Origin: Thozetella sp. PMI_491
Lineage: Eukaryota; Ascomycota; Sordariomycetes; Chaetosphaeriales; Chaetosphaeriaceae
DNA length: 64,000 nt
Reading direction: 5' to 3'
NCBI GenBank assembly: GCA_021432635.1
Contig: MU270016.1
Coordinates: 1,551,611 to 1,615,610, forward strand
Each line of letters begins with the position of its first letter. Position 1 is the first letter of the stretch. Under the pieces are notes generated by a model, which made no database searches, had not been told where the DNA came from, and was given only the letters and a program-made list of their open reading frames with translations. Shown here one piece after another: positions 1-64,000 of the stretch. Made by a program: the position numbers and the translations under genes.

Positions 1-2241
1 CCGTGGAGCTGCCGCTGATGTACTCTAAGTACGGAGAAAGTGCGGAAGGTCTAAAGGCACTTGTCCGCTCCCGGCGAGTAATTTACAATGTTGGAACTAG
101 AAAACCGCTTTTGTCCACCATTCTTCCCAGCTACCGGCAGAGCACAGAGACTTATGGTGGCCTTGTGTCATAGCTTCCTGGAAAATGTGCCGTCAAGTCT
201 GTCCCGTCATTTCATGAGAAACGATACAAGGAAGGATACGAGCGGTCATACAGCTGCAGTTCCTGTTCTCCCAAAAGAAAATTAGATCTTCCGTATTTCT
301 CTTCTTTGTGAACGAATTGTCAGTGATTGAAGTTTAGACTTGATTCGCCCCCTACCCCCGTCTTTGCTGCTGGCTAATGTAGACCCGATACCAAAGTATC
401 CAGCGCGGATGCGAATGTGGAGGCTTGTTCCCTCACAAGCGGGGGGCTAGTTACCCTCCTGGGTGGCTTGCATATCTCAAAAGTCCCTGGGCCTTTGGAG
501 CTGAGGTAACCTTGTGCCCACCTAATCCCACACCGCCGTTCGTGTCCTGGAAGCATCTCTCAGGCAGGCAACCCACCCAAGATCCGTCGCCTACGTTTCT
601 CTGGTGCCTGCCGGTCCATCCTAAATCGAAGATTGTTGTGGCTGAGCGGTGGCTTGCAGGGGCGCCCAATCCCGGCCTGGCCGCCTCGTACCGAGTCATT
701 GGTAACCGCAGCCACCACCCACTATTGGCTCCCGTTTGGGATAGTGGCTTGCAGATGGCCTGAGGTTCTATCGCCGTCGGGATGGCCGAATCTTCATCCT
801 TTAATGCGATCGGCAGCAAGTCAAAAACAAGGAAAGGGTTAAGCCGCCGATGATGCCAAGACTTGACCCCTCTATTTAGGATCTTGGAACCAGCGGCGGA
901 GATGGCTTCAAGTTGTTTGATTGGCGGTCCAGCTGACCGGGATTGGCAAATGAAGGGTGCCGGTAGTTTAGTAGCACCCAATCGTTGAGCGGAACGGTAT
1001 ACCAAGTCTAAATAGATAGAACGCCTCAGTGTTGTAGTTTGTTGTCATACTTGACACGAACCTAAATAACGCCACCACCTTACTACCAAACATGACAATG
1101 TCACATACCTTCCCCTGCTTTGTTCTCTATACCTTCACTGACATTCGCTTGTTGCCGCCCCCAGGAACAACCCCACATTCCGGATCTACCTAGATCCTAG
1201 TAAGTGGTCCCGTTTATATGGAATATGCCCGGGTGGAGCTCAACCTGCGGACCGAATCCGCCCTACTTCGGCTTAGACACACAGAGTCGGACAGACTAAG
1301 GAAACATTTCAGTGCCACCTAGATTGTGATAATCGTACACTGCACTTTGTCATATCGAACAAGGCACATTGCCCAACACCAGTAGATAATCCGGCATTGA
1401 GCGACCCCAGCCAGAAGCTTCCAAAGCCTACAGCGAATTCCTCAGATTGATACCCGAGATCTGACAGTCACGACAAGCTGGCACAGGCCACCGCCAGACA
1501 AGTAGGCAGGCCGAAGCCTTTACTGTATAATGGTATTCTTATTTGCATAGTACAGCTGTTCAGCTGTGCAGGGCATTGTTTCCGGCGCCGATATCATCTC
1601 TAAATTGTGACCATATTGCTTTTTCTCAAAGTACCGTTACCCTCAGCTGTACCACTGCCCCTATTTGCCGACGCGGCCAACTTTTAGTTACATTATGAGA
1701 CCCACCGTCCATGCGTGATTCTGGAAGATTACTGTTTTGAGAATCCTGGACTCCCGGGGTCAGTTCGCCGCCAATAGCGTTATCGTGGATCGCCCTCCGC
1801 TTCACTAGCCCTCTTTGGATTCCTCCCGAGTCCAAACCCACGTGGCAGATAGTGCTCCCCACATATCTTGGGTATTCTGCCTTTTCCCCCTTCTGTTACC
1901 TTCGGCGAACAGTATGTAAAAAGTGGACTTAGACTGCCTGCCTTTCGCCTTTAAATGATTTCAGTCCTCGCCGTACTTTCGTATCCAACTTTGTGTCTAT
2001 AGTTGTAATTTGATTTCCCCTGCCAAAAGGGTGTCGATTTATCCGTCCGACATACCCCCGCGACTCTGGTTTCATTGGGCTTTGTCTTTACTTCAACTCC
2101 TACAGCCGATGCTATTAAGTGATACTGCATAACTATAAGGTACAGTGAAACATCTATGCATTCGCGATTGTCTCATCACAATGGTCGCTATTGTTCTCTT
2201 ACCAAAGCTGTTCAAAAGCTGTTTAAATATATAACACAGAT
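1..2241. other. Gene-free stretch
   Basis: I see no convincing coding region here. The open frames on both strands around 425-1005 lack recognisable domains and overlap each other antisense. The last 200 bases before 2242 are the likely promoter of the WOPR gene, with the AT-rich stretch aatatataac just upstream of its ATG. Confidence 0.5.
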
Positions 2242-3582
2242 ATGTGTCTGACTTCGTATAGGCAAATGGGTTCAGAGGAGAGACATGTCGGTCCGAAGCC
2301 TGACGCAAGTCTGAAGCCGACATGGCGAGGTTATGTCAACACGACAATGGATGCGTTGATCCTCGTTGAAGCATGTCTCAACGGTGATCTTCTGTCTTGT
2401 GCTCGGCGGCCATATGACCAAGAGCGAGATTATCTAATTCAAAGTGGCAATGTTTTCATCTATGAGGAGAGCTCCTCCGGCATTAAGCGCTGGACTGATG
2501 GCCACAATTGGTCACCTAGCCGAGTTCTAAACGATTTCCTCATCTACCGAGAACTTGAGAAGTGTTTGCCTCGTTGGAGGAAGAAAGCCACCGAGAAGAA
2601 TAATGCGAACAAGAGTGGCGTCGGAAAACAGGAGGGGAGCAACAGAACAAACAGCGCAGGCCGCATCGCATCTACCTTTGCCATGAGCACATGTTGTGAC
2701 AGCGCTGCCCAGAGCCTCGAAGATCGGGACTTGATAGGCTCATTGGTGGATTCGTATTCGTTCAGAGAAAACGGACTGATGAAGAAGACATTCAACATCA
2801 GTGTCAACGGAATTCTGCATCACCTTGTCTCTTACTACAAGGTTGACGATATCAAGAGCGGAAAACTGGTTACCCCCCACAGCGACCTCACTCTTAATCT
2901 TACGTCACCTATACCACGAGCGCAGCTCATCGAGGGCCGGAACTTCCGAGGCGTTATCGAATTTGACTTGCCAGTTATCAGCCACAGTGACGGAAGCCGG
3001 GGGCATCAGCAGCTCCAGCACCACCAGAGCTTGCCTTTGCAGCTCGGCATAGCGGACTCGGATAGCCAGGGATCAACTTTGGTTCCAACTCTGCAATCAC
3101 CCGTCAGCTTCTATACGCAAAATCAGTATTGCATTGAACAACAAACACTCCCGTCATATGTTTCACAGCAACATGGCGAGCACAGCCTAATTCCCGGATA
3201 CCAGTTGGCGCAAGATTTCACACTCTTGGCTGACGACATTTGCTTTGATCTGGATATTGCTTCTTGGGACGGGTTTGAGGAAACAGAATCTCCGCTGGTG
3301 ACAATATCGATATCTGTAGCCCAGCCGCAGCCTTTATATAACACTGATACGTCGTTCCTTCAACCCAGCGCCACATTCAATACAACCTCTTCCGACCTTC
3401 TACCCATCCAAACTCTCGAGGCAGACATAATTCATGGCTATAAACAGCTGGATTCGGTCACCCCAGGTGTGACTAGTTCCTTGATGCTGCAGTATCAAGA
3501 TGCAGACTCGAACCATGCGGGCAGGACCGCAAAGATTGGTCCTGAAGCTCTAGATTTCACATGCTTGGCGTACTCAACCTGA
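2242..3582 (+). CDS. WOPR-domain transcription factor (Gti1/Pac2 family, Wor1/Ryp1 type)
   Basis: This uninterrupted frame encodes 446 residues with the two-part WOPR DNA-binding domain. The first half covers about residues 28-108 (RGYVNTTMDALIL, then GIKRWTDGHNWSPSR and YRELEK). The second covers about 161-215 (RDLIGSLVDSYSF, then VNGILHHLVSYYKVDD). They are separated by a Lys/Asn-rich linker. The C-terminal half is Gln/Ser/Thr-rich without known domains, as in Wor1, Ryp1 and Sge1, which are nuclear master regulators of morphology, virulence-related programmes and secondary metabolism. The start is the first ATG. A second in-frame ATG at 2266 follows a TATAG and would serve if a short upstream intron exists. 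Because fungi normally carry one Ryp1-type gene elsewhere, this may be an extra, divergent copy, which is inference. Confidence 0.9.
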   Translation: MCLTSYRQMGSEERHVGPKPDASLKPTWRGYVNTTMDALILVEACLNGDLLSCARRPYDQERDYLIQSGNVFIYEESSSGIKRWTDGHNWSPSRVLNDFLIYRELEKCLPRWRKKATEKNNANKSGVGKQEGSNRTNSAGRIASTFAMSTCCDSAAQSLEDRDLIGSLVDSYSFRENGLMKKTFNISVNGILHHLVSYYKVDDIKSGKLVTPHSDLTLNLTSPIPRAQLIEGRNFRGVIEFDLPVISHSDGSRGHQQLQHHQSLPLQLGIADSDSQGSTLVPTLQSPVSFYTQNQYCIEQQTLPSYVSQQHGEHSLIPGYQLAQDFTLLADDICFDLDIASWDGFEETESPLVTISISVAQPQPLYNTDTSFLQPSATFNTTSSDLLPIQTLEADIIHGYKQLDSVTPGVTSSLMLQYQDADSNHAGRTAKIGPEALDFTCLAYST

Positions 3583-5076
3583 GGCTGGCACAGCTGCCTA
3601 CTGCCACCCAAGCCTACGTATCTCATCCATGTATATAAGTTTTATATAGACCATATAGGAGATTATAGTGGAGGCACAGACCCCGATTTGACCACTTCCC
3701 ACCTAAAAAGCAAACTTCGCTCACAACCCCACCTTCACCATGGCCACCGCCGCTGTCCTGCCTAACCCCATCGCCGGCCTCCACAGCAAACTCACTCTGG
3801 ATGATCTGAAACATGCCACCACAGCATAAGTTCCCAAAAGGTACCAATTAATAAAGCTACTTCCCAATTGTTTAAGATGGTTCTCTCGAGAGCAACAGCT
3901 TCTCACGATGGGAGGATACGTTATATCACTCCTGTCCGTACCGCAGTTTGGCGAGTTCCGAGAACATTTATGGTTGGTCTTGGTTCAACAGCTGAGCCAG
4001 GGTAAGAAGCATAACAGTGACATTATGGTGGTGCAACGACATGACCTAGCAAGGCTCTTGGATGAAAAGGGTGGCGTATTGAGCGCGGACCGCGCGTTGA
4101 ACGAGGCAGGCACTCCAGGCAACATTCATATTTCCGCGGCGATATATTAACAAGCCACGCTCCGAGGGAGACCGCGGTGAGCCGACGCTGTCTCTGTGAA
4201 TTGTAGCTGTTGTTTTATTAAACCCCGAGATTAGTCAGGATTGACTGGTTTCGCATGAGGTCCTCGAAGGCGGCCTCCCGGAAAAGCAGGTTTCTGCGGT
4301 AAACTAGGAGTTGTCATATCAATCAAGAAGACTTGTGCCCTTTCCTCAAGGGAGAGACCTGGTCCTCCGGATTGAAACCGCCTTTGATCAAGGTTTGATA
4401 CAAGCCGGCGTGGTGGTACCCGCTCTGCTTTGTGTCTACGGAAGCTATACGACCGGTTTCAAGGCACTGGCTAAGTCGACCTATATGCCAACGGACCCCA
4501 CGTCCCCCTTGGTGAACCACCGTTAAATGCCAACGTGCCGACACGTCCCCCCCTTACCCCCTTAATACTCACCACTATTATATTAGATCCATACGCTTAA
4601 TTAATACGGTAGTATCTCGTTAAATGTTAGCTTCTTACTCTAGTTCAAACCTCTCTTTAATACTTACCAATGTTAATAACAGTATGTAATAGAGTATATA
4701 CAGCACAAGCAAACGGCACAATTGTCTCGCACAGCGGATGTCATACCCGGCATCTTAGGCACAAATAATGAATCAAGCAAATCGCACAGCAAAAGGATTG
4801 ATGGGATACGTGCACAGAGGTGTACGGAGGCGACCATCTTTGGTGGTAGCTAGATTTCTAGGACTGACTCGATTACTGGAAGCAGCCGTACTCTTCGGAG
4901 TAGCTATCCTGCTTGGACTAGGCGTGATTGGTTCTGCGGTACGGTGGAGCTATCGAGCTTAACTTGGCACATCGCATTATGTAGCACCTCCATAGATCAT
5001 CTCCAAACCTATGCAATTGCTGAAAATTGCTCCTTAGTAATCCCGTATACCAATTCCTGGGAGATCAGTCTAGATG
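3583..5076. other. Gene-free stretch with short unassigned frames
   Basis: No recognisable gene. A 29-codon frame at 3740-3829 (MATAAVLPNPIAG...) has a good start context and a TATA-like region upstream, but it ends without a domain. It could be a first exon or a gene fragment. Frames at 3908-4150 and 4768-4962 are short; the latter has a hydrophobic segment, but I do not recognise it. Confidence 0.35.
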
Positions 5077-6758
5077 CTAGGCGAAAGATGGCATACTCTC
5101 AAAGGAACTCAGTAAGGTGTTCATCTTCAAGACATAATTCATGGGGCTCCTAGCTTCAAGATCGTCCTGATTCCAGACAGCTTGCAATATTTTGTGCAAT
5201 GACTGCATGGACTGAGAGTGCGTCCACTTGATTGACTGGTCTAGTGCATCCAAGATGATGATTCGATGGTCATCCGTCCGTGCTTCGCATCCCAAAATGA
5301 GGAGCGGAAACACATGCTTGCATGCGGGTCGCTTTGCGATCAGTTCCAAAGCAGACTCCGCCCACAAATGAACTTTTGGCGACTCTCCCGATGAATCTTT
5401 CGAAGTACGCTCTAGATATATCAAGGCAGCTAGTCGATAAAGCTCCAAGTTGATGTCTATCTTGGCCTCGTCAGGGTTGTGATCTGCAACTTCGAAATGC
5501 CCTGGACGGCTACGAAGAGCCTTCAGCCTCTTCTCGAGTTCTGAGAGATACGACCTAAAGTTCGTATCGTGGTAGTTGGGATGGGAGGGTGGGACAACGT
5601 TTTCGAAAACTTCGGAGAGTGGCCCTAATAGCGGTGCTGAGCACGAGCTTATATCTGGTATCTGAAAGGATAAAGGTGAGTACGGGCCTCTGCAAGATAT
5701 TGTGATTGAGTTGCGTCAATTACCTCCAGTAAATTGCAGCTGGAAGGGCCGAGAAGCTGCTTTAGATCTGCCGATTGAGTGGTGCGATGCCAGTGCCGGA
5801 GAGTGAACCGGGCCAGCACGTCATAGTAAACCACCCAGCTAAGCATCCCCTTAAGCTCAGAGCCGGGGTTGGCCTTTTTGGGATTGATTACGTTGAGAAG
5901 GCGCTTCGCACCACAGATATACGACAGCCATGACCCAGAAATTTGAGCGTCTCCTTGAATCTGGTTGTGTGTCAGCAGTGATGCCTGGCGAAAAGCGCAC
6001 CTCCAAAAAGAAAATAAAAAAAATACGAGCCTCAAAGCTGCATAGTAGCATCCCTGCCGCTATATGCTGAATAGCCTCGGAATCGCTTAGACCTAATTGG
6101 GCAGAATCCTTAAGAAGGCGGAGTGCCGCGGACTGCAGCTTGATGGTTTCCGCGCAGAGTCCGTAACGATGCAGGGATGCGATAGCTAGTAGAGCCTGCA
6201 GGACTGCCCTCGAAGAATCCGAGAAATCCGTCAAAGCCAGGCGGGATATGTTCCCGACAAATCTTCGATGGTCGCTGTCGCACGTCGTTAAAGTCTGAAG
6301 CGCGACTGATTCGACTGGTCTCCTTAGTAAAAGGGCTCCCTGGTAATGAGATTTCCTTGACTGACAGTATTGGAAGAGATCGCCATCTGCCGTGGTTAGA
6401 CGTAGCGGTGCCCAGGATAACGGAATGTGTAGATCCGGCATTTGATTTTGTGGCAACTCGCATCCTGCCTCTCCCATCAACTGGCATCCACGGACACGAG
6501 GAGCTGTCATACCTTGCAACCACCCCGTCTTCGTTAGATTATGATGTAGTTCCATATCCCAAAAGCTCGTATTGATCCATCTTGATGGAGTTGTGTCTAT
6601 ATTGCCTACTGTCTTCGGCGGTAGATGGCCTCTTAGGGAACGCCGCTCGCTTGATTTTCGTGGCCAAAATAGTCGCTGGCCGTAACCTTGGCAAATTCGG
6701 TGAGAGCGGGTGCAATTTCTACAAGTCGGGACGGTCCCGTCGCAGCGGACTTTACGGT
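5077..6758 (-). CDS. Zn(II)2Cys6 transcription factor with Fungal_trans_2 domain (5' exon not found)
   Basis: Three exons join in frame: 6027-6758, 5724-5953 and 5077-5661. The introns have GTATTT...TTCAAG and GTAATT...TTTCAG borders, and the first has a CTGAC branch point. The first of these exons opens with RKVRCDGTVPTCRNCTRS and IC: cysteines 3-6 of a zinc cluster with spacing C-x6-C-x2-C-x6-C, followed by a basic WPRK stretch. Cysteines 1 and 2 must come from an upstream exon, because the frame is closed by TGA just upstream of the TTTAG acceptor at 6759. I could not identify that exon. The rest matches the fungal-specific regulatory domain (LLAIASLHRYG, then SWLSYICGAKRLLNV). It lies about 0.8 kb from, and divergent to, the reductase gene at 7572, a plausible target. 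Confidence 0.8.
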
Positions 6759-7571
6759 CTAAACTTGGAATGTCAGTTCTTCAATTCCTGGCATCTTTTT
6801 GGCTGAAAGGTGCTTCGTAAGCCGCGCAAGTTAACCTCTGCATGTCCAACATCCACTGGATACCATTCTGGATAGCTACTTTAAATTTAGACCGGCCGGG
6901 CCAATTGCATTCTGGTTCACGCTAGGCGCAATGGGGTTTTCGAGGCGCGTGGTTGTCGGGAGGACTTGCCAGATTTCCCAATCGGAGATCAAGGTAGAGC
7001 TAAAGTTTTGAAGTGCTGCTCAGAAGCGACGAGGTAGGTAGAAGCTGCTTGGCGAAGGGTGATGTGTCGTCAGAAGCTCCTGAGTTTCCGCCTTACTAAT
7101 GTAGTAGCCTGGCGGGGCGCGGCATGATGCACGTCTTACAACTAGCCAGAAGCGGAATGCAGGCAAGTCTGCGCGAGCCTCTCGGACTTAACTTGGAGCC
7201 GAAAAGACGGGAGGGCAAGTTCGTGCGAGCACTTAGGCAATTAGTAAGGGTGTTTCTGCTCTACTCCAGCCAATCAAGCCGAACAAGAGAAGATCCCCGC
7301 TCTGATATTCTTTCCCTGCTTAATAAACTTTCGCAGGATATGCAGAATTCACGCGCAAAAGGCACGTAAATTGCCACGTCGATATACGAGATAATAGCTG
7401 AATAACAAGGGAAAAGGGTTTTGTATTTTTCAGCAAGCGGGAGCCACTTGCGCCGTCATAGGAACTACCGGGAGTATTAGAGCTGAATCCAAGTATAAAT
7501 AATGCCCCCTCCAAACCCCAGAAAGACGCAATACACAGGTGCCATTGATCGAACCAATATACACCACAATA
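6759..7571. promoter_or_regulatory. Intergenic region between two divergent genes
   Basis: This holds the undetected 5' exon and promoter of the zinc-cluster regulator on the minus strand, and the promoter of the reductase on the plus strand. AGTATAAATAATG at 7492-7504 looks like a TATA box for the reductase. I saw no clear CxxC-coding exon on the minus strand here. Confidence 0.35.
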
Positions 7572-8827
7572 ATGCCATCCCAGGATTTCACCATCAAGCC
7601 GGGCTCTTGGATCCTCGTCACTGGGGCCAATGGGTACATTGCATCACACATCGTCGACATTTTGTTAGAATTGGGTTTCAACGTTCGCGGTACCGTTCGG
7701 GACCACAAGCCATGGCTTGACAAATTGTTCCAGGACAAGTATGGCAAAGATAAATTCGAAAGTGTCTTGGTCCCCGTAATGGAGTCTAGCAGTGCTTTTG
7801 ACGCCGCTATGGAAGGGGTTAGCGGAGTGATACACGTGGTAATTACGTCTCTTCCTTGATCTTTGTTCACTGTTCTTTTCGTCGACTGTACACTAAATTC
7901 GCAAAGGCTACGGATGTCAGCATGTCCAACGACGCGAATAGCGTTATCGCCAATGTGAAGCAAGCCACTATAAACGCTCTTGCCGCTGCTGCCAAACACA
8001 AATCCATCAAGCGTTTCGTGCTGACTTCCTCTTCCTCTGCTGCCCTCATCCCGGAGACGAATAAACCCGGTGTTATAGTAGACGAAGGTAGGCCCGTCAT
8101 GGTCCCTAATTGAAATGTCGGATTTCTGACAATATATAGGCACCTGGAATGACGAGGCGGTCAGGCTAGCTTGGAGCGATAGCGCGCCTGAAGAGCAGAA
8201 AGGCTATGTTGTTTACGCAGCGTCCAAAACCGAGGGCGAGCGTGCTGCTTGGAAGTGGGTGTCGGAGGAGAAACCCGACTTCGTGCTGAACACGGTTTTG
8301 CCCAACTGCAATGTAAGTCCGCGATCAACACCGTGCATTTGAAATGGATTCTGACATTTTCTTAGGTCGGTAGAATCCTAGATCCAGAACATCAAAGCGG
8401 GTCTACTATGGGATTTATTCGTAACCTATTCAAAGGCAACTACGCCGTGCTCCAAATGCTGCCTCCACGTAAGTGTTTCAGTTCATCACTAAACTGGTTT
8501 CTGCACTAACCCATTCGACTCCCAGAGTACTACGTGCATGTGCGGGATTGTGCCTACTTGCATATCGCCGCACTACTCAGTGGCGCAGTCAAAAACGAGC
8601 GTATCTTTGCGTTTGCAGGGGAGTATAACTGGACCGATGCTCTATCAATCCTACGTAAACTACGACCGGGGGCAACGCTGCCGAGCCCCCCGGAGAACGA
8701 GGGGCGCGACCTATCTGTAATTGTTCCGAAAGACAGAGCCGAGCAACTACTTCGAGAATTTTCTGGCCAAGCCGGTTGGAAGGGCCTCGAGGAAAGCTTG
8801 ACTGAAGGAATCGAGGACATGGCTTAG
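7572..8827 (+). CDS. NAD(P)-dependent reductase, extended SDR, Gre2/ketoreductase type
   Basis: Five exons (7572-7838, 7907-8087, 8140-8312, 8366-8468, 8526-8827) close in frame to a 341-residue protein. The nucleotide-binding motif TGANGYIA lies near residue 18, followed by GVIHVATDVS. The catalytic Tyr-Lys pair is in VVYAASKTEGERAAW, preceded by an SSSSAA serine region. These are marks of the extended SDR group that includes yeast Gre2 and dihydroflavonol-reductase-like enzymes, cytosolic NADPH-dependent aldehyde or ketone reductases. I chose the ATG at 7572 over the in-frame ATG at 7539 because family members begin about ten residues before the GSWILVTGANG strand. The substrate is not deducible. 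The divergent zinc-cluster gene may regulate it. Confidence 0.9.
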
Positions 8828-11031
8828 AGTTTCATGTTAGAAAGTTAATACGAAATGGAAATTTCAATACATTTGCAACTATCTCGGTTAACATCATTAC
8901 TTTAGCAGTAGGATATATATTATAGGATATGTATTAACCCCCTTTGGCCATGGTAAAGTACAAGGCAGTGATTAAGGCCCAGAGACAGTTCAAGGGGCAT
9001 TCAGTTCTTGTTCGTCCTCGGACCTGGATCGAGCGCGATACACACGGAGTAAGCGGCTGCCCCTATCAATTTTGAGCTTATATTCCCTACTATTTGCCCT
9101 TAGAAGCAACTCCAATATATTTGGCGCCTGCTAGTCAAGGAATCCTGCCACACCCGGCAGACATTATCCAGTTAGCCTTGTCAGAAGATCTGAAATAGAG
9201 TTGCCGTATACCACTTCTCATAAAGGTTTCGGTCTTGAATCGTCTCGATATATTCCGGTTATGTCGGTCAAGTTACCCTCATGGTCGGTGCTTTAGTCCC
9301 ACGAGGAGATTTTTCTTAGCTAAATCTCACCATAGAGGTCCTTGGGATGCATCCTCACTGCCCGTGGCACCTTTTTAGCCCTTCATGATCTCGTTCCAAG
9401 GTTAAAAAAATTGCTTTGGTTTGGGCAACATTCCGAGACAACCTCTGGTGTCTGGCCACGAGCGTTTGGCTGCTTGGGACGCTTTGTCAGTGGCTGCTGG
9501 GTTTAGCCAGCTTTGCTTTTTAGACTCTACCACTGTGATCCTTTAGCAGAGACGACTATGTATCGTGCTTTGTCTTCAACCAGAATAAATAAGAATGCGT
9601 ACCTTGTTCCTCTAATTTTGACACTGCGAGGACGTGACCTCTGCGCGGAATACGATGGTGATAGTTACTATGCTCCGTAGCTGCTTTGGTGCTAGGATTA
9701 GTCTTAAGATGGTGGCGATAGGCTTTTGCCATGCTGTGAGGTTATCCCATGCGGTTGACTTTAGTAAAAACTGAGAATTTCCTAATGTGGAAGTTAAGCT
9801 TTGTAAGAGATGACGAAAGGTAGCAGCGGCTCACCAGTAACTTATATCAAGGTCAATGACAAATGCGTTGAAGAGTATTCGCATTTATCTTTTCAAGGGG
9901 CGCTGCAGGAGCGGTTTGAGTGTTTCTACGTTTGGTCACTAAGCCGGTAGATCTAGAGACACCCCATAAGCCAATTCATGGCTCTCGACATAGATGACAA
10001 ACACTAAAGCTATGTAGTATGCTAGGTTCCCTAACATACCAATTACTTCACTATGATGGTTAGCTGCTTGGTTCTTGCATTTTCTCTCTAACCTAGAGCC
10101 CCGACCCCTGTTACTACTAGCGACTTCTTCAGTGGCTCTTCATGCATAATGCCGTGTAAATAGTAGTCGCCGACGAGGTCGCACGCCTCGCTATACTTGT
10201 CACCAACCTCACATCGGAGCACAAAGAAGCTGCAATAGAATGCTAGCGGGCTGCACGTGTGCGAATTTCCTTGCCTTGCTCGATCTCCGATTATTGTCCG
10301 TCATAGAGCTTCCACTGTAGTGCACCCAGGTGGATACTGCTCCGTTAGCTTTTGTTAGAAGGCATCCTATTCCTGTGGTCTGCAGCCGATCTCATGTTCT
10401 GCCACGTAGTGCTAATGACTACTGCAATCTCGTCAAACTCATAACGCGAGAGACCCAGTACATCCCCAGCTTGAAGCGCCACTTCGACGTCGCAACCGAA
10501 GAGCCCGATCTAGCAGAGAATATGATATTGCCGATCATATGACGTGAGAGCTCGTGTTAGCAACTCAGGCTCAAAATTTGCAGCGGAACTTGTTGCTGAG
10601 GATTTCTTTGACGGCTTTGAGCATTTAACCAGAGGAGAAGAGCGTTTGCTCCAAATGTCACTGTTATGCCTATGTAGGCGATATAACCCGTAGTTCCAGT
10701 TTTGATTGCTTGGGACACTGGTTGCTTACCTTGGGTAATCAGCTGATTCCCGCACAGTAACTGCACTTACCACTCAAGGTTGACTTGTTTAGGGATTGTA
10801 AGCCTTCGTGGTGTGATAAAGATCTATCGTCATGGAGGTCCTAACATGGTACTTTTACCTTATAGGTCTAGTAGAATGGCCAGCCGGCCTTTTAAAGAAT
10901 TGAAAACAATCACCAGGTTGTAACAATATCAAATGAGGAACCGGACACAGCTCGACCGGAAGCTGAGTGTATGACCTTCGTGTCATTTCGATGGGCCACG
11001 TGTGCTTCAAACCCACACTATATGAGATGCA
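8828..11031. other. Gene-poor stretch
   Basis: No gene could be supported over 2.2 kb. The two short frames at 10330-10542 (+) and 10557-10766 (-, one hydrophobic segment) show no recognised domain. Confidence 0.45.
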
Positions 11032-13112
11032 CTATGTTTGTATGTTTGACAAGAGTTCTCCCGGTGGGGATGGATAGGTAATTGAAGCTTTGCTTTTGCG
11101 GGTAGACCACCACATCAAAACTGGTTGTGCGGTCAAGGTGACGGCTGCGCAGAGAACAGTAATTATCAAGAAATTCAGGAATTGGTTTGGAAACGGGGTT
11201 AATCCCGCTTGCACAATTCCCGCCGCCAAAGCTGGCGGGGAAATGACATGCAGCTTGTCAAAAGACAGATGTCAGCAGCTTTAAATTCAAATCGCGGAGA
11301 GACCAACTTCTCACCATCGTAATGTTGACCTGCTGCAAGACAATAGCGCCCTCATTGCTTAGTATCGATAGATGTAGTTCGAGCTCCGTTAATTAGTCAA
11401 ATGCTTTTGCTACGAGCCACCTTCCTTTATATGAACTTACTGAGTGTTTGAATCGATCGTATGTATCTCGAAGATGATGCAGATCTCGGTTGAGCTTTTG
11501 AAGTTCAGCAAATGATCTTTGGATCTCATAGAGTGGTATGCTAAAGTTCTGCGGCGTTCCGGCCGATGATGACGCGGTAAAAATACAGTGCGATTGTAGA
11601 GAGTCGAAAGTCTCCCAGGCCTTGACAGTTTCGTCCAAGTTTTGCGTAAGTGCTTCCAGGACTACATTCACCTCGAGGGTCCAACTGTACGTCGCTGCAA
11701 TTGTTGCTGAAGACCGACTTCGCTTTGGAAAAGTCGACAGAGAACCAGATGAGCCGAGTTCAACCTTTCGAATCTACATCAGTCGCCAATTAGCTCCTAT
11801 TTTGATGGTGCTACTTTGTTAACAGTCACCAAAGGCAACTTTGGAAGAGCAGGAGGTAGTGAAAGTAGACCATAGACCATACCCATCCCTTCATCCCACC
11901 ATCAAGCCTGGTCACAACATTGCCCCACTCGCATGCAACTTTTCTAAGACGAGCTGCCAAAACTCGTAAGAAATATTCTCTTGGGTCCCAGATTGGCTTG
12001 TTCGCGTCATGATGCTCGCCATGTGATGCCAGGAGAGGGTCAGATCGCATGGGCTGGTTGTTGTCGAAGTTCTCGACATGATCTTGACTTTGAGAAGCAT
12101 CGTCGAAGTAAGTGTCCACGCCAAGGCAGCCAGTCCATATGTAGTCGTTGTATCCCGTCAGTACACATGAAACACAGGCTTCATAGATACAGTCCTGGCC
12201 GCCGGCTTCTCGAGTTTTGTCTTTCATTAGGAAGCCTAGCGGCCAGGACTTCCGCAATCGCCGACCATTCGCCTTCCTCCGAGGGTCTTCGCGGCCAGGT
12301 CCAGTCCTCCATGCAAAATATGGTAGGTGAAATTCAAGCGAGAAGACGGCGAGCTTAGTCGGCTTTCCATCTGTTAGCTGTCTCTAGAGCAGGTTTAACT
12401 CAGAGAGTATTCTGGATCATATACCTTGATTCTCGCGTCGATTAAGGGGCGTAGTGCCAGGTGGTTAAAAAGAAATCCACTCATCGCCCACGAGAACTGG
12501 TTCGAGGCTGTTAGAACTAGTGCCCCTATTGTCCACGAATCTAGATTGGTGATATATCTTCGACAATGTCAACGGTCTATCCCACGGGAAAGGAGTCAAC
12601 ATCTCGGCCCACATACATCAGGCGTCTGTCCGCATCTGAGATCTCGCCACTCTCGGCCTCCCTACTTTCAGTGAAACGCTTGGTCGGAGTTAGCCTTCCT
12701 ACAGGAATATATCTCCCCGAGCGAGTCCTACGGATATTACCTTCTGCTGGAGGGCCCATAAAAGCTCCAACGCACTCAAGGACCCACGGTGTGCGTTCAC
12801 GCTTGCTTCTTGCGCTTCATAACTTCTCTCGTCTAGCCAGGCAGTTTTATTTGCAGGTTGAGTTGCTTGGTTCTGTGCCAGCTTCTTCAGGACGCTCTCG
12901 GGGCAAACTGCTTTCAGCAACTCAGCTCGATAAAATGCTGCCGGAGAATCATCGTCTATCTGCATGAAGAATTTAATTGTATCCGCTTCTGGGGCAACTC
13001 TTCTTCGGATTGCTTCTCGTGCTTTGTTTTCTGTTGTGTACCGGAGGTCGTGTCTCTGACCAAATCTTTCCTCCCAGTTAAAGGGTTGGGGCGCAACAGT
13101 ACCAGCACTCAT
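11032..13112 (-). CDS. Uncharacterised fungal CorA-like membrane protein (multi-exon)
   Basis: A multi-exon minus-strand gene can be followed by sequence character and splice signals. An N-terminal exon starts at 13112 (MSAGTVAPQPFNWEERFG). Next comes an exon with DADRRLI, spliced by a perfect GTATGT donor to ITNLDSWTIGALVLTAS, then FHLPYFAWRTG, CIYEACVSCVLTG, VDTYFDD and PIWDPREYFLRVLAARL. A coiled-coil-like exon follows (EIQRSFAELQKLNRDLHHL, donor GTAAGT at 11440), and finally a hydrophobic exon ending at 11032 (FLNFLIITVLCAAVTL). I know this architecture from fungal proteins often annotated as CorA-like Mg2+ transporters; function is unproven. The junctions near 12700 and 11300 are uncertain. 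Frame is recovered at each intron, so the gene looks intact. Confidence 0.6.
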
Positions 13113-14670
13113 TTTTCTTCACCGCTTCAACTGGCTGAGAGCAACGCGCCGGGTTTGGAGTCGTCGCGGAAACTATCGCGCGATGTCGTCGGAGAAATGG
13201 AAGCTATTCAGAATATAATAACAAAAATACTTGGCGCGAGATAGGGCTTTTTGAATTGTGAGGCTACAATATTGGTAGTTGCGTCAAGCCGCCTTGAATG
13301 GGTCTTGGATTTTGGTGCTAGCCTAGCATACTAGGGCTGATTTGGCATCGGATACCGCCTCACTATCTCGGGGCACAAAAAAAATCCTCGTGGCTTCTTT
13401 TGATTTGGTGGGATTAAAGAGTGGGTAGCCCCATCGCGGCCCAAAGCTGGGCACCTTTTTTTGGCTTTGATTCGCCGGGCACGTAGAACATGAGAGACCA
13501 AAGGAGGTAGTCCACGACATGAAATTGACCCACAAGGCTGCTCTCCAGCCCGTCGGGACATTGCCTTTGAACACGATGAAGCTCGTTCGTCCATCTCTGA
13601 GCGAATAGCTTAAGAGCTGTCGGCTGGTCGTGCCAAGTGGCCGGCGTCCACTCCAACCAAAATTTCGAAGGAACGCAGCGTACGAAGCGCAGTGGCGGCT
13701 CTCGACGGTAATGAGAGGATAGGGAGAGATGCGCCCACTCCTCAAGAGTCGCGGCTTTTGTAGCTTCTTTGTTTTCAATTTCTCCTCCTCATTTCCTCTT
13801 AGACTACTAGAATTACTTGTCACTACCTGTCCCGCCGCTACAATATAGTACGAGGATTACAGCAGGCTTCGCACGGGGAGAGAGCAAGGGCGGTCACTGT
13901 CAAGAAGGTGTCCGTTGGCTCTACCTAGCGAGGCTTGACAACATGGTACGCCATACTGACCCCGCCCACTCCAGGCACCCGTCCAACTTTAACCAGGGTA
14001 TTCGTAACTAGTCACCTAAAAAGGAGAAAGTGTACATTTGGGAGTGTGTATGTACCGCCTAGGCGTAGTGTTTGATACACATTCTTCCTCGATTACCCTG
14101 ACCAATGTTCACCTAGGTAGTGCGCGTGTGCATCGAACGAAATTCCTATAACACAAGAGAGTTGCACTGGATGCACTCACCCGCGATGCACCTACTGCGT
14201 CATAGAAGGAATACGACCTCGACCCAACCGTCTCCATGTACCACGTACCGATACATCACAACTGTCCCCTTCAACGCAACTTTGCAATACTAGCCAGGTG
14301 ACCAGCGAACGAGTACAGCCATCGCACAGGGCCGCCTCCGACTTCTACCACATTGTTACGTCTAGCTGTTCTTCTACAGAAAGCCTTTTGTCACAGGCTT
14401 GCCCACACTCGGTGCAATTACTCCGCCCCACCATAGGATAAAGACTGGAGGAACAAGAAACTGTTCGACGACGATGAATGATGTCGCTTTTATCTATTGC
14501 GCAAGCACAGATTCCTGGTCAGCGTTATCCAGGGGGGGTGGAGGAGGTGGATCTGTGTGAAGGAAAGTGAGCAGTATAGATGCAGCTATATGTAGTAGTA
14601 TGGTTTCGTCAAGTAAGGTGCTTGGTCTGCTCAAATCACCCCTCGAATTGTAGCAGGATCGCGTACACTC
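13113..14670. other. Gene-poor stretch with an unassigned coding-like fragment
   Basis: Two overlapping minus-strand frames between 13323 and 13823 have protein-like stretches (ISPYPLITVESRHCASYAAF in one, QFHVVDYLLWSLMFYV in another), suggesting a spliced or frameshifted gene fragment I do not recognise. The rest, 13830-14670, shows nothing. Confidence 0.3.
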
Positions 14671-14990
14671 TCATAATGATAGCGAGGGTCGTATTAGCAG
14701 CCAAAAGAGCAATTCTATCGAATCCGGAAGTGGTAAGACAGCCACCGCCCCTCCCAAGACCGCAAGTATAGCGCCCGAATTCTGCACCGCATCTGTCAAG
14801 CCTCGCCTGACCATCTTTCCCACTTGGTCCTTCCAACCTGACGTCACATTGACGTGCAGGAATGGTTCATTGGGGACGGGCTTGTTGAGGAACGGGCACA
14901 GTGGTTCCCACCCATCTTCAGCCTCCCACTCAAGCAACCGTTCTTTGGGCACGAGACTATTCTTTAACGCTAAGAAGGTGGGGCTACAGG
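14671..14990 (-). pseudogene. Sulfotransferase-like gene fragment (C-terminal part)
   Basis: The minus-strand frame carries VPKERLLEWEAEDGWEPLC followed by FLNKPVPNEPF and HVN. This is the C-terminal signature of fungal Sulfotransfer_4-type proteins (VPxERLLxxEVxEGWxPLCxFL), and a hydrophobic C-terminal segment follows (AILAVLGGAVAVL). The P-loop domain and catalytic N-terminal two thirds, which should lie at 14990-15700 on this strand, are absent. I read it as a truncated remnant, although a distant upstream exon cannot be ruled out by eye. Confidence 0.5.
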
Positions 14991-16138
14991 TATATTAGTT
15001 AATTCTGTCTTTCCTAACGGTCTACCAGCTTTTAAGCGCCTAGTAGTCTAATACAGCCCTGATCATGCTCATCTATAAGCGTCTTATAGATTTAGATAGC
15101 AGCCCGAACCTAGCCCCTTACGTTCGTCTGTAAGCACCGGGGCTGGGTTAGATGCCGGGCCCCGGCCGTTACTCAAGCCGACTAGAGCGGGTCTCCGCCG
15201 TAGCGCGTAGCTGCCAACTTAAGCGGCCTCCCAGCCTCGTTCCCAAACCGCCCCAGCCAGATGCCCGGGGGCGCAAATTAAGCACTATAAACACCCGGCG
15301 GGATCCGCCGTTGGGTTGGAAACGTATCAAGCTTGAAGATGACCCTAATGAGGAGGCCGAGCTTGTATCTAACCCCCTTTCCCTCCTGGTTTATCTAAAC
15401 CAGGGTCTTGGATATATTGGCGGTGAGCGAAAGTCGCCAGAGGAACGGAAAATCTGGTACTGTCGACCTACGAAGAGGAATGACCATTGGGACGATTACT
15501 ATCTGGAGTTAAAGGAACGTGCCGAGCAGCTTGGCCAGCCTATTGTATGTCGTTAACGATAAGAGATGTAAGTATGTAAACTGTCTACTGTGAATCATTT
15601 TAGAAACCATGTTTATTTGGTCCACTAAACCACACTTCGGACAGATGAGCAGGTTCAGCAGAGGCGGGCTGAGAAGGTGAAGCTTAGGCACCCATAAAAC
15701 TGTTGATATATGTGTTCCCCAGGTATGCAAGGCCTCGACTAGGCGGCGAAGAGTTAATTGATATGTATAGTAGCTACGGATATATACGTCATTAACCCTA
15801 TCTAGTGGTTTCTTTTACTCAGCATCACTCATATCTTGCATTGTAATGCCGCTGGTTTGCCTTGAAGAACGAAAGGCTTCTTTTTCCGTGCCTTCTCTCC
15901 GCCTATGGCATTAATCACAGGCCACAGCGCCACGAAAGCCCCCCCGCCCCATACCACACACCCATCTCCCACACCTTAATGAGATTGGCCTCAACTGAGC
16001 CAATGACGCCACACTTTCAAGTCTCCACCTAAGCTGAATTGCCAAATTACAAGACTCATTTTGAAAGGTTTTCGACGGCCCGCGAGGGCCCGATCTCCTG
16101 TCCTCTTTAGAGCTAAGAAATTCATTCTCATTTCAATT
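14991..16138. other. Gene-poor stretch
   Basis: A plus-strand frame at 15152-15556 (134 residues, Arg/Pro-rich start, LELKERAEQLGQP near the end) is the only sizeable frame. It has no recognised domain and no clear start context, so I do not call it a gene. Confidence 0.35.
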
Positions 16139-17132
16139 CTACCTTTCAATCCAGGGTAATAACTCGGCTTTCCGCCTCTTCCAACAGTGTTCTAGCGGCT
16201 TGGTTGTTTCGCATGTCAAAGTGATCAAAATAACCCAGCTTCTTAGCAGTCCCTCTTGCTGGCGTACAGGAATAACCGTGATGCCTACGAATGCATTCTT
16301 ATTTCTCTTGGCCGTACCAAGAAACAAATATTGCACCACGTCCAACAGTGCCTCGTCAGAGGTAATGTCCTACAATCTCTGAGCTAGAACATTCCGAAAA
16401 TTTGCTGTCGTGATTGACATACAACTCAACGCAATCTTCCTCGGATCGTCGTTAGTTAATGGTACCATTGACGCCTGTACGTCGGCTAGGACTGAAGATA
16501 ACCCTGGAGTCCGGACTAGCCCAACTCCAGCTCGGCGCTCTCGCTGACCTTCCAAGATGCGAACCGTAATTGTCATCCGAACTGAAAGTATACCAGGTGA
16601 GGAGCTCTATAAAACAGCGTCATCACACCCCGAAGAAATAGTCATCCTGTCATGTTTGCTTCAGTTCATTTGCAACACCAGCCAGTGCGTTCAGCCTATC
16701 TTCCTAGTCAAAAAGCCTGCGCCCGCTATAGTGATACACTATGCTCTACTACTACTTTCCGACTCTGAGCTGTCCAGCTTTTGCCTCTCTGAAGACCATC
16801 GTGGAATATCTATAGAGCCAGACACTTTAACAGCAGGTCATACTCAAGGCAGCTTTGGGCCAACGTTATGCACTGCTTCGTTTAGCAGTGCCAAATCAAC
16901 TCCTGTGTTGAGTAGACTAGGAGGCGCGGAGACAAAAGAAACTCTTGCAGTGTCGAGCCTCGACTATCCAGAGGATCGGGTGGGCAGCCGTAAAATCTGT
17001 GCAAAACGAAAACCGTGCTCTCGTTCCCGCCAGATACTTGAAACTGGAGTTTGCATGATGGCGGTGGAGCTCGATTCCGTCTAAGGAACCCTTCCGAGGA
17101 CCACCAGGCTGCGGAATGACGAGATTCGCCAT
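16139..17132 (-). pseudogene. Possible decayed fungal transcription-factor-like gene
   Basis: Minus-strand segments resemble the layout of fungal regulators that lack a zinc cluster. The start at 17132 (MANLVIPQPGGPRKG) is followed further on by a reading frame with DDPRKIALSCMSITTANF and then DITSDEALLDVVQYL, similar to the helical core of fungal-specific regulatory domains. The last two blocks are in one frame but separated by a TAG (about 16370-16372). Nothing recognisable follows the first block. I infer decay; an intron using that TAG as acceptor is the alternative. Confidence 0.3.
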
Positions 17133-17580
17133 TTATAACAGAGAGACTAAATTCTGACCGTACCCAGCATCTAGCCTATCCAGAAGGGGGAGAGCGAGAT
17201 ATGCATGTGGGTCTTGTCTCAGCACCAAAACTGTGCAGAATACCTAATTGCTCCCCTTCTTCGTCAGGCTATAACCCCTGGAAATAGCGGGTAAGAACCC
17301 CGTCGTTGTCAAGGCGCCTCAACCCCATTGCGAGCGGACGGCTTTCCGGGACGACGACACTGCCCACTTGGAATGTAACGGTAGCTTCTTAACGCAACAT
17401 TGCCATAAAGACCTGATAAAGTGTGGCCCTGTATTATGTTCCAGATAATATACGCAATCGATAATAAATATCGTTATTCCTGCTGGGGCTGCTTTCCCGC
17501 AGAGTTGACAGCGCGGGATGCCCAGTACCTGGACTGGGCAGCTTCCAACGGCCAGCATTAGTATAAACTACAGAACTAGA
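17133..17580. other. Short intergenic stretch
   Basis: No gene seen. It includes the 3' flank of the FAD monooxygenase on the minus strand. Confidence 0.5.
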
Positions 17581-19089
17581 TTAATCGGACTTCGTCTTGT
17601 CCCCAAGCCCAAAGATCGACCCGATACCCCTGGTAATCGTCTGATACCACGTTAAGGGTGGGGGCTGTTGCTTGCCGTATTTCCAAGGGCTGTCGCCGCT
17701 TTTCTCGTGCTCGAACGGCACGAAGTCGAGAATTGGCGACTCTAACACCATAGGTTTCATGAATATCCACTGGAGTAAGGGACGTATCATCGGATCCACG
17801 TATCGGGAAAGGAACCAGTCGGACCACGTGTCGTAAGTGAGCTTCTTCATCTCCGAGTTCCCAATGTACAGAAAGATGCCTGCTCGTTCTTGCTGCTCCG
17901 CCTGGTAGGCCTTGAAGGCAGCCGTAAGTGCTTCTGTATCCGGATCAGGGTCAGTCTGAAGCAACGCATGGAGTTTGTTTGTCAGGACGACGGCCGCTTC
18001 CGCGCCCACCACGACACCTGCTCCAATGTTCGGAGTTGGCTGTCTACCGTCAGCATCTGCTTTCCTAGTATCTGGGCCGATCGGCCGTCTTACCTTGTGG
18101 TTAGCGTCGCCCACCATCACTACGCGGTCCCAGTGCCATGCCTTTGCCATCCCTTGATTCAGCCTCGTAAGCCCTGTCGCAATCCGACCTTCCCAGAGTT
18201 GCCGGAACGTCAAATCTTTGTACACCTTCTCGTCCAAGATATCTCTCCAAAATTCCTCCTCGTCTTGTTCTGAATAGGTCTTCTTCTCCTGGGTCTCTGG
18301 GATGCGCTTGTAGACAAGCCAGATAGCTTGTTCGTCGTTATGGTTCCCTATATTGCACGCCCAACCATTGTCGTGTCTATCGAGCATGGTGTTCTTAGGT
18401 AGGCCTGCAAGAACCTTGCCCCTCCCATACGCGCAAAGGTACTGCGCCTTCCAGAAGCTGTCTTCCACGGCACCCGGTGGTGCAGCCTTGGCTATGCATT
18501 GCCGCACGGTGCTCCAGACGCCGTCGACTCCGATCAAAATGGACCCTTCCTCAGAAGTTCCATCGTCGAACCGGACAACCACGCCGTCTTTTTGAGTGGT
18601 AATGTCCGAAACGCGCTTGCTTGTCTTGATCTTCTTTTCGGCGTCTGGGAGCTTCCGATAAAGAGCCTCTAGGAAGGCGCCACGCTCATAGGCCGCCAAT
18701 GAATAACCAAATCTGCGCAGAAAACAAGACGAATTAGCCTCGCTCTTGGTGACGGCGATCGCAGTCCCTCTAGGCGCTAGAGGGGTAAAGCATGGAGCCT
18801 ACGCTTTAACGCCTCCTGGAGAATACCACCCGGCCGGCCGGCCATTCTCGAGGACAGTTTCCATTCTAGTGACATCCATTGCCAGTGGACTAAGGGTTTC
18901 CAGCAGTCCCAGCTGGTCAAGAATTCGCTCACCGTGCGGCCACATGGTGAGGCCAGCACCGGTCCAGGTGCTAACATGGTCGCGCTTCTCGACGAGGATG
19001 AAGTCGATGCCCGCCAGAGTCAGGGCATGCGCCACAACCATGCCCACAGGGCCACCGCCAACGATGATGGCCTTGAATTTGGCCATCAT
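17581..19089 (-). CDS. Group A FAD-dependent monooxygenase
   Basis: Three exons (18803-19089, 18094-18712, 17581-18039) close in frame to 454 residues. The intron at 18713-18802 has a GCTAAT branch site; the one at 18040-18093 is 54 bases and would be read through silently, so it is easily missed. The FAD Rossmann motif is IIVGGGPVGMVVAHAL at the N-terminus. The second FAD motif is GDANHK, joined by splicing to PTPNIGAG, the GD(A/S)xHKxxPNxG signature of single-component aromatic or prenyl-substrate hydroxylases (salicylate-hydroxylase and PaxM-like relatives). The Arg of the DG fingerprint region precedes LIGVDGVWSTVR. Such enzymes hydroxylate or epoxidise secondary-metabolite intermediates. 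The SDR, methyltransferase and oxidase next door suggest a shared pathway. The substrate is unknown. Confidence 0.9.
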
Positions 19090-20188
19090 GAGCGAGGAGG
19101 AGTCGGGCAAGGGGCAAGGGTAGCTCGAGGCAAAGCCCTTCAGCTGGCCTCTTCACGGATTGAAGTTTGTCCAAAAGTTGGCTCGGTCTCACGTTGCGCG
19201 ACGTAGCTGCGACGAGCGGCTTGAAAGGCTAGTTATACTCTGGCTGCGCCCCTGTTGGTGGACCCAGCAGAAAGATTGGGCGCAGGAAGTACCTAGCTAG
19301 CTCGTCGGCCCCCCCTGGGCCCATTTATGGCTGGCAGGGACAGGCTTAGGTACGTACTCCGTACTGTCGGGCTTTTCCAGTGGCCAAGCAAGCCAAGGAG
19401 CAAGGCACGGTGCTCCTGTACAGTGCTGCCGAACTAGCCAATGAACACTGTCCCACCTTGAATCTAGCGCATCTCCTGCTTACCTGGCCGCAGCGGAGCA
19501 TATGGAACGACACGGTACACCCAGTCACAACGTCGGCTTTAGTCTAATTCACCGCCCAAGTCATCGGAGATGACGGACCTGCCGCACTAATTTGCGTCTC
19601 TGCAAGATACTTAATCTTGGACCTCCCTATCGGGCACTTCGCCTTCGCAAGAGGCAGGTGATGCAATTAGGGATATCTGCGCCACGCGATCCAGTGGAAT
19701 GGCACATAGATTCTGCTAACCGAATACGCGGTCCGGGAAGACCTGATCCCTGTCATCCTCCTCTTGGCGCCCTCGGTTTCTCCCACGAGCATGAGAGAAT
19801 TGTTATTCTCCATGGGACTTTTGGTTCCTATAGGGGCCAGGGACGATATGCATTAGATCACTCATATACTACGCCAATTCCATGTATGGTTAGTTCCCAG
19901 AGGCTAGCTAGCAACCGTGCTAACGCGCCAATGGTTGTGACGTCGGCCGTTTCCATTGACCCATAGCCGAACGATGGGCGACGAGTGATCCCCCACTGAA
20001 GCCCTGGCGGGATAGCAAAGCCATGCTGCCAATGCAGTCTTGCACCAACGGCATGTCTTGGTACGGTGTTCTCGACGATCAAGGCCCAGGATCAACAGCC
20101 GGCAAGTAGCTTTCTCCTTAATCGATTTGGAGCTCCCGGTCTCGCGAAATTATTCTCCTGGCCCAAACAGGGCATACCGCGGTAGTGC
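19090..20188. other. Gene-free stretch
   Basis: No coding region supported. The promoter of the FAD monooxygenase lies at its left end. Short frames on both strands are overlapping and featureless. Confidence 0.5.
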
Positions 20189-21120
20189 CTAGTTGCCAGT
20201 AATTCCACCGCTCACGGAAATCGTCTGCCCCGTAATCCACCTACTCTTCTCGGATGCAAGGAGAAGTACCGCATCGGCAATGTCGTCCACCGTGCCCTCT
20301 CGCTCTTCACCGCGCGTCATCGGTATCAGAACGCCATTGATGTAATCGGCCACTGGCCCCCTTGGAAGTGAGTCCGTGGGGACCGGGCCTGGCATCACCG
20401 TGTTGATTGTAATGCCGTGGTTACGACCGAGCTGCAGATGCCAACGGGGTTAGTTTTAGGAATGTATCGATGCTCTAGCAAATGCCACTCACTTCTCTCG
20501 AGAAAGTAAATGACAGAGCATCCATTGCGGCTTTGGAAGCTGAGTAGAACGGAGCCCACCAGGCCCCGACTTTGGACGCAACGGATCCCACGTTGATGAT
20601 GCGCCCGCCACGAGGCATTACAGGGACGACGGCCTGAATCAAGTAGAATGGCCCAAAAACACCTACGCGGAATGTTGTCTCGACAGCATCCTCGTCGGCC
20701 GTCAGGAGATCCGCGCCTCGAGCATGGGCGGCGTTGTTGACTTGGGGATCAGAGTCAGCTCTCTATCCGAGGACACCGCACCTTCTGCGCCGCGATGCGT
20801 AACCTAAGAAAGATGGCGATTATACCAAGTATGTCGATCTTCTCTACTCCGAATCCCTTCAATGTCTCCTCCACGAGCTTCTTGGCTCCCTTCCGATCGG
20901 AGAGATCCACCTGCACCGAGATGGCTTCGCCCCCCACAGCTTGAATCTTCTTCACAACCTCGGCGGCTCGCGGTGTCGAAGAGTCCGAAACATAATTGAC
21001 AGCTATACGTGCGCCGTTTCGGGCCATCGCGAGGGCGATTGCGGCACCTATGCCGTTCTCGCGGCCTGAGCCGGTGACGATGGCGACTTTGCCGTCGAGT
21101 GAAAGGGTATCTGCAGCCAT
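20189..21120 (-). CDS. Short-chain dehydrogenase/reductase
   Basis: Exons 20826-21120, 20493-20740 and 20189-20431 give exactly 261 residues. Classical SDR landmarks are present: cofactor motif TGSGRENGIGAAIALA, VNNAA (the NNAG equivalent), a catalytic YSASK in APFYSASKAAMDALS, and a C-terminal ITGQTISVSGGITGN, the usual substrate-loop end. The basic residue pattern after the second strand (NYVSDSS) suggests NADP(H), which is inference. The intron 1 acceptor is CAAG, weaker than the CAG of intron 2. It sits between the monooxygenase and the methyltransferase genes and probably works as a ketoreductase or alcohol dehydrogenase in the same pathway. Confidence 0.9.
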
Positions 21121-22264
21121 TATTTGATCGGTGAAGAAGTGGGAGATGTAATGAAAAGAAGGCCGTGCAAGCGCATTGAACAAGACACCACATCTATATA
21201 GACAGATGAGGTGACAATGCAGCAAAGTTTCTCCGTGGATATCTAGAGTAGGTGTGGACCAGGTATAACATCTGGGTAACAGTAGCTAGTGCGTATGTCA
21301 TCATGCAATGCATACTGCCTTTTCTCTTGCCCACGGTCTAGAGAATCTCGAGGCGATGCTTACCAAGGTTTTCTAATATCGAGACTATCCTCGTCGGCCA
21401 ATTAGGAATGTATTTCTTTGAGCTTCCGCGTATGCCTCCGCATGAAGGATTAGGCGAGGCTTACATGGTGCACGCCTTGATGTTACGCGGGAACACCGTA
21501 TACACCGAATCGGGTCGTCACTAGATAATAAAGGGCAGCTTACGATAGGTGTTGCTGGTAGCAACAAGGCTTCGCTATGCCTATAGCAAAGCATGCACCT
21601 GGAAATATCACTATATATGCCTTAACCGCAGAAGAGACAAAGCCAATAGTATTGAGCTATTCTATTTTCCATGGGCAAGGCAGCATTGTATTCAAGAAGC
21701 CGTTTATATAGAGCGGCTAGATGTGACTATTAATGAGAAATGATCTCCTATACCTTAGGTATTTGCATCGTGTTATTTTTACACTAGCTTTCTCTCAGGC
21801 AATATTTTCTTTGGCATCAAGTAGTTCCTTACTAGACTAATGTTAAGTGTTTTAACTTAGATGTATTAGGACAATGCAGCTATAAACCCCCTGCATAAAT
21901 AATGCCCAGTCGTCGTGTGCTGGTGTACTATGGGTCAGAACTTCTGGCACAACTCGAGGTCATTCTTCTTGGCCAAATTCCGAAGGATGACAAGGCTAAA
22001 CCTGCTGGGATCATCCAAGCTTGGGCCCGTAGATTCGTTTCGCCCGTCGTTTCGCCGGCTATAGTCTCAAAAAGGCCTAAATCCGACACGAAAAGGAGGA
22101 GGCACAGCTCCAACCACAGTGTGACCTCGAAGTTGGCTGATATTATAAATCCAAATCCCTACTCCTATTTAACACCAATCTTCCTCTTTCTCTGTCAATG
22201 ATTAACATTTCTGTGACAAAATTCATTGTACACCACTTCACTCAACGTCAGTGACATCATCAAA
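21121..22264. other. Divergent intergenic region
   Basis: Lies between the SDR (leftward) and the methyltransferase (rightward) and should hold both promoters. A frame at 21902-22201 (99 residues) follows a TAAATAATG and shows nothing recognisable. Confidence 0.45.
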
Positions 22265-23314
22265 ATGGCGTCAAAGGATGACTATGTCTTTACTCGAGAC
22301 TTTCTCGATAACAGCCGGTACGAAAAATAACCTATTCCTGCTCACGCCCCCGATGCTTCTGGTAATGCACAAGTGATCGCACTAACAGGAATCCTACTTA
22401 GCATCAATTTGATGCATCACTTCTGGACCAAGATCTTTGGCTACACTATTCACCCCAAAATCCCCACTGACGCTCCCAATCTTCGTGTGGCGGATATCGG
22501 ATGCGGTACTGGGTACGTACGATTCTCACTGCCTATTCGAGATAGCCAAAAGGTTTAACAGTATGACCGCAGAATTTGGCTTCTTGATGTCAATGACAAC
22601 CTCAAAAACGCCCAGCTAGAAGGCCTTGATATCTCGTTTGATGCGGCACCGCCAAGCGAAACATTGCCCGCCAATGTTACCTTCCGACACTGGAACATTA
22701 AAGAAGAAGTGCCTGAAGATCTTATTGGTGTTTACGACATCTTGAATGTGCGCTTCTTGGCTTTTGTCCTCCTTAATGATGATGTCCCTGGCGCCGTCGC
22801 GAAGCTTTTCAAAATGCTGAGTATGTTTCGAATCCCCTGCCTATATTCTCGAGCTTGCACTCTGCTCCTGCACGTACACCTAGTCATTTTATCTCTGACT
22901 AGGACAATTAATGTAGAGCCTGGCGGATACCTTCAATGGGGAGAGGCTGATTATGACACGCTACGATTCGACACAACCAAGCCTGAATGCAAAACTGAAA
23001 ATCTCATCGATCTGTTCAAGCTCCTAGCCGTCCAGGATCCCCGCCTTAAACCGAGTTGGTTCCGCAATCTTACCCAGACTTTTGAAGAGGCTGGCTTTGT
23101 GGACGTTAAAAAGGATACGCAAGACGCGCCGCCTCACCTGGCTTTTATGTTCCACGAAGCCGGGCTGATGATTCACGAGCTCATCGCTCGTAAAACTAAA
23201 AATGAGACTATGGCTCGTGAGCTGAAGCGACTCCTCCCTAGAGCCGTCGAAGAAACTAAACAGGGTGCATACGGTACTTCCTTGAGGTTTACTGTGATAG
23301 GAAGGAAGCCATAG
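22265..23314 (+). CDS. Class I SAM-dependent methyltransferase
   Basis: Four exons (22265-22317, 22402-22512, 22573-22820, 22917-23314) close in frame to 269 residues. The start MASKDDYVFTRDFLDNSR and LMHHFWTKIFGY are typical of a fungal methyltransferase group found in secondary-metabolite loci. Motif I, VADIGCGTGIWLLD, is split by an intron inside GTG. The acidic loop of motif II is LEGLDISF. Post-motif regions include FRHWNIKEEVPEDL, the DILNVRFLAFVL strand and KPGGYLQWGEAD. It transfers a methyl group from SAM to a small-molecule O, N or C atom; the acceptor is unknown. All three introns have strong GTAC/GTAT donors. Confidence 0.9.
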
Positions 23315-23599
23315 ACTCAAAAAGCCCAGGACACTACTGATATATAGCTGTCGTCTATTGACTTATGGCTACATACTACTTTTGCAATAGCGGAAAGAGA
23401 TTGTTCCGTAGTACATTATGCAACCGTTATTGGAGAGCGAGGTGTGAAAGCGGAGACTTGAAGCATTCGAGAACTCTAAATCCAGGTTTCAATCTCTGAT
23501 AGTTACAGTCTTTCGAAGATACAACATATTCCATGGCTCACCTATGAGCCGCCAGGGTAGGTATCTCCGGCACTACCACCGGGCTGTGGACGAGTACAC

Positions 23600-25328
23600 T
23601 CAACATTCTTCGCTGAGTTTAAACCCTCCAGGCACGAGGGTCTGGAAGACACCACTCGGGTCATATTTTGCAGCTACACGCCGCATAAACTCAACATTAT
23701 CTTGACCGTAGCCACACAACGGTTTCTGGAATCCGCCGGCAAACCCTAGGTATAGGAACGGATCCTGTGTTCCCATATCCTCAGCTATTCCGTTAGCCAG
23801 GTTTACCCACTCCTCGGCTGCTTTATACATGACGTCGTCGTAGGTATCGTCTTTCCACCGCGGAGAGAAGAAGATTGCTAGTGAGGTGCATCTCAAGTTA
23901 GCACCAGCCGTCGCAAAGCACTGTGTTAACGGAACTCGTATCCAGAGGGCTTACAAATTTGATCATGCTCTATGTTCTCGAGACCCAGCACGTTTCCACC
24001 ACGAGTTTCGGCAAAATTTTGTATTACCCGTGGCTGGGGCACATACATGAACACAAAATCCATTCGGGGAACGTGATTCACAGTCTTATAGAGTACATCC
24101 GTGGCGGCGTGGATGGCCTTGAGCGTGTCGAGATCATTCTTAACTGTTACAGTCGCCAGAGCCTCACTACCTCGTTGAGTTAGTTTGCCTGAACCCTTGA
24201 AAGCTGCTGAAAACTCTCACGTTTCGAGATGGTAGACTTACCGCCACCCTTTTGGCTGCACCTGATCGATTTCCTCAACAAGGTTGGTCATGGTCCTATG
24301 CCGGAGTGTATTCTTGAGCTGCAGGTGAAGGTTCGAGAACGGCTTCAGAATTTCTGGCTTGGCCGTATCACTCGTGCTAGCCAAGGCAACATCGATGAGC
24401 TTGAGTCCGTTGCTGAGGTAGGCGAATGCCATTTGTAAGCCAGCATCCACGTCTTCGTTGTTCAAGGAGGTGAAGTCATGAATGGCCTGAAGACTGTTGC
24501 CCACATTTGGCCAAATAGCCGGCGCTGTGATAGTCCCCCCCCACATGCGATCATAGTCGAACGCTGCGAGCTCTACTCGAGTAACAATTCCAAAGTTAGA
24601 GCTTCCCCCCTTCAAGGCGCGAAAGAGGTCGCTGTGGTGAGTCTCATTGGCGCATACGATCTCTCCGGATGCCAGAACGACCTCGTACGTCAAGATGTTG
24701 TCGACAACCCAACCGACTTTTGGCTGGAATAGTGACATGCCACCTCCGGTGGAAAGACCACCTATGCCGGTTGTTCCACACACTCCTCCGGGGAAGAGGA
24801 CTCCGTCGTCTTCGTGATTCCTGTAGGCCTCGCCCCATTTTGCCCCGGCCCCGAGACTAACGTAGCTTCGATCTGTGGCAAGGCTAGTCTCGTTGAGGCG
24901 CAATAGATCCACCGTGACCCCGGAATTGATATTATTTGCCCCTACAACGGGCATGTGTCCTCCAGACTTAACTGCAAAGTGACAGCTATTTTGAATTAAA
25001 ATCTGAATCCCTCGAGCTACGCTGTCAGCTGTCGTGGGAGTGAAGATGCAGCTAGGCGAGAGGATGGACGTATTGGACCAGCGATCCCCGTTCAATAAAT
25101 CATATGCCGGCGAGTTGCCATCGTGATTCGGTAGAGGAAATGCGATCTCCTGGGAGAATTCCGTGCGGAGTGCATTACACTAGAGGCTTCAGCACCACTT
25201 CAAAGGCAGTTCAGTTAGTGCCGAGGCAGATGTACAAAACATACACATGTATTGTGATAAAGCGCTCCGGACGGAACACTGAGACCAAGAGCAAAGCCAT
25301 CAACTAGGGCTTTCTGATCCGCAACCAT
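23600..25328 (-). CDS. BBE-like FAD-linked oxidoreductase
   Basis: Exons 25245-25328, 24242-25179, 23955-24166 and 23600-23877 close in frame to 503 residues. The 24167-24241 and 23878-23954 introns have CTAAC branch points. The FAD-binding PCMH/FAD_binding_4 fold is shown by FAVKSGGHMPV, whose His is the usual covalent FAD anchor, and by GVCGTTGIGGLSTGGGMS and LFRALKGGSSNFGIVTRVEL. The C-terminal BBE segment has YDPSGVFQTLVPGGFKL. Family members oxidise alcohols, amines or C-H bonds using O2, often forming ring closures, and many are secreted. Exon 1 (MVADQKALVDGFALG...) lacks an obvious signal peptide, so an extra upstream exon is possible. It converges tail to tail with the methyltransferase. 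Confidence 0.85.
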
Positions 25329-26223
25329 TATCTCGGTCTTTTCGGTATCGCTTTCGCTTTTCTGGCGAACTGGGAGACTCGTAACGTCGTTTTCCACCGC
25401 GTCTTGAGGGCTTCGTGTTATAAAGAGAGCTAAGACACCCGAGGAATGCCATTCTCTGTATCATATTCCGGGTTGAGGGTGGCTAGCGTCTTTTGATATC
25501 CAGGACCACGTCATCTCTTGTTACTCCGTATGGGACTATCGCATCGTACCCTGGTATGGAGCAGGCTGAAGCAACAGTTTGGACCTCAGCTCCGGCGCAT
25601 GAGGTCTAGATGAGCAAGGATAGATAACATAAAATAACCTGATTGCGAATCGCCCTACTTTCCGTGTATCAAATGCGCACAGCTGATTGAATGCAAGGTG
25701 CAGATCGCCGAGCCTTGCCACCGAAGGAAGATGATGCATGCACAAGGTGGCTAATGACTAGAAGCGCAAAAGTCACTAGTATCCCGTTTGGCGAAAAGTG
25801 CGCAATCTCACCAACGGAGTGGCTTCCAAAACTACAAATATGGAAAATGTGCGAGATATTGAGATGATTCGCCAAATTTCCTCTTTGAATCTTGGACTGG
25901 CTGGATTCTCAGGCCCCCACGAACGACAAAATAGGCTCTATAAATAGTTATTTTCGATCCCCCTTTAGCATGTGCTCATGGCTTGCATTCTGTACGACCG
26001 AACTTTTAGAATCAGCTTTCGGCTCTAGGCCCGGACGACGATCCATAAAATCGATGTCCAGGAGAATCAAAGGCGGCAGCAACATCCAAGGATCACTCCT
26101 AGCGGAACTAACCTCTCGTGCCCGCCTGGGTCGCAACATTCCAAAGCGTCAAGGGTGTAGAATAGGAGACCATCGCCTCATATCCTGTTGTCGCAGTCCG
26201 TAAAGCCGACATTAGGGAATAAG
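25329..26223. other. Divergent intergenic region
   Basis: Between the BBE-like oxidase (leftward) and the MFS transporter (rightward). It holds both promoters and possibly an undetected first exon of the oxidase. No other gene seen. Confidence 0.45.
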
Positions 26224-28044
26224 ATGGAGGAAGTTGTGCTAGAGCCGTCAACAGAGCATGAGAATATCGGAGTTGAGGCCAACGCGAGCGATGGTCCGAA
26301 GAAAAGCTTGTCGCCCTTGCAATGGAAAGGATTCCTCGCCAGTATCTATCTTGCGGTTGCCATCAACGGTTAGTATTTAAAGCCCCTGTACCTCTGAGTT
26401 AGCTTGAAGTCTGCCAGCATAACGCTAACATAGGCACCACTTCTTGCAATAGGATACGATGTTAGCAATGTAGCTAACATACAGCCGCGAATATACGAAG
26501 CGTTTCATGACATTAAGCTTCTTCCGTGGGTCGGTCTCTCGTATTCCCTCGCCAACTTTGCGACTCTCATCTTTGCTCGAAAGATCATCCTCTGCTTCAA
26601 CATGCGTTATGTATACCTGGCTTTCCTTGTCGTCTTTATGGTCGGCGCCTCAATATCAGGAGCTGCCCCAAACATGGCCTCCGTCATTATCGGACGATCT
26701 ATCATGGGCGTTGGGGGTGCTGTGGTCCAGCAATGGTATGTCTATGAGCTCACTCGCAGTCGTCATCCCTTTTTGTGTTCTTAGTAGTTACTTGCAGTAC
26801 TGACTACGTGTAGCAACATGTCCTCTATCGCAATCTGGGCGACATCTCTCGAGGCGCAGCGTATCCATGGCCTTGTCGGCGCCTCTTTCGCTATCGGCCT
26901 TGTCGTCGGCGGCCCAATAGGCAGCGCTTTAGCGGCCGACGCTCATGCCACCTGGCGTTGGGCTTTCTACTTTAATCTGCCCTGCGTTGGTTTAGCTTTC
27001 GCGATGGCCTTAATCTGTGCCCCAAGTCACTCTATCGCCCATAAGACTCCCATCCTACAGCGCATTGGGAAGATCGATCCGCTTGGTATCGTATTTAGCG
27101 TTGCTACTCCAGTCCTCTTTGCTATTGCCCTCACCTTCTCCGGCTCTGTCTGGACCTGGGGTTCTGGCCCCTCTGTCGCCATATGGGTCGTACTTATTGT
27201 CATCCTGGCTCTATGGTTGGTCCAGCAGTACTTCTGCTTCTTCACTACAGCCAAAGAGCGCGCGTTACCTTTGCACATTCTGCAGCGACTGGATCTGATA
27301 CCCATCTGGGTCGCGACGGCCTCGGCTGGTGCCATCTACGCCATCGTACTCTACTATACCCCACTATATTTCGCATTTGTCCAGGGAACCTCGGAGCTAG
27401 GTCAAACAGTGCGACTCTTACCTTTCATCTTTGTATTCATCGTCATTTCCGTCTTCACCGGCCGTCTTCTACCGGTTATTGCTCGGTACAACATATTCTT
27501 CATAATCGCCGGCACAATCACCTTGGTTACAGGCATTGCCATGGCAATAACTCTCGATGAGCGAACGTCCTCATCCCAAATTCTGGGCCTCGAGGCTCTT
27601 CTGGGCATCGGTGTGGGTATGTCGTTCCAGAGTGGTGCAGCCATCTGTAGCGCGCTGGTTAAAGACGGCCATGACCGGGTCGACGCCTCCGTGATCGCTA
27701 CTATGGCCCAGATGGGCGGCATCGCCGTAGTCTTGGCCGTTGCAGGCTCCATCTACCAGAATGTAGGATTTCATCTTCTCTTGGGGGCCCTTGAGGGCCA
27801 AAATCTATCTGACAACGACATCCGCGAGGCACTTGCCGGCGTGTCGTCCGTTGTCTGGCAATCCAACGACCTGGCGCAACTTCAGCGTAGCGTTCACGCC
27901 GTAGCGACTGTTATTGGCAGAGAGTTTTGGATTGTGGCAACGAGCGGGTTGGTGTGCCTGATCTGTGGCCTGACGATGAGCTGGGAGAAACTTGATCTTG
28001 GCAGGCCCGCAAAGGACAACAAGGAAGATCAAAGTCAGAAGTAA
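26224..28044 (+). CDS. MFS drug:H+ antiporter (DHA2/14-spanner type)
   Basis: Exons 26224-26368, 26453-26735 and 26814-28044 give 552 residues. After a hydrophilic N-terminus ending KKSLSPLQWKGFL comes the first membrane span. NGYDVSNVANIQPRI follows where the D1 motif region of this family lies, then the spans around RYVYLAFLVVFMVGASISGA and GRSIMGVGGAVVQQC. The conserved loop GLVVGGPIGSALA is motif C-like, followed by TWRWAFYFNLP, a hallmark of DHA2 fungal efflux pumps. The total number of hydrophobic segments fits about 14 spans. I chose the ATG at 26224 (aagATGGAGG) over an upstream in-frame ATG at 26188. It is likely a plasma-membrane exporter of the local pathway product or of toxic compounds. 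Confidence 0.9.
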
Positions 28045-28427
28045 TAGAATTCACCAAATCTAGCTTGCTAAATTTTATTTTATCAGCATACCTACTTGTA
28101 AAACAAACCATTACATACAGTGGTTAATACAAATACTCCTCGGGTCCGTAGGTAACTTGCGACAAGTCGTAAGCGTTAAAGTGCTGAGTCGATATAATAT
28201 AGCGCGTAAATCATGTCTACAGAGTTTGGTGATTGTTATCTTGACAAAAACTCGATGCCTCGTCAATATTCATATCAATTGAAGCGCGAAAGAGGAGCCG
28301 GAAGATCCTGTCATAGCCTACTGGGCATGCTGAATGAATACGTTTCCGACGGGAATTGATACGACTGAATGACCATAGTCCCATGCACCCCTCTCCTACT
28401 AACTAGCAGTTAATAATTCCTTGACAC
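28045..28427. other. Convergent intergenic stretch
   Basis: The 3' flanks of the MFS gene and of the hydrolase gene meet here. No gene seen. Confidence 0.5.
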
Positions 28428-29513
28428 TCAGCTTTGCGAAAGCCAAAAGTCGAACCAGTCTATCATGGTTTTGTGACAGTGTTCTTTGGCCCAGCCTGCA
28501 AATTGCGTCGTCAGCTACGACCCAATAAGGTACCTAGGCAGCTTGGTGGATAAAATAATGCTTACGTTCATATGGCTTTTCTAAGTCGCATCGTAGCCCG
28601 AATCCATGTTGCACGCCTTGATATTCTTGGAGATGGTACTTTTTGTCGTCTTTCTCCATGATTTCAATCCCCTTCCGGCGTGCCTCCGCCGGGAATAAAG
28701 GGTCGATAGCAGGCAATGCCATCAACAGAGGCTCTGTAAGCGCATAACGATCAGTTAATCGGCCCCCCATGCACTTAGTATCTTATAGATGTGAACTAAA
28801 AAGGTGGTAGAAACAAAGATTCAAGACTTACTCGTCAGGTTCTCAAAATGGCTTTCTTTCAATAGGCCAGGATGGGCAAACGCCCCGACGGAACAGTTAC
28901 CGCCGGGTGCAATCTCTTTGCACACGTACGGCCCCCCAAAACAGTACCCTGTACAGGCATATTTGGTGTTAGGCGTCCCGTAAGCTTCTTTGACGGCCGC
29001 AGTCCACCGCGGCACACCTTCGTCGGCGATGGCGACATATTTATAGACCCATTCCATGAAATCGAAGTCCGGGTCTTTATGCTTTGATACCGAATCCTGT
29101 AAAGAGAACGGCCAATGTCTCAGCAATCTAAATCAACTAAAGGTTTTTGAGTAACGTATTGCGAGAGACTCATGAACCGCAGATTGTGAAATATACAGGG
29201 GTATTTTATAATCTTCAGTCATACTCACGCCGTGGAAGTAATCGATACCCAGGACTAGGTAGCCCGCGTCTGCGAACCCGTCCATCACCAGGAAGGCATT
29301 ATTAAACATGCCCCAGACATCTGCAAAGTAGAACAAGACGTGGCCATTAGATTTTCCCTCGGTGGGCTTGCTGATGTATGTATTGAAGCCAGCGATGGTC
29401 TCGAAACTGCCTGTTGGCTCGCCGGTGTGAAGGGAGCCCTTTTTACAGCAGTCTCCTGGGGGTTGGGCCAGATAGCTCTCGTCTTTGGCTCCTTTACTTT
29501 CCGGGCTAGCCAT
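28428..29513 (-). CDS. Dienelactone hydrolase family alpha/beta hydrolase
   Basis: Exons 29229-29513, 28832-29096, 28566-28733 and 28428-28495 close exactly to 261 residues. The nucleophile Cys sits in TGYCFGGPY, the dienelactone-hydrolase form of the elbow (G-x-C-x-G-G). The acid residue is expected near LPAIDPLFPAE, and the His is in QGVQHGFGLR. The early strand HVLFYFADVWGMFNN is family-typical, and the C-terminal tail WAKEHCHKTMIDWFDFWL is common in fungal members. These cytosolic enzymes open lactones or hydrolyse enol esters. Beside a Baeyer-Villiger monooxygenase, which makes lactones, such an activity would fit one route; that link is inference. Confidence 0.9.
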
Positions 29514-32333
29514 GCTTGCTTGAGTAAATCAGATGACGAACTAGGATTCGGTGGAATTCAGGCAATAGGAGGGCATAAGCGCCTCTCTGCTAAGTAGGAC
29601 GCGACTTCGATATAAGATGTCTATTTCTCTTCATTCATTCTAAACTTTGAATGATTTCGTAGCCTAGATAGGTATGATTTCCCCTCACATTTACGGTGCT
29701 GCACGATGTTTGCGGGCCAATATTGGACCGAGCCGCGTAGACTAGTGCTAAGGCTGCCCCGTGATGACGACTCCCTCGGAATCCGGTGCTACCGTAGCCG
29801 AGACAAGTACAAGGTCGCCATAAGAGGCAAAGAGGCCCTAGCGGATACGCATTTTGTGAAACCGTACAATCGTCGGGGGTGGAACTCCGGTTGTACTTTT
29901 ACGGAGTATGTAGGCTGGGGTCCGGTGCTTATCTCTGCTGCATCGGCGCCGACAATTCACGGACTCCGATGCAATGGCACATTATGGTAAGCTTTGGTTG
30001 CGTTGCATGGGCTTGGCATGTAATCCGAGCACTGGATGATCACACCTAAATTCTCCTACGAGCTAGAAATTAGACCTCGCGAGTATCGGGATACAGACTT
30101 GCATTCGCACGTTCCTTATCTGTAGTCAACTACAAGTCTCCTCCAGGAATGAATATGGCTTGAGGCGCATTTCACGGCAATTAACCGGGGGTAAATGAGC
30201 TATCGACAGTGGAATGAGAGAGTGGGAGGCGCCATCGCTTTCACTGGACAATTGGGGGCGTATTCGGATATCCGAACGCGTATTCAAATCTCACTTCAGC
30301 GCTAAGTGAGCGGCACGGCTACCGGTTATTGGCGAAAGATTTAGTCACACTGGCTCTCTAAGGGCCTATGAGATAAGTGGCCGCGGAATAAGGTGCAAAA
30401 GATATAAATGGTAAAAGGACAGTCTGTAATATAGAAGAACTGCGAGCTGATCGCCATCGCTGGGCCCTACCTGTAGAGGGTGCTCGCGCAAGCGATCAGG
30501 GACACTCTGAACTACATCCAAATCAATCGCCAGAACTCGGGTAGCGAGTATTCAGTAGATCCATCCATCGAGCATCTAAACGAAGGGAAAGTAGCGGTGT
30601 GAGAGGATCTGCGGGGCTGGAAAGTTGTGTATAAAAGATCGGAAGCTCCCGCATTTAGATGGGGAGACCGACAGAGCAAGCAATGCCATATCTCTTGTTT
30701 TCTAGTGAGGATCTACTGGGGACGCAAAGCTTTGCGATACATCCAGATTCCTGAACTAGGCTTATTGCAGCATTACTGTACGTTGGCGAAGAGCTACGCG
30801 GGAGTGTTGGCTACCTCGACGTCGTAAATCATTTTGCTCTCGCATACTGCTCTCGCCACTCTCAGGCACGTCAGCTAGTTATTGTAATTGGTAGTTGTCC
30901 GGCACAGGTCGTTCGCCTAACAAAATTAGTTCTACCCACCGTGCTCCTGTCGGCCCATTGTTCGATTGTCGAACCTCATCACCACCCGTTCCGGTAGTGA
31001 GCTAGGTCGCCGGCATGCCCATATAGCAGCAGCAGCAGCAGAGAGTGACCGAGTCAAGATATACCGGCAATAGAATCTTGAATAGAAGAATAAACATTTA
31101 AACTTTGAGTTCTATCACCCGAAGACGCTCAGACAGTAGTGTCCGCCTTGTCATCTGACTGATCAGATATCACTCGTCCACAGAGTGTTTCTGCCCGCGT
31201 TATTTGCGGGTTTATTCCTGCCTTGTACTTCGCGGGCAGAATTCTCACATCATAGATTTTGAAGAGGAAGTAATGCCCATTTACTGAGAGTACCAGGACG
31301 GAGGCAGTTCGTACTCCCAATACCGGTATACAGTTGAAGCTGTGGCGAATCGGTCGTCAGCAAATGTTGTTATACACTTATTAGTCACATTTCACCACAA
31401 ACCTTTCCAATCTAGGTACCTTGTTAATTTTTTTTTTTTACAAAAGCTATCCGTGTGGCGCACCGCAATCATTGGCTCGAATATCGATCGATTAATAACC
31501 AGAGCCTAGCTCAGTGCCACTCACAGCTTGCTAAAGGTTGGGCAAATACTAGGTACAGCGAGAAACTTCTGCTATTCATTCAAGAATTCCTCTGTTAGCA
31601 ATACGAGCTATACAAGGAGGGTGTTCGTAACATCAAGCGACAAGCAACGATGCGATTGCGTGTGTTTTTCCCAGCTGCTGCTTGGTGGTGGCGCCGCCAC
31701 TCACGCTTCCTGTCCTCGATCCACGCTTCAAATGCAGATTCTCAATTAAACCTAGCAGCTTGCAATCCATAAAATTCATGAAATCTCGTTTAATTTAGTA
31801 AGACAGTGACGAATGACAGTCCTATAGGATATGTGTGAAGTGAGATGAGAAGATGTAGTAGGCCGATATGGCAGAAATATCCCGTCAGATTTCTATCCTA
31901 CGACAAAGACACATGCTACTTATCCCGTTGCTGACAGAGCTCCACTGCTTTCTCAACTATTCCGCGACTCTAAACAACATTAGATGTTGCGCGGGATGTG
32001 ATTTGCCCATCGGCTTGGTTACACGCATGTACCGGTGTGGTCATGCCCTCACGCTATCCCCGGCCCCGCTTGCGGGGTCTGCCGACATCGCCACTACGCT
32101 CGAAACAGCGCGTAGTCGTGCCAAGCAGTTGGAGATCGAATGAAACTATGATCACACCGGACGACGCGGGGTAACCCTCGACGCGGGGGACTTTAGTGGC
32201 GTTACTACCGAGGTATATATATATATCACATCTGGTCTTGATAGAGATCGTTCCATCTCCGTTCGTGCTCTATAAATCATTATATTCTGTGTTTCACCTC
32301 AACCACGCAAACGATACCATCACCTACAGCACA
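29514..32333. other. Long gene-poor stretch with simple repeats
   Basis: No gene could be supported over 2.8 kb. Short frames at 29706-29990, 31528-31749 and 31868-32143 have no recognised domain. Simple sequence is present: AGC triplets around 31026-31040, a T-run around 31428-31439 and a (TA)n stretch at 32214-32224. The right end should be the promoter of the Baeyer-Villiger monooxygenase gene. Confidence 0.45.
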
Positions 32334-34277
32334 ATGGCCCAGCTTAATGGCCATGAGTTCTCTGCGGCCGCTATTGCGGAGATTGAAGCCAAGTACGCGG
32401 CCGAGCGCGACAAACGCTTGAACGAGCGCCCGCAGGGCGAGGCCCAGTTTGTTGACCTGACCTTGTCGGAAAAGTTCAGGCACCTTCAGGACGACCCTTG
32501 GGTGGGTCCTAATGACCACGAGTCTCTCCCAGCATGGCTCAACCTGTCTAAGCCGATCAAGTATCTTGTCATTGGTACCGGATTCAGTGGTCTGCTATTT
32601 GCTGTGCGCCTCCTTGAGGCCGGCGCAAGCTTAGATGAATTGCTCCTCATCGATTCCTCTGGTGGGTATGGTGGGGTATGGTACTGGAATCGCTTTCCGG
32701 GGGTCATGTGCGACGTTGAGAGCTACATCTACATGCCCCTGCTAGAGGAGACCGGATACATGCCCAAGCACAAGTACTCATATGGACCGGAGCTACGAGC
32801 CCACGCGGAGAGGATCGCGGACCACTGGAATCTGAGAGGCCGGACATTGTTCCGGCAGCATGCTAAGCAAATCACCTGGGACGACAGCCAGAAGGAATGG
32901 AAGATTCAGACTCAATTTGTGGGAAACAAACGGGATCTCGACCTCAAACTGGACGTCAAGTACGTCCTCCTAGCTGGGGGGCAGCTCACACACGCGAAGA
33001 TACCCATCGTCGAGGGCCTAGATACGTTCAAGGGTCACATTTTCCATACCTCGCGGTGGGACTACAACTACACAGGAGGTTCTTCACAGGATGGAAAGCC
33101 GGAGATGACCAAGCTCAAGGACAAGGTCGTCGCCATCATCGGAACAGGCGCAACGGCCGTCCAGGCGGTCCCCGAGCTCGCTAAATACGCGAAGAAGCTA
33201 TTCGTCGTCCAAAGAACGCCTTCTTCCATTGACGTCCGCAATCAACGCGAAACAGACCCCGAGGAGTGGAAGAAGATGACGAGTGAGAAGGGCTGGTGGT
33301 GGGATCGCAATGTCAATTTCGCCCAGTTCCTGCACCAAAAGCAACCACCACCGGCGGTGAATCTGGTCTCAGATGGCTGGATAGTGGACAACCCGTCATA
33401 TTGCACAGCATGGGGTTACGATGGCGGCATAACCGAGGATCAGATTCCGAAATATGTTGAGAAAATGCATGTCGAAGACATACCGCGGGCCGAGCGCATT
33501 CGCCACCGCGTTGAGGAGATCATCATGGACAAGGAGACTGCCGACCACCTCAAGCACTGGTATCCGTCATGGTGCAAGCGGCCATGCTTCCATGACGATT
33601 ACCTCCCCGCTTTCAACCAGCCTAACGTCACGCTCATCGACACGAGCGGGCACGGAGTGGACCGGTTTACCGAAAAAGGCGTGGTAGTCAACGGCAAAGA
33701 GTACGAAATTGACCTACTTGTCCTGAGCACTGGATACAAGGTGCTCGGGGGCTCCACCAACATTAGCCCTGCCGCGCGTTTCGGTATTACTATCACCGGC
33801 AAGGACGGCCTAGACATGGACACCGCTTTTCAGGAACTCAGCACCCTGCATGGTCTCTGCCGTGCCGGCTTTCCTAACATGTTCTTCGCTGGCTCTTCGC
33901 AGGCTAGTCTCACTGCCAACCAAATCATGAGCATGGACATTTTCGCGCAGCACTCTGCCTACATTCTCACCGAGGGGCAGCGTATGGCGGGTACGCCTAA
34001 TGCCGTCATCGAGTCAACGCAAGCGGCGGAGGATGACTGGGGTAATCAGGTTGCTGCGGCATCCGGGGGCATGAGTGCCATGGTGGGTTGCACACCCAAT
34101 TATTTCAACTTAGAGGGCGAGCTAGACAAGCTACATTCGATGGGCCCAGAGGTCCAAGCCAAGATGAAGAAAGGCGGGCTCTGGGGAAGAGGTATCAATC
34201 ATTATGCCGGGGTGTTGGGCAAATGGAGGAGCAACGGTGGCTTGAAGGGCTTTGATGTCCAGGCAGCAGGGTGCTAA
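32334..34277 (+). CDS. Baeyer-Villiger monooxygenase (type I, FAD/NADPH)
   Basis: An intronless 647-residue frame begins at the ATG in cagcacaATGGCC. The FAD Rossmann motif GTGFSG is at residues 81-86, followed by GGYGGVWYWNRFPGVMCD, typical of flavin-containing BVMOs. The BVMO fingerprint FKGHIFHTSRWD spans residues 232-243 (consensus FxGxxxHTxxWP/D). The NADPH Rossmann motif GTGATA lies at 270-275 and is followed by FVVQRTPSS. The length is longer than bacterial BVMOs and usual for fungal secondary-metabolism members with an N-terminal extension. It inserts oxygen beside a ketone to give an ester or lactone. The adjacent lactone-type hydrolase and MFS pumps suggest a pathway role. Confidence 0.95.
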   Translation: MAQLNGHEFSAAAIAEIEAKYAAERDKRLNERPQGEAQFVDLTLSEKFRHLQDDPWVGPNDHESLPAWLNLSKPIKYLVIGTGFSGLLFAVRLLEAGASLDELLLIDSSGGYGGVWYWNRFPGVMCDVESYIYMPLLEETGYMPKHKYSYGPELRAHAERIADHWNLRGRTLFRQHAKQITWDDSQKEWKIQTQFVGNKRDLDLKLDVKYVLLAGGQLTHAKIPIVEGLDTFKGHIFHTSRWDYNYTGGSSQDGKPEMTKLKDKVVAIIGTGATAVQAVPELAKYAKKLFVVQRTPSSIDVRNQRETDPEEWKKMTSEKGWWWDRNVNFAQFLHQKQPPPAVNLVSDGWIVDNPSYCTAWGYDGGITEDQIPKYVEKMHVEDIPRAERIRHRVEEIIMDKETADHLKHWYPSWCKRPCFHDDYLPAFNQPNVTLIDTSGHGVDRFTEKGVVVNGKEYEIDLLVLSTGYKVLGGSTNISPAARFGITITGKDGLDMDTAFQELSTLHGLCRAGFPNMFFAGSSQASLTANQIMSMDIFAQHSAYILTEGQRMAGTPNAVIESTQAAEDDWGNQVAAASGGMSAMVGCTPNYFNLEGELDKLHSMGPEVQAKMKKGGLWGRGINHYAGVLGKWRSNGGLKGFDVQAAGC

Positions 34278-34816
34278 TCTTCTGGCTGATACTTGTTTAC
34301 CGTTGAGCTTCGTTACTATTTCGAGATGAATTGCCACGTACTGTGGCTTACAAGATTACAAGCTGCCAAGCGCGAAGTAGAAAGCTGAGACAATGTTCCG
34401 CTCTGTCACTTCGCATCAATGAATCGCTACCCCATCTGCGTAACTTGTCATGCACGAAGCATCTTGGCTGTAGACCCCGACATTCCGAAGACGGAGATCA
34501 CACAAGCAATGGAGTAATGCACCTGGTCACGGTTACTGACATTGGACCTACTAGAACGCCGGGCTGCCTAGGCCTTGGTAGTCGTTGGTTGGGCTTTGAC
34601 CCCTCATTTTCAGTTGGGGTATGCAGTTGCAGCGGCCGAACCGATACCCCGATATTCCGACACTCCGCCCACCCGACCGGATTTCGTGGCACTAGGATAC
34701 TAGCTCCAACCCTGACGCCTGCGTACCTAGATATCTGCATCAAAGGAGCTTTACGAATAGCACGCAGACCAATACCGTCGAATGATTCTGCAGCGAGGCA
34801 TGCTAGGCCGGCCGCA

Positions 34817-35722
34817 ATGGACAGCCCCACGCCTTTGCGGGAGCCGGAGAAGAGGCTTCCGAGCCAGGTTAGCGAGCAACTCTTCGTTGGCAGCGTCGAG
34901 AATGCGCGCGACGCAGCCATCTTGAGCAAGCTGGGCATCACGCATTTGGTAAACGCAGCACACGAGTTCAATCACTCATGGCGGGGCCGGCCCTGCTACA
35001 TGCACGTTCCCTTGTACGATCGCACCAGCGAGCGTGCGACCTTGTTCTTCGAGCAGGTGTGGGTGTTCATCGATAAGGCTAAAGAGGACGAGAGCGCAAA
35101 AGTCATGGTGTTTTGCCAGCACGGCATCTCCCGCAGCGTCACGCTGGCGCTAAGCTATATGATCAAGTCGGAGAAGCTCACCTTGGGCGAGGCGTTTGCC
35201 AAGCTACGCGCGGCGCGCACCGAGGCAGAGCCTAACCACGGGTTCTTGCGCGAGTTGCGCCAACTAGAGCAGAGATTGTACGGCCAGGTAACCACTACGG
35301 AACTTTTGACACGGTTTGACCGAGGCGCGGACCCAGTGGACAGTGGCGCGGATCACACATTCCGCGAGAGCGTGGCTACGTTCGTGGCAGGGGGTGACGG
35401 CCGGGTCAACGAAAGTGTATCCCAGGTCGCATTGGAGCATATCCTAGGAGCGGCCGAGAGATTGGGCCCGTCCGGGGTCCAAGAAGTCATGCTGCCGTTG
35501 GTATGCGAGACATTTACGCACTTCGGTGGCCGGACCACTCGTGACGAGGGTGCGCGTAATTTTTTGCAGCGTGCTCTCGATGTCGTCACTGCCATGGGCC
35601 CTGCCTACGCCGATGCTATATCCAAAGGCTTAAAACACGTTCACGAGGAGGACGAGTTTCAGTCCATGGCTGAAGACGTGCCACTCGCTCCTAGGTTTCT
35701 CAAGACTTTGCGACGGCTGTGA
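34817..35722 (+). CDS. Dual-specificity phosphatase-like protein with C-terminal extension
   Basis: The start was chosen at the ATG in gccgcaATGGAC (34817); the frame is open further upstream but that part does not look coding. The 301-residue protein begins with QLFVGSVENARD, the DSP opening beta strand. The general acid is probably Asp68 in VPLYDRT. The P-loop is CQHGISRS with Cys100 and Arg106 (C-x5-R intact), but the residue before the Cys is Phe instead of the usual His. The last roughly 150 residues are helical-looking and unrecognised (VALEHILGAAERLG, FLKTLRRL). DSPs remove phosphate from Tyr/Ser/Thr. A phosphatase between BVMO and oxidase genes is not an obvious pathway component. It is probably an independent gene. 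Confidence 0.8.
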   Translation: MDSPTPLREPEKRLPSQVSEQLFVGSVENARDAAILSKLGITHLVNAAHEFNHSWRGRPCYMHVPLYDRTSERATLFFEQVWVFIDKAKEDESAKVMVFCQHGISRSVTLALSYMIKSEKLTLGEAFAKLRAARTEAEPNHGFLRELRQLEQRLYGQVTTTELLTRFDRGADPVDSGADHTFRESVATFVAGGDGRVNESVSQVALEHILGAAERLGPSGVQEVMLPLVCETFTHFGGRTTRDEGARNFLQRALDVVTAMGPAYADAISKGLKHVHEEDEFQSMAEDVPLAPRFLKTLRRL

Positions 35723-36257
35723 GCCCCCGAAAAGGTCGGGTAACATATCGGCGAACAATAGTGATGCCCGCAATTGCATCATGTATCCGAAAAGTCAGAC
35801 GTGTTTGATAATAAACATCTTGGGCAGTCTAGAAATAGAGGTGTTTCCGTCGACTACATACTTAGTCTCAAACACGAGGCGGGTAACTGGATATCTAGAT
35901 ACTTGGCTCTTCTCGACTTTTGTTGGAAAATTCAATGCAGGCCAGCTTCATCCTTTGGAGCGCTCTCGGATTCTTAAATAATGCCTAATGGAGAGCGGGA
36001 TGTGCTTATAGCCAAAATTGCCTTGCATTTAGGGCGGGCAAAGGAGGCCATCACAACGCATATGGGTAATGTATCGGCAATACCTCATGTTTCGTACACG
36101 TACGGTTATGAGGCTTCTTGCTTGTTCCTAGTTCTTGAAATAGAGCCCATGGCTGCATATTTATCCAAGTATTTCAAGCCTTATACCTCAAGGCCATTCT
36201 TTTCTGGAACACACTTCGGTCTCGTCTTAGTTGATGTTACTAACTTGATCCATCATC
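35723..36257. other. Intergenic stretch
   Basis: Promoter side of the VAO-type oxidase gene; no separate gene is supported. A 104-residue frame at 35981-36295 runs over the start of that gene and is probably chance. Confidence 0.45.
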
Positions 36258-38265
36258 ATGGCCACCACACCGCCACCGACCTATACTTATCCTGAGTACC
36301 AAGCGGCACACGAAGAAACCTTCTCCAATCCAGTGACTTCGAACATTCCATCTGTGCTGCCGCCAGGGGTTTCAGAGGAGGATTTCGCTCATGCACTACA
36401 AGAGCTCGCCGATGCAGCTGGGGGCAACGCGGTGTTTGCTGGACAAAGTCTAAAGGATTACGTTGATCCTTACGAGATTCCGGAAGCTGTTCGTCAAAAG
36501 AAGATCCCTTGCGCTGCCGTCTGGTAAGATATAGATACGATGCTGTGTAGTATTGGAGAGGGGTACTAATATTCTGTTTATACGACTAGTCCATCGTCCG
36601 TCCAAGAAATCCAATCCATTCTCAAGGTTGCAAATAAATACAAAATACCTATCTGGACCTTTTCCCGTGGCAAGAACTTAGGGTACGTGTATTGCCTGAA
36701 GTTGGGGAAAGACAGTAGGCTTACATAGTTCAGATACGGCGGGCCGGCACCCGTGCTACCCGGATCTCTCGCTCTGGATCTTCATCGTATGAACAGAATC
36801 ATCGATGTCAACGAGAAACTTTCCTACGCCGTGGTAGAACCGGGCGTCACATTCGGAGACCTCTACGCATATTGCAGGGCGAACAAGCTGAAGCTCTGGC
36901 CAAGCACTCCATCCCTTGGCTGGGGTAGTGTCATTGGTAACGTATGCTACAACATTTGAAAATCCAAAGTAACGCTGACATGAAGTAGACTTTAGATAGA
37001 GGCATGGGATTCACGCCTACGGGAGTCCATCATGAGCATATGGCTGGCCTAGAAGTGGTCAGGGCTGATGGTGACATTGTCCGGACGGGCCAGTTTGCCA
37101 TGTCAAACTCGCCGTCGGCACATCTTACTCGACTTAGCTTCGGTCCAACTATTGACGGAATTTTCTTGCAGAGCAACTTGGGTATCGTGACCAAGATGGG
37201 CATCTATCTAACGCCGCAGCCGCAGGCGTACATGGCTGTTACTTTTGACGTGCCCAACTTTGACGACATCGCGGCTCTCGTTGACATGTTCGGCGCTCTG
37301 CGTCGAAATGGCACCATACCGACCTCGGTCTTCATCGGAAATATCGTGGGGCAAACAACAGTTATCCACAAGCATGCGGACTGGTGGGATCAGCCAGAGC
37401 CGATACCCAATTGGCGGCTGAGAGAGATTCAAGCGGAGCTCGGCATTGGGTACTGGGTTGCTAAGTTTGGGCTCTACGGTGCCAAGGGTATTCTCCAGGC
37501 CCAGTTCGATGAAGTAAAGAGAGTGCTAGAGCAGGAGATACCAAGTGGCCGCCTCCGAAACTCTCTATTCGAAGGAGAGGACGGGAAGCTGCTCGAGGCT
37601 TCAGCCGTCTCAGGTCCTCATGGTGGAGTATATGTTGGTTTGCCTGGCATGATAAATCTACAATTTGTCGATTACCTAACCCCAAAAGACGGTTCCGGAA
37701 TCGGCGGCCATGGCGCCTACTCACCTATCCTCCCTCTAGACGGCAATACAGTGCTCGATTGGGCCAAGGAGGCCCGGAAGATTTACGAATCACATGGCTT
37801 CGATCTGATCTCGGACTTCTTCATCGACCAACGTCACTCTGTCTCTGTCTGCATGCTGTTCTTCGACAAAACCAACCCAAAGCAGCGGGCCGCTAGTGAC
37901 AAGCTCCTACATGCCTTGTTTGAAGAGGGCGCACGTCGAGGGTTTAGCAAGTATAGATCCCACGTCGCGTATATGGGTATGTCCGCTATTACTGGTGCAA
38001 TTTTGTACGATAGGTCTAATCCAACTAGATATGGCCGCTGGCATGTTCGATTTCAACAATCATGCTTATCGCCGATTTGTCGAAGCTTTGAAAGTGAGTC
38101 AATCCTTCCTCATGTAGCAAGTGCAATGAGATAGAAGCTGACAAAGATGTGACATAGGACTCGCTGGACCCCAATGGAATTCTTTCCCCGGGAAAGATGG
38201 GAATTTGGCCGCGCAGATTCAGGGACCAAAGCTCGAGAACCACCCTAGATATCTTGTCAACCTAA
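36258..38265 (+). CDS. Vanillyl-alcohol-oxidase-like flavoprotein
   Basis: Six exons (36258-36523, 36590-36682, 36734-36941, 36989-37976, 38014-38093, 38158-38265) close in frame to 580 residues. PCMH-type FAD-binding features are IPIWTFSRGKNLGYGGPAPV and YAVVEPGVTFGDLYAY, then TLDRGMGFTPTGVHHEHMAG, all strongly VAO/eugenol-oxidase-like. The C-terminus DSLDPNGILSPGKMGIWP is also a family signature. Related enzymes oxidise para-substituted phenols through quinone methides. A tyrosine-derived phenol would be an acceptable substrate type, which makes a role in modifying the Tyr-rich RiPP product conceivable, but that is speculation. Confidence 0.9.
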
Positions 38266-39096
38266 AGTGACTCTCCGGGCTGGATAAAACAAGCCAGTGC
38301 TTAGACGGCAGGCGAAACCTCTCACATTATCGAAGATATCGCGCGTTCCTACACTGATTGTGTTGTACCATTGTGGAAAATAAACCCGAGAAAATGAATG
38401 TATTTTCGGCCATTTAAGACGATAAGTAAAGAAATATTTACATTTGCCTCGTTGATGAGCGGCATAAGTTCCTTTTTTCATGGGCGAAAGGCTACGGGCA
38501 CTTGTCTGTGTCTTACACAGACTCAACCGAGACGGAATCACCATGAATGGAAATATATACGTGGTAGAGCTAACGAGGTCTATCTGATAGGGATTAATAT
38601 GTGGGTGTGGTAACACTGGTAGAACTGATGCGTGGTATTTGCCCCCTTTCGTCTGGTCCGGCGCGCAGATTTCACTTCCGAAATATTCCAAATAATCTTT
38701 AAATGAAACCGTCACCCGCCGATAAATGAAGTTCGTGTGTAATTCTTTGCTTCATGGAGCGGAATCTGGGGCAAATTAGACACTAGGGTGCGAGCTGTTC
38801 GGGGAAAAGAGCCTAGATAGTTAGATCATCACTCAAACCTGCAGGTTTGGCTTTATCCTACTCGTTTACCACAATCGGACAATTAACGCACAATTATCCA
38901 GCGGGGCTCGGTCAGATATCCACATAGCGATCTTACTGTTGTACAAGCCTCGGCCGATATCATCGAGTATTGTTGACATATTTTGATTGTCCCAGTTACC
39001 CAGTATTCTCAACGACGTGAACTGCGCCTGCCTGTCTCGAGTCATCCATCCGCAGACTAGCCTTTCTCTTGTTTGCAGACTCAAAAATAACCAAAA
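38266..39096. other. Intergenic stretch
   Basis: No coding region supported. A 152-residue antisense frame at 38257-38715 has no domain and is probably chance. The right end is the promoter of the second MFS gene. Confidence 0.45.
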
Positions 39097-41151
39097 ATGA
39101 ATTCACCTAAGCCTCATGAAAGGGCGCCTACAGGCGTGAAACTCATACATAGGTATTCTAGCCTACCTTTGCCAGAACGCAAGTGAGTACTAATTTCCCT
39201 TGCTAGTCATGCCCACGAAGAGGGTGTTCCAGGCACGATTAATCTCGTTGCAATTGGTAAGTGAGATTTACAAATCTGGCCTAGAATGATAAGCAGCTGA
39301 TCCGGCACTTTTATGTAGAAGGAGACGATACTGCGTATGGACAGGCACTCTTTCCTGTTCCTGCACAGGATCTAAACGATCCTCTACAGGTAGGCATATA
39401 GACCAATCCTTACCCACAGTGGCGTAAGCAGCTCACGCCTAGTGAAAAGTGGCCCAAGTTGAAAAAGATCTTGATCATGGTCGTCATATGTATCTACTCT
39501 TTCCTCGGCAACTCTGCATTGACTGGAATCGCACCTTACGTCACGCTGTTCGCGACAATATTCGACACCACACCTACTGAGGCGTCAAACCTCATTACAT
39601 ATCCAAATCTCGCCTATGGCTTTGGTGCGCCATTCCTTATGCCTTCATATCCTTGGTATCTCGGATACTGATACAAAGAGCTAGGATCACTACTCCTAAT
39701 TCCGCTATATCTGAAGTTTGGTAGACGACCTGTGATGTTGGGCACAATTCTCGTCGTAGGTCCGCCGTGCTCACAAAGACAACGGGCCAAGTGCTAATGT
39801 GTAGTAGTTTATTGCTGGGTTAATTGGTTGTTCTCGAGCCGATACTTTCGGCACACTCATGGTAGCTCGGTGTTTTGCGTCACTTGCCTCAGGTATCTGC
39901 GAAGCCATGCCCGTCCAACTTGTTAATGATGTCTTTTTCATCCACGAACGAGGAACGAAGATTGCGTTTTATACAGGTTGAGTATCCTTCCAGACTCGTA
40001 ATCAGTTTGACATTTTCTTACAAGCCGCAGCTGCTCTCTGCCTATCTACTCTCAGCCCCCTTTGCGCTGGATACATGCTGGAGGCCGGCTATTCCTGGCG
40101 CCTCTTCTTTTACGTTCACATAGCCTTCGCTGGTTTGCTCTTCATTCTCGCATTTCTATTCGCCGAGGAAACTTCGTATGATAGAGAGGCCGTACGAGCA
40201 CAAGAGGCTACGACATGCATAGCGCCGGCCATCAACCAAACTAGTCCCAATGTGCACGATGAGAAGACGATAATCGGAAAAGACATGGCTACGCCCGCAA
40301 ATATTCAACCACGCCGGCAATTCTTTCAGAGGCTTTCGCCAGCTGGGAGAATAGACCATGATTTCCCGTTTTTCTTGACAATTGTTCGATCCTTCTCCTA
40401 CTTTCTCGTCCCACAAGCTTTGTGGGTAATTACAACATACGGGATTATTATTGGCCTTGGTACTTTCGCTATCAGTCTAACGTTCCCGACTAGGATTATG
40501 CAGCCGCCGTACAACTGGGACGTTGTAAGTCGGATTCATGCACCTTACAAGCAAATCCTTGTCTTCTAATTCCAAAAAAAACAGTCTCAATCCGGCCTAC
40601 TTTCGGTCGCATCAACGTTGGGATTTCTCTTTGCCTTGCCGCTATCCTCGTCCTCCGACCGAGTCGCAGCCTACCTGACACGTAGAAACGGCGGTGTACG
40701 CGAAGCAGAAATGCGACTCGGCGTGTTGCTTGTTCCCATGATCCTCGGTCCGGCTGGGCTAATCTGCTATGGCTTTACCGCGCAGTACGGCCTGCATTGG
40801 ACTGGCTACTTTTTTGGCTGCGGCATGCTCGCCTGGAGCGGCTTCTTTTACTTTTCTTATACCATCGTCTATGCTGTTGACTCCTACTTTGCCAACACCT
40901 CAGAAATGTTGATTGCCATAAACATCGGAAAACAGGCAATTAGCTTCGGGTTTGGCTTTGCTGTTTTAACCTGGGTTGTTGACTATGGCTATGTTAACGT
41001 GATCTCCGGCATATTTACTGGTGTTCTCGTTCTTAACAACCTGATGCTTGTTGTTTTCATGATGTGGGGCAAGGATATTCGCAGAGGCATGTCTAAGACA
41101 TGGCTTGCTCGCTTCCATCGGCAGAGTATTAGGGAAGTGATGACACACTAG
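39097..41151 (+). CDS. MFS transporter (DHA1-type, 12-spanner)
   Basis: Eight exons can be joined: 39097-39152, 39207-39256, 39319-39389, 39420-39624, 39685-39755, 39808-39976, 40031-40524 and 40585-41151. They total 560 residues and close in frame. The third intron is only 30 bases with the acceptor used here; an alternative acceptor at 39431 keeps frame. The N-terminal half reads LNDPLQW...PKLKKILIM, then LITYPNLAYGFGSLLLIPLYL and KFGRRPVML, the classic motif A loop. FIAGLIGCSRADTFGTLMVAR and GICEAMPVQLVNDVFF follow. A long central loop at 40180-40340 separates the two halves. A stop-like TGA within 39625-39684 lies in an intron with a CTGAT branch site, so the gene is intact. Probable exporter. 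Confidence 0.85.
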
Positions 41152-41516
41152 GAACTCCTAAATACAGTAAAGCTCAGGTTCAGTGTTATCTTTCACAACC
41201 TGTCAGTATTTCTTCAGGTGGAACGAGGCGGGCCGGGATAGGTTGTTGCTTCTATCTTAGGTACTAAAGGATGGACTTTCTGGAGTAGGTCCCAACTAAG
41301 ACATTGAAGATGGCTAGCCCCAAAATGAAACAGTGCAGTGGAGCATTCATACGTCATTCCTGCGAAGTAGTAACACTTACCATCTTTGGATGTTGGAGGC
41401 TCGTATTCTTCAGCCGCAGCGCCTGACTTGACATGCTACAGGGCGCGGACTTAAAAATATGTCTCCGATTTCCGAGAGAGAGAAGAACTACCCAATTTTC
41501 AACCAAAACTACGGCC
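41152..41516. other. Intergenic stretch
   Basis: 3' flank of the MFS gene and promoter side of the repeat protein. Nothing else seen. Confidence 0.5.
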
Positions 41517-43211
41517 ATGGCCCAAGTAACGCCGTCGAAGCGGTGCCCGGAGCGCTCGGAAACCCTAACTGAGCAGCACTGGTATCATCTCCCGTCTGCC
41601 AAGAACCTGAATATCTGCTCCCGATGCTACTACGACCACCTCAAGCCCACACAATTCGCTGACGGATTCGAGCTAGAGTATGACCAATCCGGTACCGGCC
41701 GGGTTTGCGACTTCAGCACGCCTCGAATGTTTGCTGTCCTGCGACAAGCTCTTGAGCAGAACAGCTTTCATGTCCTCGAGGACTACATTAGATTTCGCAG
41801 CCAGATCCCGCGCTGCAAAGGGGCCGGCGTGCAAACGTCTGCCGAGGATGGCGTCGACTGGGTTGAGCTCACGGACCCCAGCCTGGCTGGCCAGTTCGCG
41901 GCATGCAAGGCCTGTTACGAGGACTACGTTGTCTCGGCTGGCTTCGGCCCTTTTTTTGCGCGCAACTCGACCCGCCAGCCCTCAGGGACGATCTGGATAT
42001 GCGACTTCGGCTGGTCCTTCATCCAGAGGCTTGCTAAACTCTATTCGGATTGGAGCCAGTTTTTGCCCCACGCCTTGCACCGCGCGAAGTTACCTAAATG
42101 CGCTTCAGCAGCTGATGTTGACGGCAGCTCTTTGTCGTGGTGGAAGCTGCGCGCACCAGACTTAGGATCACTGTGGTTGTGCGAGTGCTGCTTTTATGAC
42201 ACGGCGTCCATGACTTGCATGGATCCGCATGTCTACCAGCTGTCTCCCCAACCACCCGACAGCACGCGTCAGTGCTTCTCACAGACTAGCATTCCGCTGC
42301 GTGTGGCGTGGGATGCGGCGCTGCAAAAGCAGGATTTCAACATATTCTACACGGCTGCCCAAACCTTCGTGCGAAGTCCTCCTTGCAACAAGGATGGGAT
42401 TCAAAATGGTGTTTGGTATTCACTGAATCCACCGTGTGAAGAATTCGATGTCTGCGCCGCGTGCTACGCTGGGATCGTGGAAGCAAGCGGTGCAGGCCAC
42501 TTGATGGCTCCAAAATGGACACAACCGGGGCAAGCGAGGGCCTGTGACTTCAATCCTGCCCAGCCTCGAATGCGCAGCTACTTTGTCAAGTTGGATTTTG
42601 CCATAGAGCGGGACGATCCGAGCATTTTTACAAACTTCGTCCGGAGCATATCTGGTGTTCCACTCTGTCCAGGAGGCGCCTTGGTATCGGACAGGCGCTG
42701 GTATCGGCACGACATGTTTTCCTGCTGTCCCTCCTGCTGGGTCGAAGTTGTGGAGGGCACACGCCTGGAATCGTGCTTCTTCTCCAAGAACGAGAGCTAC
42801 CAAGCACCTCTGAGATGTGATTTCTACTCTGCTCGCGTGCGTGGTCTCTGGCGTTCAGCCTGCGAGAAGAACGACCTAGCCGGCTTCACTAATTTTATGC
42901 AGAGACGCCTCGAGGTCTGGAAGCAGACCTACCCACAGATCCAGCAGCACCTAGCGCAGATGCGCATGAACATGCAGACGCAGCAGACACTATTCATGAG
43001 CTCCCTCCTGAACACTGGCGGGAACAACATTGCCGCGGCGGCTGGGGTGCATGGGAACTATGGGAACAACCAGATTGGCTATGGTTACGAGACATATGCC
43101 GGTGCCCAAGGTGCTATGCAGTTTAATCAGGCCCTAGGCATGAATGGCACGAATGGGAGCCTCGCTATGAATGTGACGCAGCTGGAGCTACTATGGAAGA
43201 GTGTGGAATGA
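41517..43211 (+). CDS. Uncharacterised protein made of five Cys-rich modules
   Basis: The frame gives 564 residues from the ATG at 41517 (gccATGGCC), preferred over an upstream ATG at 41433. I recognise no named domain. By eye it is five tandem, divergent modules of about 90-100 residues (roughly 10-100, 101-195, 196-290, 291-384, 385-470). Each has the order W-(Y/V/W)-x-L, C-x2-C-(Y/F/W), CDF (CFS in module 3) and an alpha-helical F-x-x-(F/Y) stretch; modules 1-4 end in P-x-C. Examples are NICSRCYYD...VCDFSTPR, DVCAACYAG...ACDFNPAQPR and SCCPSCWVE...RCDFYSAR. Paired cysteines suggest a metal-binding or disulfide unit. No signal peptide is visible. The tail from about 470 is Gln/Met- then Asn/Gly/Ala-rich. 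Intronless. Confidence 0.8.
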   Translation: MAQVTPSKRCPERSETLTEQHWYHLPSAKNLNICSRCYYDHLKPTQFADGFELEYDQSGTGRVCDFSTPRMFAVLRQALEQNSFHVLEDYIRFRSQIPRCKGAGVQTSAEDGVDWVELTDPSLAGQFAACKACYEDYVVSAGFGPFFARNSTRQPSGTIWICDFGWSFIQRLAKLYSDWSQFLPHALHRAKLPKCASAADVDGSSLSWWKLRAPDLGSLWLCECCFYDTASMTCMDPHVYQLSPQPPDSTRQCFSQTSIPLRVAWDAALQKQDFNIFYTAAQTFVRSPPCNKDGIQNGVWYSLNPPCEEFDVCAACYAGIVEASGAGHLMAPKWTQPGQARACDFNPAQPRMRSYFVKLDFAIERDDPSIFTNFVRSISGVPLCPGGALVSDRRWYRHDMFSCCPSCWVEVVEGTRLESCFFSKNESYQAPLRCDFYSARVRGLWRSACEKNDLAGFTNFMQRRLEVWKQTYPQIQQHLAQMRMNMQTQQTLFMSSLLNTGGNNIAAAAGVHGNYGNNQIGYGYETYAGAQGAMQFNQALGMNGTNGSLAMNVTQLELLWKSVE

Positions 43212-45051
43212 AAGGAAGTACCTGGCACTTGCAAGGACAAGATCCTTAGAGAACATAAATTTGACAAACTTTCGTTCCTGACTTCAGAACGAGGTGGAGA
43301 ATGCTACGAGAAAAGGAATCACAGAAATCAATTCCGCCGCTGTCTAGGCTTCTTTCTTCGCAGTGCGGGCTCTTAATTTAAGAAGGTGAGAAAGCCCTCA
43401 ATAGGTATTAGAACTCGACGAAGCTCGTATAGCGCCTTGGCAGCAACAGTGAGGACTATTCTCTTTCTTGATTTGGTATTTGGTGCCTACCTAGCCTGCT
43501 TTAGCTCTCGGGATCTCCCGCGATACTGTCACAATTGCAGCATAATAACGAAAGTAGACAGGGAAGCCCCGCGAAAATTTACTGGTACTTTGTAGAAAGG
43601 GAAGGGATATGGATATCCACTTTCTTGCAGTAGGATCAACAGGGGGCTGTACGAGTTTTCCAAATTATACAGCACCAAAAACTAGCGCGGCAGTTCTCGT
43701 GTAAGGCACCACACCTGGAAGTGTCAGTGAGGCCGGAACTAAAATGACGTTATCTTCATGTGTATAAGTTGTACGCGTTCAGCTCGGAAGGACTTGGCAC
43801 TTTTTGCCTTGGTTATAATGCTTGACATATTACTGATCGCGTGATCTTGGGAGTCTGGTCCTTTCGACGGGCCAGTGGAGTCTAGCACCAGATAAGGAAT
43901 CTTCACCTGCTATTTGGGGTTATATTGACTGAAATGCTTACGCACCACACTTCGTTTAGTCACTATGCTACGGTTACCCGCTTTGAGACAAGTATTTATG
44001 GGGAAGACCGCTGCTTTATACGGAAAACTATCCGCTTTCGTAAATATTCCTGCAGATAACGAGACTTGTTGTTTCGGTCATTGTCGGGGACACTGCGGCA
44101 ATTTGCATGGCAAACTAGCTAACCAGGTTTAACCCTTGTCGAAAGCCTTCACCGTCCAATAACTCGTACTCAGAGCCCAATAAACTTTAGATTACTCTGG
44201 TTATGTTTACTCCATGACTCAACATATTGATCAATGATAGTGTAGGCATTAGATGTGCCGCACGCTGGCAAGACCAGAGTATAGAACGAGCTCCGGGGGT
44301 AAAGGATTATTATAGTTGCAATTGTCTGTTCAATGTAATAAATTGTGGGTGTATGCATTTATTATGAGGTAATTAGGCCAAGCTTGCTAAAAGTTCCTTG
44401 CAGGTGACGTCTATGACCAAGGTGTCCCACCTCCTAAGACGTACGTGAGTTTGTGTACATAAGGCCTTGCCGTCACCTTGCCCCCTACCAGCCTGGATAT
44501 CTTGGCCAAGACCAGGAGGCAAACTCGGCCCATAGCTCTCTCGTGGTCCACGTGCCGATAGCTGGAAGTAGTTAGTGATCTGGGGACAGCATTGACAGTT
44601 GGTGGTTGTCCGGCTGAGTCACGATACAAAGGATTATACATGCATAAGCGACAACTTAATACCTCGAGACCTTCCTAAAGAAGAATGGTGAGATAGGGGG
44701 AAAGTTGAAGGCCTCCCTCTCCTTTTTGGAGAACGATTACGCGTTTGGGTTGCATACTCTGGGCGAGAACATGAAAGTGAAGCGATTGCCTTTACCTAAG
44801 ATAGACACACTGAAAAACAGAGATCTCTAAGTTCGCTAACGATAAAAAGACTTTGGATACTCGACTGCGAGAAAAGATTTGAGTTTTTATAGTATCTAAC
44901 CGCTGTAGGCTTTAGGGGCAAATTGTGACGTGCGATACAACTTGGTGACGTGCACTGTGCTTATTGGAGCTAGCCTAAGGTAGATATCTTGATGTTACCA
45001 TGTTGGAAGTACTGTACTAGAGCTCCTAGCGCTGTTCCTGTGACAAAGGAT
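43212..45051. other. Gene-free stretch downstream of the RiPP precursor
   Basis: No coding region supported over 1.8 kb. It contains the 16-base sequence acgtacgtgagtttgt at 44439-44454, which recurs just upstream of the carboxylesterase ATG at 49972-49987. The right end is the 3' untranslated region of the precursor gene. Confidence 0.45.
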
Positions 45052-45652
45052 TTAGTGCTTTCCCTCCTTGACATACTCGATCTCAGCGCGCTTCCCCTCC
45101 TTGATATAGTCGATTCCGGCACGCTTGCCCTCCTTAATATACTCAATCCCAGCACGCTTACCCTCCTTAATATAATCAATACCAGCGCGCTTGCCCTCCT
45201 TGATATAATCGACCCCGGCACGCTTTCCCTCCTTGATGTATTCGATTTCCTCGCGCTTCCCCTCCTTGATATAGTCGATTCCGGCACGCTTGCCCTCCTT
45301 GATATAGTCAATGCCAGCACGCTTACCCTCCTTGATATAATCAATACCAGCGCGCTTGCCCTCCTTGATATAGTCGACCCCGGCACGCTTTCCCTCCTTG
45401 ATGTATTCGATTTCCTCGCGCTTCCCCTCCTTGATATAGTCGATTCCGGCACGCTTGCCCTCCTTGATATAATCAATTCCAGCGCGCTTGCCCTCCTTGA
45501 TATATTCAATCTCCTCGCGAGCCTGAACGGCTGCTAGTGTCTCATTAGATATCAACTCGGAGATTGTGTAGGTTTCCTCTCCTACCGGTGGGAGCGGCGG
45601 CTACGAGGGGCACAACGGCCACGGCGAGGGCAAAAATAGTATCGAAACGCAT
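45052..45652 (-). CDS. Repeat-type RiPP precursor (dikaritin/UstA-like, Kex2-processed)
   Basis: Exon 1 (45586-45652) encodes a secretion signal, MRFDTIFALAVAVVPLVAAA. The model uses a 52-base intron at 45534-45585 (GTAGGA...CACTAG, branch CTAAT) and exon 2 at 45052-45533, giving 182 residues. Exon 2 encodes 14 perfect-length units of 11 residues. Eight are AGIDYIKEGKR. Three are EEIEYIKEGKR in all, two have AGVD and one AGIE; the last unit is AEIEYVKEGKH. Thirteen units end in KR, a Kex2 (kexin) site. This architecture, secreted with KR-separated Tyr-containing cores and next to a UstYa gene, defines dikaritin-type precursors. By analogy the Tyr is the cross-linking residue and the following Ile its likely partner. 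Alternative: exon 2's frame stays open into the proposed intron, so a one-base frameshift instead of splicing is possible. Confidence 0.85.
45055..45516 (-). repeat. Tandem array, 14 x 33 bp coding repeats
   Basis: Fourteen consecutive 33-base units occupy exactly 462 bases in phase with the reading frame. Units differ mainly at synonymous sites and in the first four codons (AGID, AGVD, AGIE, EEIE, AEIE). There is higher-order structure: the order EEIE-AGVD-AGID-AGI(D/E)-AGID occurs twice, and the sequence atgtattcgatttcctcgcg recurs at 45236 and 45401, exactly 165 bases (five units) apart. This points to a segmental duplication within the array. Confidence 0.95.
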
Positions 45653-46282
45653 TTTGGTGAACCGGGTCAACGTAGATAGTATATGGCTGAAAATTTGATC
45701 TCGGGGTGTTTTAGACTCAGCAACAAGATGAGATGCTGGCAACAAGCGTACCGAGGGGCTGTCTCGATTTATAGGCAGGAACGCAGCCCGTGAGGCAAAG
45801 TGCTTATACATGCAGGACCGAGAAAAGGAAGGTTCTCGGTGGCGAAATTCTCTACCTTCTAAACTCGGCAGTAGTTTCGGAAGGTGGACCCATGGAAGCG
45901 CACATCTTCCTTCATTGATGTACTCTGAGGCATGGTACGATAACGCTGAAGCGGAGAAGTTTGATCGAATTGGTGCTACAGCCGAGGCCCATTCCGCTGT
46001 TTTCGGATATGTTGCCCTTATAAGTGCCCTTCTTTTCCCGGATATAGTCTCTTTGCAGTTACTCAGTGGAACTTTCTTATGGTGGGGAATCAACCGCCAA
46101 GCAAGCTTCTGCGTTACTCAAGGATCCTCTACCTAGACATTGTACCACCTCCTGCATATAGTACTTGCCTAAGACGGGCAAGGGCACTTGGGTTGAGTCA
46201 TGCATATATACATGCATTCTACGTCCTTCTTCCTGCTCTGGGGGCGTCCCCGTGTGCTTCCATAATCCTGAATCTGCTAGAG
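45653..46282. promoter_or_regulatory. Divergent promoter region of the precursor and UstYa genes
   Basis: The 630 bases separate two oppositely transcribed genes and should drive both, a common arrangement for co-regulated cluster genes. Open frames on both strands here (45810-46136 +, and the upstream part of the minus frame) have no domain and are probably chance. I could not identify a specific regulator site with confidence. Confidence 0.5.
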
Positions 46283-47316
46283 ATGGGGTTTCCTACTGAG
46301 CAAGCAGACTACGCTGACGACGTCAGTCAAAGAGCTTCCAACGAAGATGATCGATTCTTGAAAGAGTCAGAGCCAGACCATGAGTCCCTTGTATTCGAAG
46401 TTTTGCGAGGGAAGAAGCGCACGTATCGTGCATTTATTCTTTTTACCCTTCTAAATACTCTTATACTATGTGTTTCAGTCGTCTTTTTCGCAGCTTCGCG
46501 CAGGAATGTTTGTGAGGCAGGGAACTCAGACGTCAAGAATAGTCTCCTGAAGGCAACCTCGGAACCATGTACGTTGCTGCTGGTTTTTGGAACCCCAAGC
46601 TGAAGAATGAACACTATAGTTGAGATTTTGTATGACTGACGATTCAAACAGCGCCTCTCCTAGATCTGATCGATATCTCACTTATTTCTAAACGGATGAA
46701 CGGATCTCTCTTGGAAACCAACCCGAAAAATATCTATCGACAATCGCCATCACCCGAGGTCGACGCGGCATGGGGACGAATTCAGACACGCGATTCAATC
46801 GTCATTACCCGAGAGGACGTCATTCGCATGGGCAAGGATCCAGAAGACGCCTCAAAGTATCCGGAATGGATGGGCCTCGGTTCTGATGCCTACATCGCTA
46901 AGGTCGATGTCTTCCACCAGATCCATTGCCTCAACACGCTCCGCAAAAACTTGCATAAAAATTATGACTACTATTACGACAAGCCGGAGGATAAGTTCCA
47001 GGATTTGCATGTTAGCCACTGCCTGGTGAATCTGCTCGAAAATCTCATGTGTTATGGCAACGTGGACGTGTACACACACGTCTGGAATGACGCGCAGATA
47101 CATCCGTTTGCCGACTTCAATATCAACCACAAGTGCCGCGATTTTGATGCTATACTAGCGTGGCAAGAAGAGAACGCCATCCCTCTTGACAGCTGGTCGG
47201 ACGCACGGCCGCCTGACGATTACAAGGTCCACGTCATGAGTCACGAGTTTAAGGAAGTGCTCCACTGGTACGATGATCACCCTAATGTCTACTTTGAGGG
47301 CGGTGAAACGGCATGA
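46283..47316 (+). CDS. UstYa family oxidase (DUF3328)
   Basis: Exons 46283-46568 and 46652-47316 join (GTACGT donor, CTGAC branch, ACAG acceptor) to 316 residues. A cytosolic acidic N-terminus and the basic stretch RGKKRTYRA precede one transmembrane helix at about residues 50-71. The lumenal domain carries the two diagnostic HxxHC motifs, HQIHC at 184-188 (followed by LNTLRK) and HVSHC at 215-219 (followed by LVNLLENLMCYG). YPEWMGLG and the start of the domain around WGRI also match. UstYa proteins are metal-dependent oxidases that perform the Tyr-side-chain macrocyclisation of ustiloxin-type RiPPs in the secretory pathway. Its divergent position beside the repeat precursor makes that peptide the obvious substrate. 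Only one UstY gene is visible; ustiloxin uses two. Confidence 0.93.
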
Positions 47317-47697
47317 AGGGCCGTAAGAGGTTAGGAATTAAATCTCTATTGAGTTTCTGGAAAAGATCCTGCCTCCCTCCAGCTTGGCTTGCTGCTGGTG
47401 GATACCGACAACATGTATAGTACTGTCACGAAGGAGGGACTTTGGTAGCACGAATCTGACCTGCGGGGTTAAAAAGCGTAACGGTCTAGATAAGCACCAA
47501 TACCTCCCTAGCCGCCGATGCGCAGGCTGGAGGAGTAGAGTAGTGTGACTGGATACCCCGCAGATGCTTTGTCCGAAGCTCCACAGCGATGCACTTGTGT
47601 TCGGACCGCACCAACCCCTCCCGTACCTCGGTCCACGCTTTGTCTTCATCCACAGTGCATCCCAAACTTGGAATACCAATAGCATACTGGAGGAAGC
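47317..47697. other. Intergenic stretch
   Basis: Between the UstYa gene and the serine hydrolase, both on the plus strand. No gene seen; an antisense frame here has no domain. Confidence 0.5.
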
Positions 47698-49418
47698 ATG
47701 GATTTCACTCCCTTCACACCCGACTTTGATAGGGCGGTAGAGGGTCAGCTAGGGCGCTGGCACATACCGGGTGTCGCCTTCTCCGTCGTGCATGAGGAAT
47801 GCACCTGGACGAAAGGCTACGGGCTAGCCGATTTCGAGTCCAAAGCGCCGGTAGATCCTTCAAACACTCTTTTCTTTGGAGCAAGCACTACCAAGGCGCA
47901 TCTATGTGCGGCTTGGGCTATCTATATCGCCTCTGATGCCAATCAGTCCAAGCCCCTGGACGAACGCATCACCTGGCGGACGCCCATGGTCAAGATTATT
48001 CCGGGTGACTTTATACTTTCAGACCCTGTTCGCACGCCCCAGGTAACCCTAGAAGACTGTCTGTCTCATCGCACTGGGCTGCCAAGACATGAAATGTCCA
48101 CCGCGAGAGGAGGTGACAACGTCTTGCAGCAGATCACCCGGAATCTTCGGAACCTCCCCTTGCACAATTCTCTCAGAGAAGAGCATGAGTACTGTAACCA
48201 AGGGTTCATCGCGTCTTCTTATGCTCTCGAAGTTACCACTGGAAAGCCTCTCTCAACCTATATCAAAGAGGCTCTGTGGTACCCACTGGATATGCGTGAC
48301 ACCTATGGGGGCTTCCGAGAGGCGCATGCTGCTGGCGGGAGTATCGCGCAAGGACATTCCTGGACGAAGTTGCCATCCGATTCGGATTGGGACGACGTCG
48401 AACTGACCAAGGAGAGTCCCCTTGACGGAGCTGAACGAGCTGGAGCAGGTTTCATCGCCAGCACCGCCGACGACTATGCGAAATGGATGCGGGCACTACT
48501 CAACCCGTCATCCTCTGGTCCTATCACCGAGGACATCGTCAAGAGCGTATGGGCGCCTCGTGTTGTTTTACCTCCTACTGATGCTGCCAACATACCGTTT
48601 GAGGGGGTAATCGCTTATGCCCTGGGCTGGTACATGTCCAGCTACAAGACACATCTGGTTTACTTCCACGCAGGCGAGATCGACGGATACGGAGCCTTTG
48701 TGATGATAGTCCCCTCTCTGAAATTAGGCGTCTCTCTTTTGTCAAACGGTCAGAGAGCACATAACGTCCTGAAAGGGCTTTCAGTGGGCCTCATCGATGC
48801 GCTCCTGGGCGATTCCGGTGACAAGGCTTTAGAGACGGTGGAAGAGGCCTTCTTGAAATCTAACAAAGACCAAGCAGAAAAGGCTAGCACCGCTCTCCAG
48901 CGCCTATACCCCGATGCTCCAGCAACCCCGACTATTCCACTCGCATTAGATGTGAAGGAATACACAGGCTCATATCGCAACCTCGCCTATGGGCCTTTTA
49001 CCCTGGAGCTTCTCGACCGGGGGAAGGATGCTGGCAGCACGCAATTTGAGAGCACTACTTATCTAGTGAGTAGGACAGGGCAGCACCACTCCCTACCTCG
49101 AACCTCTACCTTCACCTACATCAATGCGGAGAATTGGTTCGTCACACGGTTCGAGACTGGCATAGAAGTGGTGAACCCGGACCGTAGTCCATCTAAGACA
49201 GCACTCAAAGCCCAAACTCGGATCAACGCGAAAGGTCAAGTGGTAAGCAACCATGTCTTGACGATGCCTGGCCTTTTACCTTGTTTTTGTATCCTCCCCC
49301 GGAATGGGCTTCTTGTGCGGCCGTATCTTTCTAACATCACTCTCTGTAGGAGGCAATAGGCATCACAATGGAGCCAGCTCTACCCGACTTATTTTTCTGG
49401 TTCACCAAAGAATCTTAG
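47698..49418 (+). CDS. Beta-lactamase-fold serine hydrolase (class C/LovD-like)
   Basis: Exon 1 (47698-49242) and exon 2 (49350-49418, GTAAGC donor and CTGTAG acceptor) give 537 residues. The catalytic SxxK is STTK at residues 63-66 in FFGASTTKAHLC. The YxN motif is YCN at 165-167 in EHEYCNQGF. The third-strand motif is HAG in LVYFHAGEIDGYGAF. These define the beta-lactamase/transpeptidase-like family, which in fungi includes esterases, transacylases such as LovD, and D-amino-acid peptidases. Without the splice, the C-terminus would read into intron; the spliced end IGITMEPALPDLFFWFT is family-like. No signal peptide, so it is probably cytosolic. It lies 380 bases downstream of the UstYa gene on the same strand, so it may act as a peptidase or acyltransferase in the RiPP pathway. 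That is inference. Confidence 0.9.
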
Positions 49419-50024
49419 TAGATAGTTCTTTGGTTATCTTCTCGGGGGTTCACGTTTAAGTTGCAGAAATGACGTTCGGATTATACGGAGTATGCTGGTC
49501 CATGACCAAGTTTAGCCAATTATGAGGTACGAATCGGCCACTCTTGTAGTCCACACTTGAGCATTCTTAGGGCATCTAAATGATGCTCAGTACGGGTATC
49601 TAAGCCAACAGACAAAATATTCACAAGGAATCTGGGCTTTGCACCCGAGGCCGACGGAACCTGTAGGGAGCTTGAGCGGTCAATCATATCCGACATCCAA
49701 GGGCCACACCTAGCCTAGCATAGCGGGCTCCGCATCTCGTGGGGCTTGGCCCGATCTCCACGGGCCCACGATCCCGGTCCGATGCAACGGCCGGATACAC
49801 AATCCCGATGGTAATAAGCGGGGGTGTATTCGTCGGAGGGTGTCAGCCGTATGTGTGCCACGATCTGTAGAACTATCGATGTTCAATTACCCTAGCATAT
49901 TGGATTCGGACGGAAGTGTCGGCTGCTAGTTGGTAGGTAATAAATAATATTTAGATGTCTCACCCCGAGAAACGTACGTGAGTTTGTTAGTACCACATAC
50001 CCCATCTCTGTCCTTGGCGCCAAC
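49419..50024. promoter_or_regulatory. Intergenic region upstream of the carboxylesterase
   Basis: No coding region. Contains acgtacgtgagtttgt at 49972-49987, ending 37 bases before the ATG and identical to a 16-mer at 44439-44454. The motif includes the palindrome ACGTACGT. Its function is unknown. Confidence 0.35.
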
Positions 50025-51818
50025 ATGCTTGCCCCCAAGCCCTCCATGGGAGCCGTTCTGTGGTGTCTGGTATTGGCTGCTCCATCCGCGTGTTTGGTAT
50101 CTTGCTTCGCTCCACAGGTGACAGTCAAAAATGGTACCTACTCTGGGACATATTTACCCAATTTCCAGCAGGATGCTTTCCTAGGCATGCCATACGCACA
50201 GCCGCCTGTTGGGACTCTTCGTTTTAAACCACCGGTTTCCTTGAATACGTCCTGGATTGGCAATCGTAATGCGACTGATTATAGCCCCTACTGTCCCGGA
50301 TACAACAATGATGCGGCGAACTACCAACCTAGCGAGGACTGCCTGACGATCAACGTCATTCGGCCAATTGGATACGATGGGCAACAGCTACCTGTTGCTG
50401 TTTGGATTTATGGCGGCGGCTACTTTGCAGTATGTTCGACACTCGTTTGGTCTTGTGTCACGCAAGATGAGGTATCTGACCGGCGTGGATATAGGGCGGA
50501 TCAGCAGATCCTCGTTATAATCTCAGCTACATCGTGGCGGCCTCTGTGCAAATGGGCAAGCCGATGGTTGCGATCTCTATGAACTATCGTTTGGCTGGCT
50601 GGTAAGCCGATTCTGAACCATCCGTGATGGTCACGGAATTACGACTTACCTATGGGTAGGGGCTTCATGAAGAGTTCCGATCTCGTTGCGGAGGGATCTA
50701 CCAATATGGGTATGCGCGATCAGCGCCTAGCTTTGCATTGGATTCAAGAGAATGTCGCTGCTTTTGGCGGCAACCCTTCAAAGGTCACCATCTGGGGCGA
50801 ATCGGCCGGGGCCTTTTCAGTCGGCTTCCACCTGGTAGCATATGGCGGCCGGGACGACTCCCTTTTCCGGGGCGCCATCGCGGAGAGCGGTAATCCTCTT
50901 TATCTCGGCCATCCGACTTGGAAGGAGTCGCAAGCGTACTACGACAACATCACGGCTCTTACTGGATGCACCGATGCGACTGACACACTAGAGTGTCTAC
51001 GGTCTGTGCCATTTGAGACTTTAGATGAGATTTTCGCCAATACTTGGAAGAACATATTCTTCCCACAGCCTGACGGCGACTTCATCCAGGGTTCGACGAT
51101 GGATCAAATGCTTAGTGGCCAGTTCGTAAAGACACCTCTGCTAATTGGATGCAACACCGACGAGGGGACAGCTTTCCTGCCCGGAGTTATGAATACTGAC
51201 CAAGATCTCATTGACTACATCCTCACACAAGGCCCAGACGAGACGACAGCGCTGGATCTCTTGAAGCTGTACCCAGACATTCCAGCCGTGGGTATTCCCG
51301 ATAGCGTCACCGCGCAACCCAACTCTAGTGTCTACGGCTTTATGTACAAGCGAGCAGCAGCCTACAATGGAGATTACTACTTCATCGCAGGCCGGCGCTT
51401 CACCGCTGCACAGTGGGCGCTGCACAATACCTCGTCCTACAGCTACCGCTTTAATACTGCACACTATAATGGTGGGCCTGATTTTGCAAGTGTCACTCAC
51501 GGCAGGGAGTTGGCGTATGTCTTTGGTGCAGCCAATGCTGCCAGCTACAGCCCAAATCCGTTTCAAGACATGCCAGCATCATATTACGAACTTTCGGTCC
51601 TAATACAAAAGATGTGGGTATCCTTCGTGAACGATCTGAACCCAAACGCCCATGGTGTTAAGACCCAACCAACCTGGCCTGCTTATGTAGCTACAGATGG
51701 GTATGGGCAAAATTTCGTGTTTGATGCCAATCTGACGAACTACGTGGAGCTGGATACCTTCCGAGCGTCTGGCATTGCGTACCTTCATTCTGTGTGGAAG
51801 TCTCAATATGGTTATTAG
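50025..51818 (+). CDS. Secreted type-B carboxylesterase/lipase
   Basis: Exons 50025-50429, 50495-50601 and 50660-51818 close to 556 residues. The N-terminus has a signal peptide (MLAPKPSMGAVLWCLVLAAP). VKNGTYSGTYLPNFQQDAFL and FLGMPYAQPPVGTLRFKPP are the standard carboxylesterase entry. The type-B signature EDCLTINVIRP follows. The oxyanion hole is IYGGGY. The nucleophile is the Ser of GESAG in VTIWGESAGAFS. The acid is the Glu of NTDEGTAF, and the His lies in SVTHGRELAYVFG. Several NxS/T sites fit glycosylation. The enzyme hydrolyses esters outside the cell or in the secretory pathway. An intron-retained reading would break it, but the spliced form is intact. A role in the neighbouring RiPP locus is possible but unproven. 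Confidence 0.92.
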
Positions 51819-52915
51819 AGAGCTGTCTATAATTAAATATGAAAATGAAGGGGGGAGGAGGGGGGGGGGGGGGGCACAGCAGTATAACAACTATGCCAGA
51901 GCTCTACACTTCCTCACATCACAGGGAAAGGGGGTCAGAAAATATGTTAATCAACAGACTTCCACTAAATTACTTACCACTCACCTCGCAATCAGCTTGC
52001 GCCGGCCTAGCTCACACCACTCACATGGGCCATCGGATAAGCCCAGTGTGCCGTTGTCAATATCGGAATCGAGAAATTCAAAATCTCATAGCTTGTAACG
52101 AGTATACAGCGTCCCAATACCTCAACTGGTCTTCCACTTGTAGCTATAACGCCCACATAACTAGTTCATGGGACAACTGGCTGTTCCAACAAGCAACCAC
52201 CTCTCTCCTCTTTTTCGAAAACTTAGAAAGCTTGTGCTAGCAAATTGGATGCACTCTTACTCTGTGATAGCCGAAGTCGGACCGATTGATATCAAAGGAG
52301 AGTGCACGCAGAGAGTTGTTTAGATATTTGACCAGTCTTTGTCGCACGAGCGCTAGTGTAGGATGCCGCGTTAGCTGGCGATCGCAGGCAACGAGACAAA
52401 GCTATTAAATATGATACTACCATGACGTAGACCGCCTTAATAAACTTCATAATTGCATCATGCACGGGAATGTACAAATGCAAGCGGGTGCGTTCACATG
52501 TCTGCGGTTAAACGACTATGCTACGAATTGTCTTCAATGGTTTATACAGACGGCGCAAGCAATTTGACCCTCCGTGAGAGGTGTGATTCCCGACTGCGAA
52601 AATTTCTACCTCGGATAACATTCGACTTGTCGGACTCTTGGGGCTGTATTTGGTGAGAATAAAGAGCTCGCTTGATCTATTTACCTCCGAGGCCATCCGA
52701 GGCGCTATTCCCGCAGCAGACTTATGCATCACAGATGGAGGAAGTGGCCTCCGATTGTGTCTTCGACATGATAATGTAACGAGCGTGTGTCAATAATAAA
52801 CAAGGAATACTATCCAAGGCCTTGAGATATCAAAATGACTGTGATGATGCATCGTTCCTCCGTCGACAAGATCTACTGAGCTAGACTTTTGATCACACCA
52901 CTCGCTCTAGCAGAT
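51819..52915. other. Gene-free stretch with a G homopolymer
   Basis: A run of 15 G lies at 51860-51874, directly after the carboxylesterase stop. Short frames on both strands show no domains. The right end is the 3' flank of the small cysteine-rich protein gene. Confidence 0.45.
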
Positions 52916-53261
52916 TCACGGGTTGTCGCAATCCCCGTATGTAGAAACACATATAGATCCCTTATTTCCACACGCGGTACAGTAAGCATGCTCCGTGCTA
53001 TAGCAGTTACCCTCTCCAATTAGGCAATGGCCGCCCACATGGACGCAGTTGGTACATGCTCGTGCGTTGAGCGGGCGAAGCTAAGATCGCATCAGCCACA
53101 ACCATGGGAATTGGCTCAATTTTGCTGAAACTCACAACTTCACGGACGAGAGTCTGTCCGTCTCGCTGAATAACTTCGACGCCCATCAGGGTGGGAGCAG
53201 GGCTAGCAACGGCGCCTAGGATGGCTGTGCAAGCAATGGCAAGGAAGGCGGCTCGCATCAT
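52916..53261 (-). CDS. Small secreted cysteine-rich protein (effector-like)
   Basis: Exon 1 (53136-53261) and exon 2 (52916-53080) are joined by a 55-base intron with GTGAGT donor, CTGAT branch and TTAG acceptor, giving 96 residues. Without splicing the frame ends early and the cysteines are lost. The signal peptide is MMRAAFLAIACTAILGAVAS. A short pro-like region (PAPTLMGVEVIQRDGQ) precedes a C-terminal domain with eight cysteines in the pattern ACTNC, GGHC, GNC, AYC, TAC, SIC, GDC, ending DNP. I do not recognise the family. The even cysteine number suggests four disulfides, as in small secreted effectors or antimicrobial-type peptides. No function can be assigned. Confidence 0.7.
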
Positions 53262-54014
53262 GAATGACTGAGTAGGTATCTTGAAGTGCTGAGAAGTTGA
53301 CAGGTACTGCCAAGGCGAAGTCGGATTATTTATTGACGATGAAACTGGTGTCCCTGTACAATCAACAGCGGGGACGGGTGATGCGTTTTATACTTAGGAA
53401 ATAGAAATAACTGGCGGAGGATCTATCATCTGCTCTCTTCATAGAGATTATGGCAATAATCTTCATGGTTTTCTAATCATTGCGTCGCGGAGTAAATTCC
53501 CAGTGTCCTCATTCCTCACTGGCTCGTAGATGACGCGAACCCGGTGCTACGTTAGGTGGAATGTTGTACTGAGCGACTTTGATACTAGTTGCCACTCCTT
53601 CTATTTCAAGCTAGCTGAGTATCACAGAATTCTCTGGCCCAAGACTAACACTGCCTCGGTTTCAATTTAGTGGTTGAGTTGTATGTGATACAATTTGGGG
53701 CGTCAGAAAATGACTATCTATATCTATTAGACGGTGGCAAAGACGCTAGCCGCCCCGAAAGTCCCTCTCGATTGGGAAAAGACCTACAACCGTCTCCGTT
53801 GAAACCCGATCCGTACGACTCATGTCATCCCTTTCTTGAATTTTGAGACATATTTCATCTACACAGACCTACAATCCGGGCAAGGGGGCCGGACTTTCGG
53901 GTGTTACGGAAAGCAAGAGGCAATGGCAGGCTCAGGTCAAAACGAGCAGCCCAAGCCTCAATAATCCTCCTTTTCATAGCTTTTATGAAATATCTTGAGC
54001 ATTATACATGTGAA
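53262..54014. other. Intergenic stretch
   Basis: Promoter side of the small secreted protein gene on the minus strand, and the 3' flank of the VCBS remnant. No gene seen. Confidence 0.45.
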
Positions 54015-55775
54015 TTATAAATAAAAACAAAAGAACCATAGTGATGCCAGCGCAGGTGATGACAAGGTATCTGAATCGTCGCCATTGCTGCCACTGGCAG
54101 CACCAGGACACACGTTGAACCACGTCACGGCCGTATCAGCCACAGAGTCCGCTACATGCATGTCAGCCCGGCCATCGCCATCAAGGTCGGGAAAGTTGAC
54201 GCAAGATCCTTGCGCCGCGCCGAGGTATGCAGGGCCTTTGTTTTCCCAGGTGAAGGGGCTGTCGCTTGCTGGTGTTCTAGAACACCGCAGCGTCGCCGCT
54301 GAATTTGTCCAGGCGGAGATAGTCGGCACCACCCTCAGCGTTCACATCAGCCCATCTAAGGTTAGCCCGATCCCATCCTTCCATCTTCTTAATCTGGGTT
54401 TGGTAGACCAAACTATCTGCTGTGTTCAGAAAGCCCGAGGTACGGCCATTCTTCTCGATGCAGAGATAATCAGCGCGTCTGTCTCCATCAATGTCGGCAA
54501 TCTCACGGCAAGATCGTAGATTCCTACACGCTTCTGCTCCCCGCATAGAGGGAAGAAACCTTGGCGAACAAAACTGTTGAAGTTCCCATTTCACTTGAAT
54601 TGATTGAACCAGACAATCGAGCTACCAGTATTGTGGACGACATAGATGATATCGCAGAGGCCAACGCCGTCCCAGCCGGCAAGGCGCAGATCACGGCGAT
54701 CAGCCTGGAAGCCGAAGAAATCGTTAGAGGTCCAGATTTGGTAATGGAGGTCCCAGAATGGAGGTGTGGCCGGAAAAGTGCCCCCAAAGCTTTCGTAGAG
54801 AACCATGTAGCCTGTCGAGTGAGCCCACACGTAGTCTATCGCACCGTTCGCATGACCCATCATGTTACAGTAGCGATTTCCATCAGCTATGGGCATCGAA
54901 TGTTAGCGAATCGGAAATGTGAATGTTCATACAAAGAACACGCTTACCTTTTAACTTTGTAGTCCCGCTCCCTTCGTTCTGCCAAATGTGAAAATTGCAC
55001 TTGTGCAGACCCGGGACTATGACCTCCCCGCCATCCTCGATCCACACATAATCGGCGCGGCCTCCTAGGGCGAAGGCTTCCGGCTGACCATAGACTTTGG
55101 CGAATTGAATGTATTGCCTTCCAACATCTTTGCTCATACAGTAATGTTTGTAACCGACGCCGTCGACAGCATTGACTCCTGCGCGCCAAAGAGGTGCCAG
55201 TGTCCCTTTGGTGCACCCACGGTTGTTGGTATATGTTCACGTACGGCCTGTGTCGTCCACCCACATCCAATCATCACGACCCTTAAGAACACGTTAGCGA
55301 TAAAGAGAATTATAAAGTCACATCACAGAGGAAGGCCTTAAGCAACAGTGGTTTGAAGAACAGAAATAGAGGGGGCATGGATACGTATGTCACCGCTTAG
55401 GTCGAAGAAGCGGACACCATGCACATCTCCAAATCCTTTCCCGGTGAAGACAACCCCCAGAGGTTGCCAATAGTCGGGCATACCCCCTGACAATCACAGT
55501 CAAAGTTAGCCACTCCCCATTCATAGCCTCTAGAGGGTCTTATTCTCGACTCACCTTGGCCTCCATTGCGCCAACATGATATGTCACCAATATCGCCGAT
55601 AGTGCAATAATCCGCCCGTCCATCTCCATCAGGATCTGGAAGAAGGACGCGATCCTGTGAGGTCCTTCCGATTTCTTCCAAAGCCCCCCCGAAGCGAATG
55701 TATACGAGCCCTTGTTGAGGGTCACGTAAGTGTCACCGTTAGGACTAATACAAATCATATCGTCCAGTCCGCCGG
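54015..55775 (-). pseudogene. Decaying FG-GAP/VCBS repeat domain
   Basis: Repeated Ca-binding-like blade motifs can be read through several introns: DPDGDGRADYCTIGD, GGRADYVWIEDGG, DIDGDRRADYLCIEKNG and FPDLDGDGRADMHVAD, followed by a tail with a hydrophobic end. These are VCBS/FG-GAP beta-propeller repeats seen in secreted fungal proteins. At least three lesions break it. The frame changes at a C7 run (G7 on the coding strand) at 55684-55690. An in-frame TGA lies at 55237-55239 between GRT and TYTNNRGC. A stop plus frame change lies near 54280, between SGDAAVF and DSPFTWENKGP. Sequencing error could explain the homopolymer but hardly all three. The upstream exon of this domain is fused to the adenylation domain of the next entry. 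Confidence 0.7.
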
Positions 55776-55840
55776 CTAAAGACAGCTTGTTAACATAGAA
55801 TTCTACGTGGATAGTAGATGTACCGTGGTCTTGAGCTTAC

Positions 55841-57757
55841 CATTGACATACACCCAACGCACACCTCGTGCAATACAACCATCAGACAGAGTAAATTTCG
55901 TGGCATCTTCAGCGAAACCTCCATTTCCATTATTCTTGTATGCCCAATAATTTCGGCCAGGAGACGCGTCATCGGCGATCATGAGTATGTCATGATTTCC
56001 AAACGGCGCCCCCAATCGCGCAAATGTAGAGCTCGAGTTTGCCAGCCCGTATATACTTGCTCGGATACCTTGATCAGCGCCTTGGTGTGAGTAGATGCCG
56101 TCGTTTAGGCCACTTCCAGCCTGGGTGTTAACTGGCCCGTACGACTGTCCCGAGCCGTGTGTCTTGTCGCAAGTGTTGTCATTAGGCGCCCCAGCGTCAT
56201 CGTAGGCCTTATTTTTAACATCCTCATTCCGGTGATACACCAGAGGTCGGATAAAACTACCTTTGCCTGTGCGGGGCACAACATAGCCAGGAACAAACAC
56301 CATCATATTCTGCTTCAAATCCACTGGCACCTGGCCTTTGAGATCCTCCTCGACGGTGCTCCAGACCCGCTTGGCCACGTTCTCCGCAGACATGGCGCAC
56401 TCTGGCTTTTCGAAGAGTAGAACACCAGGGTAGGGCCGGTTGTTGCCAAATAGAACCGTATCTTGAAGGATATCATCGTTCTTGGCCATGATGCGGTTCT
56501 CGTACTCGACAGCGCTAATTAGTACGAGATGGTGTCCCAAGAGGATCTTGAGTTCGTCTGAGGCGCGGCCAATCCACTTGTACCGTGGCTCGGTTGGATA
56601 CTTGACGAACATGTCATCCGGATGAAAGGTGCCGTCTTCGCCGTTGGAAAATGCTTTATTCTGCAGTGGGTGGGTTGGAAGCACTACCAATTCGTATAAC
56701 TCACAGCTGCTGCCCTCCGCTTCTGGAAGCAGTCGAAACCCTACGTGGGGTTTTGACAAGGCATCCGGCTGCAGGTACTCCCAATCCGGGTCCCCAGGGA
56801 TTGAACTCAACCCAGCCGCGAGCTCTGTCATGCCGTACTCGTTCGACAGGCGCACACCAGCTGCTACGAGTTTGTTCCCCAGGTACTGCGGGCAAACTAG
56901 ACCAGCTGCCACTACAGCCTTGCAACTTTGAAGAATGCGTAATCCCTCATCGGTGGATGAGATCTCCCTCAAGACGACAGGGTTGACCCAAGCCACATCA
57001 GGCTTGGCTTCGGCCAAGACCTTTCGGTAATCGTCAGGATGGAAGGAGGTGGTCTCCAGTGGCCAGACGGCCGGGCCTTCCGGGTCTTTGACAAATGCGA
57101 AAAACAAACAGAGGAGGCCGCCGATGTAGTGCATCCATGATCCGACAAAATACCTTAGCTTTCGCACTGGAGACGGTATATTTCCGATACCTGTTATCAG
57201 CTCCCTGTGGGTTTTGTGGATAAGTGTTGGCAGGCCGGCCGAGCCCGACGACGACATAATCACGGCAGGGTGTGTATCTTGGATGTGGGCCCAGTTCTGT
57301 TTATACTCGTCGCTGCTTTCATGCTTGTCGTCGACGTCGTCAAAGTGTGGGATCGAAATGATAGTCTTGGTAGATTCCAGCTCAAACAGTCAATAGGAGT
57401 CTGTACCGTCGATAAGGATCTCGGCGACGGCATGAGTGTTGCGACTTTCTCAGGAGCCAGCACAGGGCTAATGATTAATACCACGTGATCATGCCGAATA
57501 AGGGCCAAAAAGGACGCCAGCCACTCGATACTAGAGGTAGCACGGAGGCCCACTGTCTGGGGTCTGTTCTGAGGCAGACCAGCGTCATGATATACCTTGA
57601 TGGCCTCATCGGCTAGCCATCCAATTTGCTGCGGCGAATAGTACTTAATTCCAGACCCATGCTGGGGGAAACCGAAGAGCCTGGCTGTGGACCGCTTTGT
57701 TGCCTCAGGGCACTCTTGGGCAGTCCGACTATGCTTTGATGGTTGATCCATGGTCAC
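55841..57757 (-). CDS. Adenylation (AMP-binding) domain fused to the start of a VCBS domain
   Basis: Exon 1 is 57407-57757; a 41-base intron (57366-57406) is the simplest junction, and exon 2 runs to a GTAAGC donor at 55840. N-terminal FPQHGSGIKYYSPQQIGWL and ISPVLAPEKVATLM match the start of NRPS-like adenylation domains. The A3 loop is SSSGSAGLPTLIHKTH, with Thr where the conserved Lys usually stands. A5 is NEYGMTELA, A8 is GRASDELKILLG, and the A10 region is PRTGKGSFIRP with its Lys. No carrier (T) domain follows. Instead the same frame continues into GLNDGIYSHQGADQG and DILMIADDASPGRNYW, which are VCBS-type sequence. Adenylation enzymes are cytosolic while VCBS proteins are usually secreted, so this looks like a chance gene fusion whose downstream part is decaying. 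Enzyme activity is uncertain. Confidence 0.65.
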
Positions 57758-59782
57758 GACAGACCGCTACCATTGCACAAGGAGCACGGATAAGTCGAGA
57801 TCAAGAATCCAAGCAAATTGAAGCAAGTATACACATACTATGATTTATTGATGTTGAATAGAGAAACTCTAAGAGAAAAGTACAACACATCCATTAGGCG
57901 GGCATTCAGCTATATTTCAAGGATTCCTCCTCTGCCTTCGCGCCGACATCAGAGTGTAGACCGCACGGCATATGTAACGGACCCACGAAGCCTGCCCGCT
58001 TGAGTCATTCGGCAAGGGAGAGAAGTGACATAAGCAGCACGCCGGTATTCCTTCAAAGTCGTACCAAACGGGATTTGGGGGTCGACCAAGATCCTCTTAT
58101 TGCAGTGAATCTCAGCATGTCCCATACCATAACTCCAATAGCTGGCTGGTTAAGCCAATATCACAGCAACGTGGTTTCGGTCGACTGGACTGCAACACCA
58201 CGGTATATACGGAGAAATCCGAGTGAGCAGCGTCTTGCCCGGGAGAAAGGGGGGGGGGGGGGGGATGGGGGGCCTGCAATCAGAGAGATATAAATATAGC
58301 CTCCAATAGGTGCACGGGAGGGCCAACGCCTCTTGGTCCAAAGAATCCTACTAACCTGCTAAAACATTTGGACGAGAAGCCCATTTTATCATCCGACCGC
58401 CTCTGCCTTTTAGGCTTCCAAGTCGTGTTGAGCCTCACCAACCGCTAACAGCGCCGGATTTGCCATCAAAGGCAATCTTAAATAAATTCCATATCTCGTC
58501 TCCGAACACAGGACCCCGTATCCTGGCATCTTTGGGGCATAGTATAATTCCTGTCAACAAGAATCTGGTTGAAAGCGTTACTATGCGTATGTAGCAACAC
58601 ATCTCTCTAAGCGGAATCAATACGCAGATGAAGGTGGCGAAAGAACCGATATTTGCCACATTGGTTGGCCCGAGAATTGCCGTACAATCCATTCCGAACC
58701 CCAGTTATTCACTTCAGTGCCAGGGAGCCGATCGGAATTGCAACCCCTGCGCCATAGTAGATCTCTATACTACTCTAATGACAATAGAGTTCGAGCTGCT
58801 GTCTGGGCTTGGATAGAACGGATCCACACTGCAGGCTAGATGTCCAATGGCACTACTTCTACTTCCTCGGCTTTCAGAGAATAAGTGCCGAGAATCAATG
58901 TGCCCCTATTGTACAGGATGTTTTGGAGATTCGTTGGACCGATTCCGGCCCATTCATTTCACTGTGGTACCTCAAGGCTTTTCGTTCTTTGTCGTTGCCG
59001 GGTGCGCCGACAAATCGCCACTTAGGGCGAATTTGACCCGGCGCCAACCCCGAGACAGTTATGTGATCCATGATCTAGCCCCGGGGCAGTCACCGGTACT
59101 GCTTAGGGCCCGGCACCACAGACGCCACGGTAAATGCACATAGGCTGGGGAGGAGACGCGACCCCACCCAGCAGGCCATGAGGCGTCCATGCCACGAGTC
59201 GCACCAAAGGGAGGTGCGTCACTAACCAGGCGCTCGGCCCGTCTTTTCCCACGTGAATTAGGTAAAGTCGCGTGCCTCAAGGTTCGATAGAGGGTGTGAG
59301 AGTGGCTCGGGTCGGACTGGTGTGCGCCCCTAACTCGTTCCCCCCCGCGCCTCGAGACGATGACAGTCCCGTCCTGCGTATTCAAGTCATGCGAGGGACA
59401 GGGCCATGCCCCAGATTAGCTGCCAGTGGCGCCTTTGGCCGGGATCCGTTGTTCACTACCGACCGCTCGGGCGCAGACAAAGCAGGGTCGAGCCGCCGGT
59501 CGGTGTTCCCAAGAGTGCCTCCCTATTCAACTACTCGCAACGGGCCGAGGGGCTGACTCTGGTGCTGATGGATCCGAAGGCGATAGGAAATTTTCTCCGG
59601 GAGGGGCTCACACACATTAAGTACGACCGCCAGGTCAAGCCCACTCCTGCTGCCCTGTTGCTCCGGGTCTATCAACTCCTATGAGGCTCTCGGCCACCGG
59701 AAGCGTGCATGCTTAAACCCCCTGCGCCTATCACCGTGCTCGCTTCCCCCTCTCAACCTCAACTGCACAACACGAAGGCACG
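57758..59782. other. Gene-free stretch with a G homopolymer
   Basis: Two kilobases with no supportable gene. A run of 16 G lies at 58249-58264. Overlapping frames at 58809-59684 lack domains. The right end is the promoter of the rhodopsin-domain protein. Confidence 0.45.
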
Positions 59783-61194
59783 ATGGCGCAGGTGGAAACT
59801 CGCGGCCCAGCAGTTCAAGCTGTGGCTATAGCTTTCCTAGTGCTCTCTATCGTGGCGGCGGTGCTTCGATGCTACGTGAGGGCTTTCATCGTAAAGGCTT
59901 TCGGGGTTGACGACCACCTCATGATTCTCGCGTTGGTATGCGATCGTGTCGTACCAATAGTGATGGCTTCCGCAATACTAACCATCGCTTTTCGCAGGTC
60001 TCATTTATCCTTAACTGTACCTGCTGCCTCAATGGGGTGTATTATGGCACCGGTCGTCACTATTGGGATCTGGAGGAGGCAGACATGCAAAACGCCCTCA
60101 AGGTTTGCCCGATCACTGTCATCTATGGTGTGCTAATCGCTAATTGCTTTTCCTCCAGTACTGGTATTTCTGCTACATCTCGTACTGTGTCACGATGACT
60201 CTGTCGAAACTATCGATCGGCTACTTCCTCCTGCGAATCACGGTCCAACGGCTGCATCGATGGATTGTCTATGGCATCATGCTGGTCACCGTTGTCACCG
60301 GGCTCGTCTTCTTTTTTGTTACAATGCTGCAGTGCATGCCCTTGTCTTACTTCTGGAATAAGAACCAGGCGGGCACCTGCATCAACGTAGAAATCATCAT
60401 CGCCCTTACCTACATGTACAGCGTGTTCAGCGTCACCTGCGACTTCACCTTTGCGCTCTTTCCAATCGTCTTGATCATGAACCTTCAGATGAATTTGCGG
60501 ACAAAGATTGCTCTAGTCCCTATCATGCTGATGGCTTGCGTGTATGTGGCACGCCGTTGCTGGTCGGGCTTGGGCCGGTGACCGTGCTGACCTCTGTTGT
60601 TAGGGCGAGTTCTGCCGTCGTCGTTCGTTTCGCCTACGTCAAAGACTTCAAAAGTCCAGACTTCCTCTGTGAGTGTGCCACCTCATATCATAGTTGATGG
60701 CATCTAATTCCTATTTCTCAGATGCCACTGTCGATATCGCCATCTGGTCGACTATCGAGCAGGGTCTCGCCATCGCCGCCGGCAGCCTCGCTACCCTGCG
60801 CCCGCTTTTCCGTAAGGTTGCCGTGAAGCTCGGCTGGTCAGTGCCATCCAGCTCGCCGACCTCGGGGGACCACGCCAGCGCGTCTCGTACACGCCGAAAC
60901 GGCAACAGCCGAGCCCAACACTCGCGAGGCCCTATCAGCCTTACCACGTTCGCCCATCGTGACAAGGAGGAGGACGAGAAAGATCTTGATCAGGGGAAGC
61001 TCAAGCTGGGCGATGGGTATCTCGGTAGCTATACGACGACTGTCACCACAGCGCCTACCAGAAAATCTTTGTGGGGTACGAAGGGACATAAAAGCGACAA
61101 CGGAAGCGAGGAGGAGCTGCATACAGACGGGACTAGGAGCGACATGAAGGCAGTCCAGATCAAGAGCTTTCTCATCACTGAGGAAACGGTGTGA
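59783..61194 (+). CDS. Fungal rhodopsin-domain integral membrane protein
   Basis: Five exons (59783-59935, 59998-60102, 60159-60541, 60604-60668, 60722-61194) close exactly to 392 residues. It begins with GPAVQAVAIAFLVLSIVAAV (helix 1), then RAFIVKAFGVDDHLMILAL, the typical D-D-x-(L/W)-M pattern between helices 1 and 2. YWYFCYISYCVTMTLSKLSI, CMPLSYFWNKN and the late RFAYVKDFKSPDFLYATVD plus WSTIEQGLAI are the hallmarks of the fungal rhodopsin/PTH11-like seven-helix family (PF20684). The C-terminal roughly 120 residues are hydrophilic, Ser/Lys/Glu-rich and cytosolic. No retinal-binding Lys can be claimed. Members are often near secondary-metabolite or effector loci, but the function is mostly unknown. 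Confidence 0.9.
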
Positions 61195-61822
61195 ACTCGC
61201 ATAAGTATCCCCACTAAGCACCGCTTAGGTACCTATGTACTCCTTGTCAAGTAGGCTATAATGTTGGATTAGGGTCATATCCCGTAATGCCCTATGAGAC
61301 TACTTGCTAGTTATCGGGGAGACGGTATTCGAGGAAATGAGTATACCTTTATACTCGCCATTATCCTCAAAGAGCTATGTATATATCCTCCATATCTCCC
61401 TCTGTCCATAACACATGGTGAACAGCCCTTGGCCACCGTACCAAAGCGAGCCCCAGGTACCAATGGGCATCGTGGACTTGGCTTGCCACTACATTTCCAA
61501 CTAGTGGGACTTACGCATGCTTGCAGCCACTCAGCTTGTATTTTGAGCATCGCCAACTTAGAACAACGTCTCGAGCCAATAGCCAGAGAGCGTAGACAGA
61601 GGAGCCGACCCGCTAGTGAGCGCCTCACTTCTGCTTGACCTACTCCGACGCTCAGCCGCACAGTTCAGCCGTCGCTCACCTAGCCAGAGAATACTTTCGC
61701 GTCCTGGATTCCGAGATGGATTTGCTCTGTTGGGCATTGCCGGGGAAACCTTGGCATGAATTGCACGCCCTCACATATTTAAACGCAGGAGCGACGCGGC
61801 GCCTACTCCCGTCAAATTCACT
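61195..61822. other. Intergenic stretch
   Basis: No gene supported; overlapping antisense frames of about 115 residues at 61294-61661 have no domain. Confidence 0.45.
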
Positions 61823-62633
61823 ATGGTGTTCCTCGGGTGGTATTCGGTGCAGACTCCTCTAACAAGCCTCGTTTTGATTGCAGCGCCTCGAGTGGCTCAG
61901 GCAAAGACTATCACAATTTCCAACGACCCTCAATACTCGTCATTACGATCATGCGCTAAGAATTGCGTCTGGCACGTTGGAGCGGTTGACGATCTTGTCG
62001 CTTCGGGACTCGGATGTGCCGCGCCCTGGGTAAATGAATGTCTGTGCCGCACCGACCTGGCCGGGATCGCGAGCAGCTTCCTAACATCATGCTGCTCCGC
62101 ACAGTGTACAATCGGACCTGCTGGTCCCGATATATCGTCTGCCGTTGCATTGTATGATTCGTACTGTGAATCTAATGGATTTGACGTGACGGCAGCGGCT
62201 AGCCCAACCTCGTCCACCCCGGGAGCAGCAAATACAGGCGGTGAGTCAGGCCAGCGAAACAGTTACTAGGTCTACTTTCTTTAAGAGGCCGCAAGCGATG
62301 GGAAGCTAACTCTGCTGGCCATAAGGCACCGCGACAGGGGCACAACGAACGGGATCGAGCCAGCCGACTGCAACAACAGCGAACCCAGACCAGACAGCTG
62401 GGTTGGCGACGAGCCAGAGCAGTCCAGCCAGCGGGCTGAGTGGCCCAGCGTTGATCGGGATCATAGTGTCGGTGGTGTGCTCCGTGATCGGCCTCTTGTT
62501 TGGTATTGCGTTCATAATCTTCAAATACAACAAGCAGAAGAAACGGGAGCAGAAGCAGAGAACACATGAGGGCTGGACATATGCCCCGCCGGGGAATGAG
62601 GAGTATGGCCTTCGGCCCTTCCCAGCCGGCTGA
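61823..62633 (+). CDS. Cys-rich single-pass membrane protein (CFEM-like ectodomain)
   Basis: Exons 61823-62240 and 62326-62633 (GTGAGT donor, TAAG acceptor) give 241 residues. An N-terminal hydrophobic segment ending in RVAQA fits a signal peptide. The ectodomain has a CFEM-like cysteine pattern: RSCAKNC, GCAAPW, NECLCRTDL, FLTSCCSAQC, YDSYC. A Ser/Thr/Pro/Ala-rich stalk follows, then one transmembrane helix (PALIGIIVSVVCSVIGLLFG) and a basic stop-transfer (KYNKQKKREQKQR), ending in a short cytosolic tail. CFEM proteins act in haem/iron capture, adhesion or signalling. The axial Asp needed for haem cannot be assigned with confidence here. Unlike classic CFEM proteins it is membrane-spanning rather than GPI-anchored. 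Confidence 0.82.
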
Positions 62634-63895
62634 GCCAAGGAGAGGAGAATAACTAGGCTTCAGCTAGCCACGGAGCTGATATCAGTTCTTAAGCATTGTG
62701 CTTCAACGCTGAGAGGCGTAGGCGTCGGTCACGCAACGCGGTCTCGGCCTTGAATGCATTCCCATCCCCCACATTCTGCATGACCCTGGCCTCTACATTG
62801 TGAAGCGATGCCTATTAGAATGCATATACGAGTGCCACACGGTGCGTCTACAGCAGGTAAGGAAGGAATATTCGCTAAATTTGCGATACAGCCGAGTTGG
62901 ACCGATTCAACGGTTTTGTCCCTCACGCCGGGCTATCTTTAGTAGATTTGTAACCTTCTGTATGCGAGCTCCTCAACGTCGGTGCCCTGACAAAATCCTT
63001 CTTTGGGGCGTAACATGGTGCCAAATGACTTTAACTAATGTCAGAAAAGACGCACTATGATCGCTCAAAGTAGGTTTAAAGACAAGCATCACTGTACCAT
63101 GTAAATTTAACTATAGTTTGCTCTATTGATATACTTATCGGAATAATGATTATGCGCTCCCTACACACTAACAGGTGCGTTACATGCCATATTTTTCAGC
63201 CCTTTATTACATTCCTAACTTGTTAATAATAAATGTGCATCTAAGCTCGCGAGTTAATACTAAGTGTACTTTCTTTCTCGGGGCGAAGGGATGTCGAGCT
63301 TGTAGTGAAGAGCGTTTCCACGGATAGGAGGTGAGCTTCTTGGGTCCCCAGTCCATTCCGACACAGGATGGAACTCGGTAACGGATTTGCGAGGTGAGAC
63401 TCTACGATAGTTGTCTATTTAACTATCGCGCCTTTCGATAGAGCTGGAGATTTCGCCAGGTCAATCAACAAATCTCCTCTGTGGCATTTATATGATAAGT
63501 TTTGGCATTATAGTTGCTGCAGGCCCCGTGACTTGTGTCTTGGCTGGGCCTATTTAGTAGCCTCGGTGAACGCCGAGCGCGTATTTTAGTGGGGTATTAA
63601 ATGGCCTTATCGGGCAATTTCGGCTTCAACTCGTTGACTTTCGACCCCGTTAAATCGACCGTATGGATTTTACCGTATCTAACCACATCCGGTAACTACC
63701 CATTTGGGAGTGGCGGTGCCAGCCACAGCCAAAAATCGCCGGCGCCGACATCGCTCGCCCTCAGCCAGTAAGCAAGCCAGCCAGCTATGGTCAGTCAGTC
63801 CACAACAAGAGCAACAGACCAGTATCAAAGTCACGATGTAAACAAACCAGCGTTTGAGTAAACAAAGAACAGAGTGGAGAGTATATTTTATCACA
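62634..63895. other. Intergenic stretch
   Basis: No gene supported. A frame at 62800-63060 has no recognisable domain. The right end (about 63750-63895) is purine-rich and precedes the partial gene at the edge. Confidence 0.4.
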
Positions 63896-64000
63896 ATGGC
63901 CCTAGTCATGACCAATCTAGAGACGGAAGACAGTCCCCCCATACTGCCCAGCGCGGCCTCGCGCTCGCTTAAGCTGTGGTGGCACTGGCGGGAGAGCCGG
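63896..64000 (+). CDS. 5' end of an unidentified gene, cut by the window edge
   Basis: The ATG in tatcacaATGGCC starts a frame open to the last base (35 codons: MALVMTNLETEDSPPILPSA, then a basic WWHWRESR). The context fits a fungal start site, but too little is present to identify a family. Confidence 0.4.
   Translation, partial: MALVMTNLETEDSPPILPSAASRSLKLWWHWRESR

Follow-up and report, generated by a model that had tools for sequence, protein, structure and literature searches.

A repeat precursor gene and a divergent UstYa gene: a probable two-gene, UstYa-type fungal RiPP locus

The locus described here lies within a 64-kb window (the whole stretch of DNA that was analyzed) and consists of two genes with divergent start codons (Table 1). 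On the minus strand (45652-45052), translation gives 14 units of 11 residues each, preceded by a signal-peptide-like start, and next to this gene is one of the UstYa type. The original prediction had specified 14 units of 11 residues, with a Kex2 site in 13, and minus-strand translation confirms both numbers. It had placed the locus at 45052..45652, which is indeed where the array lies, although the coding strand is the minus strand and the plus-strand reading is a different frame. The units are AGIDYIKEGKR (seven copies), EEIEYIKEGKR (three), AGVDYIKEGKR (two), AGIEYIKEGKR (one) and AEIEYVKEGKH (one). They are arranged head-to-tail, and all end in KR (13 of 14) except the last, which ends in KH and is followed by the stop codon. 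Tyr5, Lys7, Glu8, Gly9 and Lys10 are invariant in all 14 units, the residue before the Tyr (position 4) is always acidic, and positions 3 and 6 are Ile or Val throughout. By definition, a KEP has at least three tandem repeats of at least eight amino acids between Kex2 sites, and an N-terminal signal peptide (PMC7329392). The precursor has 14 repeats, with nine amino acids between KR sites, in keeping with the repeat part of this definition. A repeat precursor of the Kex2-processed (KEP) type with a Tyr-Ile-Lys-Glu core, as originally expected, is supported.

Table 1. Positions of the features of the locus and of a candidate transporter gene.
Feature	Position	Strand	Description	Basis
MFS transporter gene (candidate member)	39402..41151	+	several exons; PF07690	upstream exon by eye
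Precursor exon 2	45052..45533	-	spacer AAVQAR, 14 units, stop codon 45054-45052	translation
Repeat array	45055..45516	-	14 x 33 nt; units [AE][GE][IV][DE]Y[IV]KEGK(R/H); 165-nt higher-order repeat	translation, repeat finding
Precursor predicted intron	45534..45585	-	52 nt, GTAGGA...CTAAT...CACTAG	GT-AG pair listing
Precursor exon 1	45586..45652	-	ATG at 45652, signal-peptide-like MRFDTIFALAVAVVPLVAAAPT	hydropathy
Intergenic, between divergent start codons	45653..46282	.	630 bp	
UstYa exon 1	46283..46568	+	hydrophobic segment AFILFTLLNTLILCVSVVFFAAS	
UstYa predicted intron	46569..46651	+	83 nt, GTACGT...CTGAC...ACAG	
UstYa exon 2	46652..47316	+	UstYa/DUF3328 domain, HQIHC and HVSHC	Pfam, motifs

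Tandem Repeats Finder gives two rows with a score above 50 in the 64-kb window, both of which are the precursor array. The first (45057-45504) has a period of 33, with 13.6 copies and 81% matches, and the second (45057-45510) has a period of 165, or five units, with 2.8 copies and 94% matches. Because the longer period matches at this level, the array has probably grown in part by duplication of five-unit blocks. A genome search found no second copy, its one match being the array itself. MF_alpha, the family expected for a mating factor of the yeast alpha type, is absent from the Pfam scan of the array, and the five weak families that do appear (PRS7_OB, ATP-grasp_6, DUF4845, DUF2812 and RnlA_toxin_N) are all below their Pfam cut-offs, and we take them to be composition effects.

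The 14 units comprise 11 distinct DNA sequences, which encode five distinct peptides. In unit-to-unit comparisons, whose pairs are not independent, pN/pS is 0.14 for the precursor frame and 0.04 for the ten AG units alone; the other five frames of the array give 3.75, 1.31, 4.88, 0.30 and 2.44. Within the unit, 8 of the 11 third codon positions are variable, as compared to 5 of the 22 first and second positions (Fisher p = 0.009). Since the differences between units are mostly at synonymous sites, it is the peptide itself that is conserved.

The reading frame that opens with the ATG at 45652 stops before the array, and upstream of the array its own frame is interrupted by a stop. The N-terminus of exon 1 is hydrophobic (mean hydropathy 2.56, residues 5-19), which suggests a signal peptide. 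The original prediction, which makes no mention of frames, has a signal peptide leading into the array, but the signal-peptide-like start and the array are in different frames and would be joined by a predicted intron of 52 or 55 nt. Candidate introns were GT-AG pairs of 38-160 nt that leave an open frame of over 130 residues, and there are many such pairs. The donor GTAGGA at 45585 was chosen for three reasons: with either of its two pairs no part of the signal peptide or of the 14 units is lost, these pairs include the sole CTRAY motif in the first 200 nt (CTAAT), and the precursor of another UstYa locus, L028, has the same arrangement. The 52-nt splice would give a product of 182 residues, in which MRFDTIFALAVAVVPLVAAAPTAAVQAR is followed by the units, and the next acceptor (a CAG ending at 45531) would give 181 residues. 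Both lengths keep the frame, and with the choice made by features such as these, an intron of 55 nt is an equal possibility. The donor at 45556 was rejected. It too leaves the signal peptide whole, and CTAAT lies within its shortest pairs (of 43 and 46 nt), but all of its pairs remove at least part of the first unit. The remaining GT-AG pairs have open frames, yet they truncate either the signal peptide or at least the first unit.

The L028 precursor (MRFFESVVVVAAVALAAPT...) has a similar frame break after its signal peptide, which is resolved by a predicted 52-nt intron (GTATGT...CTAAC...CTACAG) at the same position as in the window gene, and this parallel supports the prediction made here. 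The precursors at two further loci, L010 and L013, run from signal peptide through array with no intron, so an intron is not general in such precursors. With the predicted splice, the precursor gene would be intact as it stands, with no sequence change needed.

The adjacent gene has a predicted product of 316 amino acids from two exons, with HQIHC at residue 184 and HVSHC at residue 215. Pfam PF11807 matches at 46636-47313 (E 8.7e-53), and the segment AFILFTLLNTLILCVSVVFFAAS would serve as the membrane anchor of the protein. In the search of its own genome, which yielded at least 149 UstYa exon matches, this gene gives the second best; that match crosses two TGA codons at its upstream end, where it overlaps the predicted 83-nt intron. 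Among the loci that were read, its best-scoring paralogues are approximately 40% identical to it, and exon 2 has no sequence match to solved structures up to E 1. The double HxxHC has been proposed to mark DUF3328 proteins that are related to RiPPs (PMC12048977). The 630-bp stretch between the two start codons is a possible shared promoter.

The MFS gene in Table 1 and the precursor are 3.9 kb apart, and another open frame lies between them. PF07690 matches it at 39982-40566 (E 6.4e-09), and 40570-41148 has no Pfam match. More distant candidates for membership of the locus, based on Pfam, are a beta-lactamase-family serine hydrolase, a carboxylesterase, an FMO-like enzyme and an adenylate-forming enzyme. 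The last of these is in pieces (55803-57757, minus strand; AMP-binding, AMP-binding_C_3). The 20 reading frames scanned by Pfam in the window include MFS transporters and no methyltransferase family. None of the 80 tyrosinase matches in the genome is inside the window (C2:1551611-1615610). Also present in the window are a Cys-rich open frame of 592 amino acids with no Pfam match (41433-43211, plus strand) and a small secreted-looking protein (MMRAAFLAIACTAILGAVASPAP...; 52916-53387, minus strand) with a Cys-rich reading frame just downstream.

The genome searched is 72.3 Mb in 157 contigs. Its content (UstYa, Gti1/Pac2 and fungal rhodopsin domains) is that of a filamentous fungus, and its UstYa exon matches (in at least 98 groups) form an unusually rich set relative to other fungi. 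One of them is in the window, where a weak second match could be missed, as 150 of 203 candidates were scored. By simple arithmetic, and with the group count as a lower bound, the 1 kb around these groups covers about 0.4% of the genome, and the probability that the array and the UstYa gene adjoin by chance is small. Twenty of the 97 other UstYa places were read, at 10 kb each. A scan for regular dibasic sites found Kex2-type arrays at four of these 20 loci (L010, L013, L022 and L028) and no KR array at the other 16, the 20 being the first in a list ordered by search ranking by contig and not a random draw. Each of the four has Tyr in its main unit, and the cores are unrelated to that of the window. 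With at least three [KR]R sites, the scan gives eight rows, of which three are from L010 (two arrays and one antisense shadow), two from L013 (one array split by an N run), and one each from L022, L028 and the window; with at least four sites, it gives L010, L013 and L028 plus the window. Controls with other dipeptides gave 8 rows for K[KR], 3 for [ST]G, 2 for [DE]A, 2 for L[KR], 1 for RR and 8 for A[ST], but these provide no independent null, since any tandem repeat answers to them and they mostly find the same arrays again.

The L010 stretch has two UstYa matches beside two different Kex2-type arrays, at L010:8978-9448 (plus strand, QLYRDNGGGYSALVPGDVEKR) and L010:1025-1408 (minus strand, EPGTYGVDTFGAIKR). 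The L028 precursor (L028:241-717, minus strand) has 25-residue units (APNTDASEVVAYNAAGTVAGWAEKR), the L013 array (L013:4736-5238, plus strand; WSDDFGAADGPASGYGQDKKR) is broken by an N run of the assembly, and L022 has an array of two mixed units, EPAEYTFSTLKIIGKDGAEVEKR and EPQYTSPNALRLKEKEKR, near its UstYa gene (L022:7115-7858, plus strand). The repeats of four other loci were excluded because they have no regular KR-type sites: those of L014 (30 residues ending in KK, in a long frame, plus low-complexity sequence), L024 (25 residues), L015 (21 residues) and L012 (23 residues, 1.9 copies). Elsewhere in the genome, UstYa and tyrosinase matches are found within 1 kb (G000:C38:411322-413274) and 5 kb (C43:586578-591949) of each other, which is the pairing found in strict dikaritin clusters. 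The kexin-type P domain has one match in the genome, whose alignment crosses three stops, as expected from an intron. Judging from the number of UstYa matches and from the arrays at other loci, the genome is rich in peptide loci of this sort.

We consider this locus to be, with good probability, a two-gene, asperipin-like fungal RiPP locus of the UstYa type, with a product that is oxidized at the invariant Tyr. Because the UstYa gene adjoins the precursor, a modified RiPP is more likely than a plain secreted peptide; the product is probably a small bioactive peptide that is secreted. The route known for the class consists of a signal peptide, a Kex2 cut after KR, trimming, and UstYa-type oxidation (PMC6514808, PMC9233826). 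Here, the signal peptide would bring the precursor into the secretory pathway, where a Kex2-type protease would cleave after KR and a carboxypeptidase would then remove the basic residues. This would yield up to 14 nonapeptides of five kinds, chiefly AGIDYIKEG and EEIEYIKEG, and the membrane-anchored UstYa oxidase of the same compartment would oxidize each core at Tyr5. The most likely outcome would be an ether cross-link (loss of 2 H) between Tyr5 and a residue two positions away.

Two residues qualify as the partner. It would be Lys7 if the ustiloxin/phomopsin pattern applies (Tyr to +2) and the beta-branched Ile/Val3 if the direction is reversed. The cores of UstA are flanked by ED and KR motifs (PMC6514808). 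The acidic residue that precedes the Tyr here is similar to that ED flank, and this would make Tyr the first residue of the ring and put Lys at the partner position. A charged, Lys-bridged ring, in which the Tyr phenol is linked to the beta carbon of the Lys at +2 (Tyr-Ile-Lys), is a tentative proposal with a minority of the probability. Among the described UstYa products examined, none has Lys as the +2 partner, and the open literature matches listed include no product with a fungal Tyr-Lys cross-link and no counterpart among newer UstYa products. If the Tyr-Lys link is correct, Lys is tolerated where ustiloxin and phomopsin have Ile, and the range of UstYa partners is wider than in the described products examined.

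Of the other readings, the one that survives best, though we regard it as fairly unlikely, is that of a plain linear Kex2-processed peptide, secreted as a signal or surface peptide in the manner of alpha-pheromone, with a UstYa neighbor that is accidental or belongs to another pathway. Of the 7878 KEPs, 78% have no DUF3328 gene nearby and 22% have one (PMC7329392); the core is also charged and resembles an ordinary hydrophilic peptide. UstYa genes are very numerous here, so that some adjacency to them must be accidental, and most of the other UstYa loci that were read have no array beside them. The reading is opposed by the divergent UstYa gene only 630 bp away, by the Tyr that is found in every unit, and by the survey itself, in which KEPs annotated as mating factors or pheromones have no DUF3328 neighbor, with three exceptions (PMC7329392).

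A UstYa protein might also modify the core by hydroxylation, dehydrogenation or chlorination, with no ring formed, which is an unlikely outcome and one whose odds overlap with those of the preferred reading, as it is a variant of it. The astins are not known to be RiPPs. Hydroxylation and chlorination are attributed to the UstYa family beside ether formation, with the astins named in this context (PMC12048977). The KEP products considered here from two other papers are, however, cross-linked via an aromatic side chain (PMC6514808, PMC9233826), and the Tyr of the window array is invariant.

A decayed gene, with a frame difference due to mutation and without a secreted precursor as product, is very improbable. 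The signal peptide and the array are in different genomic frames and the splice is a predicted one, but an intron with GT, CTAAT and AG would restore the frame, L028 has its predicted intron of equal length at the same site, the 14 units are open and have diverged synonymously, and the UstYa gene is open through both exons with both motifs present; we reject this reading based on the in-frame predicted intron and the L028 parallel. A non-coding tandem repeat, or an ORF in another frame or strand, is rejected as extremely improbable on the basis of codon-level constraint, since the 187-codon open frames on the plus strand and in the second minus frame have pN/pS values of 4.88 and 3.75, respectively, and the antisense frame at offset 1, with its low value of 0.30, has a stop in its listed translations.

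On the preferred reading, the locus is probably a further precursor-UstYa pair for small cyclic peptides of a known fungal kind, with its own repeat sequence. KEPs with a DUF3328 neighbor numbered 1758 of 7878 in 2020, and their cores are very diverse; DUF3328 genes peak at the position adjoining KEP genes, and Tyr is present in the repeat of 65.6% of the DUF3328-linked KEPs versus 38.2% of the others (PMC7329392). In the same survey, 2560 of the 7878 KEPs had no homologue of any kind (PMC7329392), so that it is ordinary for a core to be unfamiliar. Searches of 5.39 million open papers with core fragments gave, judged by title, no work on fungal peptides among the matches listed, and "YIK" is absent from the main text of each of two surveys of fungal KEPs and RiPPs. 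With two genes, 14 nearly identical cores and one UstYa, the locus is of about the minimal size for such a pathway. For this reason, and because Lys replaces the Ile of ustiloxin, it provides a compact test of the residues that a UstYa oxidase can join, although our understanding of the class is unchanged by it until a product is observed.

The locus can be compared with several described systems. The dikaritins are defined in two ways. In the strict sense (Ding et al., quoted in PMC12048977), the cluster has a tyrosinase gene and multiple DUF3328 genes, and further methyltransferase and peptidase/transporter genes; at this locus, neither a tyrosinase gene nor more than one DUF3328 gene was found. 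In the wide sense, the DUF3328/UstYa protein is the class-defining enzyme (PMC12048977), and here there is an adjacent DUF3328/UstYa gene whose product has two HxxHC motifs. Phomopsin (phomA) is similar in having repeated cores with KR (eight in phomopsin) and a DUF3328 protein, and differs in its core, its tyrosinase and its five DUF3328 proteins (PMC7329392, PMC6514808). In both ustiloxin and phomopsin, Tyr is bonded to an internal Ile, and the phomopsin ring is a Tyr-Ile ether (PMC6514808). Ustiloxin B (ustA, ustYa, ustYb, ustQ) shares with the window locus a signal-peptide-like start, many short cores (16 in UstA, 14 here), KR sites, an acidic residue before the Tyr and a UstYa-type oxidase. 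Its pathway has two UstY proteins and a tyrosinase, in contrast to one UstYa and no tyrosinase match in the window, and the residue at +2 from the Tyr is Ile in ustiloxin (YAIG) rather than Lys.

The epichloecyclins (gigA) are also nonapeptides from a Kex2 repeat precursor, with Tyr inside the core and Lys present; their ring is described as running from the N-terminal Ile to an internal Tyr, and there are four repeats versus 14 here (PMC9233826, PMC6514808). More generally, the window gene is like other KEPs with DUF3328 neighbors (PMC7329392) in having repeats and a DUF3328 gene next door. Besides its precursor gene (aprA), the asperipin locus contains genes for one UstYa homologue (aprY), a transporter (aprT) and a reductase (aprR), and in its product Tyr side chains are joined to beta carbons (PMC6514808). 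The asperipin-2a core, FYYTGY, is bicyclic via Tyr ethers, whereas the window core has one Tyr and a charged YIKE, and the asperipin gene set is incomplete here in that none of the 20 reading frames scanned by Pfam in the window is isoflavone-reductase-like. Both loci have a KEP precursor with one UstYa homologue and a transporter gene near (here the MFS gene, a candidate member). Because the window has a single UstYa gene and lacks any tyrosinase match, it is asperipin-2a that the locus resembles most.
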